From Pseudomonadota bacterium (lineage in GTDB: Bacteria > Pseudomonadota > Gammaproteobacteria > Competibacterales > Competibacteraceae): DNA of 64,000 bases. Where the stretch lies: NCBI GenBank assembly GCA_030917925.1, contig JAUPTV010000149.1:1-64000 (forward strand), read 5' to 3'. Position 1 is the stretch's first letter, and every line of letters starts with the position of its first letter. The notes under the pieces are model-generated. The model saw nothing but the letters and a program-made list of their open reading frames with translations, searched no databases and was not told the origin of the DNA. Shown in pieces: positions 1 to 64,000 of this stretch. A program made the translations under genes and the position numbers.

Positions 1-129
1 CCCGGCTTTCCACATCCGCCACGCCCCTCGGTACGACAAGCCTTGTGATTTTGCCCATACGCTGAGTTTCATGCCGTATATATTATGCTTTTATACCATG
101 TTATACAATAAAAATTTCAATAGTTGAAA

Positions 130-151
130 CCCCTCCTTGACCAAGGAGGGG
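130..151 (-). terminator. Intrinsic terminator-like hairpin downstream of glgX
   Basis: CCCCTCCTTG-AC-CAAGGAGGGG perfect 10-bp stem; on the minus strand followed by TTTCAA, just 3' of the glgX stop. Confidence 0.6.
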
Positions 152-181
152 GATCGCTGCGAGTGAAACTACAGGCTGCGC

Positions 182-2326
182 TTACCGAACTGACGCTTCG
201 TCGTTGAGAGCGAAGACGGTTACCGCGCGTGGTTCCATCTGAAAATCATCGCCATTGCGCAGCAGAAATTCGCCCGGCGCCAACTGCGGACGCGCCGTGT
301 CAAGCAGACAGCGCCACTGATTGGCACCGCGCACGGTCGGCATTTGCACCGGGATCGACGTGTGACCGGCATTGAAAAAGATGAGCAGCGTATCGTCCGT
401 CTCCGGATAGCCGTCGGGAGTGAAATACTCCCCCGCATCGCCGGCCAGCAACATGCCAATGCACCGCGCCTTGGGTTCCTGCCAGTGGTAATCCGCCATG
501 GCGCTGCCGCCGGGGCTGATCCATTCCACATCACGCAGCCCGTTGATTTTGGAAATCTGCAAGCCGTGGAGAAAACGGGTGCGGCGCAATACCGGATGTT
601 CCCGGCGCAGACTGATCAGTCGGCGGGTGAAATCCAGAAACTCCTGTTCCTCCGGGGGCAAGTCCTTCCAGTTCAGCCAGTTGATTTCATTATCCTGGCA
701 ATAGGCATTGTTATTGCCGCCCTGGCTACGGCCAAACTCATCACCGGCCAGCAACATCGGTGCGCCCTGAGCCAACAGCAGTGTCGCCAGCATATTGCGC
801 CGCTGTCGCAAACGGAGTTGCTGAATAGCCGGATCAGTGGTCGGTCCTTCAACGCCGTAGTTATTACTGAAATTGGAAGGATGACCGTCGCGATTGTTTT
901 CGCCATTGGCTTCATTATGGCGGTCGTTATAGCTGACCAGATCAGCCAGGGTGAAACCGTCGTGGCTGGCGACATAGTTCACGGAGGCCCAGGGCCGCCG
1001 ACAATCGTGTTCAAACAGATCGCTGGAAGCCAACAGATTCGGGGCCAACCGCGATAACATCCCGTCATGCCCACACCAGAAGCCGCGCACCGTGTCACGG
1101 AACCGGTCATTCCATTCGGCAGTCCCGGCAGGGAAACTACCGAGTTGATAGCCACCTGGTCCGATATCCCACGGTTCCGCAATGATTTTGACCCGCGACA
1201 TAGCCGGGTCTTGGCGGATCGCATCGAAAAAGCCGCCGCCCCGGTCATAACCATAATCTTCCCGGCCCAAGGTGACCGCCAGATCAAAGCGGAAGCCGTC
1301 AACATGCATCTCGTTGACCCAGTAGCGCAGGCTGTCCATGACCATCTGCAGAACGCGGGGGTGGATCAGATTCAGCGTATTACCGCAGCCAGTGTCATTG
1401 ATGTAATAGCGGCGGTCATCCGGTCGCAGTCGGTAATACGAAGCGTTATCGATGCCCTTGAAACTAAGCGTTGGCCCCATCTGATCGCCCTCAGCGGTGT
1501 GGTTATAGACCACATCCAGCAGCACCTCGATGCCGGCGTCATGCAGACGTTTGACCATGGTTTTGAATTCCGCCAGATCGCCGCCGCTCAGATAGCGCGT
1601 TTCCGGAGCGAAGAAGCACAGCGTGTTGTAGCCCCAGTAGTTGCGCAAACCCCGGTCGGTGAGAAACCGGTCATCGACAAAAGCGTGAACCGGCATCAGC
1701 TCCACAGCGGTAATGCCCAGCGATTGGAGATGTTTAATAATTTCTGGATGGGCCATCCCGGCGAAGGTGCCGCGCAGGTGGTGGGGGATGCCCTCATGCC
1801 GGATCGTAAAGCCGCGCACATGGTTTTCATAAATGAGAGTTTGCGTCCAGGGGATTTCCGGTTGCCGGTCGCCTTCCCAGTTAAAAGTGGTGTCCACTAC
1901 CGCGCACTTGAGCATATCCCGGGCGTTATCACGGGTATCGAACGACAAATCGGCGTTGCCATGACCGACCTGATAGCCGCAATGTTCATCGCGCAGATGC
2001 AGCGAACCATAGAATTGCTTGGCGTAAGGATCAAGCAACAACTTGTGGTGATTGAAGCGGTGGCCAATCTGGGGTTCGTAGGGACCGGAGACCCGGTAGC
2101 CATACAGTGCGCCTGGCCATAAACCGGGGACATAGCCATGCCAGATCTGATCGGTATGTTCGGGCAGCACCAGTCGCTCGATCTCACGCTGGCCCGAGGA
2201 ATCAAACAGGCATAATTCAACTTTTTCGGCATGAGCGGAGAACAGCGCAAAATTGACGCCTTTCCCATCCCAGGTAGCGCCGAGCGGATAGGATTTGCCT
2301 GGCCAGACGCGAGCGCGCAACGACAT
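182..2326 (-). CDS. glgX: Glycogen debranching enzyme GlgX (GH13)
   Basis: 714 aa; GH13 motifs (DVVYNHT, DGFRFDLA, ISEP-like IIAEPWD, NYVASHDGFTLADLVSYNDRHNEANGENNRDG). Confidence 0.95.
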   Translation of the reverse strand: MSLRARVWPGKSYPLGATWDGKGVNFALFSAHAEKVELCLFDSSGQREIERLVLPEHTDQIWHGYVPGLWPGALYGYRVSGPYEPQIGHRFNHHKLLLDPYAKQFYGSLHLRDEHCGYQVGHGNADLSFDTRDNARDMLKCAVVDTTFNWEGDRQPEIPWTQTLIYENHVRGFTIRHEGIPHHLRGTFAGMAHPEIIKHLQSLGITAVELMPVHAFVDDRFLTDRGLRNYWGYNTLCFFAPETRYLSGGDLAEFKTMVKRLHDAGIEVLLDVVYNHTAEGDQMGPTLSFKGIDNASYYRLRPDDRRYYINDTGCGNTLNLIHPRVLQMVMDSLRYWVNEMHVDGFRFDLAVTLGREDYGYDRGGGFFDAIRQDPAMSRVKIIAEPWDIGPGGYQLGSFPAGTAEWNDRFRDTVRGFWCGHDGMLSRLAPNLLASSDLFEHDCRRPWASVNYVASHDGFTLADLVSYNDRHNEANGENNRDGHPSNFSNNYGVEGPTTDPAIQQLRLRQRRNMLATLLLAQGAPMLLAGDEFGRSQGGNNNAYCQDNEINWLNWKDLPPEEQEFLDFTRRLISLRREHPVLRRTRFLHGLQISKINGLRDVEWISPGGSAMADYHWQEPKARCIGMLLAGDAGEYFTPDGYPETDDTLLIFFNAGHTSIPVQMPTVRGANQWRCLLDTARPQLAPGEFLLRNGDDFQMEPRAVTVFALNDEASVR

Positions 2327-2483
2327 AATGAAGCCTCCGGAGGTTCGAATAAAGGGTGATTATCGCCGGTCCGGCATCGCAGGATGCCCGTCCCGACGGT
2401 TCAGGATCAGTTCAATGATTTCAGGATAGCTGAAGGCGGGACAATATGGGGAACGCCCGTTGATTTTTGCTGTTTTTATACCA

Positions 2484-3401
2484 TCATCTTCTGCGAAAAG
2501 GCATTCGATAGCGATGAATACGCATCGCCGGAAGAAACGGCTCATCCTCAATCCGCACATCAGCGCGGCGCAGACGTGGATTCATCAGCAAGTCAGGCGC
2601 GGTCGGCACGAAATCCGGCAACGACTCGCCCGGTTGCAAAGGGATTAAAATCGGCAGCGGTGTTTGCATCAACCGACGCTCTACGCCAGAACCCTCGGGG
2701 ACGGCAAAGACAACATTCGCCCGCAGATGAGGGCAAACGCTACGCACCCGGGCCAGCATCTCATCCTCCGGAATCCCGGCCAGTCGCTGCAATTCCTGAT
2801 CAATCTCCGGGGTCTCGATCCGCTGTTCCAGCAAGCGCCGGGCATCGGCAACGCTCGTCCGCTGAATCACTCGGCCCTGTTTGGACCAGGTAAAGCCGAC
2901 TTTCAACGGACGCCGGTCGAGAAGGGGAATATGCCGATAGGCTTGCTTGAGATTCAGACGAGCAGCGCCCATTCGACGCATAGCGGCAGCAACAACTTCC
3001 TGACGGCGATGCAAGTCAGCCATCGCCGCCGTCGCCTCAGCGCGAGCCAGGGACTTTAAAGCCAATACCGCCGCCTTAAAGTCATCTTTAACCACATTAC
3101 ACGTCTGCGCCGCCGCCATCGTTTCAGGACTGGCACCGACCAGACCAGGGCAAGTCAGCGTTTCCCGACCATCCTGACCATCCTCATACCACAGCGCCCG
3201 ATAGAGTTGAATGGCCTTAAAACGCATATCCAACTGATCCAGAACTTCCGCATCGGTGCGTGAGACCCAGACCGGCAAAGCGGCGTCATGACGAACCGCC
3301 GTACAAAAATTATCGAGATGCGTTAAAAAAGCCTCGAAACTTTCCAGAAGCGCTACACGCAATGTCACTGATGAACAAGCCGTCAGCGGAACAGACATCA
3401 T
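2484..3401 (-). CDS. Tus-like DNA replication terminus site-binding protein
   Basis: 305 aa; segments such as LNLKQAYRHIPLLDRRPLKVGFTWSKQGRVIQRTSVADARRLLEQ, TPLPILIPLQPGESLPD and a C-terminal PAMRIHRYR resemble remembered Tus regions; no search run. Confidence 0.6.
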   Translation of the reverse strand: MMSVPLTACSSVTLRVALLESFEAFLTHLDNFCTAVRHDAALPVWVSRTDAEVLDQLDMRFKAIQLYRALWYEDGQDGRETLTCPGLVGASPETMAAAQTCNVVKDDFKAAVLALKSLARAEATAAMADLHRRQEVVAAAMRRMGAARLNLKQAYRHIPLLDRRPLKVGFTWSKQGRVIQRTSVADARRLLEQRIETPEIDQELQRLAGIPEDEMLARVRSVCPHLRANVVFAVPEGSGVERRLMQTPLPILIPLQPGESLPDFVPTAPDLLMNPRLRRADVRIEDEPFLPAMRIHRYRMPFRRR

Positions 3402-3481
3402 AATTTCCTTTTTATATCATCATCTATATAATTACTTAAACCCACAGAATCTTCAACCTTTACTTCAAAACGAAAAAGATA

Positions 3482-4456
3482 TCAAAAAACCGGCAATTCC
3501 AATCCTGCAAACAACAATTCCACCTCCTCAAACGATCTCGCCTGTTCCACCTGCCGAACACGCTCACGAGTCAAATGTGGTGCAAAAAGCTGCATAAAGT
3601 CGTACATATAACAACGCAAAAAAGTACCATGCCGAAAACCAATCCGGGTCATATTAGCAGCAAACAGATGCCCAGCATCTATCCGCACTAAATCCTGATC
3701 ATAGTGAGCGTCATACGCCATCCGCGCCACAATACCCACCCCCACTCCCAGTCGAACATAAGTCTTAATAATATCAGCATCTGTCGCAGTAAAAACCACA
3801 TCAGGTTTTAATTGCGCATCACGAAAAGCTGCGTCCAATTGCGAACGACCCGTAAAGCCAAATACATAAGTCACCAACGGATATTGAGCAACATCCTGCA
3901 AAGTCACAAAATCCAGCGCTGCCAACGGATGATCCAGCGGTACCAAAACACAACGTTCCCAAAGATAACAAGGCAACATAACCAGATCCGTAAACAACTC
4001 CATAGCCTCAGTGGCAATCGCAAAATCAACCTCGCCCGACTGAACCAACTCCGCAATCTGCGCCGGCGAACCTTGATGAACTTGCAAAGTCACTGCGGGA
4101 TAACGTTCACGAAATTCCTTAATTACCGATGGCAATGCATAACGAGCTTGAGTGTGCGTCGTTGCTATTGACAAACTACCCCGACGATCATCACGATACT
4201 CTTCCGCCAAAATTTGAATATTATTCACTTCCCGCAGAATATTCTCCGCCTTAACAATAATTTGACGACCCACCGGTGTAACCTCAGTTAAATGCTTGCC
4301 ATTACGACTAAACAACTCTACTCCCAATTCCTCTTCCAATAGACGTAACTGCTTACTAATACCTGGCTGAGAAGTATAAAGCGCTTCAGCGGCAGCAGAA
4401 ATATTCAGATGATTGCGAACAATCGCGATCAAATAGCGTAATTGCTGTAGCTTCAC
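3482..4456 (-). CDS. cysB: LysR-family transcriptional regulator, CysB type
   Basis: KLQQLRYLIAIVRNHLNISAAAEALYTSQPGISKQLRLLEEELGVELF HTH; start taken as GTG (VKLQQLRYL) at 4456 rather than the ATG at 4495 that overlaps glgB. Confidence 0.88.
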   Translation of the reverse strand: MKLQQLRYLIAIVRNHLNISAAAEALYTSQPGISKQLRLLEEELGVELFSRNGKHLTEVTPVGRQIIVKAENILREVNNIQILAEEYRDDRRGSLSIATTHTQARYALPSVIKEFRERYPAVTLQVHQGSPAQIAELVQSGEVDFAIATEAMELFTDLVMLPCYLWERCVLVPLDHPLAALDFVTLQDVAQYPLVTYVFGFTGRSQLDAAFRDAQLKPDVVFTATDADIIKTYVRLGVGVGIVARMAYDAHYDQDLVRIDAGHLFAANMTRIGFRHGTFLRCYMYDFMQLFAPHLTRERVRQVEQARSFEEVELLFAGLELPVF

Positions 4457-4457
4457 C

Positions 4458-6716
4458 TCAATAAGACTCCACTTCAGTCGCCTCCCCCTGGACATGAAAA
4501 GGCGTGAGCACCAAACCTGTCAGTGGCGGCAGATCTACCAGCAACGAATAAGGCTGCCCCATGTGTGGAACAGAAAACGCCCGCAGATCCTGATTAATCA
4601 CCCCACCACCGGCATAACATCGCGCATCCGAATTCAGTATTTCACGATAAATACCGGAGGATGGCGCACCAACTCGATAACCCAAACGCGCCACCGCCGC
4701 AAAATTAAGAATCACCACTGCAGCATCACCCGTTTCCACAAGCCGCCGCAAATAAACCACCACCGAATGCGCCGCATCATGGCAGTCCAGCCACTCAAAA
4801 CCTTCCTGCGCAAATTCACAACCATGCAAGTACGACAATTCGCGGTAAAGACGATTCAAATCGCATACTAATCGCTGCAATCCGCTATGCTCCACCTTCG
4901 CCAACAAATCCCAATCCAGCACACCGGCATGATTCCATTCCCGTTCCTGACAAAATTCATTGCCCATGAACAAAAATTTCTTGCCCGGATAAGTCCACAT
5001 ATAAACGTAAAGCAATCGCAGATTCGCAAAGCGCTGAATACGATCTCCGGCCATCCGAGTCATCAACGAACCCTTACCATGCACTACCTCATCATGAGAG
5101 AGCGGCAGCATAAAGTTTTCGGTAAAAGCATACAGTAATCCAAAAGTCAGCAACTCATGATGATGGCGACGCAAACCCGGATCGAGCATAAGATACTCCA
5201 AAGTGTCATGCATCCAGCCCATATTCCACTTCATACCAAACCCCAGCCCTCCCATCCAGGCCGGACGAGTCACCAACGGCCAAGCCGTCGATTCCTCAGC
5301 AATCATTAATACCCCCGGATAACGCCGATGAATCACATCATTCATCTCACGCAGAAAAGCAATAGCCTCCAGATTCTCATTACCTCCAAAAGGATTGGGT
5401 ATCCATTCACCGGATTCCCGTGCGTAATCCAAGTAAAGCATTGAGGTCACAGCATCCACCCGCAAGCCATCCAGGTGACACTCTTCCAACCAGAAGCAAG
5501 CACTGGCCAGCAGAAAATTCTTCACCTGATTACAGCCATAATTAAAGACCAGCGTTCCCCAACTGCGATGCTCACGGCGGGCCGGATCGGCATATTCATA
5601 CAAATAGGAACCATCAAAACAGGCCAAACCGTGTGCATCCTTGGGAAAATGGCCAGGAACCCAATCCAGAATGACGCCAATACCAGCCTGATGACAATAA
5701 TCTACAAAACCGCAAAAATCCTTCAACGTCCCATGACGACTGGTGGGAGCAAAATAACCGGTTGGCTGATAACCCCAGGAAGCATCCAGAGGATGCTCAG
5801 TAATCGGCATCAACTCAATATGGGTAAAGCCCAGAGAACCAACATACGCGACCAACCGCCGCGCCAACTCCCCATAACTCAAGTAACCCCCATCAGCATT
5901 CTTCTGCCAGGAACCCAGATGGACCTCATAGACAGATAGCGGCGACTGTTCTGGACGCAAGCGCCGCCGCCGGGCCATCCAAACCTCATCGCGCCACGGA
6001 TAGGCGGCATGATCAACGACCAGCGAAGCCACATCCGGGCGGCGCTCAAAACCCCGACCATAAGGATCGCTTTTACGCAACAGCTCGCCAGTTTCCCGGG
6101 TACGAATTTCAAACTGATAACGCATCCCTGCGCCCACCTCCGGCATGAACAACTCCCAAACCGACCCTCGCCGCCGCAGCGGATGAGATCGGCCATCCCA
6201 ACCATTGAAGTCGCCGACCACACTGACGCGTTCAGCACTCGGTGCCCAAACCGAAAACAGCGTTCCCTCAATACCATCAATCTGACGCGAGTGTGCGCCC
6301 AGCACTCGATAGGCATGCAGATGTCGACCTTCATTAAACAAATGCAGATCGTACAAACTCAGTTGCGGAGCAAAACTGTAAGGATCATAACCAGCATATT
6401 CATCACCCTTAGCGTCAACCCATGCCAACCGATAATGCAACGGCAAAGCGTCCGTCACGCCGTTCCATTCAAACAAGTCCGTTTGAGCCAATCGCTGCAG
6501 GGGTTGGCCCAACTCGACAAGTTGGATCTGTTGAGCCCCCGGTATAAACACCCGAACAATGACGCGATCACCGTGACCATGGTGACCCAGCACTGCAAAC
6601 GGGTCAGAATGTCGTCCCTGCCACAGCAGAAGAGCGTCATGAATCAAACGATGATCCTCAGGCTGGGTCAAGTGATTATTATCAGAATTATCAAAGTAGG
6701 TCATCGGCGCATTCAA
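4458..6716 (-). CDS. glgB: 1,4-alpha-glucan branching enzyme GlgB
   Basis: 752 aa; CBM48 plus GH13 branching enzyme motifs (DWVPGHFPKDAHGL, GLRVDAVTSMLYLDY, EEST, LSHDEVVHGKGSL). Confidence 0.95.
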   Translation of the reverse strand: MNAPMTYFDNSDNNHLTQPEDHRLIHDALLLWQGRHSDPFAVLGHHGHGDRVIVRVFIPGAQQIQLVELGQPLQRLAQTDLFEWNGVTDALPLHYRLAWVDAKGDEYAGYDPYSFAPQLSLYDLHLFNEGRHLHAYRVLGAHSRQIDGIEGTLFSVWAPSAERVSVVGDFNGWDGRSHPLRRRGSVWELFMPEVGAGMRYQFEIRTRETGELLRKSDPYGRGFERRPDVASLVVDHAAYPWRDEVWMARRRRLRPEQSPLSVYEVHLGSWQKNADGGYLSYGELARRLVAYVGSLGFTHIELMPITEHPLDASWGYQPTGYFAPTSRHGTLKDFCGFVDYCHQAGIGVILDWVPGHFPKDAHGLACFDGSYLYEYADPARREHRSWGTLVFNYGCNQVKNFLLASACFWLEECHLDGLRVDAVTSMLYLDYARESGEWIPNPFGGNENLEAIAFLREMNDVIHRRYPGVLMIAEESTAWPLVTRPAWMGGLGFGMKWNMGWMHDTLEYLMLDPGLRRHHHELLTFGLLYAFTENFMLPLSHDEVVHGKGSLMTRMAGDRIQRFANLRLLYVYMWTYPGKKFLFMGNEFCQEREWNHAGVLDWDLLAKVEHSGLQRLVCDLNRLYRELSYLHGCEFAQEGFEWLDCHDAAHSVVVYLRRLVETGDAAVVILNFAAVARLGYRVGAPSSGIYREILNSDARCYAGGGVINQDLRAFSVPHMGQPYSLLVDLPPLTGLVLTPFHVQGEATEVESY

Positions 6717-6906
6717 TCATCCTGCCCTCCTACCCAGCGCTGGATCAGGCAAGATATTTCAAGTGACAGGAAACTACGTTCAGAAACGTCTATATTTAGA
6801 GGGTTCAGCAGTACACGGCTGCCCACACATTCGCCAATGGACGGCCTATCGCTACCGCATCAAACCCATTTATCCGAAAAGCATACCAAAGAGGGGAATA
6901 AAACGC

Positions 6907-8178
6907 ATGAGCGCCGCCATCACCTCACGCTTCGTCAGCCGCCTGACCCGGGAAACGCTGGCGCTGATTCTAGCCGGCGGCCGCGGCAGCCGGCTTAAAC
7001 AACTCACGCTGTGGCGAGCCAAACCGGCAACGCCCTTCGGCGGCAAGTATCGAATCATCGATTTTCCTCTATCCAACTGCCTGAACTCGGGCATTCGACG
7101 AGTTTGCGTACTGACCCAGTATAAAGCACATTCCCTCATTCAGCACATCCAGCGGGGATGGGGATTTTTACGCGGTGAATTTGGGGAATTTGTAGAATTG
7201 CTACCGGCTCAGCAGCGCCTCGACGAGGCTTCATGGTACAAAGGAACCGCCGATGCTGTATATCAAAATCTGGACATAATTCGCAATCATGCGCCGGAAT
7301 TTGTCCTCATCCTGGCGGGCGACCACATTTACAAAATGGACTACGGGCCGATGCTGGCGCACCATGTCGAAAGCAAGGCTGACGTGACCCTGGGCTGCAT
7401 TGAGGCTCCGCGTGAGCGGGCGCATGAATTCGGGGTCGTGACCGTCAATGAACGTGGCGAAATTACTCAATTTATCGAAAAACCGGAACACCCAGAGGGA
7501 CTACCCGGACGCAGCGACACCACGTTGGTCTCCATGGGTATCTATGTGTTTAATACGGCCTTCCTCTATCAACAACTGCTCGACGATGCCGCCCGCACCC
7601 ACTCTGACCATGACTTTAGCCGGGACATTTTGCCCATACTACTCGAACACTATCGCGTAGTCGCCTATCCTTTCCAGGATGTGCAGACCAAAACACAGAG
7701 CTATTGGCGGGATGTCGGCACGGTTGATGCCTTCTGGTCGGCCAACATGGAAATTGTCGGCATTGACCCGGAGTTGAATTTATACGACAGGAACTGGCCG
7801 ATCTGGACTTACCAGGATCAAGCGCCGCCCGCCAAATTCGTCTTCGATGATGATGGCCGACGCGGAATGGCGGTCGATTCCATGGTCGCGGATGGCTGCA
7901 TTGTGTCCGGCGGCTACGTCAATCATTCTTTACTGTTTCCCCAGGTGCAGGTTCATTCCTACGTCCACTTACGCGATGCCGTCGTGCTTCCAGAAGTCGA
8001 TGTTGGCCGTTACTGTCGGCTGCGCAAGGTCATCATTGACCGGGGTTGCGTCATTCCCCCCGGTACGGTGATTGGCGAGGATACCGAAGAAGATGCCCGA
8101 CGATTTTATCGGACCGAGCAAGGGGTGGTGCTGGTCACCCGCGAGATGCTCGGCCAAGAAGCGCACCACATTCGCTGA
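6907..8178 (+). CDS. glgC: Glucose-1-phosphate adenylyltransferase GlgC
   Basis: [48 protein letters not shown]; the ATG at 6907 matches the usual N-terminus better than 6763. Confidence 0.95.
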
Positions 8179-8217
8179 TGTACCTTTCAAAAAACCACCC
8201 AACGAGGTTAATTCTTC

Positions 8218-9693
8218 ATGAGCATGGCTTCGCCACTTGAACGGCGCCGCGCAGGACTGCTATTACACCCAACTTCACTCCCCGGTCAGTACGACAATGG
8301 CGATCTGGGACCGAATGCCTATCGATTCATCGAATGGCTGGCGGCCTGTGGATTCACCGTCTGGCAAACCTTGCCGCTGGGGCCGCCCCATGACGACTTA
8401 TCCCCATACTCCGCACAATCCGCCCATGCCGGCAATCCGCGCCTGATTGCGCTGGAACCGCTCATCGAGGCGGGCTGGTTAGCGCCAGATGCGGGACCCC
8501 GTGCAGGGGAAGACGGCTGGGCTTACCGTCAGCGGCGCTTGTTGGAGGCGCACCAGGGTTTCCAGGAACGCGGTGGCGCTGAACGAGAGACTTATTCCGT
8601 ATTCCAGCGTCATCACGCACACTGGCTAGACGACTATGCGCTCTATCAAGCGATTCGAGCAACCCACCGGCAAAAAGCCTGGTTTGACTGGCCCCGCGAC
8701 CTTCGCGACCGGCGTCCGGAGGCACTGGCTAATGTACGCATCGATGCCGCTCCGGTCATCGATCAACGTAAATTTGAACAGTTTCTGTTTTTCCAGCAAT
8801 GGACGGCGCTCAAGCAGCATGCCAATGAGCACGGCATCCTGATCTTTGGCGATATTCCGTTATTCGTCGGTTATGACAGTGCTGATGTGTGGGCGGAGCG
8901 TGAAGCCTTTTTGCTGGACGCCGAAGGACGGCGCAAAGTGGTCGCTGGAGTGCCGCCGGATTACTTCTCAGCCACCGGCCAATTGTGGGGAAATCCGCAT
9001 TACGATTGGGTCGCCATGCAGGCTAATGATTTCCAGTGGTGGAAGGCGCGCATTCGCACCCAGTTTACGCAATTCGACCTGCTGCGCATTGACCATTTCC
9101 GAGGGCTGGAAGCGTACTGGGAAATTCCTGCCGAAGCGGAGACGGCGATTCATGGCCGCTGGCAGACGGCACCAGGTCAAGCGCTGCTCAGTGCGTTGCG
9201 GGAGGAATTCGGCAATCTGCCCCTGGTTGCCGAAGATTTGGGGATTATTACCCCCGAGGTCGAAGCGTTGCGCGATGAGAATGAGCTGCCGGGCATGAAG
9301 GTGCTGCATTTCGCGTTTGGCGGCGGGGCAGATAATCCCTATTTGCCGCATCATCATGTTCCCAATGCGGTCGCCTACACGGGTACGCATGATAACAACA
9401 CCACGATGGGTTGGTTCGATGAGCTGGATGCCGGAACCCGTCACCATTTGTTTGATTATCTGGGCGGAACAGCGGAAGGGATGCCGGAAGGACTGGTGAG
9501 AGCAGCCTTCGCCTCGGTCGCGCGACTGGCGATAGTGCCCATGCAGGATGTACTGGCGCTGGATGGCGAGCACCGGATGAATCTACCCGGCATTGCCAAC
9601 GGCAACTGGCGTTGGCGATTTGATTGGGAGCAGGTGAAACCGCACATCGCCGGGCATTACCGGCATTTGCTGGAATTGTATGGGCGAATTTAA
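8218..9693 (+). CDS. malQ: 4-alpha-glucanotransferase (amylomaltase)
   Basis: RRRAGLLLHPTSLPG, IFGDIPLFVGYDSADVWA, LLRIDHFRGLEAYWEIPA, VAEDLGIITPEV, YTGTHDNNTTMGWF. Confidence 0.95.
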   Translation: MSMASPLERRRAGLLLHPTSLPGQYDNGDLGPNAYRFIEWLAACGFTVWQTLPLGPPHDDLSPYSAQSAHAGNPRLIALEPLIEAGWLAPDAGPRAGEDGWAYRQRRLLEAHQGFQERGGAERETYSVFQRHHAHWLDDYALYQAIRATHRQKAWFDWPRDLRDRRPEALANVRIDAAPVIDQRKFEQFLFFQQWTALKQHANEHGILIFGDIPLFVGYDSADVWAEREAFLLDAEGRRKVVAGVPPDYFSATGQLWGNPHYDWVAMQANDFQWWKARIRTQFTQFDLLRIDHFRGLEAYWEIPAEAETAIHGRWQTAPGQALLSALREEFGNLPLVAEDLGIITPEVEALRDENELPGMKVLHFAFGGGADNPYLPHHHVPNAVAYTGTHDNNTTMGWFDELDAGTRHHLFDYLGGTAEGMPEGLVRAAFASVARLAIVPMQDVLALDGEHRMNLPGIANGNWRWRFDWEQVKPHIAGHYRHLLELYGRI

Positions 9694-9714
9694 GGAGGGA
9701 GCAGACCGGACGTT

Positions 9715-10785
9715 ATGCGCATCGAAGCTGATTTAAAACTGGGCTTTAAGGATGTGCTGATCCGCCCGAAACGCTCCACGTTGCACAGTCGGGCGCAGGT
9801 GAGTCTGGAGCGAACATTCCGCCTGCGCCATACCGGACAAACCTGGACCGGCATTCCCCTGATGGCGGCGAATATGGACACGGTGGGCACCTTCGCGATG
9901 GCCACCGAATTGGCGCGTCATCAGTTAGTCACCGCCGTGCATAAACACTATGCGCTGGAGGAGTGGACTGCGTTCGTAGCGGCAGCGCGCGACGCTGGCG
10001 TTGAAAGCTTGCCACAGGTAGCAATCAGCACCGGCATCCTGGATAACGATCTCGATAAGCTGGATCAGATTCTGGAGCGCTGTCCTGAACTGTTGTTGAT
10101 TTGCCTGGATGTCGCTAACGGTTATTCAGAACAGTTCGTGGCCTGCGTGAGTCGGGTGCGAGCACGGCATCCCGATAAAATCATTATCGCCGGTAATGTG
10201 GTCACCGGCGAAATGGTTGAGGAGTTGTTGCTGGCGGGCGCGGATATTATCAAAGTCGGGATTGGCCCTGGATCGGTTTGTACGACGCGGGTGAAGACCG
10301 GCGTGGGTTATCCCCAGTTGTCGGCCATCATCGAATGCGCCGACGCCGCCCATGGTTTATCCGGGCAGATTATCTCCGACGGGGGTTGCACCTGCGCCGG
10401 TGATGTCGCCAAGGCGTTTGGGGCGGGCGCGGATTTCGTCATGCTCGGTGGAATGCTGGCCGGGCATGATGAAGGCGGGGGCACGGTCATCGAACGGGAA
10501 GGGCGCTACTTCTGTGAGTTTTATGGCATGAGTTCGCAGACGGCGATGCAGAAGTACAGCGGTGGGGTCGCTGACTACCGGGCTTCGGAGGGCAAGACCG
10601 TCGTGGTGCCCTATCGGGGACCAGTGGCCGAAACGGTCCGGGATATTCTGGGTGGTCTGCGCTCTGCATGTACCTATGTCGGAGCCGCGTGTTTAAAGGA
10701 ACTGACCAAACGCACGACCTTTGTGCGCGTGACTGAACAGGAGAATCCGGTGTTTACCGAGCGAGATCGCCATGCAAGCCCATGA
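9715..10785 (+). CDS. guaC: GMP reductase
   Basis: [75 protein letters not shown]. Confidence 0.93.
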
Positions 10786-11590
10786 AGTCTGGAGCCGATT
10801 GATTGCCGTGCGTGAACAAGCGCCGCTGATCCACAACATCACCAATTTTGTAGTAATGAACAATACCGCCAATGCGTTGCTGGCCATTGGCGCATCGCCG
10901 GCCATGATTCATTCCACGGACGAAGTGGAGGATTTCGTTGCGGTCAGCAAGGCGTTGGTGGTGAATATCGGGACGCTGTATTCCGACCAGGTGGCGGCGT
11001 ACAAGTTGGCGGCGGCACAGGCGAAGCGTCTGGGCGTTCCCTGGGTTTTCGATCCAGTTGGCGCGGGCGCGACCCCCTATCGGCGGGTGGTAGCTGCATC
11101 CCTCCTGCGGTTGCAACCCAGCGTGATTCGTGGCAATGGTTCGGAAATTCTCACGCTGGCGCAACAATCCGGGGCGGGGCGGGGCGTGGATAGTCTGCAT
11201 GGTTCGGAAGCGGCGCTGGAGGGCGCGCACCGACTGGCCCGAGAGGGTAGTGCGGTTGTTGCCATTACCGGCGCGGTGGATTATGTGACCGATGGGGAGC
11301 GTGTCACCGAACTTCACAACGGTCATCCACTGATGGCGCGGGTGACCGGCCTGGGTTGTTCGGCAACAGCAGTGATTGGGGCGTTTCTGGCAGTCGAGCC
11401 GGATGCCTTTGCGGCAACCGTTGCTGCTCTGGCGGTCTTTAGCGTGGCCGGGGAAGTTGCCGCGGGTTGGGCAGCGGGACCGGGCAGTTTGCAAGTGGCC
11501 CTGCTGGATGCGCTGTATACGCTGGATGAGGCGACCTTGGCGGACAGGTTGAAGGTTAAAGCGCGGTCTGAGCCATTGCTGAAATGTTAG
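10772..11590 (+). CDS. thiM: Hydroxyethylthiazole kinase
   Basis: [62 protein letters not shown]; overlaps the guaC 3' end by 14 nt. Confidence 0.93.
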
Positions 11591-11663
11591 ACCCTTTGAT
11601 TGATTATCAAAGGGAAAGCGCTATCGACAGGCGCAAAACCACTCCGCTAGAGGACACTACACG

Positions 11664-11882
11664 ATGACCGCACTCCTGCAACTCACTGACCAAATCGAGG
11701 CCAGGATCAACGAACTTTACGATCAGGAAGAAGATTTTGAGAATCTGGTTCAAAACGGCTCGCGTGAGGAGGCGCTGAAAGCCGGGATCGACTTGGCGGT
11801 GGTGAAAGCCGGGCTACGGGAGCTAAATCGGGTGGCGGATTGGGTCTTCCGCCTCCAACATGGTCCGGAAACGGCGCTTTGA
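11664..11882 (+). CDS. Small hypothetical protein
   Basis: 72 aa ORF after GAGGACACTACACG; acidic coiled-coil-like sequence; no family recognised. Confidence 0.5.
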   Translation: MTALLQLTDQIEARINELYDQEEDFENLVQNGSREEALKAGIDLAVVKAGLRELNRVADWVFRLQHGPETAL

Positions 11883-11903
11883 CCATCCCTGCCGTCATTC
11901 ACT

Positions 11904-12293
11904 TCAGATCAGTTTCAACAAAATCACCCGCGAAATAGTTGCTTGATCACGCCCGGAACCGGTGAGGTAAGGTACGCAATCAGCGGGTTCAGTAAATGAA
12001 TCAGTGATTTGGAACCATCCTTGGTAAATCCAACGATTTGCGGCTTGCTTGATGAATATCGGAATCGGTGCGGTCTGCCGAGCGAGTAAATCCCCAGCCT
12101 GGCGGACACCAGGGCCGCTGCCGCATAGAATCTCAGTGGGCGCACGAGGATTGAGTTGTGCATCAAGGCAGGCGGCTACAACAATGCCGTCTTTGCGGGG
12201 CAGATAGCTTTGCAGGCTACCGCCGCATTCGGCGTGGATTACTTGGCGTGTGTAGGCAAATCCGAGGATAAAAGTCATTGCGCAGTCTGCCAT
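11904..12293 (-). CDS. Hypothetical protein
   Basis: 129 aa ORF overlapping the 12275..12562 ORF by 19 nt; protein-like composition. Confidence 0.5.
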   Translation of the reverse strand: MADCAMTFILGFAYTRQVIHAECGGSLQSYLPRKDGIVVAACLDAQLNPRAPTEILCGSGPGVRQAGDLLARQTAPIPIFIKQAANRWIYQGWFQITDSFTEPADCVPYLTGSGRDQATISRVILLKLI

Positions 12294-12562
12294 TGCTTAA
12301 CCAAAGCCAGCACATACGAGGCATTAAAGGATAGATCGGCGTAGTCGCTCTTACGAAATGAACCCGTTTCCGTCAATTCATCTAACAAAGCTTTTATTTG
12401 ATCGTATCGTTCGCGGCGAGGTGCACGCGATGAAACTGGGATAAATTCCAGATCATCGCCGATGAGGTTGATATAAAAGGTTTTTTTTCGCCAGATCGTT
12501 TGCAAAGGTTCGCCTTTTAGCGCTCTGGCAAAAACCATAAGGGTTTCGATGTCAGGAATCAT
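12275..12562 (-). CDS. Hypothetical protein
   Basis: 95 aa ORF upstream of and overlapping the 11904..12293 ORF. Confidence 0.5.
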   Translation of the reverse strand: MIPDIETLMVFARALKGEPLQTIWRKKTFYINLIGDDLEFIPVSSRAPRRERYDQIKALLDELTETGSFRKSDYADLSFNASYVLALVKQWQTAQ

Positions 12563-12584
12563 ACAGCACCAACCATCTGATTAA

Positions 12585-13049
12585 TCAGGTAATGTAGTCT
12601 CTTTTAGTGACCATCATAGTGGTCTGGTATTCGATGACCCGTTGATTCCGCTGGTTGTAGGCTTTGTTCTTGTAGATGAACAAGAACTTCTCCGGGTGTT
12701 TCGTTGGGCGCAGCTCAACGACTTCCGCATCCGCCTTGAGGGTATCCCCAAAGAGCACGGGAGAGGTGATCTTCATCTGGTCCACGCCGAGGTAAGCGTA
12801 GATTTCATAGCCGTCCTGGGCCAGCAGTTCAGCGATAGTGTCCGCATGATGGACCAGACCGTCCGCGACGGCAAAAATGATGGGACCGGCTAATGAGCGT
12901 TCCTTGAACCAAGTGCCTTTAGCGTACTCAGCGTTGCTATGCACCGCCATATTGAACCAGGTGAGTTGATGCAGGATGGAGAAATCGCCCACATCCAGTG
13001 TGCGGCATACCCGACAAGGAATTTTGGTGCCTGGAGTGACTTTATTCAT
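12585..13049 (-). CDS. MaoC-like hot-dog dehydratase domain protein
   Basis: LTWFNMAVHSNAEYAKGTWFKERSLAGPIIFAVADGLVHHA..., VLFGDTLKADAEVVELRPT; MaoC/hot-dog pattern. Confidence 0.75.
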   Translation of the reverse strand: MNKVTPGTKIPCRVCRTLDVGDFSILHQLTWFNMAVHSNAEYAKGTWFKERSLAGPIIFAVADGLVHHADTIAELLAQDGYEIYAYLGVDQMKITSPVLFGDTLKADAEVVELRPTKHPEKFLFIYKNKAYNQRNQRVIEYQTTMMVTKRDYIT

Positions 13050-13071
13050 ATATCCCTCTTTCAGTACCTAT

Positions 13072-13455
13072 TCATCGTGATTTAAAAACGCCCATTGCCA
13101 AACACCACCAACCCGCCAGTAATAGCGCCCCGCCGATAGGGGTGATCGCACCCAGCCATTTCACGCTGGTCATACTCAACATATACAGGCTACCCGAGAA
13201 CAACAGGGTTCCCACGACTAATAACCCGCCACCGACATTGATCAACTTGCTTTGCCACTGGGTACTCGCCCAACTAACACCCAGCAGCGCTAGTGCATGG
13301 TACATCTGGTAGCGCACACCAATTTCAAAGACGGCCAGCATTTCGGCATTGAGGTGATTTTTGAGGCCATGCGCACCAAAAGCGCCCGCCGCCACGGCAA
13401 TAAAAGCTGAACAGGCCGCTAGAATAAAAAATACTCGGGACATCGAGTTTTGCAC
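13072..13455 (-). CDS. DUF423 family small membrane protein
   Basis: AAGAFGAHGLKNHL, RYQMYHALALL, GTLLFSGSLYMLS, ITPIGGALLLAGW. Confidence 0.85.
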   Translation of the reverse strand: MQNSMSRVFFILAACSAFIAVAAGAFGAHGLKNHLNAEMLAVFEIGVRYQMYHALALLGVSWASTQWQSKLINVGGGLLVVGTLLFSGSLYMLSMTSVKWLGAITPIGGALLLAGWWCLAMGVFKSR

Positions 13456-13464
13456 CGCGAATTC

Positions 13465-14070
13465 TCACCGATTTTTCAGCGTGGCCGTCTTAAAGAGATC
13501 AGTCATCAGCACTTGGCGTAAACCCGGTTTCAATTCAAAGGTTTGACCCGCAGCAAGACTACCGACCACATCAACCGCTAAATAAAACCCGCAACGGCCG
13601 GTTTGAACCATGGTCTTCGCAGCATAGCGATCACCCATGATGGAATTCAATTTGTAGCAGGGTTCACGCGGCTGCGTAACGCGCAAAACGCAATTTGGAA
13701 AGTGTAGTTCATCGCCTACAAATAAGGCTTCTTCGAGCAAACCCGACAAGGTTAGATTTTCACCGAAGCTTCCATAGGGTAAATTGGGCGATAATCCCCG
13801 TGATCTTCTTTGTTCCTGCCAGAATGCATAGTGTTCAGAGGGATAGGCATACACGGCTTTTGCAAGACCACCGTGTACGGTTAAATCCGCTTGCTCATCA
13901 CCGTCAATGCCCATTTTATGGACACTAACTACGCCTTCGACGGCCTGTTTTTTAATACCGCTCATAACACGCTTATTGTTAATTTGCAGCGGCTGAACAG
14001 TACCGGTTTGTATACTTAAAATTTTGTAATTTTGGCTCATAAAAATAATATAGACTACTAATGTTAGCAA
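13465..14070 (-). CDS. MOSC domain-containing protein (YiiM-like)
   Basis: GDEQADLTVHGGLAKAVYAYPSEHYAFW, GSFGENLTLSGL, TQPREPCYKL. Confidence 0.85.
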   Translation of the reverse strand: MLTLVVYIIFMSQNYKILSIQTGTVQPLQINNKRVMSGIKKQAVEGVVSVHKMGIDGDEQADLTVHGGLAKAVYAYPSEHYAFWQEQRRSRGLSPNLPYGSFGENLTLSGLLEEALFVGDELHFPNCVLRVTQPREPCYKLNSIMGDRYAAKTMVQTGRCGFYLAVDVVGSLAAGQTFELKPGLRQVLMTDLFKTATLKNR

Positions 14071-14111
14071 GAATAATATGCGGATAATGAGTATTAAAAA
14101 TATCTATGCCA

Positions 14112-14567
14112 TTAGAAAATATCGAGAAGCTCCCATTTGTTTAGCCATTGTTCTAATCGGCTTTCTTCGATGGCGTGGTGGCTAGAATTATCATTTTCTG
14201 CACGGTGTCCGTCGTGCTTTTGTAGGTATTTTTTGTGTGCTTCATGAATATCGTTACGAATCCATCTATCAGGCACAATCCAGTATTTAGGCGGTCCGCT
14301 AAAATCTACGAACACCCAATAACTGTTTATGTTAGTTAAATTTGATGGCACATTGGCGGGTTGGGCTTCATCGGTGGTTGTGTGCCAACGCCCCTTTTGT
14401 TTGGTCTTAATTCGGAGTTCAACTGTACGGTCGTTGCTCGAATTGGTCACGAGTAAATAAGTTTTTCGTGTTCCATATGAACTAGAAGTAACAGAGACTG
14501 CGCCTCGTCTCAGCAATTCTGCTTCAACATGCTGTCGGCCTTGGCGATTAAGTTCGTGGCTGTTCAT
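14112..14567 (-). CDS. Hypothetical protein, possible nuclease-like fold
   Basis: 151 aa ORF; VELRIKTKQKGRWH...YWVFVDFSG...YWIVPDRW arrangement; weak. Confidence 0.45.
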   Translation of the reverse strand: MNSHELNRQGRQHVEAELLRRGAVSVTSSSYGTRKTYLLVTNSSNDRTVELRIKTKQKGRWHTTTDEAQPANVPSNLTNINSYWVFVDFSGPPKYWIVPDRWIRNDIHEAHKKYLQKHDGHRAENDNSSHHAIEESRLEQWLNKWELLDIF

Positions 14568-14576
14568 AGAAGCAAA

Positions 14577-14849
14577 CTAACCTGTTTTTCTAACAAGGTA
14601 CAAGCCTCGTTTAATTTTTTCAAAAATCGGTTCACCTTCACCGTGCAGCACACAAAAACATGAACCTTTATTTGTATGGTTAATACAATGATCTGATGGA
14701 TAAATAAACTGGGAATCATGCGTTAAATTTGGAGTATTAAAGGTAATTTTAGCGATTTCATGCGTTCTTAATTGCCTACCTTGATAAGGCTCCATTGCCA
14801 CCTTTAGATCGTTATGAAATCTGCTTACGGTTTTTGTCCATCCGTTCAT
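14577..14849 (-). CDS. Hypothetical protein
   Basis: 90 aa ORF immediately upstream of the 14112..14567 ORF. Confidence 0.45.
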   Translation of the reverse strand: MNGWTKTVSRFHNDLKVAMEPYQGRQLRTHEIAKITFNTPNLTHDSQFIYPSDHCINHTNKGSCFCVLHGEGEPIFEKIKRGLYLVRKTG

Positions 14850-15340
14850 TTAGTAATCTCCAAAGGAAAATCGGGGAACAGAGTTGAATGTTCCTTTTGA
14901 CTATCGCGACTAAAAAATGTGATCCGTCCTTCAGGATCGCAAAGCCAGACTTCCAGTGCGCCTTGCTCAAAATAAAGTTGCCGCTTGGTCCGCATTTCCC
15001 GTCCGATGTTGGCGGAGGACAGCACTTCAACACACACTTCCGGCGCGATGGAACATTCAGTTTCTGACCAAATCGTCGCTACCCGTTCCGGCGATGCCCA
15101 TGCGACATCAGCGACTTTAGTGCCTTTACGGGTCGCAATAGCGCATTCCACTATCGCTTTCCCGGTTGGAGCGAGCGTCTGCAACCGATAAGCCATGTCA
15201 CCTTGATAAATTGAATGGTAGACCTTGGTGGGTGCCATAATAATTTTCCCGGTTTCATCCAGTTCAATCTTGAAGGGCAGATTCTGCAACGCCGGGTGTT
15301 CACACACTTCTAGCCAGTTCATAACGTTGCCTTTATTCAT
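14846..15340 (-). CDS. Uma2 family endonuclease (DUF820)
   Basis: [17 protein letters not shown]...[18 protein letters not shown]...[47 protein letters not shown]. Confidence 0.88.
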
Positions 15341-15394
15341 AATGTTAGCGCAAAACCTCCCATCTTTAAAAAAGAGGGGAGGGGTGATTAGGTA

Positions 15395-16834
15395 TTACAC
15401 CGGTAATTCCGAATGGCCCATCAGGAACTCATCGACCGCATGGGCGCATTGCCGACCCTCGCGAATGGCCCAGACGATCAGTGATTGGCCCCGACGCATG
15501 TCGCCCGCCGTGAAAACCTTGTTGAGAGAAGTCTGGTAATCCTGGGTATCGGCGCGAATGTTGCCGCGTTCGTCCAGAGCGACGCCCAGTTCCTGCAACA
15601 GACCTTCGTGAATCGGGTGGACAAAGCCCATCGCCAGCAGGACCAGTTCGGCGGGAAGTTCCCACTCACTGTCGGGGACCTCAACCATAGTCTGTCGGCC
15701 ATTGACTGCACGCCATTCCAGTCGGGCAATCCGAAGGGCGGTTAATCGGCCCTCAGTGCCCACAAACGCCTTGGTCGTCACCGACCAGTCACGCTCACAG
15801 CCTTCTTCATGCGACGTTGAAGTGCGCAGTTTCAGCGGCCAGTTGGGCCAGGTCAGCAACTTGTTTTCATCGGCGGGTGGCTTGGGCATGATTTCCAGTT
15901 GCGTGACCGAACGTGCCCCTTGCCGAACCGAGGTGCCTACACAGTCGGAACCGGTATCGCCGCCGCCGATGACCACGACGTGCTTGTCGGTGGCGAGAAT
16001 GTCCTGTTCAGCCGGAATTTTCTGGCCCGCGATGCGCCGGTTTTGCTGCGTCAAAAACTCCATCGCGTAATGGACGCCCTGGAGTTCCCGTCCCGGCGCG
16101 GGCAAATCGCGGGGCTGTTCGGAACCGCCCGCCAGCACCACAGCATCGAATTCCGCCAGCAATCGCCGCGCCGGAATATCCGTGCCGACATGGCTGTTGG
16201 GACGGAATTCCACGCCTTCCGCCTGCATCTGCGCCAGTCGCCGGTCAATCAGCGAAGTCTCCAACTTGAAGTCGGGAATGCCGTAGCGCAACAGGCCGCC
16301 AATCCGGTCATTCTTCTCGAAGACCACAACCCAGTGACCCGCCCGCGCCAATTGTTGCGCACAGGCCAGCCCGGCCGGACCCGAACCGACGATGGCGACC
16401 CGTTTACCGGTGCGGCGGGCCGCGATCTGCGGCATGACCCAGCCTTCCGCCCAGCCCTTGTCAATAATGGCGCACTCAATGTCCTTGATCGTCACCGATT
16501 CGTCATTGAAATTGAGTGTGCAGGCGGCTTCGCACGGTGCGGGACAAATCCGCCCGGTGAATTCCGGGAAGTTGTTAGTGGAATGCAATACTTCCAGCGC
16601 CTCTCGCCAGTTGCCCCGATACACCAGATCATTCCAGTCGGGAATGATGTTATGCACCGGACAGCCGCGATGGCAGTAGGGGATGCCGCAATCCATGCAG
16701 CGGGCGGCCTGTTCACGAACGCCCGGTTCCGGTAGGGGAACCACGAAATCGCGAAAGTGCTTAACCCGCTCTTCAATCGGCGCGTAGCCGTGATCATGGC
16801 GGGTGATTTCCAGAAAACCAGTGGGCTTACCCAT
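15395..16834 (-). CDS. gltD: Glutamate synthase small subunit
   Basis: [80 protein letters not shown]. Confidence 0.96.
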
Positions 16835-16857
16835 AACTCTTTAACCTTTAACCTTAA

Positions 16858-19800
16858 TTACGCCGCAACACTGGCTTGTTCAGCCGGAATGATGCACGCC
16901 TTGGCCTGTTGTTGCCGCAGATCCTGAAGGGCGCGTCGGTAATCAAGCGGCATGACTTTGACAAATTTTGGCAGCAGTTCGCGCCAGTGCTCCAGCACCC
17001 GTTTGGCGAGTTCGCTACCCGTGTAGACCGCATGGCGGGCGACCAGTATCTGGAGCCGTTGGGCGTCGTACCTTAAGCCGGCTTCAGGCAGTTCGGCGTT
17101 CGCCAGACCGCTCCAGTCATCGTGCAGGACGTGGACCTTCAGGGTGTCTTCCTGATCGCTCAACGCTTCCAGAGCGACCATCGCCTTATTCGCACGGAGG
17201 GCGAAATGGCCATCTTCATCCAATACATAGGCCACACCGCCGCTCATCCCCGCCGCGAAGTTGCGGCCCGTTGCGCCCAGTACGACCACCACGCCACCGG
17301 TCATGTATTCGCAGCCGTGATCGCCAGTGCCTTCGACGACTGCCAAGGCTCCGGAGTTGCGAACGCCAAAGCGTTCTCCGGCGACGCCACGGAAGTAGCA
17401 TTCGCCGGCAATGGCACCATACAGCACGGTGTTGCCGACAATGATATTCTCTTCGGCGCACAGGCGACTGACCGGGGAAGGGGTAATAATGATGCGACCG
17501 CCGGAAAGACCTTTGCCAACATAGTCATTGGCCTGGCCAGTCAAATCGAGCGTCACGCCCCGGGCCAGGAACGCGCCGAAGCTTTGCCCAGCGGTCCCGG
17601 TCAGATGGATATGAATCGTGTCGTCGGGTAACCCGGCATGGCCGTAACGCCGGGCTACCTGGCCGGATAGCATCGCGCCGGTGGTACGGTCGGTGTTGCA
17701 AATGGGCGTCTCGATCCGCACCGCCTGACCGGCATCCAGCGCGGGCCGGGCCTGGTCAATGAGTTGGTGATCCAGCGCACCGTCCAAACCGTGGTTCTGC
17801 TCTTCGCAGTGGTAGACCGCAACGCCGGGATCAGCCGGTGGGGTGGCCAACAGGCGACTGAAGTCGAGTCCACGGGCTTTCCAGTGGTGAATGGCGCGGC
17901 GCATATCCAGCTTGTCAGTACGGCCAATCATTTCATCAAAGGTGCGGAAGCCGAGTTGCGCCATCAGTTCCCGGACTTCCTCAATCAGGAAAGTGAAGAA
18001 GTTGATGACGTGGGCCGGTTGGCCGGGAAACCGCTTGCGCAGTTCCTCATCCTGGGTGGCGACGCCGACCGGGCAGGTGTTGAGGTGGCATTTGCGCATC
18101 ATGATGCAACCAGCGGCGATCAACGCCCCGGTGCCGAAGCCGAACTCGTCGGCCCCCAGCAACGCGCCAATGATGATGTCGCGGCCGGTCCGTAACCCAC
18201 CGTCCACCTGAACCGCAATGCGGCCCCGCAATAAATTACGCACCAGCGTCTGATGCGTTTCCGCCAGACCAATTTCCCAGGGCGAACCGGCGTTCTGGAT
18301 CGAAGTGATCGGGCTGGCACCGGTGCCGCCATCTTCGCCGGAAATGGTGACGTGATCGGCATGTGCTTTGGCGACGCCAGCGGCGACCGTGCCCACCCCG
18401 ATTTCCGAAACCAGTTTGACGCTGATCAGGGCTTTGGGATTGACGTTCTTCAGGTCGAAAATCAGTTGCGCCAGGTCTTCAATGGAGTAAATGTCATGAT
18501 GTGGTGGTGGGGAAATCAGGCCAACACCCGGAGTGGAATGGCGGACCTTGGCGATCCAGTCGTTGACCTTGTGACCGGGCAACTGGCCACCTTCGCCGGG
18601 CTTGGCACCCTGAGCCATCTTGATTTGCAGGATATCGGCGTTCACCAGATATTCCGCGGTCACGCCGAACCGGCCCGATGCGACCTGCTTGATCGCGGAA
18701 CGGGTGGAGTCGCCATTGTCCAGTGGCGTATAACGCACCGGGTCTTCGCCGCCTTCGCCGGTGTTGGATTTGGCACCCATCCGGTTCATGGCGATGGCCA
18801 GCGTGGTGTGCGCTTCCCAGGAGATCGAGCCAAAGGACATCGCGCCGGTGGCCAGGCGCCGCACGATGTCGCTGGCGGGTTCCACTTCATCGAGCGACAA
18901 CGGGTCATTCGCGAAGCGGAACTCAAACAGGCCGCGCAGATTGCGCAGATGATCGCGCTGGTCGTTCATGGTCCGGCTGTAGACCTTGAACTGTTCGTAG
19001 TCGCCGGAACGGACCGCGTGTTGCAGCAGGGCAATGGTTTCCGGGGTCCAGGCGTGTTCTTCGCCGCGCAGCCGGTAAGCCAGTTCGCCGCCGACATCCA
19101 GGTGATGGCGATAGATGGGCGCATCGCCGAACGCCTGCCGGTGGCGGCGCACCGTTTCCTGGGCGACTTCACCCAGACCGATGCCTTCGATGACGCCTTG
19201 CGTCCCGGTGAAATAGTGGTCGATAAACTCACTGGCCAAGCCAACTGCTTCAAAAATCTGGGCGCCACAGTAGGACTGATAGGTGGAGATGCCCATCTTG
19301 GACATCACTTTCAAAATGCCCTTGGAAATCGCCTTGGTGTAGTGTTCGTGAGCCTCGACCTCGGTCATCCGGGGCGTCAGGTGCGGCAGACTGGATGAAA
19401 TCGTGTCGAAGGCCAGCCATGGATTGATGGCTTCCGCGCCGTAACCGGCCAGCAGGCAGAAGTCGTGAACCCGCTTGGCTTCGCCGGTTTCCACGACCAG
19501 CCCGACTTCAGTGCGCAGACCGGTGCGGATGAGATGGTGGTGAACGGCAGCCGTGGCGAGCAGGGCGGGAATGGCGATATGGTCAGCGTCCATCGCCCGG
19601 TCGGAAAGAATCAGGATATTTTCGCCTTGCCGCACCACGTCGGCGGCTTCGCGGCATAAATCTTCCAGGGCGCGGGCCATACCTTCCGCGCCGCGTTCGA
19701 CCGGGTAACAGATACTCAGCGTGGCGGTGCGGAAGGCGCGGTCGACGTGGTATTCAATCCGGCGGATGCGCTCCAGGTCGATATTGTCGAGAATGGGGCG

Positions 19801-21507
19801 CTTTACCTCCAGCCGTTTGTGAGTCCCGCCGCTTTTCAAATCCAGCAGGTTGGGACGCGGGCCGATGAACGAGACCAGCGACATCACCAGTTCTTCGCGG
19901 ATCGGGTCAATCGGCGGGTTGGTGACCTGGGCGAATTTCTGCTTGAAATAGTCAGCCAGCAGTTTGGGGCGATTGGACAGCACCGCAGGCGGGGTGTCGC
20001 GGCCCATGGAACCAATCGGGTCTTCGCTGCTGATGGCCATGGGCGTCAGAAAGGCGCGCACGTCTTCCTGGGTATAGCCAAAGGCTTGCTGGCGATGCAA
20101 CAGGGTCTGCGGGTCGGGAGCCATGGGGCCGACTTCCGACGGCAAATCTTTCAAATGAATCTGCGTGGCGTCCAGCCAGGTCTGGTAGGGATGGGCGGAA
20201 GCGAGTTGATCCTTGATCTCGCTGTCGTCGATGATTCGTCCCTGCTCCAGATCGATCAGCAACATCTTGCCGGGTTGCAGCCGCCATTTTTTGACAATCT
20301 TCTCTTCGGGGATTGACAGCACGCCGCTTTCTGAGGCGAGAATCACCTGGTCATCGTCGGTTACCAGATAGCGGGCCGGACGCAGGCCATTGCGGTCAAG
20401 AGTGGCACCAATATAGCGCCCGTCGGTGAAGGCGACAGCGGCGGGACCATCCCAGGGTTCCATCAAAGCCGCGTGATATTCGTAGAAGGCGCGCCGGTTG
20501 GCGTCCATCAACGGGTTGTCGGACCAGGCTTCCGGGATCAGCATCATCATGGCATGAGGCAGGGAGTAGCCGCCAGCCAGCAACAGTTCCAGCGCATTGT
20601 CGAGGGTGGCGGAATCGGACGCGCCATCGCCGATCAAGGGCCATAATTTTTCCAGATCTGCGCCGAGCAGTTTGGACGCCATGTTATGCCGGCGGGCCAG
20701 CATCCAGTTGATATTGCCGCGCAGCGTGTTGATTTCGCCGTTATGGCACAGGTAGCGGAACGGATGCGCCAGCGCCCAGGAAGGAAATGTGTTGGTGGAG
20801 AAGCGCTGATGCACCAAAGCCAGCGCCGATTCCATCCGGGGGTCGCGCAATTCCGGGTAGTAGACGCCGATATTCCGGGCCAGAATCATGCCCTTGTAGA
20901 TGATCGTGCGGGCGGACAGGGAGGCCATGTAGAACTGTTCGCGACCGAGCAACTCGCGGTCCCAGATGGCGTGATGGGCTACTTTGCGGATGACGAACAG
21001 TTTACGCTCGAAGGCGTTGGTATCGGGGCAATTCGTACCGCGTTTGATGAAGGCCTGGCGAATAACCGGCTCGGAGGAGCGGACGCTGCGGCCCAGACAG
21101 GAGTTATCCGTGGCCACGTCGCGCCAGCCCAGCAGAATCTGTCCTTCGGCGGCGATGGCCTGCTCCAGGGCCGCCTCACTCTGGGCGCGGGCGTGTTGAT
21201 CGCGGGGCAGGAAGACCATCCCGACCGCGTAATCGCCAGGCGGCGGCAGTTCGATGCCCAGTTCGGCACATTCGGCGCGCAGGAATCCGTCGGGAATCTG
21301 GATCAGGACGCCTGCGCCGTCGCCAGCCAGTGGGTCAGCGCCAACCGCGCCGCGATGACTCAGATTAGCGAGGATTTCCAGACCCTGGCGGATCGGCTGA
21401 TGGCTTTTGCGGTTTTTGATATCAACGACGAAGCCGATGCCGCAGGCGTCATGTTCATTACGCGGGTCGTAGAGACCCTCGGCAGGGGGCAGGCAGGCAA
21501 TGCTCAT
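16858..21507 (-). CDS. gltB: Glutamate synthase large subunit
   Basis: 1549 aa; N-terminal CGIGFVVDI Ntn amidotransferase; [20 protein letters not shown]-like [14 protein letters not shown]. Confidence 0.97.
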
Positions 21508-21839
21508 AAACGGCGTTCCTCAAAATTTAAGGCTAGATGCTAAAGATTAAAGGTTAAAAGCCGAAGGTTAAAGGCTTAAAGCGCAGGGCGAGCGGTTTTT
21601 TGGCGGTAAGCCTTGAATCTTGAGCCAGGTATAGCAGCGTCGCCGGCGTTGTCGAACCGACCGGCCAGCGACGAAAGGGGCAATCGAAGACCACACAACG
21701 CACATTCCACCGCGCCGCTGGCAGACGCCACATGCTGTCAGCCAAACACTGACAGTAAATTCAGACAACTTCCGATACACACTGCTTTTTCATTAAGGTA
21801 AGTTGTCGTTGCTGTTTTGTAGAGCTGCATTTGAATAAC

Positions 21840-21905
21840 GCCCGTGCCGGCTTGCATCCTGACACCCCATCACTTTTTGCCGGAATCCCACACGGGCATT
21901 TTTTT
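21840..21905 (+). terminator. Plus-strand hairpin with a T7 tract and no assigned upstream gene
   Basis: GCCCGTG(21840-21846)/CACGGGC(21891-21897), inner CCGGC/GCCGG, followed by ATTTTTTT; neighbouring genes are on the minus strand. Confidence 0.5.
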
Positions 21906-21940
21906 GCTACCGTGGACTTTCACCAGCGAGAAATCCCATT

Positions 21941-23110
21941 TCATTCCTTAAGCCGATGACGCTCCATCGCCTCATGCCAATCCTTCTCTTCAGCGTGTAA
22001 ATACAGGCCCGTCGTGTCAATCCGGGCATGGCGGGCGTTGCGCTGCAAGAATTGCAGGTCGATGCCCGCATCCGCTTGGTGAGTAATACTGGTATGGCGG
22101 AACCAGTGCGTTGATGCTTTCCGCAACTTGCCCGCCTGATACGGATCGGTCGGTTCCAACCGTGTCGCTGCCTTGGCCACCAAGTCCTTGATGATTCGGT
22201 AAATCATGTTGTCGCCAATCCCGCCGGTGCCTTTGAGGTTCATAATCAACGGGGTGGATTCTTCCGGAGCGGGCAGGGCGGGGAGACCGTAGAAGCGGCG
22301 ATAATCGCTCAGGGCATCGAGCATGTCCTGATTGACCGGCACCCGGGCTTCCTTGCGGCCCTTGCCAATCACTTGCCACCACCAGCGCCCGCGCACCCGG
22401 ACAAAACTGCCCATGGTGTGTTCAGCCACTTCGCTGACCCGGGGACCCATCAGATAAAGCAGGGCCACCAGATAGCGGGCGCGAGTGTAGTGCTGATGAT
22501 CCCGTTCGGTGTCACGAGGCAGTGCTTCCACCGCATCCAGCAAGGCTTGCCATTGATCGTGTTCCAGAAACCGCTCGACTTGGCGCAAAGGTTGTGCGCT
22601 GTGGACGCGCCGCCGAGCCAGTGACAGGGGATTGCCCGCTAAATAACCGGCCTTGACCAGATAGCTGAACAGGGAATTGATAATCAACATCGCCTGTTTG
22701 CGGCTGGTAGGTTGCAGCGGACCTAGAAACGGCCGCCACCGACCATCAAGGCGGGGAACGCGGGGTCCGCACCAGCGATCATGCGGTTGGGGATTGGCCA
22801 GGAAGGTTTCGTAGAGGATGCAATCTTCGCGGGTCAGGCTGGATAGCGGCTTGTCACGCTCCAGCAAGGCCCATAACAACAGACGCTCAGCTTCCTTGCG
22901 ATAATTGCGCAAGGTTTGCGGCGAATCATGGAACTCCGCCAGCCAGACGCGCACCGCGTCGAGGTCGTTATTGGCGGCGAGCTGACAAACCACCTCCGGG
23001 CCAGCGCGATTGCCACCAGTGCGACCGTCCAACACGTCCAGAGTCCGCAGGCGTTCCAGGGGAACAGGGTAGGGGAGGGAGATCGTCGGGGAGAGAGTGG
23101 TGCTGCTCAT
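21941..23110 (-). CDS. Tyrosine-type site-specific recombinase/integrase
   Basis: 389 aa; N-terminal SAM-like domain; LLYLMGPRVSEV, HWFRHTSITHQADAG, NARHARIDTTGLYLH catalytic motifs. Confidence 0.9.
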   Translation of the reverse strand: MSSTTLSPTISLPYPVPLERLRTLDVLDGRTGGNRAGPEVVCQLAANNDLDAVRVWLAEFHDSPQTLRNYRKEAERLLLWALLERDKPLSSLTREDCILYETFLANPQPHDRWCGPRVPRLDGRWRPFLGPLQPTSRKQAMLIINSLFSYLVKAGYLAGNPLSLARRRVHSAQPLRQVERFLEHDQWQALLDAVEALPRDTERDHQHYTRARYLVALLYLMGPRVSEVAEHTMGSFVRVRGRWWWQVIGKGRKEARVPVNQDMLDALSDYRRFYGLPALPAPEESTPLIMNLKGTGGIGDNMIYRIIKDLVAKAATRLEPTDPYQAGKLRKASTHWFRHTSITHQADAGIDLQFLQRNARHARIDTTGLYLHAEEKDWHEAMERHRLKE

Positions 23111-23254
23111 TGGGGAATCGGCATTCTCGCAGATGGGGGTTTAATCGCCTATGATTAGGCCAGTGCAGCCTGCCTTGGGTATGCTGTAGACAGTATAAAT
23201 CAGGGGTGAGTAGCCAGTCGCTAACTCATCACGCACTACGAATCACTGGAGAAT

Positions 23255-25894
23255 GTGATGGCGGCGATTGATGCACAGGTGAGTACGGGGCTGGTCGGTC
23301 TGGATCGGGTGTTCCGGGGCATCATGGCGGGCGATAATATCGTCTGGCAGGTCGATAGTATTGAGGATTATCGGCCCTTGGTCGAGCCATTTTGTCGATA
23401 TGCCGTTGAGAAGGGCCGCAAACTGGTGTACTTCCATTTTGGTCGCCACGCGGCGCTGGTGTTGGAAGGACCGGGGGTCGAGGTGCGTGTGCTGGACCCT
23501 GGCGAAGGGTTCGAGCCGTTTCTGGCGGCGATTCACCAGACCATCGAACAGACCGGACGTGGCGCTTACTATGTGTTCGATGGCCTGTCCGATCTGGTGG
23601 CGGACTGGTATAGCGACGAAATGCTCGGCAATTTCTTCATGCTGACTTGCCCCTATCTGTATGACCTGGAAACAGTGGCGTATTTCGCGCTGCTGCGCGG
23701 CCAACATTCCTTCCATGCGACCGGGCCAATTCTCGACACGACCCAATTATTCAATGACGTCTATCGCCATCAGGGCGAATTGTATGTGCGGCCACTGAAG
23801 GTCCAGCAACGCTATTCACCGACCATGTATCAACTGCATGTGTGGCGCGGCGAGGAATTTACACCAGTTACGGACAGCATCACGATTTCCCAAATCCTGA
23901 CCATATTTCCCTGGTCCGGATTGAAGGCCAACGATCCCCGGCTGGATATCTGGAATCGCACGTTCCTGGAAGCCGAGGAAGTCGTCGCGGCGGAACGCGA
24001 CCATGCCCATGTGGCCGATCTGGCCCGCGATTTACTGCAACATACGCTGCGGATGACGGTGTCGCGGGATGAGCGGGTGATGCGACTGGCCGAACAGTAT
24101 TTAACGTTGAGCGATGTGCTGGCGATTAAGCAGCGAATGATCGGCACCGGACTGATTGGCGGTAAAACGGTGGGCGTGCTGCTGGCGCGGGCGATTTTGA
24201 AGCGCACTCACTCGCGCTGGAACGAGTTGCTGGAAATCCATGATTCGTTCTTCATTGGTTCGGATGTGTTCTACAGCTATCTAGTGCGCAACGGCTGTTG
24301 GTGGGTGCGCGAGAAGCAGAAACATCCGGCGACCTTTCTGGATGGGGCAGAGACGGCGCGGCGGCGCATTCTGCGCGGTGATTTTCCCGACCATATCCTT
24401 AAGTCGTTCTCGGACATGCTGGATTACTTTGGCCAGTCGCCGATTATCGTGCGTTCCAGCAGCTTGCTGGAGGACAACTTCGGTAACGCCTTTGCCGGCA
24501 AATATGACAGCGTGTTCTGCGTCAATCAGGGGCCGCGCGAGAAGCGGCTGGAAGATTTATTGTCGGCGGTGCGCACCATCTACGCCAGCACGATGAGCGA
24601 GCGGGCGCTGATGTACCGGGCGCGGCGGGGAATTCTCGACCGGGATGAGCAGATGGGCTTGCTGGTGCAGCGGGTGTCCGGTTCGCAGCAGGGCCATTTG
24701 TTCTATCCGCATATTGCCGGGGTGGGGCTGTCGTTTAATCCGTATGTCTGGAGCGAACAGATTGATCCAGCAGCCGGGATGGTGCGGCTAGTGCTAGGTT
24801 TGGGGACGCGGGCGGTGGATCGGTCGGATGATGATTACACGCGGGTGGTGTCCTTGAGCGATCCGGAGCGGCGGCCGGAGAGCCACTTCGAGAGTGTGCG
24901 TCAGTATGCGCAGAAGCGTATCGACGTCCTGGATCTGGAGGATAACCAACTGACAACCAGGCAGTTCGCCGATATTGCCCAACTGAGCCAGAATCTGCCG
25001 CTGGCCATGGTGGCGTCGATGGATGACGAACTGGAGCAACGGGCGCGGGAACGCGGGACGAAAGATGTCTTCCCGTGGGTGCTGACCTTCGAATATCTGT
25101 TGCGGAATACGCCGTTCGTGGCCGACATGCGGGACATGTTGAAAACGCTGCAGCAAGCCTATGATTATCCGGTGGATGTCGAATTTACCGCCAATTTCAT
25201 CGACGATCTGCATTACCGGATCGATCTGGTGCAATGTCGGCCCTTCCAGGTGCGCGAGGCCGGTACAATTCCCAATCCGCCAGCGCATATCCCGCCCGAG
25301 CGGCTGGTCATGGAGGCGCATGGTGCGGTGATCGGCCATAGCCGCATTGGCATTATCGACCGGCTGGTTTATGTCGTTCCTGATGTTTATAGCCAGTTGC
25401 CGCTGAACGACCGGCATAAAATCGCCCGACTGGTCGGACAGATTACGCGGTTGCGCGAGTCTGGATCGACGAAAACGATGCTGCTGATCGGGCCAGGGCG
25501 TTGGGGAACCACGTCGCCGGAACTGGGTGTCCCGGTGCAGTTCACGGAAATTAATAACGCGGCGGTGTTGTGTGAGATGGTGGCCATGCACGATGGACTG
25601 GTGCCGGATGTGTCGCTGGGAACGCACTTTTTTAGCGATCTGGTGGAAACCGATATTCTGTATCTGGCGATTTTCCCGCAGCGGCAGGATAACCAGTTGA
25701 ATGAAGTGTTCTTCGATCAGCAACCCAACCGGTTAGCGGAATTGTTGCCGAATGCTGCCGAGTGGGCGGACTGTGTGCGGGTGATTGACCTGCCCAATGA
25801 TCAGTGCCAGGCCGTGCTGCGATTGAACGCGAATACATTGAAGCAGAATGTGTTCTGCTATCTCGATGCCTTCAGCGGCATATCAGGGTCGTAA
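23255..25894 (+). CDS. PEP/pyruvate-binding (PPDK N-terminal-like) protein with KaiC/RecA-like N-terminal region
   Basis: STGLVGLDRVFRGIMAGDNIVWQVDSIEDY N-terminus; IIVRSSSLLEDNFGNAFAGKYDSVF ATP-grasp motif; RIDLVQCRPFQ. Confidence 0.85.
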   Translation: MMAAIDAQVSTGLVGLDRVFRGIMAGDNIVWQVDSIEDYRPLVEPFCRYAVEKGRKLVYFHFGRHAALVLEGPGVEVRVLDPGEGFEPFLAAIHQTIEQTGRGAYYVFDGLSDLVADWYSDEMLGNFFMLTCPYLYDLETVAYFALLRGQHSFHATGPILDTTQLFNDVYRHQGELYVRPLKVQQRYSPTMYQLHVWRGEEFTPVTDSITISQILTIFPWSGLKANDPRLDIWNRTFLEAEEVVAAERDHAHVADLARDLLQHTLRMTVSRDERVMRLAEQYLTLSDVLAIKQRMIGTGLIGGKTVGVLLARAILKRTHSRWNELLEIHDSFFIGSDVFYSYLVRNGCWWVREKQKHPATFLDGAETARRRILRGDFPDHILKSFSDMLDYFGQSPIIVRSSSLLEDNFGNAFAGKYDSVFCVNQGPREKRLEDLLSAVRTIYASTMSERALMYRARRGILDRDEQMGLLVQRVSGSQQGHLFYPHIAGVGLSFNPYVWSEQIDPAAGMVRLVLGLGTRAVDRSDDDYTRVVSLSDPERRPESHFESVRQYAQKRIDVLDLEDNQLTTRQFADIAQLSQNLPLAMVASMDDELEQRARERGTKDVFPWVLTFEYLLRNTPFVADMRDMLKTLQQAYDYPVDVEFTANFIDDLHYRIDLVQCRPFQVREAGTIPNPPAHIPPERLVMEAHGAVIGHSRIGIIDRLVYVVPDVYSQLPLNDRHKIARLVGQITRLRESGSTKTMLLIGPGRWGTTSPELGVPVQFTEINNAAVLCEMVAMHDGLVPDVSLGTHFFSDLVETDILYLAIFPQRQDNQLNEVFFDQQPNRLAELLPNAAEWADCVRVIDLPNDQCQAVLRLNANTLKQNVFCYLDAFSGISGS

Positions 25895-25924
25895 CCCGCC
25901 ATGAACCCCGCGCAGCGCCAAATC

Positions 25925-27157
25925 TCAGTGATCAGCGCTGGTTGACAGATCTGTTGGCACAGCAGGCGCGTTCGGTAATAATGCGAAGAATCGTTGCTCT
26001 ATCTGGGCTACGAACTGGTCGAAGTCCGCGAAATCAGATAATGAAAGATCGGTATAAACGTAACCGCGCTCTCGATTTTTCTGGTGGGCGTCAAGTTCAT
26101 CGAGACTGGCCAGGAAGTCAGGCGAGGGAGCCAATCCTAGCCTGGCGTAGATGACTTCTACCGTCTCCCGAATGTGTGTGAACAGGTATGCGTAAGAAAC
26201 CGGAATTTGCTGTTCGCTGGGGATGATGTTTCGGCACAGATCGACGAGTCGCAAGCTATCGCATTGCATTCTTTCGATAAAAGCCTCGGTCCATCCGGGA
26301 ATAGTGGTTGGGTCGATGCCGGTTTTGGAAGCTGTCGAGGCGCGCATCAACTCAAACAGCGAACCCATATAGTGGGCCGCGTTGCGTACCACCACGATAA
26401 ACCTGGCATCAGGATACAGGGCCAGCAATTCCGGGAACTTCGAGTGGCTGGTCACCTCTTTAGATAGATAGAAGGCATGGGGGCGATTGCGCAAGTAGGC
26501 GATCTTGCGGATGACCTGAAGATGGGTGTGGAGCATACGCTGGCGAACCGGTGCCGGGAGTTCCCGAAATTTGTCGACCAGTGGCAGAATTTCCGGGTAC
26601 GGGAACCGCAGGAAGAGGAAGAAATGATGAAGAAACCGTTCTTCGAAGAAGATCCCGTCCTCTTCCCAGTCTGCCATGGTGTTCGGGTGCATCCGCGCCG
26701 CCTGCCTTCCAATTTCGGTATCAGGCCAGTAATTGCGCTGCAGCAGATGCTGGGCGAACCGCGTAGCATTGAGGATTTTCTGCACGGTGAGGAAGGGATA
26801 GCGCCATTCGATATGGCGGATGGCGAAGAAAGTTCGGTCGTCGGCGGCAAGCGTCCGATGCAATAGCGTAGTACCGCTGCGTGGTTGGCCAATGATGAAT
26901 ATGGGATGTACTGGCGTCTGTCGATAGACTGGGAAAAAAAGCTCGTCGAGATACCAGAACAGCGTGTAAAATGGCGCAAATAGTGCATAACGAGTCAGAA
27001 ATAGTGCTTGCTTGCGCCTGGTCCGCCAGGGAATGCCTTGATGAGTGGCGTGAAGAACGCTACGCCACAGGAGGCGGTAGGTGGGCCAGTAGGGGAAAGG
27101 GGCTAGGATAGCGGTGAGAAAACCGACAATGATGAAGGCGGCTAAAAGAAGCTTCAT
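25925..27157 (-). CDS. Sulfotransferase family protein
   Basis: HPIFIIGQPRSGTTLLHRTLAAD (5'-PSB loop), YPDARFIVVVRNAAHYMGSLFELMR (3'-PB-like); start taken at MKLLLAAFIIVG. Confidence 0.85.
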   Translation of the reverse strand: MKLLLAAFIIVGFLTAILAPFPYWPTYRLLWRSVLHATHQGIPWRTRRKQALFLTRYALFAPFYTLFWYLDELFFPVYRQTPVHPIFIIGQPRSGTTLLHRTLAADDRTFFAIRHIEWRYPFLTVQKILNATRFAQHLLQRNYWPDTEIGRQAARMHPNTMADWEEDGIFFEERFLHHFFLFLRFPYPEILPLVDKFRELPAPVRQRMLHTHLQVIRKIAYLRNRPHAFYLSKEVTSHSKFPELLALYPDARFIVVVRNAAHYMGSLFELMRASTASKTGIDPTTIPGWTEAFIERMQCDSLRLVDLCRNIIPSEQQIPVSYAYLFTHIRETVEVIYARLGLAPSPDFLASLDELDAHQKNRERGYVYTDLSLSDFADFDQFVAQIEQRFFALLPNAPAVPTDLSTSADH

Positions 27158-27374
27158 GGCATTTCTTCCGGTGAATCGCCAACACCCGGCGGGATGCGCC
27201 AGAGGTCCAGCGAGTGTTTGGCGCGACCTTGCCCCGCAAGTTCGGGGCAAAGGGGATACTGTATGGCAGTGGTTGAACTGGACTCGCAACCGCAATTAAC
27301 GATATACTTTATAGCTTAATTATAAATTATGCCAAGTATATCCAAACTATTTAATCTTATCAGAGGAGTAAGCT

Positions 27375-28574
27375 ATGTCGCGGTGGAATGCCAAGGTCAA
27401 AGGAGCAAGCCCGGAATCGAGTCCGGAACGCCGCCCTGGCTTGCAATCCGGGCAACGACCTGCGCCGGTTAGCGCCGGTTTGGCCAGGGATCTGAAGGCA
27501 GCAATGGAAGGCGCACAGGAACTGATGAAAGCCGAGCGTTTTGACGAAGCACTAAAGGCGTATGAGGCCATCCTGGAAAAACATCCAGAAGCAGTCCCTG
27601 CTTATGTTGGTATAGGTAATATTCATGCCAGATCAGGTGATTATAACGGTGCTCTGGAGTATTACGCAGGAGCATTGCATATTCAGAAGGATTTTCCACC
27701 GGCACTCATTATGTCAGGCAATGTCTATGTCAAGCAGGGACTTCTTGATAAAGCGCTTGAAAAGTACAAGGAAGCCTTGGAAGTTAATCCGGGGCTGAAT
27801 ATTGCTCAATTGAGCGTAAGCCGCATCTACGCCAAGCTGGGCAAATTTAATGAAGCAATCGATGGCCTCAACCAGGCGTTGAAACATAATCCACAACTGG
27901 AAGAAGCTCGCTTGATACTGGCATCTATTTATCAGCGTATGGGTGATACTGATGCGGCTTTGAAAGAGTTGAGTGGGGTGGTAGCGCGTGCGCCCGATTT
28001 GCCACAAGCACAATTTCAGTATGCGCGGCTGCTGGTCGCATGCCGGGAGTTCAAACAGGCTATTGATGTATGCAAGAAAGCTATTGATGCCAAACCTGAC
28101 AGCGCTTTTCTGCATCAGTTGCTTGGTCGCGCTTATCGAGGCGTCGGTGAGTATGAACTGGCCTTGCGTGAGCATGTAAAGGCGCTGGACATTAATCCAG
28201 ACATGCAGATTGCAAAGGTCGGCATGGCCAGGGCTAATATAGAGCGCGGTAATTTTGTTGATGCCAAAAAATTATTGATTAGCATGACAAAGGGGATTAA
28301 GAACACGGGATTGGCACATCGATTGCTGGGCGATATTTTAATCCAGGAAGGCGCTTACCCAGAAGCTGTTGCAGAATTTCAAGCGGCGGTCCTCCATAGC
28401 AAGCAGTTGGTTGAAGCTCATCCGCATCTTCTGACTGTTCAAGCGGTTGACGGAGATGATCGGAAAACCGCTGAGGCTTACCAACGAGCTTTCGCGAAGA
28501 TTGACATCGACAGTACGTCTGACTTCGAAAATAGCAATGCAGATTCCGGTAATAATGGAGATTATCCAGTGTAA
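27375..28574 (+). CDS. Tetratricopeptide repeat protein
   Basis: Multiple TPRs ([87 protein letters not shown]). Confidence 0.88.
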
Positions 28575-28693
28575 AACCTTGGTTATTGTCTGTATTCTAT
28601 CTCCCTTTCACCCAGATCATTTTATTGCTCAGTCTGAAATCCATATTGAGCTTGTTTTACTTTGAAATCTTTGAATTTTTTTTGGAGTCTGCC

Positions 28694-29086
28694 ATGAAGC
28701 GTATTTTTCTCAATTCCAAGATCCACAGAGCTGTCGTAACAGGGGCAAATCTTAACTATGTTGGTTCCATATCTATTGATGGGCAGTTGTTGAAAGAATC
28801 GAATATTCTACCCTTCGAAAAAGTGTCGGTTGTTAATCTTAACAATGGACAACGATGGGAAACTTATGCTATTGCAGGCAAGCCTGGCAGTGGCGCTATT
28901 GAACTCAATGGCGGCGGTGCGCGACTGGTTAGTGTGGGTGATATAATTATTATTATGACTTATATTGAAATTGATGAACCGATCCCGGAATCCTGGAGAC
29001 CCCGTTTGGTTATGCTGAATGAGGAAAATAAGATTTCCGAAATTTTAGAAATGGATATTCATGGTTATTCTTTTCCACGTTCCTAG
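28694..29086 (+). CDS. panD: Aspartate 1-decarboxylase
   Basis: [29 protein letters not shown] keeps the Gly-Ser self-cleavage site; [32 protein letters not shown]; start at 28694, not 28586. Confidence 0.93.
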
Positions 29087-29106
29087 TTCCTGAAAGTCTC
29101 TAGCTG

Positions 29107-29132
29107 AAAACCCCATTGTATAATGGGTTTTT
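29107..29132 (+). terminator. Hairpin plus T tract after panD
   Basis: AACCCCATTGTATAATGGGTTTTT. Confidence 0.6.
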
Positions 29133-29146
29133 CCCGCCGCTCAAAT

Positions 29147-29176
29147 GCCGACTTTGTGTTGCAAGTCGGCTTTTTT
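29147..29176 (+). terminator. Second intrinsic terminator between panD and the NRPS gene
   Basis: GCCGACTT-tgtgttgc-AAGTCGGC followed by TTTTTT. Confidence 0.75.
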
Positions 29177-29255
29177 GGCGTAAGCATTCGCCTTTGCGCA
29201 GCTGCTTGTGCGATCCTCAATTTGTTCAAAAGATTTTATAGCAGGTTAATTTGTC

Positions 29256-32200
29256 GTGCATAAAAAAAATAAATCGTCTTTTTTATTCAAAAATGACGAT
29301 ATTGAAGACAGTTACGAGCTTTCCCCAACTCAGGAAGGTATGTTATTGCATACTCTTCGTGAACCCAAAGCGGCCCTGTTTTTTCAGCAAATAGTGATTC
29401 CTTTAAATAATCTTGATGTTTTATCGTTTCTGGAAGCATGGCAATCGGTTGTTGATCGTCACCCTGTTTTGAGAACATCTTTTCACTGGGAGCAACTTGA
29501 TCAGCCCATTCAGGTCGTTCATCGCCAAGTCCAATTGCCGGTTATACAACTGGATTGGCGTGGTCTAAGTAAAAATGAACAGCAGAAGAAAATGAAAATT
29601 TTCTTGCATGAAGACCGGCAACGTGGATGGATATTGAGCCAGGCTCCTTTGTTGCGCTTAGCTTTAATTCAACTGGATGAGACTCACTATGCATGTGTTA
29701 AAAGCCATCACCATCTTCTTTTGGATGCCTGGTCTGGCGCAATAGTATTAGAAGAGGTGAAGGAATCTTACCGAACACTGCGGCGTGGAAAGCATTTAAC
29801 TTTTTTGGAACCAAAGCCCTATCGTAATTATATTGCCTGGTTAAAAAGCCAGGATTTAGCTTTGGCAGAAGCTTTCTGGAAGAAACAACTGGCCGGTTTC
29901 ATGATTCCAACGCCGCCACCTGGTGAAGAAAAGTCTAGTGTTCATGCGCAGTCGGGCGCACGATTTATCAAGCATCAGATAGCGTTATCCGCAGATGCGA
30001 CGGTTGCTTTGCATTCCATTACGCAGCGTTGGCGGATAACGCCCAGTACAGTCATCCAGGGTATTTGGGCATTGTTGCTGTATTTTTGGAGTGGTGAGGA
30101 TGATGTCATTTTTGGCATGACTGTTTCCGGACGTCCCGCCAATTTGGTTGGCGTTGAAGGTATGGTTGGGTTATTTATCAATGCACTGCCTGTTCGGGTA
30201 AAATTGAAACCGGATTTATCTTTGGAAAAATGGCTAAATCATTTGCATAATCAGGCCAATCAGATGCGGGACTATGAGTATAGTCCTCCTGCCCAGATAC
30301 AGGAATGGAGCGAAATCCCGCGAGGAACGCCACTCTTCGAAACGTTAATAACTTTTAATAACCAAACGGTGTTAGGGAAATTGCATGATAATAAATCAAT
30401 TACACCTTTTTATAGGAGTAAAATATCTATAGATGCACAAAAAAGTTATGTACGCGATCTCCCCCTTAATCCGACTAATTATCCACTTTCGCTTGTGATT
30501 ACTGCTGATGAGGGGAAGCAATTTTTGATGGATTTAACGGCGGATGCGCGTCGATTTGATACAGGAATGCTGATTCGATTATTAGAGCAATTACGGATAT
30601 TGCTTGAGGGATTTATAGAAAATCCACAAGGGAATGTTGGCGAATTGTCAATAATGAGTTCATCAGAATGGCAACAATTAGTACATACCTGGAATCAGAC
30701 CGATGTCGACTACCCACGGGCCAGTTGTCTGCATCAATTATTTGAAATTACAGCTAACCGTACTCCTGATGCAGTAGCATTGATTATTGAAGATCAGTGT
30801 ATTACATATGCTGATCTAAACCAGCGCGCCAACCGGTTAGCACACTATCTGCGCGGTCAAGGTATTGGTCCCGAGGCCCTGGTGGGTTTGGCTGTCGAGC
30901 GTTCCCTGGAAATGGCGGTAGGGGTATTGGCGATTCTTAAAGCAGGGGGTGGTTATGTACCCTTGGATCCGGATTATCCGCCAGCACGATTGGCGTTTAT
31001 GATTCGGGATTCCAAAGTCGCCTTATTGCTTACTCAAGAGCGCTTTGTCGCCAGATGGTCAGATTGTGAAGCACCGTTGATCTGTGCGGATCGCGACCAG
31101 AGATTTTGGCTTGATTGTAGTACTGAAAATCCTGACTTGAACAGCTATCCGGAAAATCCGGCTTTTGTGATTTATACATCCGGGTCATCCGGAACGCCTA
31201 AAGGCGTCGTTGTACCGCATCGGGTTTGCGTGAATCGAATGCATGTAGAATCTGAACCCTTTCAGAAGGATGAGATTCTCTGCGTAAAAACTTCTCTGAA
31301 CTTTATCGATTCGGTCTGGGAAATGTTTTCTGCCTGGGCCAACGGTTTACCGACTCGACTCATTTCCAGTAAGCAGATGAAGGATGCTACTTTATTGATT
31401 GAGGCACTGGCCGAATCGCACGTTACGCGGCTGGTTTTGGTCCCTTCTTTGCTCCGTGCTATTCTTGAATCCGGGCAACCCTTGTTACAAAAGCTACCGT
31501 ATTTAAATCATTGGATCAGTAGTGGTGAGCCATTGTCCCGTGATTTATCCCAATCGTTTGCCCAACAACTGCCTGGACGTGTGCTGACTAATCTTTATGG
31601 GACCAGTGAAGTCTGGGATGCGACCCGTTGCGACTCGCGCCAACGTCACCCTGAAGAAGGATTACCGATGGGTCAGCCAATCGGGAATTGCCAGGTTTAT
31701 GTGTTGAACCCGCAATTACGGCCGGTACCTATAGGTGTTCCAGGTGAATTGTATGTGGGCGGCGAAGGGTTGGCGCGAGGCTATCATCACCGGCCAGATT
31801 TGACGGCTGAGCGTTTTTTACCTAATCCGTTCAGCAGCAAGCCGGGGGCACGTTTATATCGAACCGGGGATCGGGTCCGCTGGTTGTCGGATGGCCAACT
31901 GGACTACCTTGGCCGATTCGATCATCAACTCAAGCTGCGCGGATTTCGTGTTGAACCCAGTGAAGTTGAGGCGGTACTGCGTCGCCATCCTGGAATACAT
32001 CAGGCGGTCGTGGTTGCTACCGCCCAACAACAGTTAGCCGCTTATGTCGTATTTGCTGAGGGGTGCACGCCGACGAATGCGGAGTTGCGTGAGTTTTCTC
32101 GTCAGCATTTGCCGGAATATATGGTGCCAGCACTATTTTTACCCCTGGAAAAGTTGCCGATGACGCCTAGCGGCAAAGTCAATCGTCGGGCTTTACCTGC

Positions 32201-35200
32201 GCCGGTGGTGGACTCTCCGGATCAGTCCGGGCAATTGGCGCTGCCCCGTTCCGCAACGGAAATAACTATTGCAGCGGTATGGGCTGAAGTTTTGAAAATA
32301 CCGCAGATTGGCGTACAGGATAATTTTTTCAGTGCAGGGGGACATTCACTATTGGCTATGCAGGTGGTTTCGCGACTCCGTTCGGCATTTGAAATCAATG
32401 TGCCAGTTCAGACGTTATTCGAAGCGCCTACTATTGCCGGGTTAGCCGCATGGATAGAAAAAGCCCGACTGCATCCAGTCGATAGCGCCGTACTGGATTT
32501 AGCGCCAGCGAATAAAGTTGCTCCATCTGATGTTACTACCGGCGAAGTGCGGCGGGTGCCGCAGTCGTTTGCGCAACAACGGCTCTGGTTCTTGGCCCAA
32601 CTGGCACCGGGCAGTTCCCTGTACAATATGATAACGACGGTGCATCTTCAGGGAACGCTTGATCTTGAAGCACTAAAACGCGCTCTTAATGAGTTGGTGC
32701 GTCGCCATGAAACGTTGCGAACAACCTTTATCGCCTGGGATGGCGAACCGGTTCAAATTGTGGCTCCGCCAGCGCCTGTTTATTTGTCTGTCATTGATTT
32801 AAGCAACGTATTAGCGAGTCGTCGTCAAGCTGAATTGCAGCAGATTCGCCGACTGGAAATAGCCCAGCCTTTTGATCTGGCTCAAGGCCCTTTGATTCGT
32901 TTCAAGCTGGCGCAATTATCGGAGCAGCGGCATCTATTACTGTTGACAATGCATCATATTATCACCGATGGTTGGTCAACAATGATCTTGCGGCGTGAGT
33001 TGACCGCTCTTTACGACGCCTACCGGGCTGGCCAGGTTTCGCCACTTCAGGAATTGCCCATTCAGTATGCGGATTTCGCAATCTGGCAGCGGGCCTGGCT
33101 GAGTGGTGAGCGCTTGGCGCAGCAGATTGATTACTGGAAGGGAGCACTGGCAGGCGTTGAGCGTTTGCAGTTACCGACCGATCATCCACGTCCGGCCATG
33201 CCGCGTTACGCGAGCGCGTCCTGTTCGCTGACGCTCAATCCGGTGTTGACCTACCAGTTGCGCGAGTTGTGCCGGGTGGAGGGGGCAACGCCGTTTATGG
33301 GCCTGTTGGCTGCATTCCAGTTTATCCTTGGCGGCTATGCCGGCCAGGACGATGTGACGGCAGGCACGGTGGTCGCCAACCGGCAGCAACCAGAGCTGGA
33401 AGGTCTGATCGGCTTTTTCGCGAACACCCTGGTCCTGCGCACGGACCTGTCGGGGCATCCCACATTCCGTATTCTAATGCAGCGGGTCAAAAAAACCTGC
33501 CTGGCCGCTTTCGATCATCAGGATTTGCCCTTTGAGCGACTGATCGAGGAGATTGCACCACAGCGGAGTATCGGTGTACAGCCGCTGTTCCAGGTTTTGT
33601 TTGTGCTGCAGAACCTGTCGGCTAATGCGGTGGAGTCGGCGCATCGTTCTGCAGCCCCCCAGGCGGACGTGGACATGGCGGCATCCATCTTCTATGACCT
33701 AACCTTGTCGTTAATGGAATCGACGGATACCTTTTCAGGGACGCTGCATTACAACACTGATCTGTTCGATGCGGCTACCGCCGAGGGCATTGCCGGGCAT
33801 TTTGTCCTTTTGTTAACACGGGCGCTGGAACAGCCTGACCGTGTGTTGATGGGCGTTGATCTGCTGACGGCAAACGAGCGCCATTGGCTCTTTGCCGATG
33901 GGCGTCGAGAGGTGCCGCTGCCACTATGTGGCCTTCATGAATTATTCGAGGCGCGAGCTGTTAATCAACCCGATCATGTTGCGCTCGAGTGTACGGATGT
34001 CGTATTGACTTACCGTGAACTGGATCATTGCGCCAACCGCCTGGCGCATCGTTTGCGCCGCTTGGGCATTCGTCCTGAAACCAGCGTAGCCATGTATCTG
34101 GAGCGCAGCCCGGAGGCCATTATCGCCCTGCTGGGCATCCTGAAAGCGGGAGGAGTCTATACGCCGCTGGATACGGCGCTGCCGCCCGACCGTATCGCCC
34201 TGATTCTTGCGGACGCCCGGCCCGGAGTGGTACTCACACAGCAGGCGCTGCGGTCCAGTTTACCGGCTATTACAGGACAGATTTTGTGTCTGGATGAGGC
34301 AATGCCGAATCTGGCGCAGCAGGATATGGGGCCGTTTGAGACCGCGATCAATCCTGGCCATTTGGCCTATATTCTCTTTACCTCGGGTTCGACTGGCCGA
34401 CCGAAAGGGGTGATGGTCGAGCATCGAAATATTGTGCAAACCATTCTCAATCAGATCCCCGTATTTGGCTTGACGCCGGATTGCCGGGTGCTGATGACCC
34501 ATGCCCTGACTTTTGACGCCTCGCTTGGCGAGATTTTCCGCACACTGGTCTCGGGGGCAACTCTGTGCCTGGCACGTCGCGAAGAGTTATTGCCGGGTCC
34601 GGATCTGCTGACCTTATTGCGCGAGCGCCACATCAGCACCGTCACCTTGTCCGCGGTGCTGCTGGCGGCGCTGCCCTATGCTGATTTGCCGGAACTCAAG
34701 ACGCTGACGGTTGGAGGCAGCGCGCTGGCATCCGAGGTAGCGGAGCGTTGGGCGAAGGGCCGCCGCTTGCTGAATGGTTATGGACCGACCGAAGCCGCGA
34801 TTGGCGTGACCCTGGCCGATGGGTGGGTGTACGGGCGCAAGCCGCCACTGGGTCGAACCTTGCCCAATGTCCGGGCTTACGTCGTCAATGCCGCGATGCA
34901 GTTATTGCCTCCAGGTATGCCCGGCGAACTGTATCTGGGGGGACCTGGCCTGGCGCGGGGTTATCTCGACCGACCTGATTTGACCGCTGAGCGATTTGTG
35001 CCGGATCCATTCAGCGCCATTCCCGGAGCGCGACTGTATCGGACCGGAGATCGGGTGCGCTGGTTGGCGGATGGACAACTGGATTTTCTCGGACGCGTCG
35101 ATGAGCAGGTAAAAATTCGCGGCTATCGCATCGAACCTGGCGAAATTGCCGCCGCACTGCGCAGGCATTCTGCGATACATGATGTGGCGGTGCTGGCGCA

Positions 35201-36869
35201 ACCGGATCGCGCCGGGGAGTTGCGGCTGATTGCCTATATTGTTCCAGCCGCGATGGATGGTACACAGGACCACTCAATGAATCCGCTGATGGGCAAAGAG
35301 GCCGCCGATACAGCGATTGATCCGAGGCTGAATTTCGAGGGCTGGACCTGCAGTTTCACCGGCAAGCCCATGCCAGTTGATGAAATGTGCGACTGGGCCG
35401 ACGCGACACGAGCGCGCATCGCCAGTTATCGCCCGCAAGAAGTACTTGAGATGGTTGGACGCGGTGCGGGTTTGATGCTGTTTCGCCTGGCACCCCTGTG
35501 TCGCCGATATGTTGGCGTCGATTTTGCTGAGGGGGTGCTCGAATGGACGCGCCGCCATCTGCCGTTGCTTGATGATAGCGGGTGCAAAGTTGAGCTACAG
35601 CACCGTCGTGCTGATGAACTTGATGATTGGCCGGCAGCGTCGTTTGATTGCGTCGTGTTGAATTCGGTCGTGCAGCATTTCTCGGATGTCGATGATCTAT
35701 TGAAGATACTGCATTCGGTGGTCAGGCTGGTGCGGCCAGGCGGTCATGTCTTTGTCGGCGATGTGAGGAACTTCAAGTTACTGGAAGCGTTTCATGCATC
35801 CGTACAGTTGGCGCGCGCGGCGGCGACCACGACGGGAACGGCCTTGGCGCAGCGCGTGCGCCGTCACGTCGCTGCGGAGCGCGAGTTGACCATTGACCCG
35901 GCTTTGTTTGTCCGTCTGGCCCGGGAATGGCCATCGATTAGTCATGTGCAGGCGCTGCCCAAGTCCGGGCGGATTCACAACGAATTGAGTTCTTATCGCT
36001 ACGACGTTGTCCTGGATATTGCCGGAACGCCGCCAACCATACCAAGCGTGGATTGGGTGACGTGGAGTTGGCCAGCGCCCATCGCCGGGTTGACAGCGCT
36101 TCGTCATATTTTAATGGGTAGCCCGATGCAATATGGTATACGGGGCATCCCTAATGCGCGTACATTGGACGACGCTCAGTTACTGGTCTGGTTAAATGAG
36201 CAGCCTGAGTTATTGACGGCGGCGCAGTTGCGCGAGAATTTGGTGCACGTCAACTCAGGAGTAGAGCCTGATGATTTGGTAGACCTTGGGCGGGAACTGG
36301 GCTACAAGGTCGAGTTAAGCTGGCTGTGTAGCGATGTAGAAGGTCGGTTTGACGCTTTGTTTGTACGTGATGGTTTGGCCGTTGAATTTGTGTTTCCGGT
36401 TGAGGCCGATCCGGTTCGGGCCTGGGATACTCTGGCGAACAGTCCTGCATGGGAATCGGATAGTCGGAATTTGACGGTCGAACTTCGAGATTATCTGGCG
36501 CGGCAATTACCGGAATACATGATTCCGACCTCGTTCGTACTCATGGATCGATTACCGTTGACTGTGAATAACAAGCTGGATCGTCAAGCGTTACCCATAC
36601 CTACGGAAGAGGAAACATCCGCTAACTTGTCCGGCCGGTATGTAGCCCCACGGACGGTTACTGAGAAAGCCCTGGCCTCGATTTGGGCCGATCTGTTGCG
36701 ATTAGAGCGTGTGGGCATTCATGACAATTTCTTCGAATTAGGCGGTGACTCGATTCTGAGTATTCGGGTCATTGCCAGGGCAGGCGAGGCTGGACTTAAA
36801 TTAACAGCCCAGGATATGTATCGTTATCAAACGGTGGCCGAATTGGCGCTAATTAATGACCCTGAATAG
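29256..36869 (+). CDS. Two-module non-ribosomal peptide synthetase: C-A-PCP-C-A(embedded methyltransferase)-PCP
   Basis: 2537 aa, GTG start. C1 [13 protein letters not shown]1 [15 protein letters not shown] ... [11 protein letters not shown]1 [16 protein letters not shown]2 [12 protein letters not shown]2 [20 protein letters not shown]-like [18 protein letters not shown]...[26 protein letters not shown]2 [16 protein letters not shown]. No thioesterase at the C-terminus. Confidence 0.95.
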
Positions 36870-36880
36870 GAGATACAAAA

Positions 36881-37879
36881 ATGAACGCAGATTTATCTAT
36901 TTACCGTAGCTTTTTTAGACATTCCAATAAATTTTGGCTAATACTGAAAGCTTTTTTGTTGGGATTTACCAGCCTATGGATAGCGAGTTTTCCACAACTG
37001 GTGGTTGCTTTTGATAGAATTGATATATCAGAGCCAGCAAGCCAGTGGGTTACCCAAGCGGTCAATATAGAACGCTTGGAACAAGGTTTTTTCTTCAGTA
37101 AGCTAGCCAAAAGCCGGGTTAGCTACCATATATACAAGCCAGAATCTTACGAAACTGAAACCAAGCGCCGTTTTCCAGTTATTTATTGGTTGCATGGGGT
37201 AGGGGGTGGATTGAAGGGGCTTTCCAAAGTCGCTAAATATTTCGACCTTGCGATTCAACAAAATAAGATACCCCCGGTGCTGATTGTCTTTCCTTATGGT
37301 ATGAATGTCAGTTTGTGGTCAGATTCCAAAGATGGAAGCATACCCATGGAGAGTGTGATTTTACGGGAATTGTTACCCCATATTGATGCGACTTTTCGTA
37401 CAGTTCCAGAACGAAAATCGCGGATGGTAGAAGGCTATAGTATGGGTGGCTATGGCGCTGCTCGCTTTGGCTTCAAATATCCTGAAATATTTGGGGCTAT
37501 TTCGATGATTGCTGCCGGTCCGTTGCAACAGGAGTTGGTCGCTGCGGATGGACCCGCTCAAAATGCTCAACTTCGCATGAACGTGTTGCGGACGGTATTT
37601 GGAAACGATCAAGGATATTTTAAATCAACAAGCCCATGGAAGTTAGTGGAGAGGAATGCCCATTTGCTGCGCAATAAAACTATACTTCGTATATTGGTAG
37701 GAGAACGCGATCAATTATTGCAAGCTAATATACGATTTTCTGAATATATTGATCACTTGGGGATTTCCCATGAATTTCGTATTGTACCAGGCGTTGATCA
37801 TAATGCGTTGGCAGTTTATCAGGGCATAGGGGAAGCAAACTGGGCATTTTATAGGAGTTTTTTTAAGGACAAGCTTTAA
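36881..37879 (+). CDS. Putative secreted alpha/beta-hydrolase esterase
   Basis: N-terminal hydrophobic segment; RFPVIYWLHGVGGG; GYSMGGYGAARFGFKYPEIFGAIS nucleophile elbow; GVDHNALAVY. Confidence 0.85.
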   Translation: MNADLSIYRSFFRHSNKFWLILKAFLLGFTSLWIASFPQLVVAFDRIDISEPASQWVTQAVNIERLEQGFFFSKLAKSRVSYHIYKPESYETETKRRFPVIYWLHGVGGGLKGLSKVAKYFDLAIQQNKIPPVLIVFPYGMNVSLWSDSKDGSIPMESVILRELLPHIDATFRTVPERKSRMVEGYSMGGYGAARFGFKYPEIFGAISMIAAGPLQQELVAADGPAQNAQLRMNVLRTVFGNDQGYFKSTSPWKLVERNAHLLRNKTILRILVGERDQLLQANIRFSEYIDHLGISHEFRIVPGVDHNALAVYQGIGEANWAFYRSFFKDKL

Positions 37880-37975
37880 GCTTATTCATCCGGTTAATTG
37901 CACATTACCCAGGAACGCTTTTCAATTAATGTTTCCAGCATAGGTTGAAAGACTTCTTGAAAGACTTCCTAACCT

Positions 37976-40330
37976 ATGCTCCAACTACGCAATGACCTCA
38001 TTTTGTCGCCAGCCAGGGAAGGCGAATGTCTTTTGGTGCGCGAGCCTGAATCCGGGGCGGTGTTCGAGTTTGGCGAGCAGGAAGCTTTTCTCATTGCTGC
38101 CCTGCGCAAACCTTATGATCCTGTCAAGCTGATGTCGGTGTTCAACGCCCGATTTGGCGTTAACGATGGCGTCCATGAGCTTCAGGAGTTTCTGGGCATT
38201 CTCGCAGATTGGGGGCTTTTGGAAGATCGACCCGGCAAGTCGGCATCCATGGACGGGAAGGACCAGCATCCGGATGCTTCGACTGATCATGCGTATGCCC
38301 GCGTGAAGCACGATGATCAGGACGACGATGACGCCGGGATTCAGCGCAACAATCGTTGGCATCTATTCCGGCCCGAGGGGCTGTTTGATGCACTCGATCA
38401 GGCTTTTTCCCCGCTGCGAAAACTGGTTTGGCTAATACCGGTTCTGGTTGTCTACAGTGTGATCGCAATATGGTTTAATCGCCATTTTATCGTCGATTCG
38501 ATGGCCACTGCCAATTTGCATTTTGGTTTAATCGGGCGATTTGTTTTTGTTGCCATTACGGTGAACCTTGTCGTTCAGTTATTTCGTGGAGTTGTCGCTC
38601 GACATTATGGAATGCGCGTTCCCAGTTTTGGCATGGTGCTGGCGTTTGGTCTGATTCCGCGTTTTAATACTCAAATACTTCCTCATTCAGAATGGGCGAA
38701 ATCCGAGAGACTTTGGTTCGCTTCTACGTCGCTATGGGTGCAGTTAGCCCTTTTCACGACGGGGGTCACGCTATGGCTTACCACAAGGCCATCAGGTAGT
38801 TTACTATCAACAGTCGGTGCTGAATTAGCCCTGGTTTCTGCAATAAGCTTTCTCCTCGTAGCGAATCCTCTTTGGGGAGGGGATGGCTACAACCTGCTGG
38901 CTGTCCAAATAGAATCGCCGAACCTCCGCCAACGAGCAAAAAACTCGTTAAAGGCCTTGTTTACTGGGCGTCCAAAAGTTATTGCTAAATATTCCAAGGA
39001 TTCGTGGACACTTGCTATTTTTGCTGTCGCATCGATTGCATTCCCTGTGGCATTATTTACCTTCATTGCCATCAGTGCTGCGCAACGGCTGGAATCAAAC
39101 TTTCAGGGTGCTGGAGTAGCCCTGTTTCTGGTTCTCCTGATTTATATGACGCGGCACACTTTGCGCAGCGTCAGATCCCGTAAGGAAGAAGCAACGCAAT
39201 GGGTGAGCAGGGGAGTTTTCACTCAAGGGCAAATTGCAACGCCGGCACCGGTCACGCTTGCTCAGAGAGCATCGGCCAAAACAGCAGAGCCAGTGACAAC
39301 AGACTTGGCCAGGAAAAGCCAGCGATTACGTTATCTGGTTGCGGTCTTGCTGATCGTTATTCTACTTCTGCCATATCCCTATGAAACGGGTGGCATAGCT
39401 CATATTTTTCCGGTGGCCCAGCATGAAGTTTATGCGGAAACCAATGGCATCATCGAGCAGGTTCATTATTCTGGCGGCGAATGGGTGACGCAAGGAACCG
39501 TCATCGCTGAAATGGCCAGTCACCGCCAAAGAAAAGACGTTATGATGACTCAAGCTACGATCCAGGCTAAACAGCGAGACATTGATCGTCTGCGCAGCAC
39601 GCCTTCTGCCGAATCAATTCGGCTTGTAGAAGAGCAACTGACGACAGCACGTCTGGATTTGCGTTACAGCCTCGAGGAAGCCAATCGATTTGAAAAACTG
39701 TTTACCAAGGGAATGGTGTCCGTGCAGTCCTATAATGACGTCAAGAAACAGCGCGATCTCCATCGTCAAATTGTCCAGGAAAAGCGCGCCAGTCTGGACG
39801 CCCTGAAAGTGCAGATTAACCCCAATGAGATTGCCTCTGCCGAAGCTGAATTGCAGAAACTGCGGGAGGATCTGATCTTTTATAACGAACAATTGCGCCG
39901 CACTCGGCTACAGATGCCGATTTTCGGGCGTATTGCGACTACCAAGCTACAAGATCTCCGCAATAAATACCTTGAAGAAGGGCAGCTTTTTTGCACGGTG
40001 GAGGATGCCCGTCAAGTCAGAGTGGAAATCGCTGTTCCAGAAGCGGAGATCTACGAAGTCACTATTGGTGATCGGGTGCGGCTTAAAACCTGGGCGGAAC
40101 CCACACGAATCTTTAGTGGTACGGTCGCTGAAATTGCCCCTCAAGCAACCCAGGAAACCTATGGGAATATCATCATGGTCATGGCCATACTCCCTAACGC
40201 TGATCTGACCCTGAGGACGGGAATGACGGGATATGCCAAGATTCAAGGTGAGAAAACCCTGATGGGCGCGGCTTTTACCAGAGCGCTGGTCAGATTTTTC
40301 CTCATTGAGGTCTGGTCGTGGCTGCCATAG
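37976..40330 (+). CDS. PqqD-like / degenerate M50-like membrane / HlyD-type periplasmic adaptor fusion protein
   Basis: N-terminal PqqD-like winged-helix pattern; multi-TM region with [23 protein letters not shown] (M50-like context but no HExxH); C-terminal biotinyl/lipoyl barrel-coiled coil typical of HlyD. Confidence 0.75.
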
Positions 40331-40367
40331 GCAATTGACTGATTTACAACCGAGTGAGAACTACGCT

Positions 40368-40595
40368 ATGGGATGGGATGAGGAAGAAGACCAGACGATC
40401 TATAAAGTCGTTATCAATCATGAGGAGCAATATTCGATTTGGCCGATTGAGCGAGAGAATCCTCTGGGCTGGACGGATGAGGGTAAAATCGGGTCCAGGC
40501 AGGATTGTCTGGAATATATTGCTCAGGTCTGGACTGATATGCGTCCGTTGAGTCTGCGTCAGCAAATGGATACGGCAACACCAAAGTCTGAATGA
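40368..40595 (+). CDS. MbtH-like protein
   Basis: [56 protein letters not shown] has the MbtH signature (SxWP, P.GW, WTDMRP.SL); start at 40368. Confidence 0.93.
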
Positions 40596-40610
40596 CAGAA
40601 TGGTATTCAA

Positions 40611-40631
40611 GCCGCGTTTAGCGGCTTTTTT
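40611..40631 (+). terminator. Intrinsic terminator at the end of the NRPS locus
   Basis: AAGCCGC-GTTTA-GCGGCTTTTTT. Confidence 0.8.
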
Positions 40632-40643
40632 GATGGAAGCAGA

Positions 40644-40673
40644 AATTCAAGATAATCAGCATAATCTTGAATT
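40644..40673. repeat. 10-bp inverted repeat upstream of the kfrA-like gene
   Basis: AATTCAAGAT-aatcagcata-ATCTTGAATT. Confidence 0.65.
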
Positions 40674-40768
40674 ATTCATAAAAATAATCATAAAAACACA
40701 TGTTATGTAATCATTTATTAAGATATAATCCGTATCCAATCTCGATAATCACTCTCAGGAGTCCTGCC

Positions 40769-41803
40769 ATGGCCCGTTCTGGAATCCGTTATGAAGATGT
40801 CAAGGATGCTGCCGAAACCCTGCTCAGTCGCGGCCTCTCCCCCACCATCCAGCGCGTGCGCGAAGTGCTCGGCACCGGCAGCAACACCACGATCAGCGAA
40901 CATCTCAAGCATTGGCAGCAACGCCTGGCGGAAACGCCATTAGCCATCCTCCCGCCTGCAGTTCCCGAAGTCGTGATGGCCGCGCTCGATGCCTTCTGGA
41001 AGACTGCCGTGCAACAGGCAGAAACTGCCTTTGATGAACAGCGTGCAATAGCCCGGCAAACCGTTACGGCGGCTGAAGCGATTCGCGACCAGGCCATCGC
41101 CGAAGCCCGGCAGGCCCATGCCGAGGCCGCTGAAGTACGTCATGAGTGTGAAATGATGCAAACCACCACCCGTGAACTCGCTGACCGCCTGCTCGTGGAA
41201 CAGGAACGCCGCACACTTGCGGAGGCCGCGATTACGGCAGCAGAACAACGGGTCCAGGCGGCGCTGGCGACGGTCATCCAGATTCGCGCCGAGACGGAGG
41301 CCCGGGTCATGCAACTGGATACCGCCCTGCAACAACTGCGCATGGATATGGAGCAGCAACGACAGGAGGCGCAAGCGCGATTTACTGCGGAACGCCAGCG
41401 TGGCGAGGCCAATGAAGCCCGGTTAATGCAACAAATGGATCGGACTCGCCAGGAACAGCTTGCTGAACGGCAAACCTTCGCGGCTGAACGGCAGGACTGG
41501 AAAAATCGGGAAAATGTGGCACAGGAGCAGCGGGAGGCTCTGCGCCAGGAGAACGTCAAATTACAGACCACTTTGGCGGCAGTGGAGGGACACCGGAATG
41601 CTTTAATCAGTGAAATCGAACAGTTACGGACCACAATTCAGCAGGTGGAAATCCGTCATCTGGACGCGGTGCGCGATGCCGAAGTCCTGCGTGGTGAACT
41701 GAAAGCGGCGCTCGTAGAGCGGGAGCGATTGCAGCGTGAGCAGGTGCTTCACGAAACGGCCCTGCCCGCTCAGACGCCAACAACAAAATCGGATGACCAG
41801 TAA
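40769..41803 (+). CDS. KfrA-like DNA-binding protein with long coiled coil
   Basis: MARSGIRYEDVKDAAETLLSRGLSPTIQRVREVLGTGSNTTISEHLKHWQQRLAE (KfrA_N-type HTH), then ~250 aa of Q/E/R/A-rich coiled coil. Confidence 0.82.
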   Translation: MARSGIRYEDVKDAAETLLSRGLSPTIQRVREVLGTGSNTTISEHLKHWQQRLAETPLAILPPAVPEVVMAALDAFWKTAVQQAETAFDEQRAIARQTVTAAEAIRDQAIAEARQAHAEAAEVRHECEMMQTTTRELADRLLVEQERRTLAEAAITAAEQRVQAALATVIQIRAETEARVMQLDTALQQLRMDMEQQRQEAQARFTAERQRGEANEARLMQQMDRTRQEQLAERQTFAAERQDWKNRENVAQEQREALRQENVKLQTTLAAVEGHRNALISEIEQLRTTIQQVEIRHLDAVRDAEVLRGELKAALVERERLQREQVLHETALPAQTPTTKSDDQ

Positions 41804-41830
41804 ACCGGTCATCTTGCAGATTCAATCAAC

Positions 41831-41932
41831 TCAGAGCAGATCAAAATCCTGCTCATCCTCAGCAAGGCCCACCTGCTCGAAGGTATCCGGACCTAATTCC
41901 GACACCACCTCGTCGGTGCAGGCGTGATCGTC
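41831..41932 (-). pseudogene. Possible 3' gene remnant (33-codon C-terminal fragment)
   Basis: Minus strand reads DDHACTDEVVSELGPDTFEQVGLAEDEQDFDLL*, truncated toward the cas promoter. Confidence 0.35.
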
Positions 41933-41944
41933 TCAGTCTAGTTT

Positions 41945-41990
41945 GTTTCAAATTGAAACGTGTGAAATATTTTATGTTTCAATTTGAAAC
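41945..41990. promoter_or_regulatory. Pair of 15-bp palindromic operator-like sites upstream of cas3
   Basis: GTTTCAAATTGAAAC (41945-41959) and its exact reverse complement GTTTCAATTTGAAAC (41976-41990); start-to-start distance 31 bp. Confidence 0.7.
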
Positions 41991-42069
41991 ATTAATCCCA
42001 GAAACTATTGTAAGGTATTGATTTAATAATCGTCATTTTTCGGCATAAAATTCGCTTTATCTGAAAGCT

Positions 42070-45000
42070 ATGCTCCACAGCCGCGCTGGCGGAACGTTTC
42101 ACCATGCCGGCATCGCAAACTTTGCCCACACCGATGCACTGGATTTCATGATCGATACCTTGGATGAAAACGACTGGCACACCGCTGAAGATATTCGCCT
42201 CCTGACCCGCCTCGCGGCCTTATTCCATGGCTTTGGTAAGGCTAATGACGCTTTTCAAAAGAAATTGGCCAGCAAAAAACCGGTAGCCGATGCCTACCGG
42301 CATGAATGGGTCTCCCTACGGTTGTTTGAAGCCTTTGTCGGACAAAGTACCGATCAAGAATGGCTGACTCGGCTGACGGGCTTACCCGATGACGTCAGCG
42401 CGGCTTGTCTCGACCAACTCCAGCGGATCTGCGATGGAGTGGGAAATCGGCGTATTGATAGCCCCTTCAAAAAATTGCCGCCTCTAGCGCAAGTCGTGGG
42501 TTGGCTGATGGTCAGTCATCATCGCCTGCCCACGCCGACGCAGGATATCGTCCTGAACAAGCGGCTCTTAGAGAAACTGCTGGAACAGATCGACCATCGC
42601 TGGTGTGGTAGTCGACCCGAAGAAGCCAGTGCTCCCGCGTGTTGGCAATTCAAGAATGGTCTACCCCTGGACAGCCAACACTGGCGTCAGCACACGGCCA
42701 AGGTGGCAAAGGCAATCTTGCAACGCTCGCGTCTGGTCGGCGAGGGAGAAGCGGTCAAGCTGCTGGAGAGTCCATTTATCCTGCATCTTTCGCGCATGGC
42801 CTTGATGCTGGCCGATCATTACTACTCGGCGCAAGACAGTCATGCGCGATATGGCGACAAACCGGGCAAAAAAGGCACGGTACTCTACGCCAATACCGGA
42901 ATTCAGAACGGCAAGCGTGAACTCAAACAGCGTCTGGACGAGCATTTAATCGGCGTGGAAGCCAGCGCTAGCCGGATCGTCAGGACCTTGCCACGTTTGG
43001 CCACTGCACTACCGCGTATCGCCCGACATAAGGGATTTCGTGAGCGTAGCAAAGGGTTGTTTCGCTGGCAGAATCAGGCCTTCGATCTCGCCGAAAGCCT
43101 ACGAGAGCGAGCGCTCCACCAAGGCTTCTTCGGCGTTAACCTGGCGTCTACCGGTTGTGGCAAGACGTTAGCCAATGGGCGCATTCTCTATGCCCTGGCG
43201 AATCCACAATTAGGGGCACGATTCACAGTGGCGCTGGGCTTGCGGACCCTCACGCTGCAAACCGGCGACGCCTATCGCCAGCGTTTGCATCTCGGCCCGG
43301 AAGATTTGGCGGTACTGGTCGGCGGCGTCGCCACACGCGCCCTGCATGACTACGCGCTCAGCCAACAGGAACAGGCGCAGGTGGATAACGGGTCCGAGTC
43401 CAGCGCGGCGCTATTGCCTGATCACAATCATGTGCATTACGAGGGTAGCCTGGAAAGCGGGCCGTTGAAGGAATGGTTGGGTCAGAGTGATGCCTTGCGC
43501 CTGCTCGATGCGCCGGTACTGGTCTGCACCATTGACCATCTGATGCCGGCGACCGAGGGCGTCCGGGGCGGACACCAGATTGCGCCCATGCTGCGGTTGA
43601 TGACCGCCGATTTGGTTCTGGATGAGCCGGATGACTTTGGCATTGAAGACTTGCCCGCGCTGACCCGATTGGTGCATTGGGCCGGTTTGCTCGGTAGTCG
43701 CGTTTTGCTGTCATCGGCTACCTTGCCGCCCGCGCTGGTGCAAGGCTTGTTTTTGGCGTATCGAGCCGGGCGGGTGGAATATCAACGCAACCGGGGCCGT
43801 CCAGACGCCCGTTCAGCGGTGTGCTGCGCCTGGTTCGATGAATTTGCCGTACAGGCTGACGATTACGATGAGGGGGTGCCCTACTTGGCCGCCCACCGCC
43901 AGTTTGTTGAGCAGCGCCTGACGCGACTGGCCAAAGCGGAAGTCCGCCGCCGGGCGCTGATCGTTGAGGTGCCCGTCACCGCTCAACAGTCGCGGGAAGT
44001 CATTTGTACCGAGTTGGCCGGGCCGTTGCGCCAACACCTGCATACCTTGCATCGCCAGCACCACAGCACCGATCCCCAAACGAGCCAACGGGTCAGCTTC
44101 GGCCTGATTCGTATGGCGAACATCGATCCATTGTTCGATGTGGCGCGGGAACTCTTTCGACAGGGCGCGGAAGTGGGCGGCCACATCCATCTGTGCGTCT
44201 ACCACTCGCGTCATCCGCTGCTGGTGCGGGCGGCGATTGAACGCACCCTGGATGCCGCCCTTCAGCGCAGCAAGCCCGATGATGTGTTCAAGCTCGAAGG
44301 TGTGCGCCAAGCGATCCATACCTCACCGGAGCAAGACCACATCTTTGTCGTGCTGGCCACCGCCGTCGCCGAAGTGGGGCGCGATCACGACTATGACTGG
44401 GCGATGGTTGAACCGTCATCCATGCGCTCAATCATTCAACTGGCCGGTCGCGTTCGCCGGCATCGGGCCGGAATGTGCGCAGTCGATCAACCGAATCTGT
44501 ACCTGCTGGATACCAACGTGGTTCATCTCGTTCAAGGAGGCAGCAAGCCGGCCTTTTTGCGTCCCGGTTTCGAGAGCAATAGCTTTCCACTCGCCAGCCA
44601 CCGTTTGACGGAAATTCTCACCCCTGAACAGTGGCAAGTGATCAACGCGGCGGCTCGAATCAAGGAACGCGATCCATTGATGCCGCAAAGCAATCTAGTT
44701 GATTTGGAACACGCCCGCCTGAAAGACCTGATGCTCGGTGCTAATGCCGGTGAAGTGCAAGTAGACGACCCGGTTCATCGGTGGTGGACCACCGGCGCTC
44801 ACCTGAGCGGCCACCTTCAGCGGCGTAAACCCTTTCGGGATGATCCCCTGGGACGGTCGCAGTACGCTCTGCTGCCGAATGACGATGAAGCCATCAATTT
44901 CTATCACCTGCCAGACGGTGATGAACCGCGACTCATGGGTCATCTTTGGCGGGAAATGCAGGACAGCGATGTACCGAACGGGCCACGCATCAGTGCATGG

Positions 45001-45159
45001 GCGGTACCTTGCTATCTGGAGGCGTTGCAAGCGTTGGCCGAGAACCAACAGATGGAATTGCGGGATTGCGCGTTGAAGTATGGAACGCTGGATTTGCCCG
45101 GCAAGAAGCCTGAACAGAGGTGGCGCTATCACTATGCGCTGGGGTTTAGCCGATATTGA
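42070..45159 (+). CDS. cas3: Type I-F Cas3 lacking the N-terminal Cas2 fusion, HD-motif variant
   Basis: DENDWHTAEDIRLLTRLAALFHGFGKANDAFQ; YRHEWVSLRLFEAF; SHHRLP; ASTGCGKTLANGRILYAL; DLVLDEPDDF; LLSSATLPPALVQGLF; IIQLAGRVRRHR. Confidence 0.95.
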   Translation: MLHSRAGGTFHHAGIANFAHTDALDFMIDTLDENDWHTAEDIRLLTRLAALFHGFGKANDAFQKKLASKKPVADAYRHEWVSLRLFEAFVGQSTDQEWLTRLTGLPDDVSAACLDQLQRICDGVGNRRIDSPFKKLPPLAQVVGWLMVSHHRLPTPTQDIVLNKRLLEKLLEQIDHRWCGSRPEEASAPACWQFKNGLPLDSQHWRQHTAKVAKAILQRSRLVGEGEAVKLLESPFILHLSRMALMLADHYYSAQDSHARYGDKPGKKGTVLYANTGIQNGKRELKQRLDEHLIGVEASASRIVRTLPRLATALPRIARHKGFRERSKGLFRWQNQAFDLAESLRERALHQGFFGVNLASTGCGKTLANGRILYALANPQLGARFTVALGLRTLTLQTGDAYRQRLHLGPEDLAVLVGGVATRALHDYALSQQEQAQVDNGSESSAALLPDHNHVHYEGSLESGPLKEWLGQSDALRLLDAPVLVCTIDHLMPATEGVRGGHQIAPMLRLMTADLVLDEPDDFGIEDLPALTRLVHWAGLLGSRVLLSSATLPPALVQGLFLAYRAGRVEYQRNRGRPDARSAVCCAWFDEFAVQADDYDEGVPYLAAHRQFVEQRLTRLAKAEVRRRALIVEVPVTAQQSREVICTELAGPLRQHLHTLHRQHHSTDPQTSQRVSFGLIRMANIDPLFDVARELFRQGAEVGGHIHLCVYHSRHPLLVRAAIERTLDAALQRSKPDDVFKLEGVRQAIHTSPEQDHIFVVLATAVAEVGRDHDYDWAMVEPSSMRSIIQLAGRVRRHRAGMCAVDQPNLYLLDTNVVHLVQGGSKPAFLRPGFESNSFPLASHRLTEILTPEQWQVINAAARIKERDPLMPQSNLVDLEHARLKDLMLGANAGEVQVDDPVHRWWTTGAHLSGHLQRRKPFRDDPLGRSQYALLPNDDEAINFYHLPDGDEPRLMGHLWREMQDSDVPNGPRISAWAVPCYLEALQALAENQQMELRDCALKYGTLDLPGKKPEQRWRYHYALGFSRY

Positions 45160-45242
45160 CTGCCGCATAGGCAGCTTAGAAATTGAGTTTATCCAGCTTC
45201 GGTTGGAGACGTTCGATTACTGCCGAATAGGCAGCTCAGAAA
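45155..45242 (+). CRISPR. Intra-operonic mini-CRISPR: 2 divergent I-F repeats flanking one 32-nt spacer
   Basis: ATTGACTGCCGCATAGGCAGCTTAGAAA (45155-45182), spacer TTGAGTTTATCCAGCTTCGGTTGGAGACGTTC (45183-45214), GATTACTGCCGAATAGGCAGCTCAGAAA (45215-45242); the 60-bp period equals that of the main array. Confidence 0.93.
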
Positions 45243-45261
45243 AACTTCAAGGAGTTCTATT

Positions 45262-46569
45262 GTGGTCTCATCAGAAATTTCCATACAGGATGTTGCTGCC
45301 CACATCCGAAGTGCTATCGCCGCATTTCTGCAAGACCGCCTCAAACCGAAGCTGGACAAAATCAAAGAGGACGATCACGCCACACGGCAAAAGCTGCTGG
45401 ACGCGCATGAGCCGCAGACCTGGATTGCCAATGCGGCGCACCGGGTTAGTCACATTCAGCAAGTGACTCACGCACTAAAATTCAGCCATCCCGACGCCAA
45501 AGGTTCCAATCTAACCAGTTTAGGTAATCCACACGCGGGTGAACTCACCGTGGGTTCCCATGCTTTGGCGAATACGTTGCCACCCGACATAGTGGGCAAT
45601 GCGGCGGACCTCGATGTGTACAAGTTTTTGCGCCTTGAAGTGAATGGTCAATCCCTGCTGGATCGGGCCATCGCCCAAGACCCTGCACTGGTTGCGGCTC
45701 TTTCTGATAATGCTGACTTGGCTCGCCAGTGGATGGCGGCTTTTGCGACGCTGCCCGAACCCAACGGCAAGCTGTCTACCCACAAATTAGCCAAACAGGT
45801 TTATTGGCCGCTGGGTGACGGGCGCTATCACCTGTTGGCTCCGCTGTTTCCGACCGCTTTGACGCATAGAGTTTGGGAGCGCATCCGCGAGGATCGTTTT
45901 TCCGATGAAGCCAAAGCGGCACGGGAAGCCAAACGGGAGCATCGCGCTCACCCCCACGGCTATCGCGAATATCCGAATCTGGCAATCCAGAAGTTTGGGG
46001 GCACCAACCGGCAAAATATTAGCCAGCTTAATGTCGAACGTTATGGCGAAAACTGGCTGTTGCCCTCGCTCCCGCCGACTTGGCAGTCCGATTCGATACG
46101 TCCGCCATTTTTCACCGATAGCGTATTGAGTCGCCGTTTCGGCAGCCGTCCTGAAGTCAGACGCCTCACGCAAACCTTGCGCGAGTTTCTGAAAAAAGTG
46201 GCGAAGATTGATAGCAATATCCGGATTCGCGACAAACGGGCGGAACGGGTGGGTGATCTTCGCGATGAGTTACTCCAGTTTGCCGCTGAACTGCATGAAC
46301 TCGATGCCGGTTGGACGCAGAGCGAAAAATGCCGTCTCAACGCGGCGGAACAATGCTGGCTGGATCCCAAACGCGCTGAGATTGACGAGGAGTTTGCCAC
46401 GCGCTGGCAACGTGGCGACTGGCAAGATGAGGTCTGTTTGCGTTTTGGCAACTGGCTCAATGCGGCGATCAGCAGTGAACAAACGCCGATGGGGCAAGTG
46501 GAGTCCGAAGCGTGGCAAACCGTATTGGACGACGAGTTGCGGATGATTCGCCTGGAGCTGGCTCCATGA
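45262..46569 (+). CDS. csy1: Type I-F Cascade large subunit Csy1 (Cas8f)
   Basis: GTG start, RBS AAGGAG at 45249; KLDKIKEDDHATRQKLLDAHEPQTWIANAAHRV, HPDAKGSNL, YPNLAIQKFGGTNRQNISQLNVERYGENWLLPSLPP. Confidence 0.95.
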   Translation: MVSSEISIQDVAAHIRSAIAAFLQDRLKPKLDKIKEDDHATRQKLLDAHEPQTWIANAAHRVSHIQQVTHALKFSHPDAKGSNLTSLGNPHAGELTVGSHALANTLPPDIVGNAADLDVYKFLRLEVNGQSLLDRAIAQDPALVAALSDNADLARQWMAAFATLPEPNGKLSTHKLAKQVYWPLGDGRYHLLAPLFPTALTHRVWERIREDRFSDEAKAAREAKREHRAHPHGYREYPNLAIQKFGGTNRQNISQLNVERYGENWLLPSLPPTWQSDSIRPPFFTDSVLSRRFGSRPEVRRLTQTLREFLKKVAKIDSNIRIRDKRAERVGDLRDELLQFAAELHELDAGWTQSEKCRLNAAEQCWLDPKRAEIDEEFATRWQRGDWQDEVCLRFGNWLNAAISSEQTPMGQVESEAWQTVLDDELRMIRLELAP

Positions 46570-47564
46570 CGCACCGATTGATCGACGCCGGGGGTCTGCT
46601 GATCCTGCCACGCTTGCAGGTGCAAAATGCTAACGCCATTTCTGGCCCGCTGACCTGGGGGTTTCCATCGCCGACCGCCTTTACCGGCTTTGCCCATGCC
46701 CTGGAGCGCCGCTTGCGTGACGCGGCAGGCGACTTGAAACAAGGGTTTGGCGGAGTCGGTATCATCTGCCACCGCTTTGAACCCCAGGTTTCCCAGCCTG
46801 CCGGGCGGCGCACTCAGGTTTTCTGCCTGACGCGCAATCCGGTCGGCAAGGATGGGGGTTCAACGGCTCTGGTAGAAGAAGGCCGCGCTCATCTGGAAAT
46901 CAGCTTAGTTATCGCTGTGCAGGATGGATTTAGTGAAGCTGACGGCAACGACTGGGCAAAGATCGCTCACCATACGGCCCAAGGAATGCGTTTGGCGGGC
47001 GGCAGCCTCCTGCCCGCTCGGAACGGTGAACGCTATGAGGCCCGGTGGCAAGTCTTGCCTGATTCCCTTAATTTGCAACAGGAATTATTCAAAAAGATGC
47101 GCCGGCGCTGGTTGCCGGGTTTTGCCCTGGTGCAACGGGAAGACCTGCTGGCGGAACGCTTGGCCGAACTCCGTGTTGCTCAACCTGATGCGACCGCTCT
47201 CGATGCCTTGCTCGACCTGTCCCGGCTCAATATCGAACCCACAGTCCTTAATCCAGACCCGCCGGAAGCGGTGACTTGGCAAGTGCGTAAGCGTCCGGGC
47301 TGGATCGTGCCGTTGCCGGTCGGTTATGCCGGAATCTCGCCTCTCTATGAGGCCCGCGACGTTGAAAACACGCGTGATGGCCTCACGCCCTTCCGTTTTG
47401 TGGAATGCCTGTATTCCGTGGGCCAATGGATCAGTCCCCATCGGTTGGACGATCTCCACGCACTGTTCTGGCATACCGAAGCGGACCTTGAAAAGGGCAT
47501 TTACCGTTGTATCAACCTCTATTCCGAAACCCTCCCCTCTATCGCCCCTGGTAATATCGCATAA
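46566..47564 (+). CDS. csy2: Type I-F Cascade subunit Csy2 (Cas5f)
   Basis: LLILPRLQVQNANAISGPLTWGFPSPTAFTGFAHAL; ATGA overlap with the csy1 stop; RFVECLYSVGQWISPHRL. Confidence 0.95.
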   Translation: MTHRLIDAGGLLILPRLQVQNANAISGPLTWGFPSPTAFTGFAHALERRLRDAAGDLKQGFGGVGIICHRFEPQVSQPAGRRTQVFCLTRNPVGKDGGSTALVEEGRAHLEISLVIAVQDGFSEADGNDWAKIAHHTAQGMRLAGGSLLPARNGERYEARWQVLPDSLNLQQELFKKMRRRWLPGFALVQREDLLAERLAELRVAQPDATALDALLDLSRLNIEPTVLNPDPPEAVTWQVRKRPGWIVPLPVGYAGISPLYEARDVENTRDGLTPFRFVECLYSVGQWISPHRLDDLHALFWHTEADLEKGIYRCINLYSETLPSIAPGNIA

Positions 47565-47576
47565 GGAAGTAATGAC

Positions 47577-48623
47577 GTGGCTAAAACTGACCTGAAAACG
47601 GCCTCTGTATTGGCCTTTGAACGCAAACTGGACCCCTCAGATGCGCTGTTTAGCGCCGGGCGTTGGAACGAACGAGGGAATGGCGACCGCTGGCCGACTT
47701 TGGGGGTGCGGGAAAAATCGGTGCGGGGCACCATCTCCAACCGACTGGCTGATAAAGATCAGAACAACGCTGCCAAACTGGATGCTTCGATTCAGTCGCC
47801 CAACCTGCAAACGGTGGATGTGGCCACGCTGCCCAATGATGCGGATACCTTGCGTGTCCGTTTCACGCTGCGCGTCCTGGGTGGGGCCGGTACCCCGTCG
47901 GCCTGCAATAATGCCGACTATCAGCAAAAATTACAGAGTACCGTCAAGCAGTATGTGGACCAGACAGGCTTTGCCGAACCGGCCCGCCGTTACGCCTTCA
48001 ACTTGGCCAATGGCCGATCACTGTGGCGCAATCGCATCGGTGCAGAACAAATTGAAGTACAGGTCCGCTATTTGAAGCAGGGCGAAACCGCTCAGGTCTG
48101 GACCTTCAACGCGCATGACTTTTCCCTGCGGGATTTTGTAGAAAAACCGGCTCACGCCCAAGCCCATCTACCCGCGCTGGCGGCGGTGATTGAACAAGGT
48201 TTGGCGGGTAAGGACTATGTGCTGCTGGAAGTGGTAGCTTATGCGCGGGTCGGTGATGGGCAGGGAGTCTATCCCTCACAAGAGCTGATTCTCGATAAGG
48301 GCGACAAGAAGGGCCAGAAGAGCAAGACCCTTTACACGGTGGGCGACATCGCAGCGATTCACAGCCAGAAGATTGGCAATGCCTTGCGAACGATTGATAC
48401 TTGGTACCCTCACGAGGAAGGCACGGACATCGGCCCGATTGCCGTGGAGCCTTATGGATCGGTCACTTCGCAAGGCAAGGCGTATCGCCAACCCAAAGAC
48501 AAAGTGGATTTCTATAGCCTGCTCGACAATTGGGTGCTGAAAGACAAAGCGCCGGATATCGGCGGTCAGCATTATGTAATGGCTACGTTGATCCGGGGTG
48601 GCGTCTTTGGTGAGAAGGATTGA
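47577..48623 (+). CDS. csy3: Type I-F Cascade backbone Csy3 (Cas7f)
   Basis: [48 protein letters not shown]-like [26 protein letters not shown]. Confidence 0.95.
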
Positions 48624-48626
48624 TGA

Positions 48627-49190
48627 ATGGATGCTTACCTTGAAATCAGGCTGCGATCTGATCCCGAGTTCATGTCCACCACATTGATGAATGCTCTGTT
48701 TAGCAAGCTGCACCGTGGACTCGTCGCGCATGGCGGGCAAAATATTGGCGTGAGCTTTCCCGATGTGGGGAAAAATAGCCGGTCTCTGGGTGAGCGCCTG
48801 CGTCTCCACGGCAGCAAAGCGGACTTGGAACAGTTGATGGCTTTGAACTGGATGGTGGGGATGCAAGATCACGCAATGGTGAGTGCGATTATGGAGATTC
48901 CCGCCCACACCAAATCAAGGGTGGTTCGGCGCGTTCAGGCTAAAAGCAACCCCGAACGACAACGGCGTCGGTTGATCAGCCGTAAGGGCATCAGCCCGGA
49001 GCAGGCGATACAGGCGATCCCGGACGATGCAGCGGAAATGTTGAAGCTACCTTACTTGGTTTTGGCCAGCCAAAGTACCGGCCAGCAATTTCGCCTGTTC
49101 GTCGAGCATTTGGTCGTTCAGGAACGAGCTGTCATTGGACGGTTTAGCACATACGGTCTGAGTCCAACGGCGACGGTTCCCTGGTTCTAA
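48627..49190 (+). CDS. csy4: Type I-F crRNA endonuclease Csy4 (Cas6f)
   Basis: MDAYLEIRLRSDPEFMSTTLMNALFSKLHRGLV (catalytic His retained), RRVQAKSNPERQRRRL, SQSTGQQFRLFVEH, TYGLS....VPWF. Confidence 0.96.
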   Translation: MDAYLEIRLRSDPEFMSTTLMNALFSKLHRGLVAHGGQNIGVSFPDVGKNSRSLGERLRLHGSKADLEQLMALNWMVGMQDHAMVSAIMEIPAHTKSRVVRRVQAKSNPERQRRRLISRKGISPEQAIQAIPDDAAEMLKLPYLVLASQSTGQQFRLFVEHLVVQERAVIGRFSTYGLSPTATVPWF

Positions 49191-49225
49191 AACCCTTTTT
49201 TTCGGCCTTCAAAGCGGGTTAAATA

Positions 49226-49238
49226 AATCAAGCACTTG
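49226..49238 (+). promoter_or_regulatory. IHF consensus site in the CRISPR leader
   Basis: AATCAAGCACTTG fits WATCAANNNNTTR exactly. Confidence 0.55.
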
Positions 49239-49264
49239 GAAAGGTTGCTCTGATTTGGGTTTTC

Positions 49265-49285
49265 GGGCGCAGTTGCGCCCTTTTT
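49265..49285 (+). terminator. Intrinsic terminator-like hairpin between csy4 and the array
   Basis: GGGCGCA-GT-TGCGCCC-TTTTT. Confidence 0.7.
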
Positions 49286-49321
49286 CTTTAACAACCAAGA
49301 TATTATTTGGGTTAAACTCTA

Positions 49322-49769
49322 CTTCACTGCCGGATAGGCAGCTTAGAAAAAGTCGATTGCCTGGGACTACCTCAAGCATTTCTTTACTGCCGGATAGGCA
49401 GCTTAGAAAACGCGATGAATGAGCGGACAGCCGTCACTCATCTTTACTGCCGGATAGGCAGCTTAGAAAAACAGGGCGAAACGTGGTGGGATATTCCCGA
49501 CCTTTACTGCCGGATAGGCAGCTTAGAAAGCAATCGCGGCGTTCAATGGACTATTGCCATGCTTCACTGCCGGACAGGCAGCTTAGAAATCCATCAGGCG
49601 CAGGGCGCTTAGGATGTACCACTTCACTGCCGGACAGGCAGCTTATAAAGTAGTGATTGCCACTATTTGATACTCCGTTTTCTTCACTGCCGGACAGGCA
49701 GCTTAGAAAGCCCTGGTTGCAGAGATTCAGCGGCAGGAACACTTCACTGCCGGACAGGCAGCTTAGAAA
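49322..49769 (+). CRISPR. Type I-F CRISPR array, 8 repeats (28 bp) and 7 spacers (32 bp)
   Basis: Repeats start at 49322 and every 60 bp to 49742; consensus CTTYACTGCCGGAYAGGCAGCTTAGAAA with a CTGCC/GGCAG Csy4 stem. Confidence 0.98.
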
Positions 49770-49771
49770 TC

Positions 49772-49932
49772 TATGCCAACCTGGTGGCCGGAACCCGTAA
49801 CGCCGTCGCCAACGCGTTGACGCTCAACCCCAGTGGCTTCAAAAAATCCTCGCGCAGAGTGGGTTTGCCCAAGTGCCACCACCAGTGGGTGAAAGGGTGC
49901 AGATCATCCAGCGCCTTGCGGAGTTCCCGATG
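49772..49932 (-). pseudogene. Truncated HigA-like antitoxin fragment at the trailer end of the array
   Basis: Minus strand reads HRELRKALDDLHPFTHWWWHLGKPTLREDFLKPLGLSVNALATALRVPATRLA*; LREDFLKPLGLSVNALATALRVPATR is the HigA HTH signature, stopped next to the last repeat. Confidence 0.6.
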
Positions 49933-50030
49933 AATGGATTTCCCCGCCCTCTCCCTGTTTATCAGCGATAAGAGTCGCTACACTTCATCAACTTGCTAAC
50001 GACAATTGGAAAATGAGGTTCAAATTAGCT

Positions 50031-51899
50031 ATGAATGCCGTGGTTTACGCCAAGGCGGCCAGCCGTCATTTACTATCGGGTAACGAAGCGGTCGCCCGCG
50101 CCGCCTGGGAAGCTGGCGCTCGGGTCGCCGCCGCCTATCCAGGTACCCCCGCCACCGAAATTCTCGAATATATCGCCACTTACCCCGACATCTATTCCGA
50201 ATGGTCGGTCAACGAGAAAGTTGCCGTTGAAGTCGCTATCGGCGCTTCACTGGCCGGTTCGCGGGCGCTGGCGGCGATGAAACACGTCGGCATGAACGTC
50301 GCCTCGGACGCCTTCATGACCCAATCGCTGGCGGGCGTGGTCGGCGGTCTGGTCATCGTCGTCGCCGATGATGTGGGTCTGTCGTCCTCCCAGAATGAAC
50401 AGGATTCCCGCTACTGGGGCCGGTTTGGCCACATGCCGATTCTGGAGCCGGCGGACTCGCAGGAAGCCTACATGATGGTCAAACAAGCCTTTGACCTGTC
50501 GGAAGAATATGAAGTCCCGGTCATCGTGCGCATGACCACCCGCGTCTGCCACGTCAAAGCCATGGTCGAATTCACTGGCGAACGCATTGAACGCCGCGCC
50601 CCCGGCTTCCAGAAAAATCCCCAGCGCTGGGTGATGACTCCCGCCAACGCCAAACCGCGCCTGCCGCTGATGCACGAGCGCGATCAAACCTTGCGCCAAG
50701 TCGCCGAAGCCAGTGACCTCAACGAAACTTTCAAAGGCAGTGATCGGCGCATCGGCTTTGTCACCTCCGGCCCGGCCTTCATGCACGTCCGCGAGACCTT
50801 CCCCAACGCGCCCGTCCTCAAACTTGGCTTCACCTGCCCTGCCCCCATCGACCAAATCCGCACGTTCGCAGGGACGGTGGATACGCTAGTCGTCGTTGAA
50901 GAAACCGAACCGCTGCTGGAAACCGAAATTCGCGCTGCCGGTATCGCGGTCCGGGGCAAGGATGTCTTACCGCGCTTTGGCGAACTGGCCCCCAGCGTCC
51001 TCCGCCCGGCGATCAAACCGCTGCTCAATGAACCTTATGCCGTCCCGAACCGCGCCCAGACCGACGTGTTCCCGCGCCCACCGACCATGTGCGCCTCCTG
51101 CCCACATCTTGGCCCCTACTTCGCCCTCTCCCACATCCGCAACCTCAACATCATTGGCGACATTGGTTGCTATACGCTCGGCGCGGGCCATCCGTGGAAT
51201 GCGCTGGATACCTGCACCTGCATGGGCGCATCGTTGAGCATGGCGCACGGCATGGACAAGGGACGTGGCGAATCCGACGAGAAAAAGCACATGGTCGCGG
51301 TCATCGGCGATTCCACCTTCCTGCACATGGGTATGCAGGGTCTCTTGAACATGGTCTACAACCGGGGCAACGTGACCGTGCTGCTGCTGGATAACCGCTC
51401 AGTCGGCATGACCGGCGGTCAGGAAAATCCCGGCACCGGCGAAGATTTGCACGGTCTGGCCGCCCCCCGCGTCGATTTCGCCAAACTGGTCGAGGCTTTG
51501 GGTGTGCGTCCCGAACGCATCCGTATGGTCGATCCCTACGAACTGCCCACCATGGTCAAACTGGTGCGGGAAGAAACCAAAATGGAGGAGCCGTCGGTCA
51601 TCATCACCAACCGCCCCTGCTCCCTGACCGACCGTTTCGAGAAGTTCCGCGCCTACTCGGTCATTGATGAAAAATGCACCGGCTGCGGTAACTGCATTGA
51701 TCTCGGCTGCCCGGCCATTTTCGTTGATCGCCGGGAGACCGTGACGGCCAAGAACGGCAAAAACAAGGAACTGGTATTCGCCCGCATCGACGCCAATGCC
51801 TGCACCGGCTGCCACATGTGCGTCGAAACCTGCGCCCCGGAAGCCATTGTGCAACCGCCGCTTTCCAACCGCGTGATTCGGATTCAACCCCATGCTTGA
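50031..51899 (+). CDS. iorA: Indolepyruvate ferredoxin oxidoreductase alpha subunit
   Basis: SGNEAVARAAWEAGARVAAAYPGTPATEILEY; TPP-binding GDIGCYTLG; two CxxCxxC ferredoxin motifs near the C-terminus. Confidence 0.93.
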   Translation: MNAVVYAKAASRHLLSGNEAVARAAWEAGARVAAAYPGTPATEILEYIATYPDIYSEWSVNEKVAVEVAIGASLAGSRALAAMKHVGMNVASDAFMTQSLAGVVGGLVIVVADDVGLSSSQNEQDSRYWGRFGHMPILEPADSQEAYMMVKQAFDLSEEYEVPVIVRMTTRVCHVKAMVEFTGERIERRAPGFQKNPQRWVMTPANAKPRLPLMHERDQTLRQVAEASDLNETFKGSDRRIGFVTSGPAFMHVRETFPNAPVLKLGFTCPAPIDQIRTFAGTVDTLVVVEETEPLLETEIRAAGIAVRGKDVLPRFGELAPSVLRPAIKPLLNEPYAVPNRAQTDVFPRPPTMCASCPHLGPYFALSHIRNLNIIGDIGCYTLGAGHPWNALDTCTCMGASLSMAHGMDKGRGESDEKKHMVAVIGDSTFLHMGMQGLLNMVYNRGNVTVLLLDNRSVGMTGGQENPGTGEDLHGLAAPRVDFAKLVEALGVRPERIRMVDPYELPTMVKLVREETKMEEPSVIITNRPCSLTDRFEKFRAYSVIDEKCTGCGNCIDLGCPAIFVDRRETVTAKNGKNKELVFARIDANACTGCHMCVETCAPEAIVQPPLSNRVIRIQPHA

Positions 51900-52488
51900 T
51901 CGCATTACCAACATCCTGGTCGTCGGCATTGGCGGTCAGGGCGTGATGACCGCCGCCGAAATGCTGGCTCGCACTGCCATGAGTCAGGGCTACGATGTCA
52001 AAAAAACCGAAGTCGCCGGCATGGCCCAGCGTGGCGGCGTGGTGTCCTCACACGTCCGTTTCGGACCCAAAGTTTACTCCCCGCAGATCGACGCTGGCGA
52101 AGCGGATCTGCTGATTGGCTTTGAAGCCGCTGAAGCGTTGCGCTGGCTGCCCTGGCTGCGCCCGATCGGCGTTGCCATGGTCAACACCCTGCGTATTGCC
52201 CCGCCCATCGTGTCCGCCGGTTTGTATGATTACCCCGCCGACCCGATTGGCGCACTGGCCACGTTCGGGATCGAAGCCCATGCGTTCGACGCGGGTGCCA
52301 TCGCGGATGAACTGGGCAATGCCAAGTTGGTGAACACCATCATGCTGGGCGCTATCAGCGACTGCCTGCCCTTCCCCGCCGACGCACTGAAAGCGTGCAT
52401 TGTCGAAGGCTTTCGCGCCTACAAGCCGAAACTGGCCGAAATCAACGCCCAGGCGTTCGATGCGGGACGACAAGCGGGACACGCCTGA
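51892..52488 (+). CDS. iorB: Indolepyruvate ferredoxin oxidoreductase beta subunit
   Basis: NILVVGIGGQGVMTAAEMLARTAMSQGYDVKKTEVAGMAQRGGVVSSHVRFG; overlaps iorA. Confidence 0.92.
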   Translation: MLDRITNILVVGIGGQGVMTAAEMLARTAMSQGYDVKKTEVAGMAQRGGVVSSHVRFGPKVYSPQIDAGEADLLIGFEAAEALRWLPWLRPIGVAMVNTLRIAPPIVSAGLYDYPADPIGALATFGIEAHAFDAGAIADELGNAKLVNTIMLGAISDCLPFPADALKACIVEGFRAYKPKLAEINAQAFDAGRQAGHA

Positions 52489-52547
52489 TCAGGCATTTCG
52501 AACAACAATAATAATCATTCCCAACCCCAAAAAGGAGAGAAAACCTG

Positions 52548-53693
52548 ATGAAAAACCGACTGATGAAAAACCTGCTGGCGGCAACCCTGCTGCTGACCGG
52601 CAGTCATCTGGTCAACGCCGCTGATGATCCCATCAAAATCGGCTCCTTCCTGACCGTGACGGGTCCCGCTTCCTTTCTCGGCGATCCCGAACTGAAAACC
52701 CTGCAAATGGTGATTGAAGACCTCAACGCCAAGGGCGGTCTGCTGGGCCGGAAAGTGGAACTGGTTCACTACGACACCGGCGGCAACGCCAAGGAAGCGG
52801 TCAACTTCGTTAAGCGCCTCATCAAAAGCGATAACGTCGATATCATCGTCGGTGGGACGACCACCGGCGACACCATGGCCGTGATTCCCGATGTGGAAAA
52901 GGAAGGCATTACCCTGATTTCGCTGGCGGGCGCGGTGGACATCGTGGAACCCGTGAAAAAGTGGGTCTTCAAGGTCGCGCACACCGACCGTATGGCCGCC
53001 GCCAAGATTTACCAGGATCTGCGCAAGCAGAATTTGACCAAAGTGGCGCTGATCACCGGCGATGGCGGTTTCGACAAATCCGGACGTGAACAACTGCGCA
53101 CGCTGGCCCCGGAATACGGTATGACTATCGTTGTGGACGAGTCCTATGGCAACAAGGACACGGACATGACTACCCAGTTAACCAAAATCCGGGCGACCGA
53201 CGCGCAGGCCATCATCAACTTCGGCTTCGGCCAGGCTCCGGCGATTGTCACCAAGAACATCAAACAACTGGGCATCCAGTTGCCGGTCTACCAGTCCCAC
53301 GGCGTCGCCTCCAAGACCTTCATCGATTTGGCTGGCGAAGCGGGGGAAGGGGTGCGTTTACCGGCGGCAGCGCTGGTCGTAGCCGAACAATTGCCGGACA
53401 CCGATCCCCAAAAGCCGGTGTTATTGGCATATAAGAAAGACTACGAAGCCAAACACGGCCCGGTATCGACCTTCGGCGGTCATGGTTATGACGGCGTTAT
53501 GATCGCCATCGAAGCCATCAAGCGAGCGGGCAGCGTGGACAAAGCCAAGGTTCGTGACGAAGTGGAGAACACCAAGGGCTTCATCGGCACCGCCGGCATC
53601 TTCAACATGACGCCCCAGGATCACATGGGCCTGACACTGGACGCCTTCAAGATGGTGGAAATCCGCAACGGCGGATGGAAGATTGTTGATTAA
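52548..53693 (+). CDS. Branched-chain amino acid/amide-type ABC transporter substrate-binding protein
   Basis: Signal peptide; DPIKIGSFLTVTGPASFLGDPELKTLQMVIEDLNAKGGLLGRKVELVHYDTGG. Confidence 0.92.
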   Translation: MKNRLMKNLLAATLLLTGSHLVNAADDPIKIGSFLTVTGPASFLGDPELKTLQMVIEDLNAKGGLLGRKVELVHYDTGGNAKEAVNFVKRLIKSDNVDIIVGGTTTGDTMAVIPDVEKEGITLISLAGAVDIVEPVKKWVFKVAHTDRMAAAKIYQDLRKQNLTKVALITGDGGFDKSGREQLRTLAPEYGMTIVVDESYGNKDTDMTTQLTKIRATDAQAIINFGFGQAPAIVTKNIKQLGIQLPVYQSHGVASKTFIDLAGEAGEGVRLPAAALVVAEQLPDTDPQKPVLLAYKKDYEAKHGPVSTFGGHGYDGVMIAIEAIKRAGSVDKAKVRDEVENTKGFIGTAGIFNMTPQDHMGLTLDAFKMVEIRNGGWKIVD

Positions 53694-54569
53694 ATGCCTG
53701 AACAAATCTTCCAGTTCCTGGTAACAGGCATTACCGTTGGTGCCCTTTACGCCCTGGTCGGACTCGGCTTCGCGCTGATCTACAACGCCTCCGACGTCGT
53801 AAACTTCGCCCAGGGTGAATTTGTGATGTTGGGCGCGATGACCGCTATCGCCCTGGTGGCTGCGGGTTGGCCGTTGGCGCTGGCGGCTATCGTGGCGACG
53901 GCCCTGACCGTGGTGGTCGGCTTGCTGTTGGAACGATTCGCTATTGAACCGGCCTGGGGTGCCTCGGTCGTCGCCACCATCATCATTACCATCGGCGCGG
54001 CCATCTTCCTGCGCGGCGTTGCACTCCTGCTCTGGGGCAAGGACTTCCACGCCCTCCCCCCTTTTTCCGGCGATACGCCCCTTCACCTGGGCAGCGCAAC
54101 GTTGTTGCCCCAAAGCCTGTGGGTACTCGGCGGCGCGGCGGCGCTGGTGACGCTGGTTCATCTCTTTCTCAACCGCACGCTGATCGGCAAGGCGCTACTG
54201 GCCTGTTCCTTCAACCGCGCCGCTGCGCAGTTGGTTGGAATTAACGTGAACGTCATGTTGCGGTTGGCCTACGGACTGTCAGCGGGCCTGGGCGCCATTG
54301 CCGGAATCCTCATCGCCCCGATTACCTTCAGTTCCTACGAAGCCGGGATCATGCTGGGCCTCAAAGGCTTCTCCGCCGCGATTGTCGGCGGCATCGGCAA
54401 TCCCATGGGCGCGGTGGCGGGCGGTCTGCTGTTGGGGGTATTGGAAGCGCTCGGCGCAGGGCTGATTTCCTCCGGGTACAAAGACGCCATTGCTTTTATG
54501 TTTGTGCTCATGGTGCTGTTTTTTGAACCGACCGGCTTGTTCGGCCATAAAGTCGCGGAGCGGGTTTAA
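53694..54569 (+). CDS. livH: LivH-type ABC transporter permease
   Basis: GITVGALYALVGLGFALIYNASDVVNFAQGEFVMLGA; GGIGNPMGAVAGGLLLGVLEALG. Confidence 0.9.
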   Translation: MPEQIFQFLVTGITVGALYALVGLGFALIYNASDVVNFAQGEFVMLGAMTAIALVAAGWPLALAAIVATALTVVVGLLLERFAIEPAWGASVVATIIITIGAAIFLRGVALLLWGKDFHALPPFSGDTPLHLGSATLLPQSLWVLGGAAALVTLVHLFLNRTLIGKALLACSFNRAAAQLVGINVNVMLRLAYGLSAGLGAIAGILIAPITFSSYEAGIMLGLKGFSAAIVGGIGNPMGAVAGGLLLGVLEALGAGLISSGYKDAIAFMFVLMVLFFEPTGLFGHKVAERV

Positions 54570-54580
54570 CATGTCCATGA

Positions 54581-54620
54581 CCCTCGCCCCCGGCCCCTCT
54601 CCCACCTGTGGGCGAGGGGA
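54581..54620. repeat. Intergenic palindromic repeat (REP-like)
   Basis: CCCTCGCCC (54581-54589)...GGGCGAGGG (54610-54618), between livH and livM. Confidence 0.6.
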
Positions 54621-54630
54621 GGATTAAATC

Positions 54631-55569
54631 ATGCGCCTCGCTGGCTTCTACCTCTTTGCCGTTTTCGCCGCGTTACTGCCGATACTGTTCCCGGATAACT
54701 ACTTCGTCATCGTCATTGGCGCTTCGGCGGGCCTGAACGTCATGCTGGCAGTCGGCCTCAATCTGCTGATCGGTTACGCGGGCCAGATTTCCCTGGGTCA
54801 TGCCGCCTTTTTTGGCATGGGTGCCTACGCCTCAGCGATTTTGACCACCCGCTTTGCCTGGCCGGGATTGTTGGCCATGGCGGCAGGCTTACTGGTTGCC
54901 GGCAGCATCGCCTGGCTGTTCGCCCGCCCGATTCTGCGCCTGCGTGGTCACTATTTAGCCATGGCTACGCTCGGCTTCGGGATCATCATTCACGTCATCA
55001 TGGTTCAGGCCAACCATTGGACGGGTGGTCCGGATGGACTGTCCGGCATTCCGCCGCTGAATCTGCTGGGTTGGACAGTCGATGGCGACCGGCAATGGTA
55101 CGGCGTGATTGCCGCTGCTGCGCTGCTCACCATCTGGCTGTCCCTGAACATCGTGGATTCGCGGATCGGTCGCGCCCTGCGGGCGGTCCGGGGTTCGGAA
55201 TTCGCCGCGCAAATGATGGGCGTTGACACGGCCAGCGCCAAAACGCAGATCTTTGTGGTCTCCGCCCTGTTTGCTGCTTTCGCCGGTAGCCTGTTTGCTC
55301 ATCAACAGGCTTTTGTCAGTCCGGACTCATTTAACCTGCTGATCTCCGTAGAACTGGTGACCATGGTCGTGCTGGGCGGCATGGCGTCAACCTTTGGCGC
55401 GGCCTGCGGAGCGATTGCCCTTACGTTACTGCATCAGGGGCTGGTGGTGTTCGAAGATTACGAAATGCTGATCCACGGTGGGCTGTTGATGGCCGTTATG
55501 ATTTTCATGCCACAGGGGCTGTTTGTGGGATTAAGTCAGGCCGTGCGTCGGTTGAAAAATGAAATTTGA
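54631..55569 (+). CDS. livM: LivM-type ABC transporter permease
   Basis: GLNLLIGYAGQISLGHAAFFGMGAYASAIL; RIGRALRAVRGSEFAAQMMGVD. Confidence 0.9.
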   Translation: MRLAGFYLFAVFAALLPILFPDNYFVIVIGASAGLNVMLAVGLNLLIGYAGQISLGHAAFFGMGAYASAILTTRFAWPGLLAMAAGLLVAGSIAWLFARPILRLRGHYLAMATLGFGIIIHVIMVQANHWTGGPDGLSGIPPLNLLGWTVDGDRQWYGVIAAAALLTIWLSLNIVDSRIGRALRAVRGSEFAAQMMGVDTASAKTQIFVVSALFAAFAGSLFAHQQAFVSPDSFNLLISVELVTMVVLGGMASTFGAACGAIALTLLHQGLVVFEDYEMLIHGGLLMAVMIFMPQGLFVGLSQAVRRLKNEI

Positions 55570-55825
55570 ATGGGACGAGCGCAAACGGCAAATCAACCTG
55601 CGTCGTCATCATATCGAACTGGCTGATGCTGTAGCGGTTTTTTCCGACCCTTACGCCTTAACTCGGGAAGACTTCGATCATGATGAACAGCGGTTTGTGA
55701 CCTTGGGACGAGATGCACTGGGCCGGTTGCTGGTTGCGGCTTACACTTACCGGGAACCTCAAACGATCCGCCTGATTTCGGCCCGCAAGGCTGAACCGCA
55801 TGAACGCAAACAGTACGAGGGTTAA
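55559..55825 (+). CDS. brnT: BrnT family toxin
   Basis: MKFEWDERKRQINLRRHHIELADAVAVFSDPYALTREDFDHDEQRFVTLGRDALGRLLVAAYTYRE..IRLISARKAEPHERKQYE; ATG overlaps the livM 3' end. Confidence 0.92.
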   Translation: MKFEWDERKRQINLRRHHIELADAVAVFSDPYALTREDFDHDEQRFVTLGRDALGRLLVAAYTYREPQTIRLISARKAEPHERKQYEG

Positions 55826-55828
55826 GTT

Positions 55829-56083
55829 ATGAAAAAACCGTATGATTTCAGTAGCGCCCACCGAGGTCCGGTTGTTCCCCCGGAATCTGGCACTACCGCC
55901 ATCACACTCCGTATTGATGACGAAGTCCTAATGTGGTTTCGTGAGCAAGTTAACCGCTCTGGGGGGGGCGATTATCTGAAACTCATTAACAACGCCCTGC
56001 GTGAACATGTCCGCCAGCAATCCGAACCCATCGAAGAGGTCTTGCGCCGGGTAGTCCGGGAAGAAATGCGCCGTGCGGCCTGA
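55829..56083 (+). CDS. brnA: BrnA family antitoxin
   Basis: TTAITLRIDDEVLMWFREQVNRSGGGDYLKLINNALREHV; directly follows brnT. Confidence 0.9.
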   Translation: MKKPYDFSSAHRGPVVPPESGTTAITLRIDDEVLMWFREQVNRSGGGDYLKLINNALREHVRQQSEPIEEVLRRVVREEMRRAA

Positions 56084-56115
56084 TAGCAACCCAACAAGAC
56101 GGTATTCGCACGCCC

Positions 56116-56898
56116 GTGCAAGACACTAATCTACTCACTGTCGAAGGTCTGGAACAAAGTTTCGGCGGCGTCATGGCCTTGGCCGGCGTCAGTTTCCACA
56201 CCCCGGAAAACCTGATCTACGCCATTATCGGCCCCAATGGTGCCGGTAAAACGACGCTGTTCAACGTTTTGTGCGGCTTCTACCAACCCGCGTCCGGTTC
56301 CCTGCGCTTCAACGGTCAGGAATTACGTGGACGACCACCGCATCGCATCGCCGCTCTGGGCATCGCCCGCACTTTTCAGAACCTGCAACTGTTCTTCAAC
56401 ATGACCGTGCTGGAAAACGTCATGGTGGGCGGTCACTTGCGCGCTAAAACCGGACTTCTGGCCGCAGCCCTGCGTTTGCCCCAGGTGCGGCATGAAGAAC
56501 AGCAATTACGCGAATGGGCCAGAGAAGCGCTGGAACTGTGCGAACTGACCGACCATGCCGAACATCCGGCAGGTGCCCTCCCCTACGGCCTGATGAAGCG
56601 CGTGGAAATGGCCCGCGCCCTGGCGGCCAAACCCCGCTTGCTCCTGCTCGATGAACCCGCCGCCGGTCTGAACGATACCGAAACCATGGCCTTACGCGAT
56701 TTAATTCAACGCATCCGCGCATCCGGCGTCACCGTACTCCTGGTGGAACACCACATGCCACTGGTGATGAGCGTCTCGGATCGACTGTTGGTGCTCGATT
56801 ATGGCAGTGTACTGGCGGAGGGCACGCCAGCGGAGATTCAAGCCAATCCCCGCGTGATTGCCGCTTACCTTGGGGGAGCCGTGCAATATGCCATCTAA
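56116..56898 (+). CDS. livG: LivG-type ABC transporter ATP-binding protein
   Basis: GTG start; SFGGVMALAGVSF, GPNGAGKTTLFN, LLDEPAAGLND. Confidence 0.92.
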   Translation: MQDTNLLTVEGLEQSFGGVMALAGVSFHTPENLIYAIIGPNGAGKTTLFNVLCGFYQPASGSLRFNGQELRGRPPHRIAALGIARTFQNLQLFFNMTVLENVMVGGHLRAKTGLLAAALRLPQVRHEEQQLREWAREALELCELTDHAEHPAGALPYGLMKRVEMARALAAKPRLLLLDEPAAGLNDTETMALRDLIQRIRASGVTVLLVEHHMPLVMSVSDRLLVLDYGSVLAEGTPAEIQANPRVIAAYLGGAVQYAI

Positions 56899-57628
56899 TG
56901 CCCCCCACTCTTCCAACCCTCTGCTGGAAATCGCCGGTCTGAACAGCCACTATGGCCCGGTGCAAGTAGTTCACAACGCCAGCCTGAGCGTTCACGCCGG
57001 CGAACTGGTCGCCCTGGTCGGCGGCAACGGTGCCGGTAAAACCACCCTGCTCCATACCCTGTCCGGCCTGCATCGGCCCAGCGCCGGCTCCATCCATTTC
57101 GATGGCCAGGACATCACCCACTGGCCAACGCACCGCATCGTCGCCGCCGGTGTCTGCCAGGTGCCGGAAGGGCGGCAGGTCTTCGCCCCGCTGAGCGTCG
57201 AGGACAATCTGAAACTGGGCGCTTACCGCCAGTATCGGAATCACGGTTGGGTCAGCCAGGAAATGGAGCGTGTTTACACCCTGTTCCCCATCCTTCAGGA
57301 ACGTCGTCAGCAACTGGCCGGCACACTGTCCGGCGGGCAGCAACAAATGCTGGCGATTGGCCGTGCCCTCCTGGGTCATCCACGTTTGCTGCTACTGGAC
57401 GAACCTTCCATGGGGCTGGCACCACTCCTGGTCGAAGAAATCTTCCGGGTGATCGTCGAACTCAATAGCCAGGGCGTGACCATTTTGCTGGTGGAACAAA
57501 ACGCTCGCGCCGCGCTCGCCATTGCCGGACGCGGCTATATTCTGGAAACCGGGCGGATTACCAAAACCGCTCCAGCCGCTGATTTACTCGCCGACGACGA
57601 TGTGCGCCGGGCTTATTTGGGATACTGA
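56888..57628 (+). CDS. livF: LivF-type ABC transporter ATP-binding protein
   Basis: LNSHYGPVQVVHNASLSVHAGELVALVGGNGAGKTTLLHTLSG; LLLDEPSMGLAPLLVEEIF; start at 56888. Confidence 0.92.
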   Translation: MPSNAPHSSNPLLEIAGLNSHYGPVQVVHNASLSVHAGELVALVGGNGAGKTTLLHTLSGLHRPSAGSIHFDGQDITHWPTHRIVAAGVCQVPEGRQVFAPLSVEDNLKLGAYRQYRNHGWVSQEMERVYTLFPILQERRQQLAGTLSGGQQQMLAIGRALLGHPRLLLLDEPSMGLAPLLVEEIFRVIVELNSQGVTILLVEQNARAALAIAGRGYILETGRITKTAPAADLLADDDVRRAYLGY

Positions 57629-57641
57629 ACGGGAGATCACC

Positions 57642-58310
57642 ATGTATGTAGACCGAATCATGACCCGCGAGGTGTTGCAGGTCGCTGAAGAAACCCGCCT
57701 GCCACAACTGGCCGCTTTAATGCGCGACCACCATATCCACCATCTGCCGGTCGTGCGCGACGGGCGACTGGTGGGGCTGATTACCTCCCACGATCTGGAG
57801 CGGGTCGCGCCCTCCTCCATCACGACCCTCTCGGTCGGCGAAGCTAACTATCTGCTGGGCAAGCTCACTGCGGCCAAAATCATGAGCGCCAAGGTCATGA
57901 CCTGCACTCCTGACACATTAGTTGAGGAAGCCGCTCGCCTGTTGCGTCAGGAAAACATCGGCTGTCTGCCCGTGGTGGATAGTGGCGGTCATCTGGTGGG
58001 GATGCTGACGCATGAGGATTTACTCGATTTCTTCCTCGACATCACCGGCTGTCTGATGGAAGACACCACGCGCATTGCCGTGCATTTACCCGACACCATC
58101 GGCCAACTGGGCCGACTGTTGGAGGTGATCAATGAAGCAGGCGGCTATATCGCCACCGTCGTCTCCCCGCTGCACCCCGATCAGACCGGCCTGCGCATCG
58201 CCGTGGTTCGCTACCGTGCGGCTGAACCCCATGCCTTGAATCACCACCTGCGTGATCTAGGCTATGAACTGTTGACCGAAACCTTTCCCGATCAGGCTGA
58301 GCATCCCTGA
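57642..58310 (+). CDS. CBS domain protein
   Basis: MYVDRIMTREVLQVAEETRLPQLAALMRDHHIHHLPVV; second CBS KIMSAKVMTCTPDTLVEEAARLLRQENIGCLPVV. Confidence 0.88.
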   Translation: MYVDRIMTREVLQVAEETRLPQLAALMRDHHIHHLPVVRDGRLVGLITSHDLERVAPSSITTLSVGEANYLLGKLTAAKIMSAKVMTCTPDTLVEEAARLLRQENIGCLPVVDSGGHLVGMLTHEDLLDFFLDITGCLMEDTTRIAVHLPDTIGQLGRLLEVINEAGGYIATVVSPLHPDQTGLRIAVVRYRAAEPHALNHHLRDLGYELLTETFPDQAEHP

Positions 58311-58346
58311 CGCCTGACGCCTCTGAACCTGACAGGAACTCTCTCG

Positions 58347-59654
58347 ATGATTCTGGATATTGAACAGGAAACCCTGCCCCGCGAAGAACTCCAGGCACTG
58401 CAAGTCCGCCGGTTGCGCTCGACGGTGGAACGCTGCTACCAGACCGTCAAATATTACCGCGAGGCGATGGATGAACTCGGCGTCAAGCCGCAGCACATCA
58501 AGTCGGTCGCCGATGTGCGCTTGCTACCCTTCACCAAAAAAGAAAACCTGCGCCAAAATTATCCTTTCGGCATGTTCGCCGTGCCGACTGACCAAGTGGT
58601 GCGCATCCACGCTTCCAGCGGCACCACCGGCAAACCCACAGTGGTCGGCTACACCCGTCGCGATGTCCGCACCTGGGCGCGAGTCATGGCTCGCAGTCTG
58701 GCCGCTGCCGGTCTGCGTCCCGGCGACCGCTTGCATAACGCTTATGGCTACGGTCTGTTCACGGGCGGGCTGGGCCTACATTATGGCGCGGAAGAACTGG
58801 GCGTCATGGTCACGCCGATTTCCGGCGGCCAGACCCAGCGTCAAATCATGTTAATCCGCGATTTTGAACCTACCGGCCTGTCCTGCACGCCCTCCTACGC
58901 GCTCAACATCGCTGAAACCGCCGAGGACATGAATGTTGACCTGCGCAAGTTGTCCCTGAAAATCGGCATTTTCGGCGCGGAACCCTGGACCGAGGAAATG
59001 CGCTATGAACTGGAATCCCGACTAGGCATCGACGCTATCGACATTTATGGCCTGTCCGAAGTCATCGGACCCGGCGTCGGCATCGAATGCATCGAGGCGA
59101 AAAATGGCCTGCATGTTTTTGAAGACCACTTCCTGATTGAAACGGTGGATGTCGATACCGGCCTGCCGATTCCTTACGGCGAATCCGGGGAAATTGTCAT
59201 CACCTCGCTGACCAAAGAAGCTTTCCCGGTCATCCGCTATCGCACCCGCGACATCTCCATTCTCGACCCATCACCCTGCCGTTGTGGCCGCACCCATGTC
59301 CGCATGAAGCGGATCACCGGCCGCACCGATGACATGCTGATTATTCGCGGTGTCAATGTCTTCCCCTCACAGGTCGAAGCGATCCTGATGCAGACCGAAA
59401 CACTGTCGCCGTTTTACCAACTGGAAATTACCCGTGAGGGCAACCTCGATCTGCTGACAGTCAATGTCGAAGGCAGCCCGCCGCTGGTGGCTCAAGGCCA
59501 GGAAGCCATGAACCGGGTAGGTCATAAGGCGCAGAAGGATATTAAGGATTTTATCGGTGTCACGGCCAAGGTCATTGTCAGGAAAGTCGGCGATCTGCCG
59601 CGCTCCGAAGGGAAAGCCGTGCGCGTCATTGATCATCGTAAATCAGGGAAATAG
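58347..59654 (+). CDS. paaK: Phenylacetate-CoA ligase
   Basis: [78 protein letters not shown]. Confidence 0.93.
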
Positions 59655-59659
59655 CGAGT

Positions 59660-59700
59660 AGCGAGTAGCGATTCAATCCGGTTTCGCTACTCGCTAATTT
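59660..59700 (+). terminator. Intrinsic terminator-like hairpin after paaK
   Basis: TAGCGAGTAGCGA / TCGCTACTCGCTA 13-bp perfect stem followed by ATTTT. Confidence 0.65.
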
Positions 59701-59753
59701 TGTATTCCCGGCGCTGTCCAATTTTCCATACCGTTTGCCGGAGGCGCACAACC

Positions 59754-61676
59754 ATGTCCAACCGTAAAGAATCCATCCCCACCCCGCAGCCACCGGTTGA
59801 CTCGATACCGATAGAGCCGTTGTCTGCCGAAGCCGCCGCCCCTGCTCCAGCGCCTCCGCTCAAAGCATCAGTCCGGCTACAGCGAAGCCGGGCTGGCGAT
59901 AAATCAGAGACTTATCGTCCCTATCACATTGAACGGTCGCTGCTCGGCTCCCACATTCCCGAAACCATTGACCGCATGGTGAACGCCAATCTGGCGCGTG
60001 GCACGGCCGGCATTTCGCCGATTGTGCTGTCCATGGCTTATCTTGACTGGTTGATGCATCTCGGTCTCGCGCCCGGCAAGCAGGCGCTGCTGAATGAAAA
60101 AGCGGTCCGTAAAATGGTGCGGATGACGCTGTATGCGATTAAATCCACGGCAAATCCCAATACGCCGCCCTGTATTGAACCGCTCCCGCAGGATCACCGT
60201 TTCGATGCCGAAGGCTGGCGGCAATGGCCTTATAACCTGATTTACCAGTCCTTTCTGCTTACCCAGCAATGGTGGTACAACGCCACCACCCGCACTCGGG
60301 GCGTGGATAAACGTAACGACGCCATCGTTTCTTTCGTCACCCGGCAAATTCTCGACATGTATTCCCCGTCGAATTCGCTGCTGACCAACCCGGAAATTCT
60401 CAAGGCTACCATGGATGAAGGCGGCCAGAATCTGGTGCGTGGCTGGGCCAACTTTATGGCGGATATGGAGAAACTCATCGCTGGAAAGCGGTTGACCGAG
60501 GATGAAGAGCATTTCGTCGTCGGTCGCGATGTAGCGGTCACTCCCGGCAAGGTCATCTTTCGCAACCACCTGATTGAACTGATCCAGTATCAGCCGACAA
60601 CGCCGACGGTTTATGCTGAACCGATCCTGATCGTTCCTGCCTGGATCATGAAGTACTACATCCTCGACCTGTCGCCGCATAACTCCATGGTCCGCTATCT
60701 GGTGGAACAAGGGCATACGGTCTTCATGATTTCCTGGATCAACCCCATTGCTGCGGATCGCGACATTGGGATGGACGACTACCAGCAGGATGGGGTCATC
60801 GCGGCGCTGGACGCAGTGACCGCGATTTTGCCCGGACGCAAGGTGCATAGCGTGGGTTATTGCCTCGGCGGCACCCTGCTAACGATCACTGCCGCCGCTT
60901 TGGCGCGGGATGGCGATCATCGCCTGAAGACCGTCACCCTGTTCGCGGCGCAAACCGACTTCTCCGAAGCTGGGGAATTGCTGCTGTTTATCAACGAAAG
61001 TCAGGTCGCGTTCCTGGAAGATATGATGTGGGATCAGGGCTACCTGGATGCAGGTCAGATGGTCGGCGCTTTCCAGTTGCTGCGTTCCAATGACCTGATC
61101 TGGTCGCGCATGGTCCATGACTATCTACTAGGCCAACGTCAACCGCTCAACGACCTGATGGCCTGGAACGCCGATCAAACCCGGATGCCGTTCCGGATGC
61201 ACTCCGAGTATCTGCGCCACATTTTCCTGGGCAACGAACTGGCGACCGGTCACTACAAGGTTCGCGGTCGTCCGATCGCGATGACGGACATTCGCTCCCC
61301 CATTTTTACCGTCGCCACCGAACAGGATCACGTTGCGCCCTGGCGGTCGGTTTACAAAATCAATCTATTGGCCGATGCGGATCAAGTGACCTTCCTGCTC
61401 ACCAGTGGCGGCCACAATGCCGGGATTGTCAGCGAACCTGGCCACGGGCGGCGCAGCTATCAGATGGCCAGCCGCACCGATCAGGATCGCTACATCGACC
61501 CGGATACCTGGCAGGCCACGACGCCGAAACAGTCCGGTTCCTGGTGGCCCGCCTGGCAAGCCTGGCTGGTCAAACATTCCGCTGAGCGGCAAGTCGCGCC
61601 GCCACCGACCGGAGCGCCAGAGAAAGGCTTGTACCCGATTGAGGAAGCGCCGGGAACATATGTGTTGCAAAAATGA
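59754..61676 (+). CDS. phaC: Poly(3-hydroxyalkanoate) synthase
   Basis: VHSVGYCLGGTLL lipase-like box; VWMISWINP-like VFMISWINPIAADRDIGMDDY; GGHNAGIVSEPGH. Confidence 0.92.
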   Translation: MSNRKESIPTPQPPVDSIPIEPLSAEAAAPAPAPPLKASVRLQRSRAGDKSETYRPYHIERSLLGSHIPETIDRMVNANLARGTAGISPIVLSMAYLDWLMHLGLAPGKQALLNEKAVRKMVRMTLYAIKSTANPNTPPCIEPLPQDHRFDAEGWRQWPYNLIYQSFLLTQQWWYNATTRTRGVDKRNDAIVSFVTRQILDMYSPSNSLLTNPEILKATMDEGGQNLVRGWANFMADMEKLIAGKRLTEDEEHFVVGRDVAVTPGKVIFRNHLIELIQYQPTTPTVYAEPILIVPAWIMKYYILDLSPHNSMVRYLVEQGHTVFMISWINPIAADRDIGMDDYQQDGVIAALDAVTAILPGRKVHSVGYCLGGTLLTITAAALARDGDHRLKTVTLFAAQTDFSEAGELLLFINESQVAFLEDMMWDQGYLDAGQMVGAFQLLRSNDLIWSRMVHDYLLGQRQPLNDLMAWNADQTRMPFRMHSEYLRHIFLGNELATGHYKVRGRPIAMTDIRSPIFTVATEQDHVAPWRSVYKINLLADADQVTFLLTSGGHNAGIVSEPGHGRRSYQMASRTDQDRYIDPDTWQATTPKQSGSWWPAWQAWLVKHSAERQVAPPPTGAPEKGLYPIEEAPGTYVLQK

Positions 61677-62368
61677 ATAGAAATCTCCAGACGCCCGTCC
61701 CCTCCAGTGCGCAGGACGTCGCGGCATTTCTGCGGCAAGCTGCCCGTGTTCCCACGGTGGCGACTGCGCAAGGTCGGCTGATGTTCGCCATGGACGCTAC
61801 CGCCAGTCGGCAACCCACCTGGGATCAAGCCTGCCAACTGCAAGGCGATATGTTCGCCGCCGTTGCGGAACGGGGCGGGCTGGCTCTGCAACTGGTCTGG
61901 TATCGGGGCTATGGCGAGTTTTATGTGGAACCGTGGTTGACCGCTGCGACTGAACTCCAGCGGCGCATGGCCTCGGTGCAATGCCGGGGCGGTTTGACCC
62001 AAATCCACCGGGTTCTGAAACACGCCATTGATGAAACGCAACGCCATCGCCTGAATGCTCTGGTGCTGGTCGGTGACTGTCTGGAGGAAGCGGTAGACCC
62101 ACTGTGCCATCAGGCCGGCCAACTCGGGGTTCTGGGCGTCCCGGCCTTCGTCTTTCAGGAAGGTCAGGATGCGGATGCCGCCCAAGGTTTTCGAGAAATT
62201 GCCCGGCTGACCCGTGGCGCTTATTGCGCGTTTGATGCCCGTAGCGCCAGCCAGTTACGGGATTTGCTCAAAGCCGTCGCGATCTATGCGACCGGCGGCC
62301 GCCAGGCGCTTGAAGCCTTTGGTCGACGTCAGGGCGGTCTGATTCCACAACTCACCCGTCAGATTTGA
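61673..62368 (+). CDS. VWA-domain-like protein
   Basis: GRLMFAMDATASRQPTWDQAC; NALVLVGDCLEE; LTRGAYCAFDARSASQLRDLL. Confidence 0.75.
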   Translation: MNRNLQTPVPSSAQDVAAFLRQAARVPTVATAQGRLMFAMDATASRQPTWDQACQLQGDMFAAVAERGGLALQLVWYRGYGEFYVEPWLTAATELQRRMASVQCRGGLTQIHRVLKHAIDETQRHRLNALVLVGDCLEEAVDPLCHQAGQLGVLGVPAFVFQEGQDADAAQGFREIARLTRGAYCAFDARSASQLRDLLKAVAIYATGGRQALEAFGRRQGGLIPQLTRQI

Positions 62369-62374
62369 AGGCCC

Positions 62375-63073
62375 ATGCTGGCGCGCGCCCTGCTCATTGT
62401 TGCGGCCCTGATTGGGCTGTATTTACTCTTCCGCTGGCTGCGCCGCTCCCCGTGGCGTCTCTGGGCGGGACGGGCGGCCATCACGGTTGGAATCACTGGT
62501 TTTCTGCTATTGCTCACCGTGCGCGGTGGGGCTGAAGTCGCCCTGCCGATGCTGGTTGGACTGGCTCCATTACTGATCCGCTGGCTGAATGCCCGCCGTC
62601 CATCCTTCCCAAACGACACGGATGCGCCGAGCCAATCTACCGTGACGACCCGTTTCCTGAACATGACGCTGGATCATCGGACGGGCGCTATGCAGGGCCA
62701 AATTCTGGAAGGCCGTTTTGCCGGACGCTCGCTTGGAGAGTTGTCCCTTCAAGAACTATTAGCGCTCCGGCAGGAGTGTCTGGGGGACCCGCAATCGCAG
62801 GCGGTGCTGGAAACCTATCTGGATCGCCATGCCGAACCCGGTTGGCGTGATGAAGCGCAACACCACGACTCCCAAACCCGGTCTAATGCCGCTTCCGCCG
62901 CGATGAGCCACGCCGAGGCTTTGCAGGTTCTCGGCATCGCGCCTGACGCGACTCGCCAGGAGATTGAAGCGGCTTACCGGCGGCTGATTCAGAAATTGCA
63001 CCCGGATCATGGTGGGTCAGCCTATCTGGCCACTCAGTTGAACCGGGCGCGGGATGTGCTGCTGCGTTCCTAA
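62375..63073 (+). CDS. Membrane-anchored J-domain (DnaJ-like) protein
   Basis: N-terminal TM helices; C-terminal AEALQVLGIAPDATRQEIEAAYRRLIQKLHPDHGGSAYLATQLNRARDVLL with HPD. Confidence 0.88.
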   Translation: MLARALLIVAALIGLYLLFRWLRRSPWRLWAGRAAITVGITGFLLLLTVRGGAEVALPMLVGLAPLLIRWLNARRPSFPNDTDAPSQSTVTTRFLNMTLDHRTGAMQGQILEGRFAGRSLGELSLQELLALRQECLGDPQSQAVLETYLDRHAEPGWRDEAQHHDSQTRSNAASAAMSHAEALQVLGIAPDATRQEIEAAYRRLIQKLHPDHGGSAYLATQLNRARDVLLRS

Positions 63074-63655
63074 AGAGGGGACTCACGCAAACCCGCTTCC
63101 CGTTCTCCCATCATCAACGCGGTATCAATAAATTTAACACTCTTTCAATTTTTGACTGACTTTTCGGCATAAAGCCTTTCCAAAATTCCAAGTCTCTTCA
63201 TTAGACTTTTCATCACTAAATTCCAAAAATTTAATGATCTTTCGTTTTTCTATTAAGCCTTCCTTGATAATATCCAAGAGTATATCACCCTTGACGTATC
63301 CAACGTGTTTATGGCGAGTGCTTGTATGGCGATTTTCAATAGATGAGCAAGGGTTCCGGCTAGAAAACGAAGTATTTTCTAAAAACGCTGTATTCTGCAT
63401 GACCATCTCCACCGATTTTTGCAGCTCTCTTGAATCTGGGTAGCGGCAATATCGTTTCTATCAATCGCTTTACTCGTACTTGGCAAGTGCGTATCCAGGT
63501 AAAACCTTCGTAATACGACTTGATAATGGAAGGTTAACCAAAAAATAAATCGTAGTCTGTACGATTGCGTACATAAGATAAAAAGTGGTCATTATCTAAC
63601 TAAAGGGGTAGCCTCAAAAAAGTCATATTGCTCGTCTTAACCGGGAAATCCCCGA

Positions 63656-64000
63656 TTATTCCCCCAGCAATTCTGCAACCGGTTGCAACGGCTCAACATG
63701 CTCAGACACTACTTTGATAATGACCACAAGCGGAACGCTGAGCAACATCCCCCAAACGCCCCAGAGCCAACCCCAGAATAACAGCGAGATAAAAACGGCT
63801 GCTGAATTCATTTTAGCGATTCTCCCGGTCATCCAGGTTGTGACAAAAGTACCGACGAAGATAGCGATCATGAGCCATACTCCAGAGACTAATAGCGCCA
63901 TTGGAAACGAGTCAAACTGCATAAAAGCCACCATCCCGGTAGTGATGGCTATGAGACCAGGACCCAGGTAAGGAATGACATGCAGCAGACCTGCCGCAAC
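63656..64000 (-). CDS. AI-2E family transporter, partial (continues beyond window)
   Basis: GRIAKMNSAAVFISLLFWGWLWGVWGMLLSVPLVVIIKVV; frame remains open to the window end. Confidence 0.85.
   Translation of the reverse strand, partial: VAAGLLHVIPYLGPGLIAITTGMVAFMQFDSFPMALLVSGVWLMIAIFVGTFVTTWMTGRIAKMNSAAVFISLLFWGWLWGVWGMLLSVPLVVIIKVVSEHVEPLQPVAELLGE

Follow-up and report, generated by a model that had tools for sequence, protein, structure and literature searches.

The window, by which we mean the whole stretch of 64,000 nucleotides that was analysed, carries a type I-F CRISPR-Cas operon consisting of cas3, csy1, csy2, csy3, csy4 and a main array (Table 1). The frame of cas3 opens with a segment of 66 nt corresponding by alignment to the cas1 3' end at the related locus L013 and then continues as Cas3 from residue ~100. 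In the region 42070-42231, an in-frame deletion has taken out the Cas2 domain and joined this C-terminal piece of Cas1 to Cas3. In the alignment, D124 of the P. aeruginosa protein is the counterpart of the replaced aspartate of the HD motif. With a mere remnant of cas1 and the Cas2 domain deleted, the working adaptation module of an ordinary I-F system is absent. Another I-F cas3 was sought in the genome to which the window belongs, and none was found. At G000:C237:2351-3617, a separate locus that is not I-F by its neighbourhood, there are two more cas1 hits, and small cas2-like frames adjoin them. Having lost cas1, the Cas2 domain and the HD aspartate, the system cannot acquire spacers and is probably unable to cut on its own. 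It may still bind, or borrow Cas2-3 from an incoming operon, and is possibly a binding-only I-F system.

Table 1. Features of the type I-F operon and of the mini-array in the window.
Feature	Position	Strand	Remarks
cas3 (type I-F), without Cas2 domain, starting with a remnant of the Cas1 C-terminus	42070..45159	+	TIGR02562, residues 30-1026 to profile 100-1109; alignment to the cas1 3' end and cas2-3 of L013
cas1 3' end remnant, in-frame fusion to cas3	42093..42158	+	aligns to L013 1086-1151, the cas1 3' end
GGC (Gly) for the metal-binding Asp of the Cas3 HD motif	42229..42231	+	FHDFGKA in relatives, FHGFGKA here
mini-array repeat 1	45155..45182	+	overlaps cas3 and supplies its stop codon TGA
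mini-array spacer	45183..45214	+	TTGAGTTTATCCAGCTTCGGTTGGAGACGTTC; antisense to a csy1 coding sequence
hypothetical csy1 sequence with a perfect spacer match			GAACGTCTCCAACCGAAGCTGGATAAACTCAAGG
mini-array repeat 2	45215..45242	+	intact stem for Cas6f
csy1 (cas8f)	45262..46569	+	TIGR02564, 390.7 bits
partial self-protospacer in csy1 codons 25-35	45334..45365	-	27/32, seed mismatch at position 5
motif beside the self-protospacer	45366..45367	-	CT in place of CC
csy2	46567..47564	+	TIGR02565; start picked by eye
csy3	47577..48623	+	TIGR02566
csy4 (cas6f)	48627..49190	+	TIGR02563
main CRISPR array	49322..49769	+	8 repeats, 7 spacers; cas matches of the spacers not above chance

Between cas3 and csy1, two 28-nt repeats enclose one 32-nt spacer on the plus strand (45155-45242). 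The geometry of this mini-array is that of an ordinary type I-F array (28-nt repeats, 32-nt spacer, 60-nt period). Compared by eye, repeat 1 matches the main-array repeat of the relative L012 at 27/28 positions and the window's own main-array repeat at 25/28, and both mini-array repeats deviate from the latter. The 5' handle CTTAGAAA is intact and, according to fold prediction, so are the stem-loops. For this reason a standard crRNA is expected: Csy4 should free a normal 60-nt crRNA from the mini-array. Two repeat-like copies with Csy4 stem-loops around one spacer beside csy1 are also a trait of CreR/CreA-like elements. We looked for a promoter-like site for the mini-array and saw none. The spacer (45183-45214) itself folds into a UUCG-loop hairpin, and the mature crRNA has a fold z-score of -3.7, which might hinder target pairing.

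The sequence-only reading of this locus had reported that the spacer is complementary to the adjacent csy1 at 27 of 32 positions. Realignment of the reverse complement bore this out, with mismatches at alignment positions 3, 6, 10, 24 and 28, corresponding to spacer positions 30, 27, 23, 9 and 5 from the PAM side. Its account of the codons was equally accurate, as two of the changes are synonymous and three are conservative. When 1000 shuffles of the spacer were compared with both strands of the 64 kb window, all stayed below the real match; the top value of 24/32 was reached once. The second-best site of the real spacer in the window scored 20/32 and the seven main-array spacers reached at most 22/32. 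In addition, 198 spacers were pulled from arrays in the fetched loci, the mini-array spacer included, and the remaining 197 matched these loci at no more than 23/32. Both the shuffles and the lower matches of the other spacers exclude chance as the cause of the csy1 match.

The partial self-protospacer sits inside csy1, 72-103 nt past the start, and not in a promoter or in the gap. The PAM of type I-F is 5'-CC. Both the CT motif found here and the mismatch at seed position 5 had been missed by the earlier reading. The CT motif is unfavourable but not null, since a G at position 2 or 3 was reported to be enough for interference in E. coli I-F (PMC3506596). As the motif at the self-site carries A1 G2, it may, by analogy, not abolish activity there. 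The wobble positions of csy1 fall on spacer positions divisible by 3, and every second one is also a flipped crRNA position that is not read (6, 12, 18, 24 and 30); owing to this overlap (45183-45365), the guide would tolerate many synonymous csy1 changes.

Comparison with other csy1 genes points to the origin of the spacer. Against 17 of them, the mismatches number 15, 5 and 101 at the first, second and third codon position, respectively. Csy1 of L008, which comes from a genome of the same genus, contains exactly the peptide that the spacer encodes, ERLQPKLDKL; at the nucleotide level the match is 28/32, and all four changes are synonymous. The peptide is also present in Csy1 of L030. In the tree, Csy1 of the window clusters with L012 and L013 (support 94/91), and these two read DRLKPKLDKL. 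The source of the spacer thus lies outside the window's Csy1 clade, because the spacer peptide differs from this clade in having E and Q instead of D and K. Several csy1 genes match the spacer at 27-28/32 with coding-type mismatches, and the best CC-flanked matches reach 27/32 (L013 and L027). The site in L013 csy1 equals the resident site in its score of 27/32, but it has a CC PAM and a perfect seed at positions 1-8. The earlier proposal that the guide was made against a related csy1 is supported in three ways: by the codon-position statistics, by the peptide shared with Csy1 from other lineages, and by L012 as an additional independent locus, whose guides point at a related cas3. At the sequence level, derivation of the spacer from an unsampled csy1 homologue of a related type I-F operon is strongly supported.

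A csy1 with a perfect spacer match and a CC PAM was not found in any collection searched (phage, plasmid, viral contigs and 369 genomes of the class). Among 50,697 phage and 72,556 plasmid records, no protospacer matched across most of the spacer, and the best hits were short and unrelated. The viral contigs contained no Csy1, no match to the degenerate ERLQPKLDKL pattern and no exact spacer core. With up to three mismatches allowed, the spacer was found in the 369 genomes of the class only in the window itself. The csy1 genes of plasmids and phages showed less than 60% identity. We also considered the unique resident seed residue as proof of escape; this argument is weak, as V or A occupies that place in other lineages.

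Plus-strand mini-arrays in the cas3-csy1 gap occur at two loci only, the window and L012, whose csy1 is 79% identical to that of the window. In L012, three repeats enclose two spacers, both of which are antisense to the adjacent cas3 end. Spacer 2 matches cas3 of L013 at 31/32 positions with a CC PAM, whereas the own cas3 agrees with it at 27/32, has GC in place of the PAM and differs at seed positions 2, 5 and 8; single bases of L012 carry limited weight, as the coverage of this metagenome contig is low (2x according to its title). Spacer 1 matches cas3 of L014 and L015 at 24/32 with CC and the own cas3 at 20/32; it also has a self-site with CC and 9/10 seed positions. The identity between L012 and L013 is 93-94% in cas3 up to ~L012:3940, drops to 64-68% from there to the gap and returns to 92% in csy1. 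This profile leads to the conclusion that a foreign cas3 3' end was inserted together with the three-repeat mini-array into an otherwise L013-like operon, which makes L012:3940-4470 a recombinant tract. Spacer 2 fits the kind of allele that was replaced there. In a system competent for cutting, so close a match (31/32) next to CC would hardly suit a regulatory guide, but it is as expected of one directed against a rival allele. The viral contigs did not contain the target of spacer 2 in L013 cas3.

All three plus-strand spacers of the window and L012 match sequence at most ~110 nt from the gap. Rival targeting alone does not explain this nearness. It possibly results from recombination at the gap that carries array and junction together. 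Another possible cause is spacer uptake primed by regulatory guides that bind in the gap; bidirectional priming in I-F has been reported (PMC4117759).

We consider it reasonably probable that the mini-array is an anti-cas guide within a cas operon, directed against csy1 of related I-F operons and sparing the resident allele. Judged from the sequences, an anti-cas function of the mini-array is likely. The mini-array would be co-transcribed with the operon and cut at both repeats by Csy4, giving a 60-nt crRNA. The Csy complex with this crRNA would then bind a related csy1 that keeps the CC PAM and the seed, for example of the L013 type. The resident csy1, where the PAM reads CT and the seed is broken, would be spared. 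Cutting or silencing would await a rival operon that enters through recombination or is carried in by an element. As the HD aspartate is missing from the resident Cas3, the newcomer's Cas2-3 may be needed for cutting, in line with the model for the orphan arrays of E. coli; otherwise the effect would be limited to binding. If this is true, CRISPR systems compete directly for one locus, and guides in cas operons target the sibling junction and spare the resident one. It would also help to explain the frequent replacement of cas modules and the gathering of guide elements in the cas3-csy1 gap.

Anti-cas spacers are already known and were described as leftovers in E. coli without cas genes; guides that reside in the operon and spare the own allele represent a variant of them. 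Touchon and Rocha 2010 (PMC2886076) described short I-F arrays of E. coli with spacers matching I-F cas genes, in strains without those genes, and such arrays were proposed to exclude incoming cas genes. Almendros et al. 2016, cited in PMC8616872, reported that anti-cas spacers of this kind prevent the uptake of active I-F systems. Like the orphan CRISPR3/CRISPR4 arrays of E. coli, the mini-array is a short I-F array with homology to I-F cas genes of other strains, spacer addition is not possible, and the guide would be expected to act on an incoming I-F system. In contrast to the window, however, the genomes with orphan arrays have no I-F cas genes, and their spacers are part of CRISPR-locus arrays and match cas1, cas3 and csy2. 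The mini-array is instead placed in a resident cas operon with csy1-4 and cas3 that lacks cas1 and the Cas2 domain. Its match is to the csy1 start (the cas3 end in L012), and the resident allele would be spared by differences in PAM and seed. The arrangement also resembles virus-borne mini-CRISPR arrays (PMC6858448), in that the mini-array of one element is aimed at a related competitor, but there viruses use host Cas proteins, whereas here a cas operon would stand against a cas operon.

An extension of the anti-cas reading, which we regard as quite improbable, is that the array and its resistant flanks form an allele-replacing unit, like a natural gene drive with a recoded rescue. In the sibling allele, the guides would cut where cas3 and csy1 join, and the tract with array and altered junction would then take its place by recombination. 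L012 would be the footprint of such an event, with a foreign cas3 end and a mini-array in an L013-like operon and a guide matching the replaced L013-type allele at 31/32.

Alternatively, the spacer could have been taken from the local operon, with the resident PAM and seed changing afterwards, or the gene being replaced, so that autoimmunity was avoided. This would fit the protospacers adjoining the array, the replacement of the targeted L012 cas3 end by recombination, the deviating seed and PAM of the self-site in the window and the damage to Cas3, a known outcome of self-targeting (PMC6990116). We nevertheless see in it a minor possibility: the residues E and Q of the spacer peptide are D and K throughout the window's Csy1 clade, which excludes the resident csy1 as the source unless the gene was replaced, and no recombination drop is visible at the start of the window's csy1.

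Given the degraded state of the system in the window (cas1 and the Cas2 domain missing, HD aspartate changed to Gly) and a genome that holds no other I-F cas3, the guide may also be a dead relic, that is, an old spacer from a foreign or ancestral csy1 that persists without function in a decaying system. The deviation of the mini-array repeats from the main repeat and the missing promoter-like site point in the same direction. The intact state of csy1-csy4, of the 5' handle and of the stem-loops argues against it, as does the independent mini-array of like design in L012, and we judge this explanation to be rather unlikely.

The anti-cas guide has furthermore to be weighed against a cas-regulating guide of the CreR/CreA type, whose crRNA would bring the Csy complex to the own csy1 by partial complementarity and block transcription without cutting. 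The cas3-csy1 gap is the usual site of such elements, both among the fetched I-F loci and for CreTA in Acinetobacter (PMC10097628). The target of the window guide lies just within csy1, and, as Cas3 lacks the HD aspartate, the cell would survive binding of the guide to its own site. We detected a minus-strand pair of degenerate repeats in this gap at 15 other I-F loci (L010, L013, L015, L027, L029, L030, L033, L036, L039, L042, L044, L045, L052, L055 and L057). Without exception (15/15), the enclosed spacer targets its own gap with a CC PAM and 9-10/10 seed positions, the mismatches being distal, and shuffled spacers equalled these self-matches in 0 to 0.5% of trials. These elements are of the CreA/CreR kind. 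Put to the same self-target test, the spacer of the window (p 0.95) and spacer 2 of L012 (p 0.91) failed, while spacer 1 of L012 passed, a point for the regulatory explanation.

The window spacer shows the reverse of the pattern of the 15 elements, with a CT motif, a seed mismatch and a matched distal part, and its mismatches are those of coding drift between csy1 lineages. The suggestion of the sequence-only reading that the guide regulates its own operon is therefore not supported. As the spacer fails the self-target test, autoregulation via DNA binding is unlikely for the window guide, and we give the regulatory explanation little credence. PAM and seed on self would offer a simple rule that separates self-control from anti-rival guides in any genome. 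The CRISPR-derived regulatory mini-arrays of Shmakov et al. 2023 and CreR of Liu et al. 2023 reportedly lie near cas8, target promoters and keep PAM and seed. The mini-array resembles them in its position beside cas8 (csy1) and in its partly complementary spacer, but this spacer fits a foreign coding sequence better than its own. With CreA/CreTA of Acinetobacter (PMC10097628) it shares the cas3-csy1 gap, two repeat-like copies around one spacer and a partial match nearby. There, however, the guide matches its own gap with a CC PAM and seed and represses, and the CreA targets keep the CC PAM. In contrast, the array in the window is on the plus strand, has the canonical 60-nt period and a coding-sequence target, and lacks PAM and seed on self.

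A cis-acting RNA element, which would act on translation through pairing of the spacer with codons 25-35 of csy1 within the operon mRNA, is very improbable, since two Csy4 sites would free the spacer and the pairing partner of the L012 spacers is cas3. The predicted fold of 45140-45380 (-74.5 kcal/mol) does contain the long-range helix, located around the start region, and would agree with such an element, yet we rejected this helix as evidence because it follows automatically from the antisense homology.

In the minus-strand elements of the gap, mismatches are often found at the flipped positions 6 and 12, and CreA/CreR-like elements of this kind are widespread in I-F operons. At L013:4620-4965, ~350 nt with a GC-rich hairpin separate the regulatory repeat pair from csy1; this stretch may hold a creT-like toxin RNA or a small ORF.
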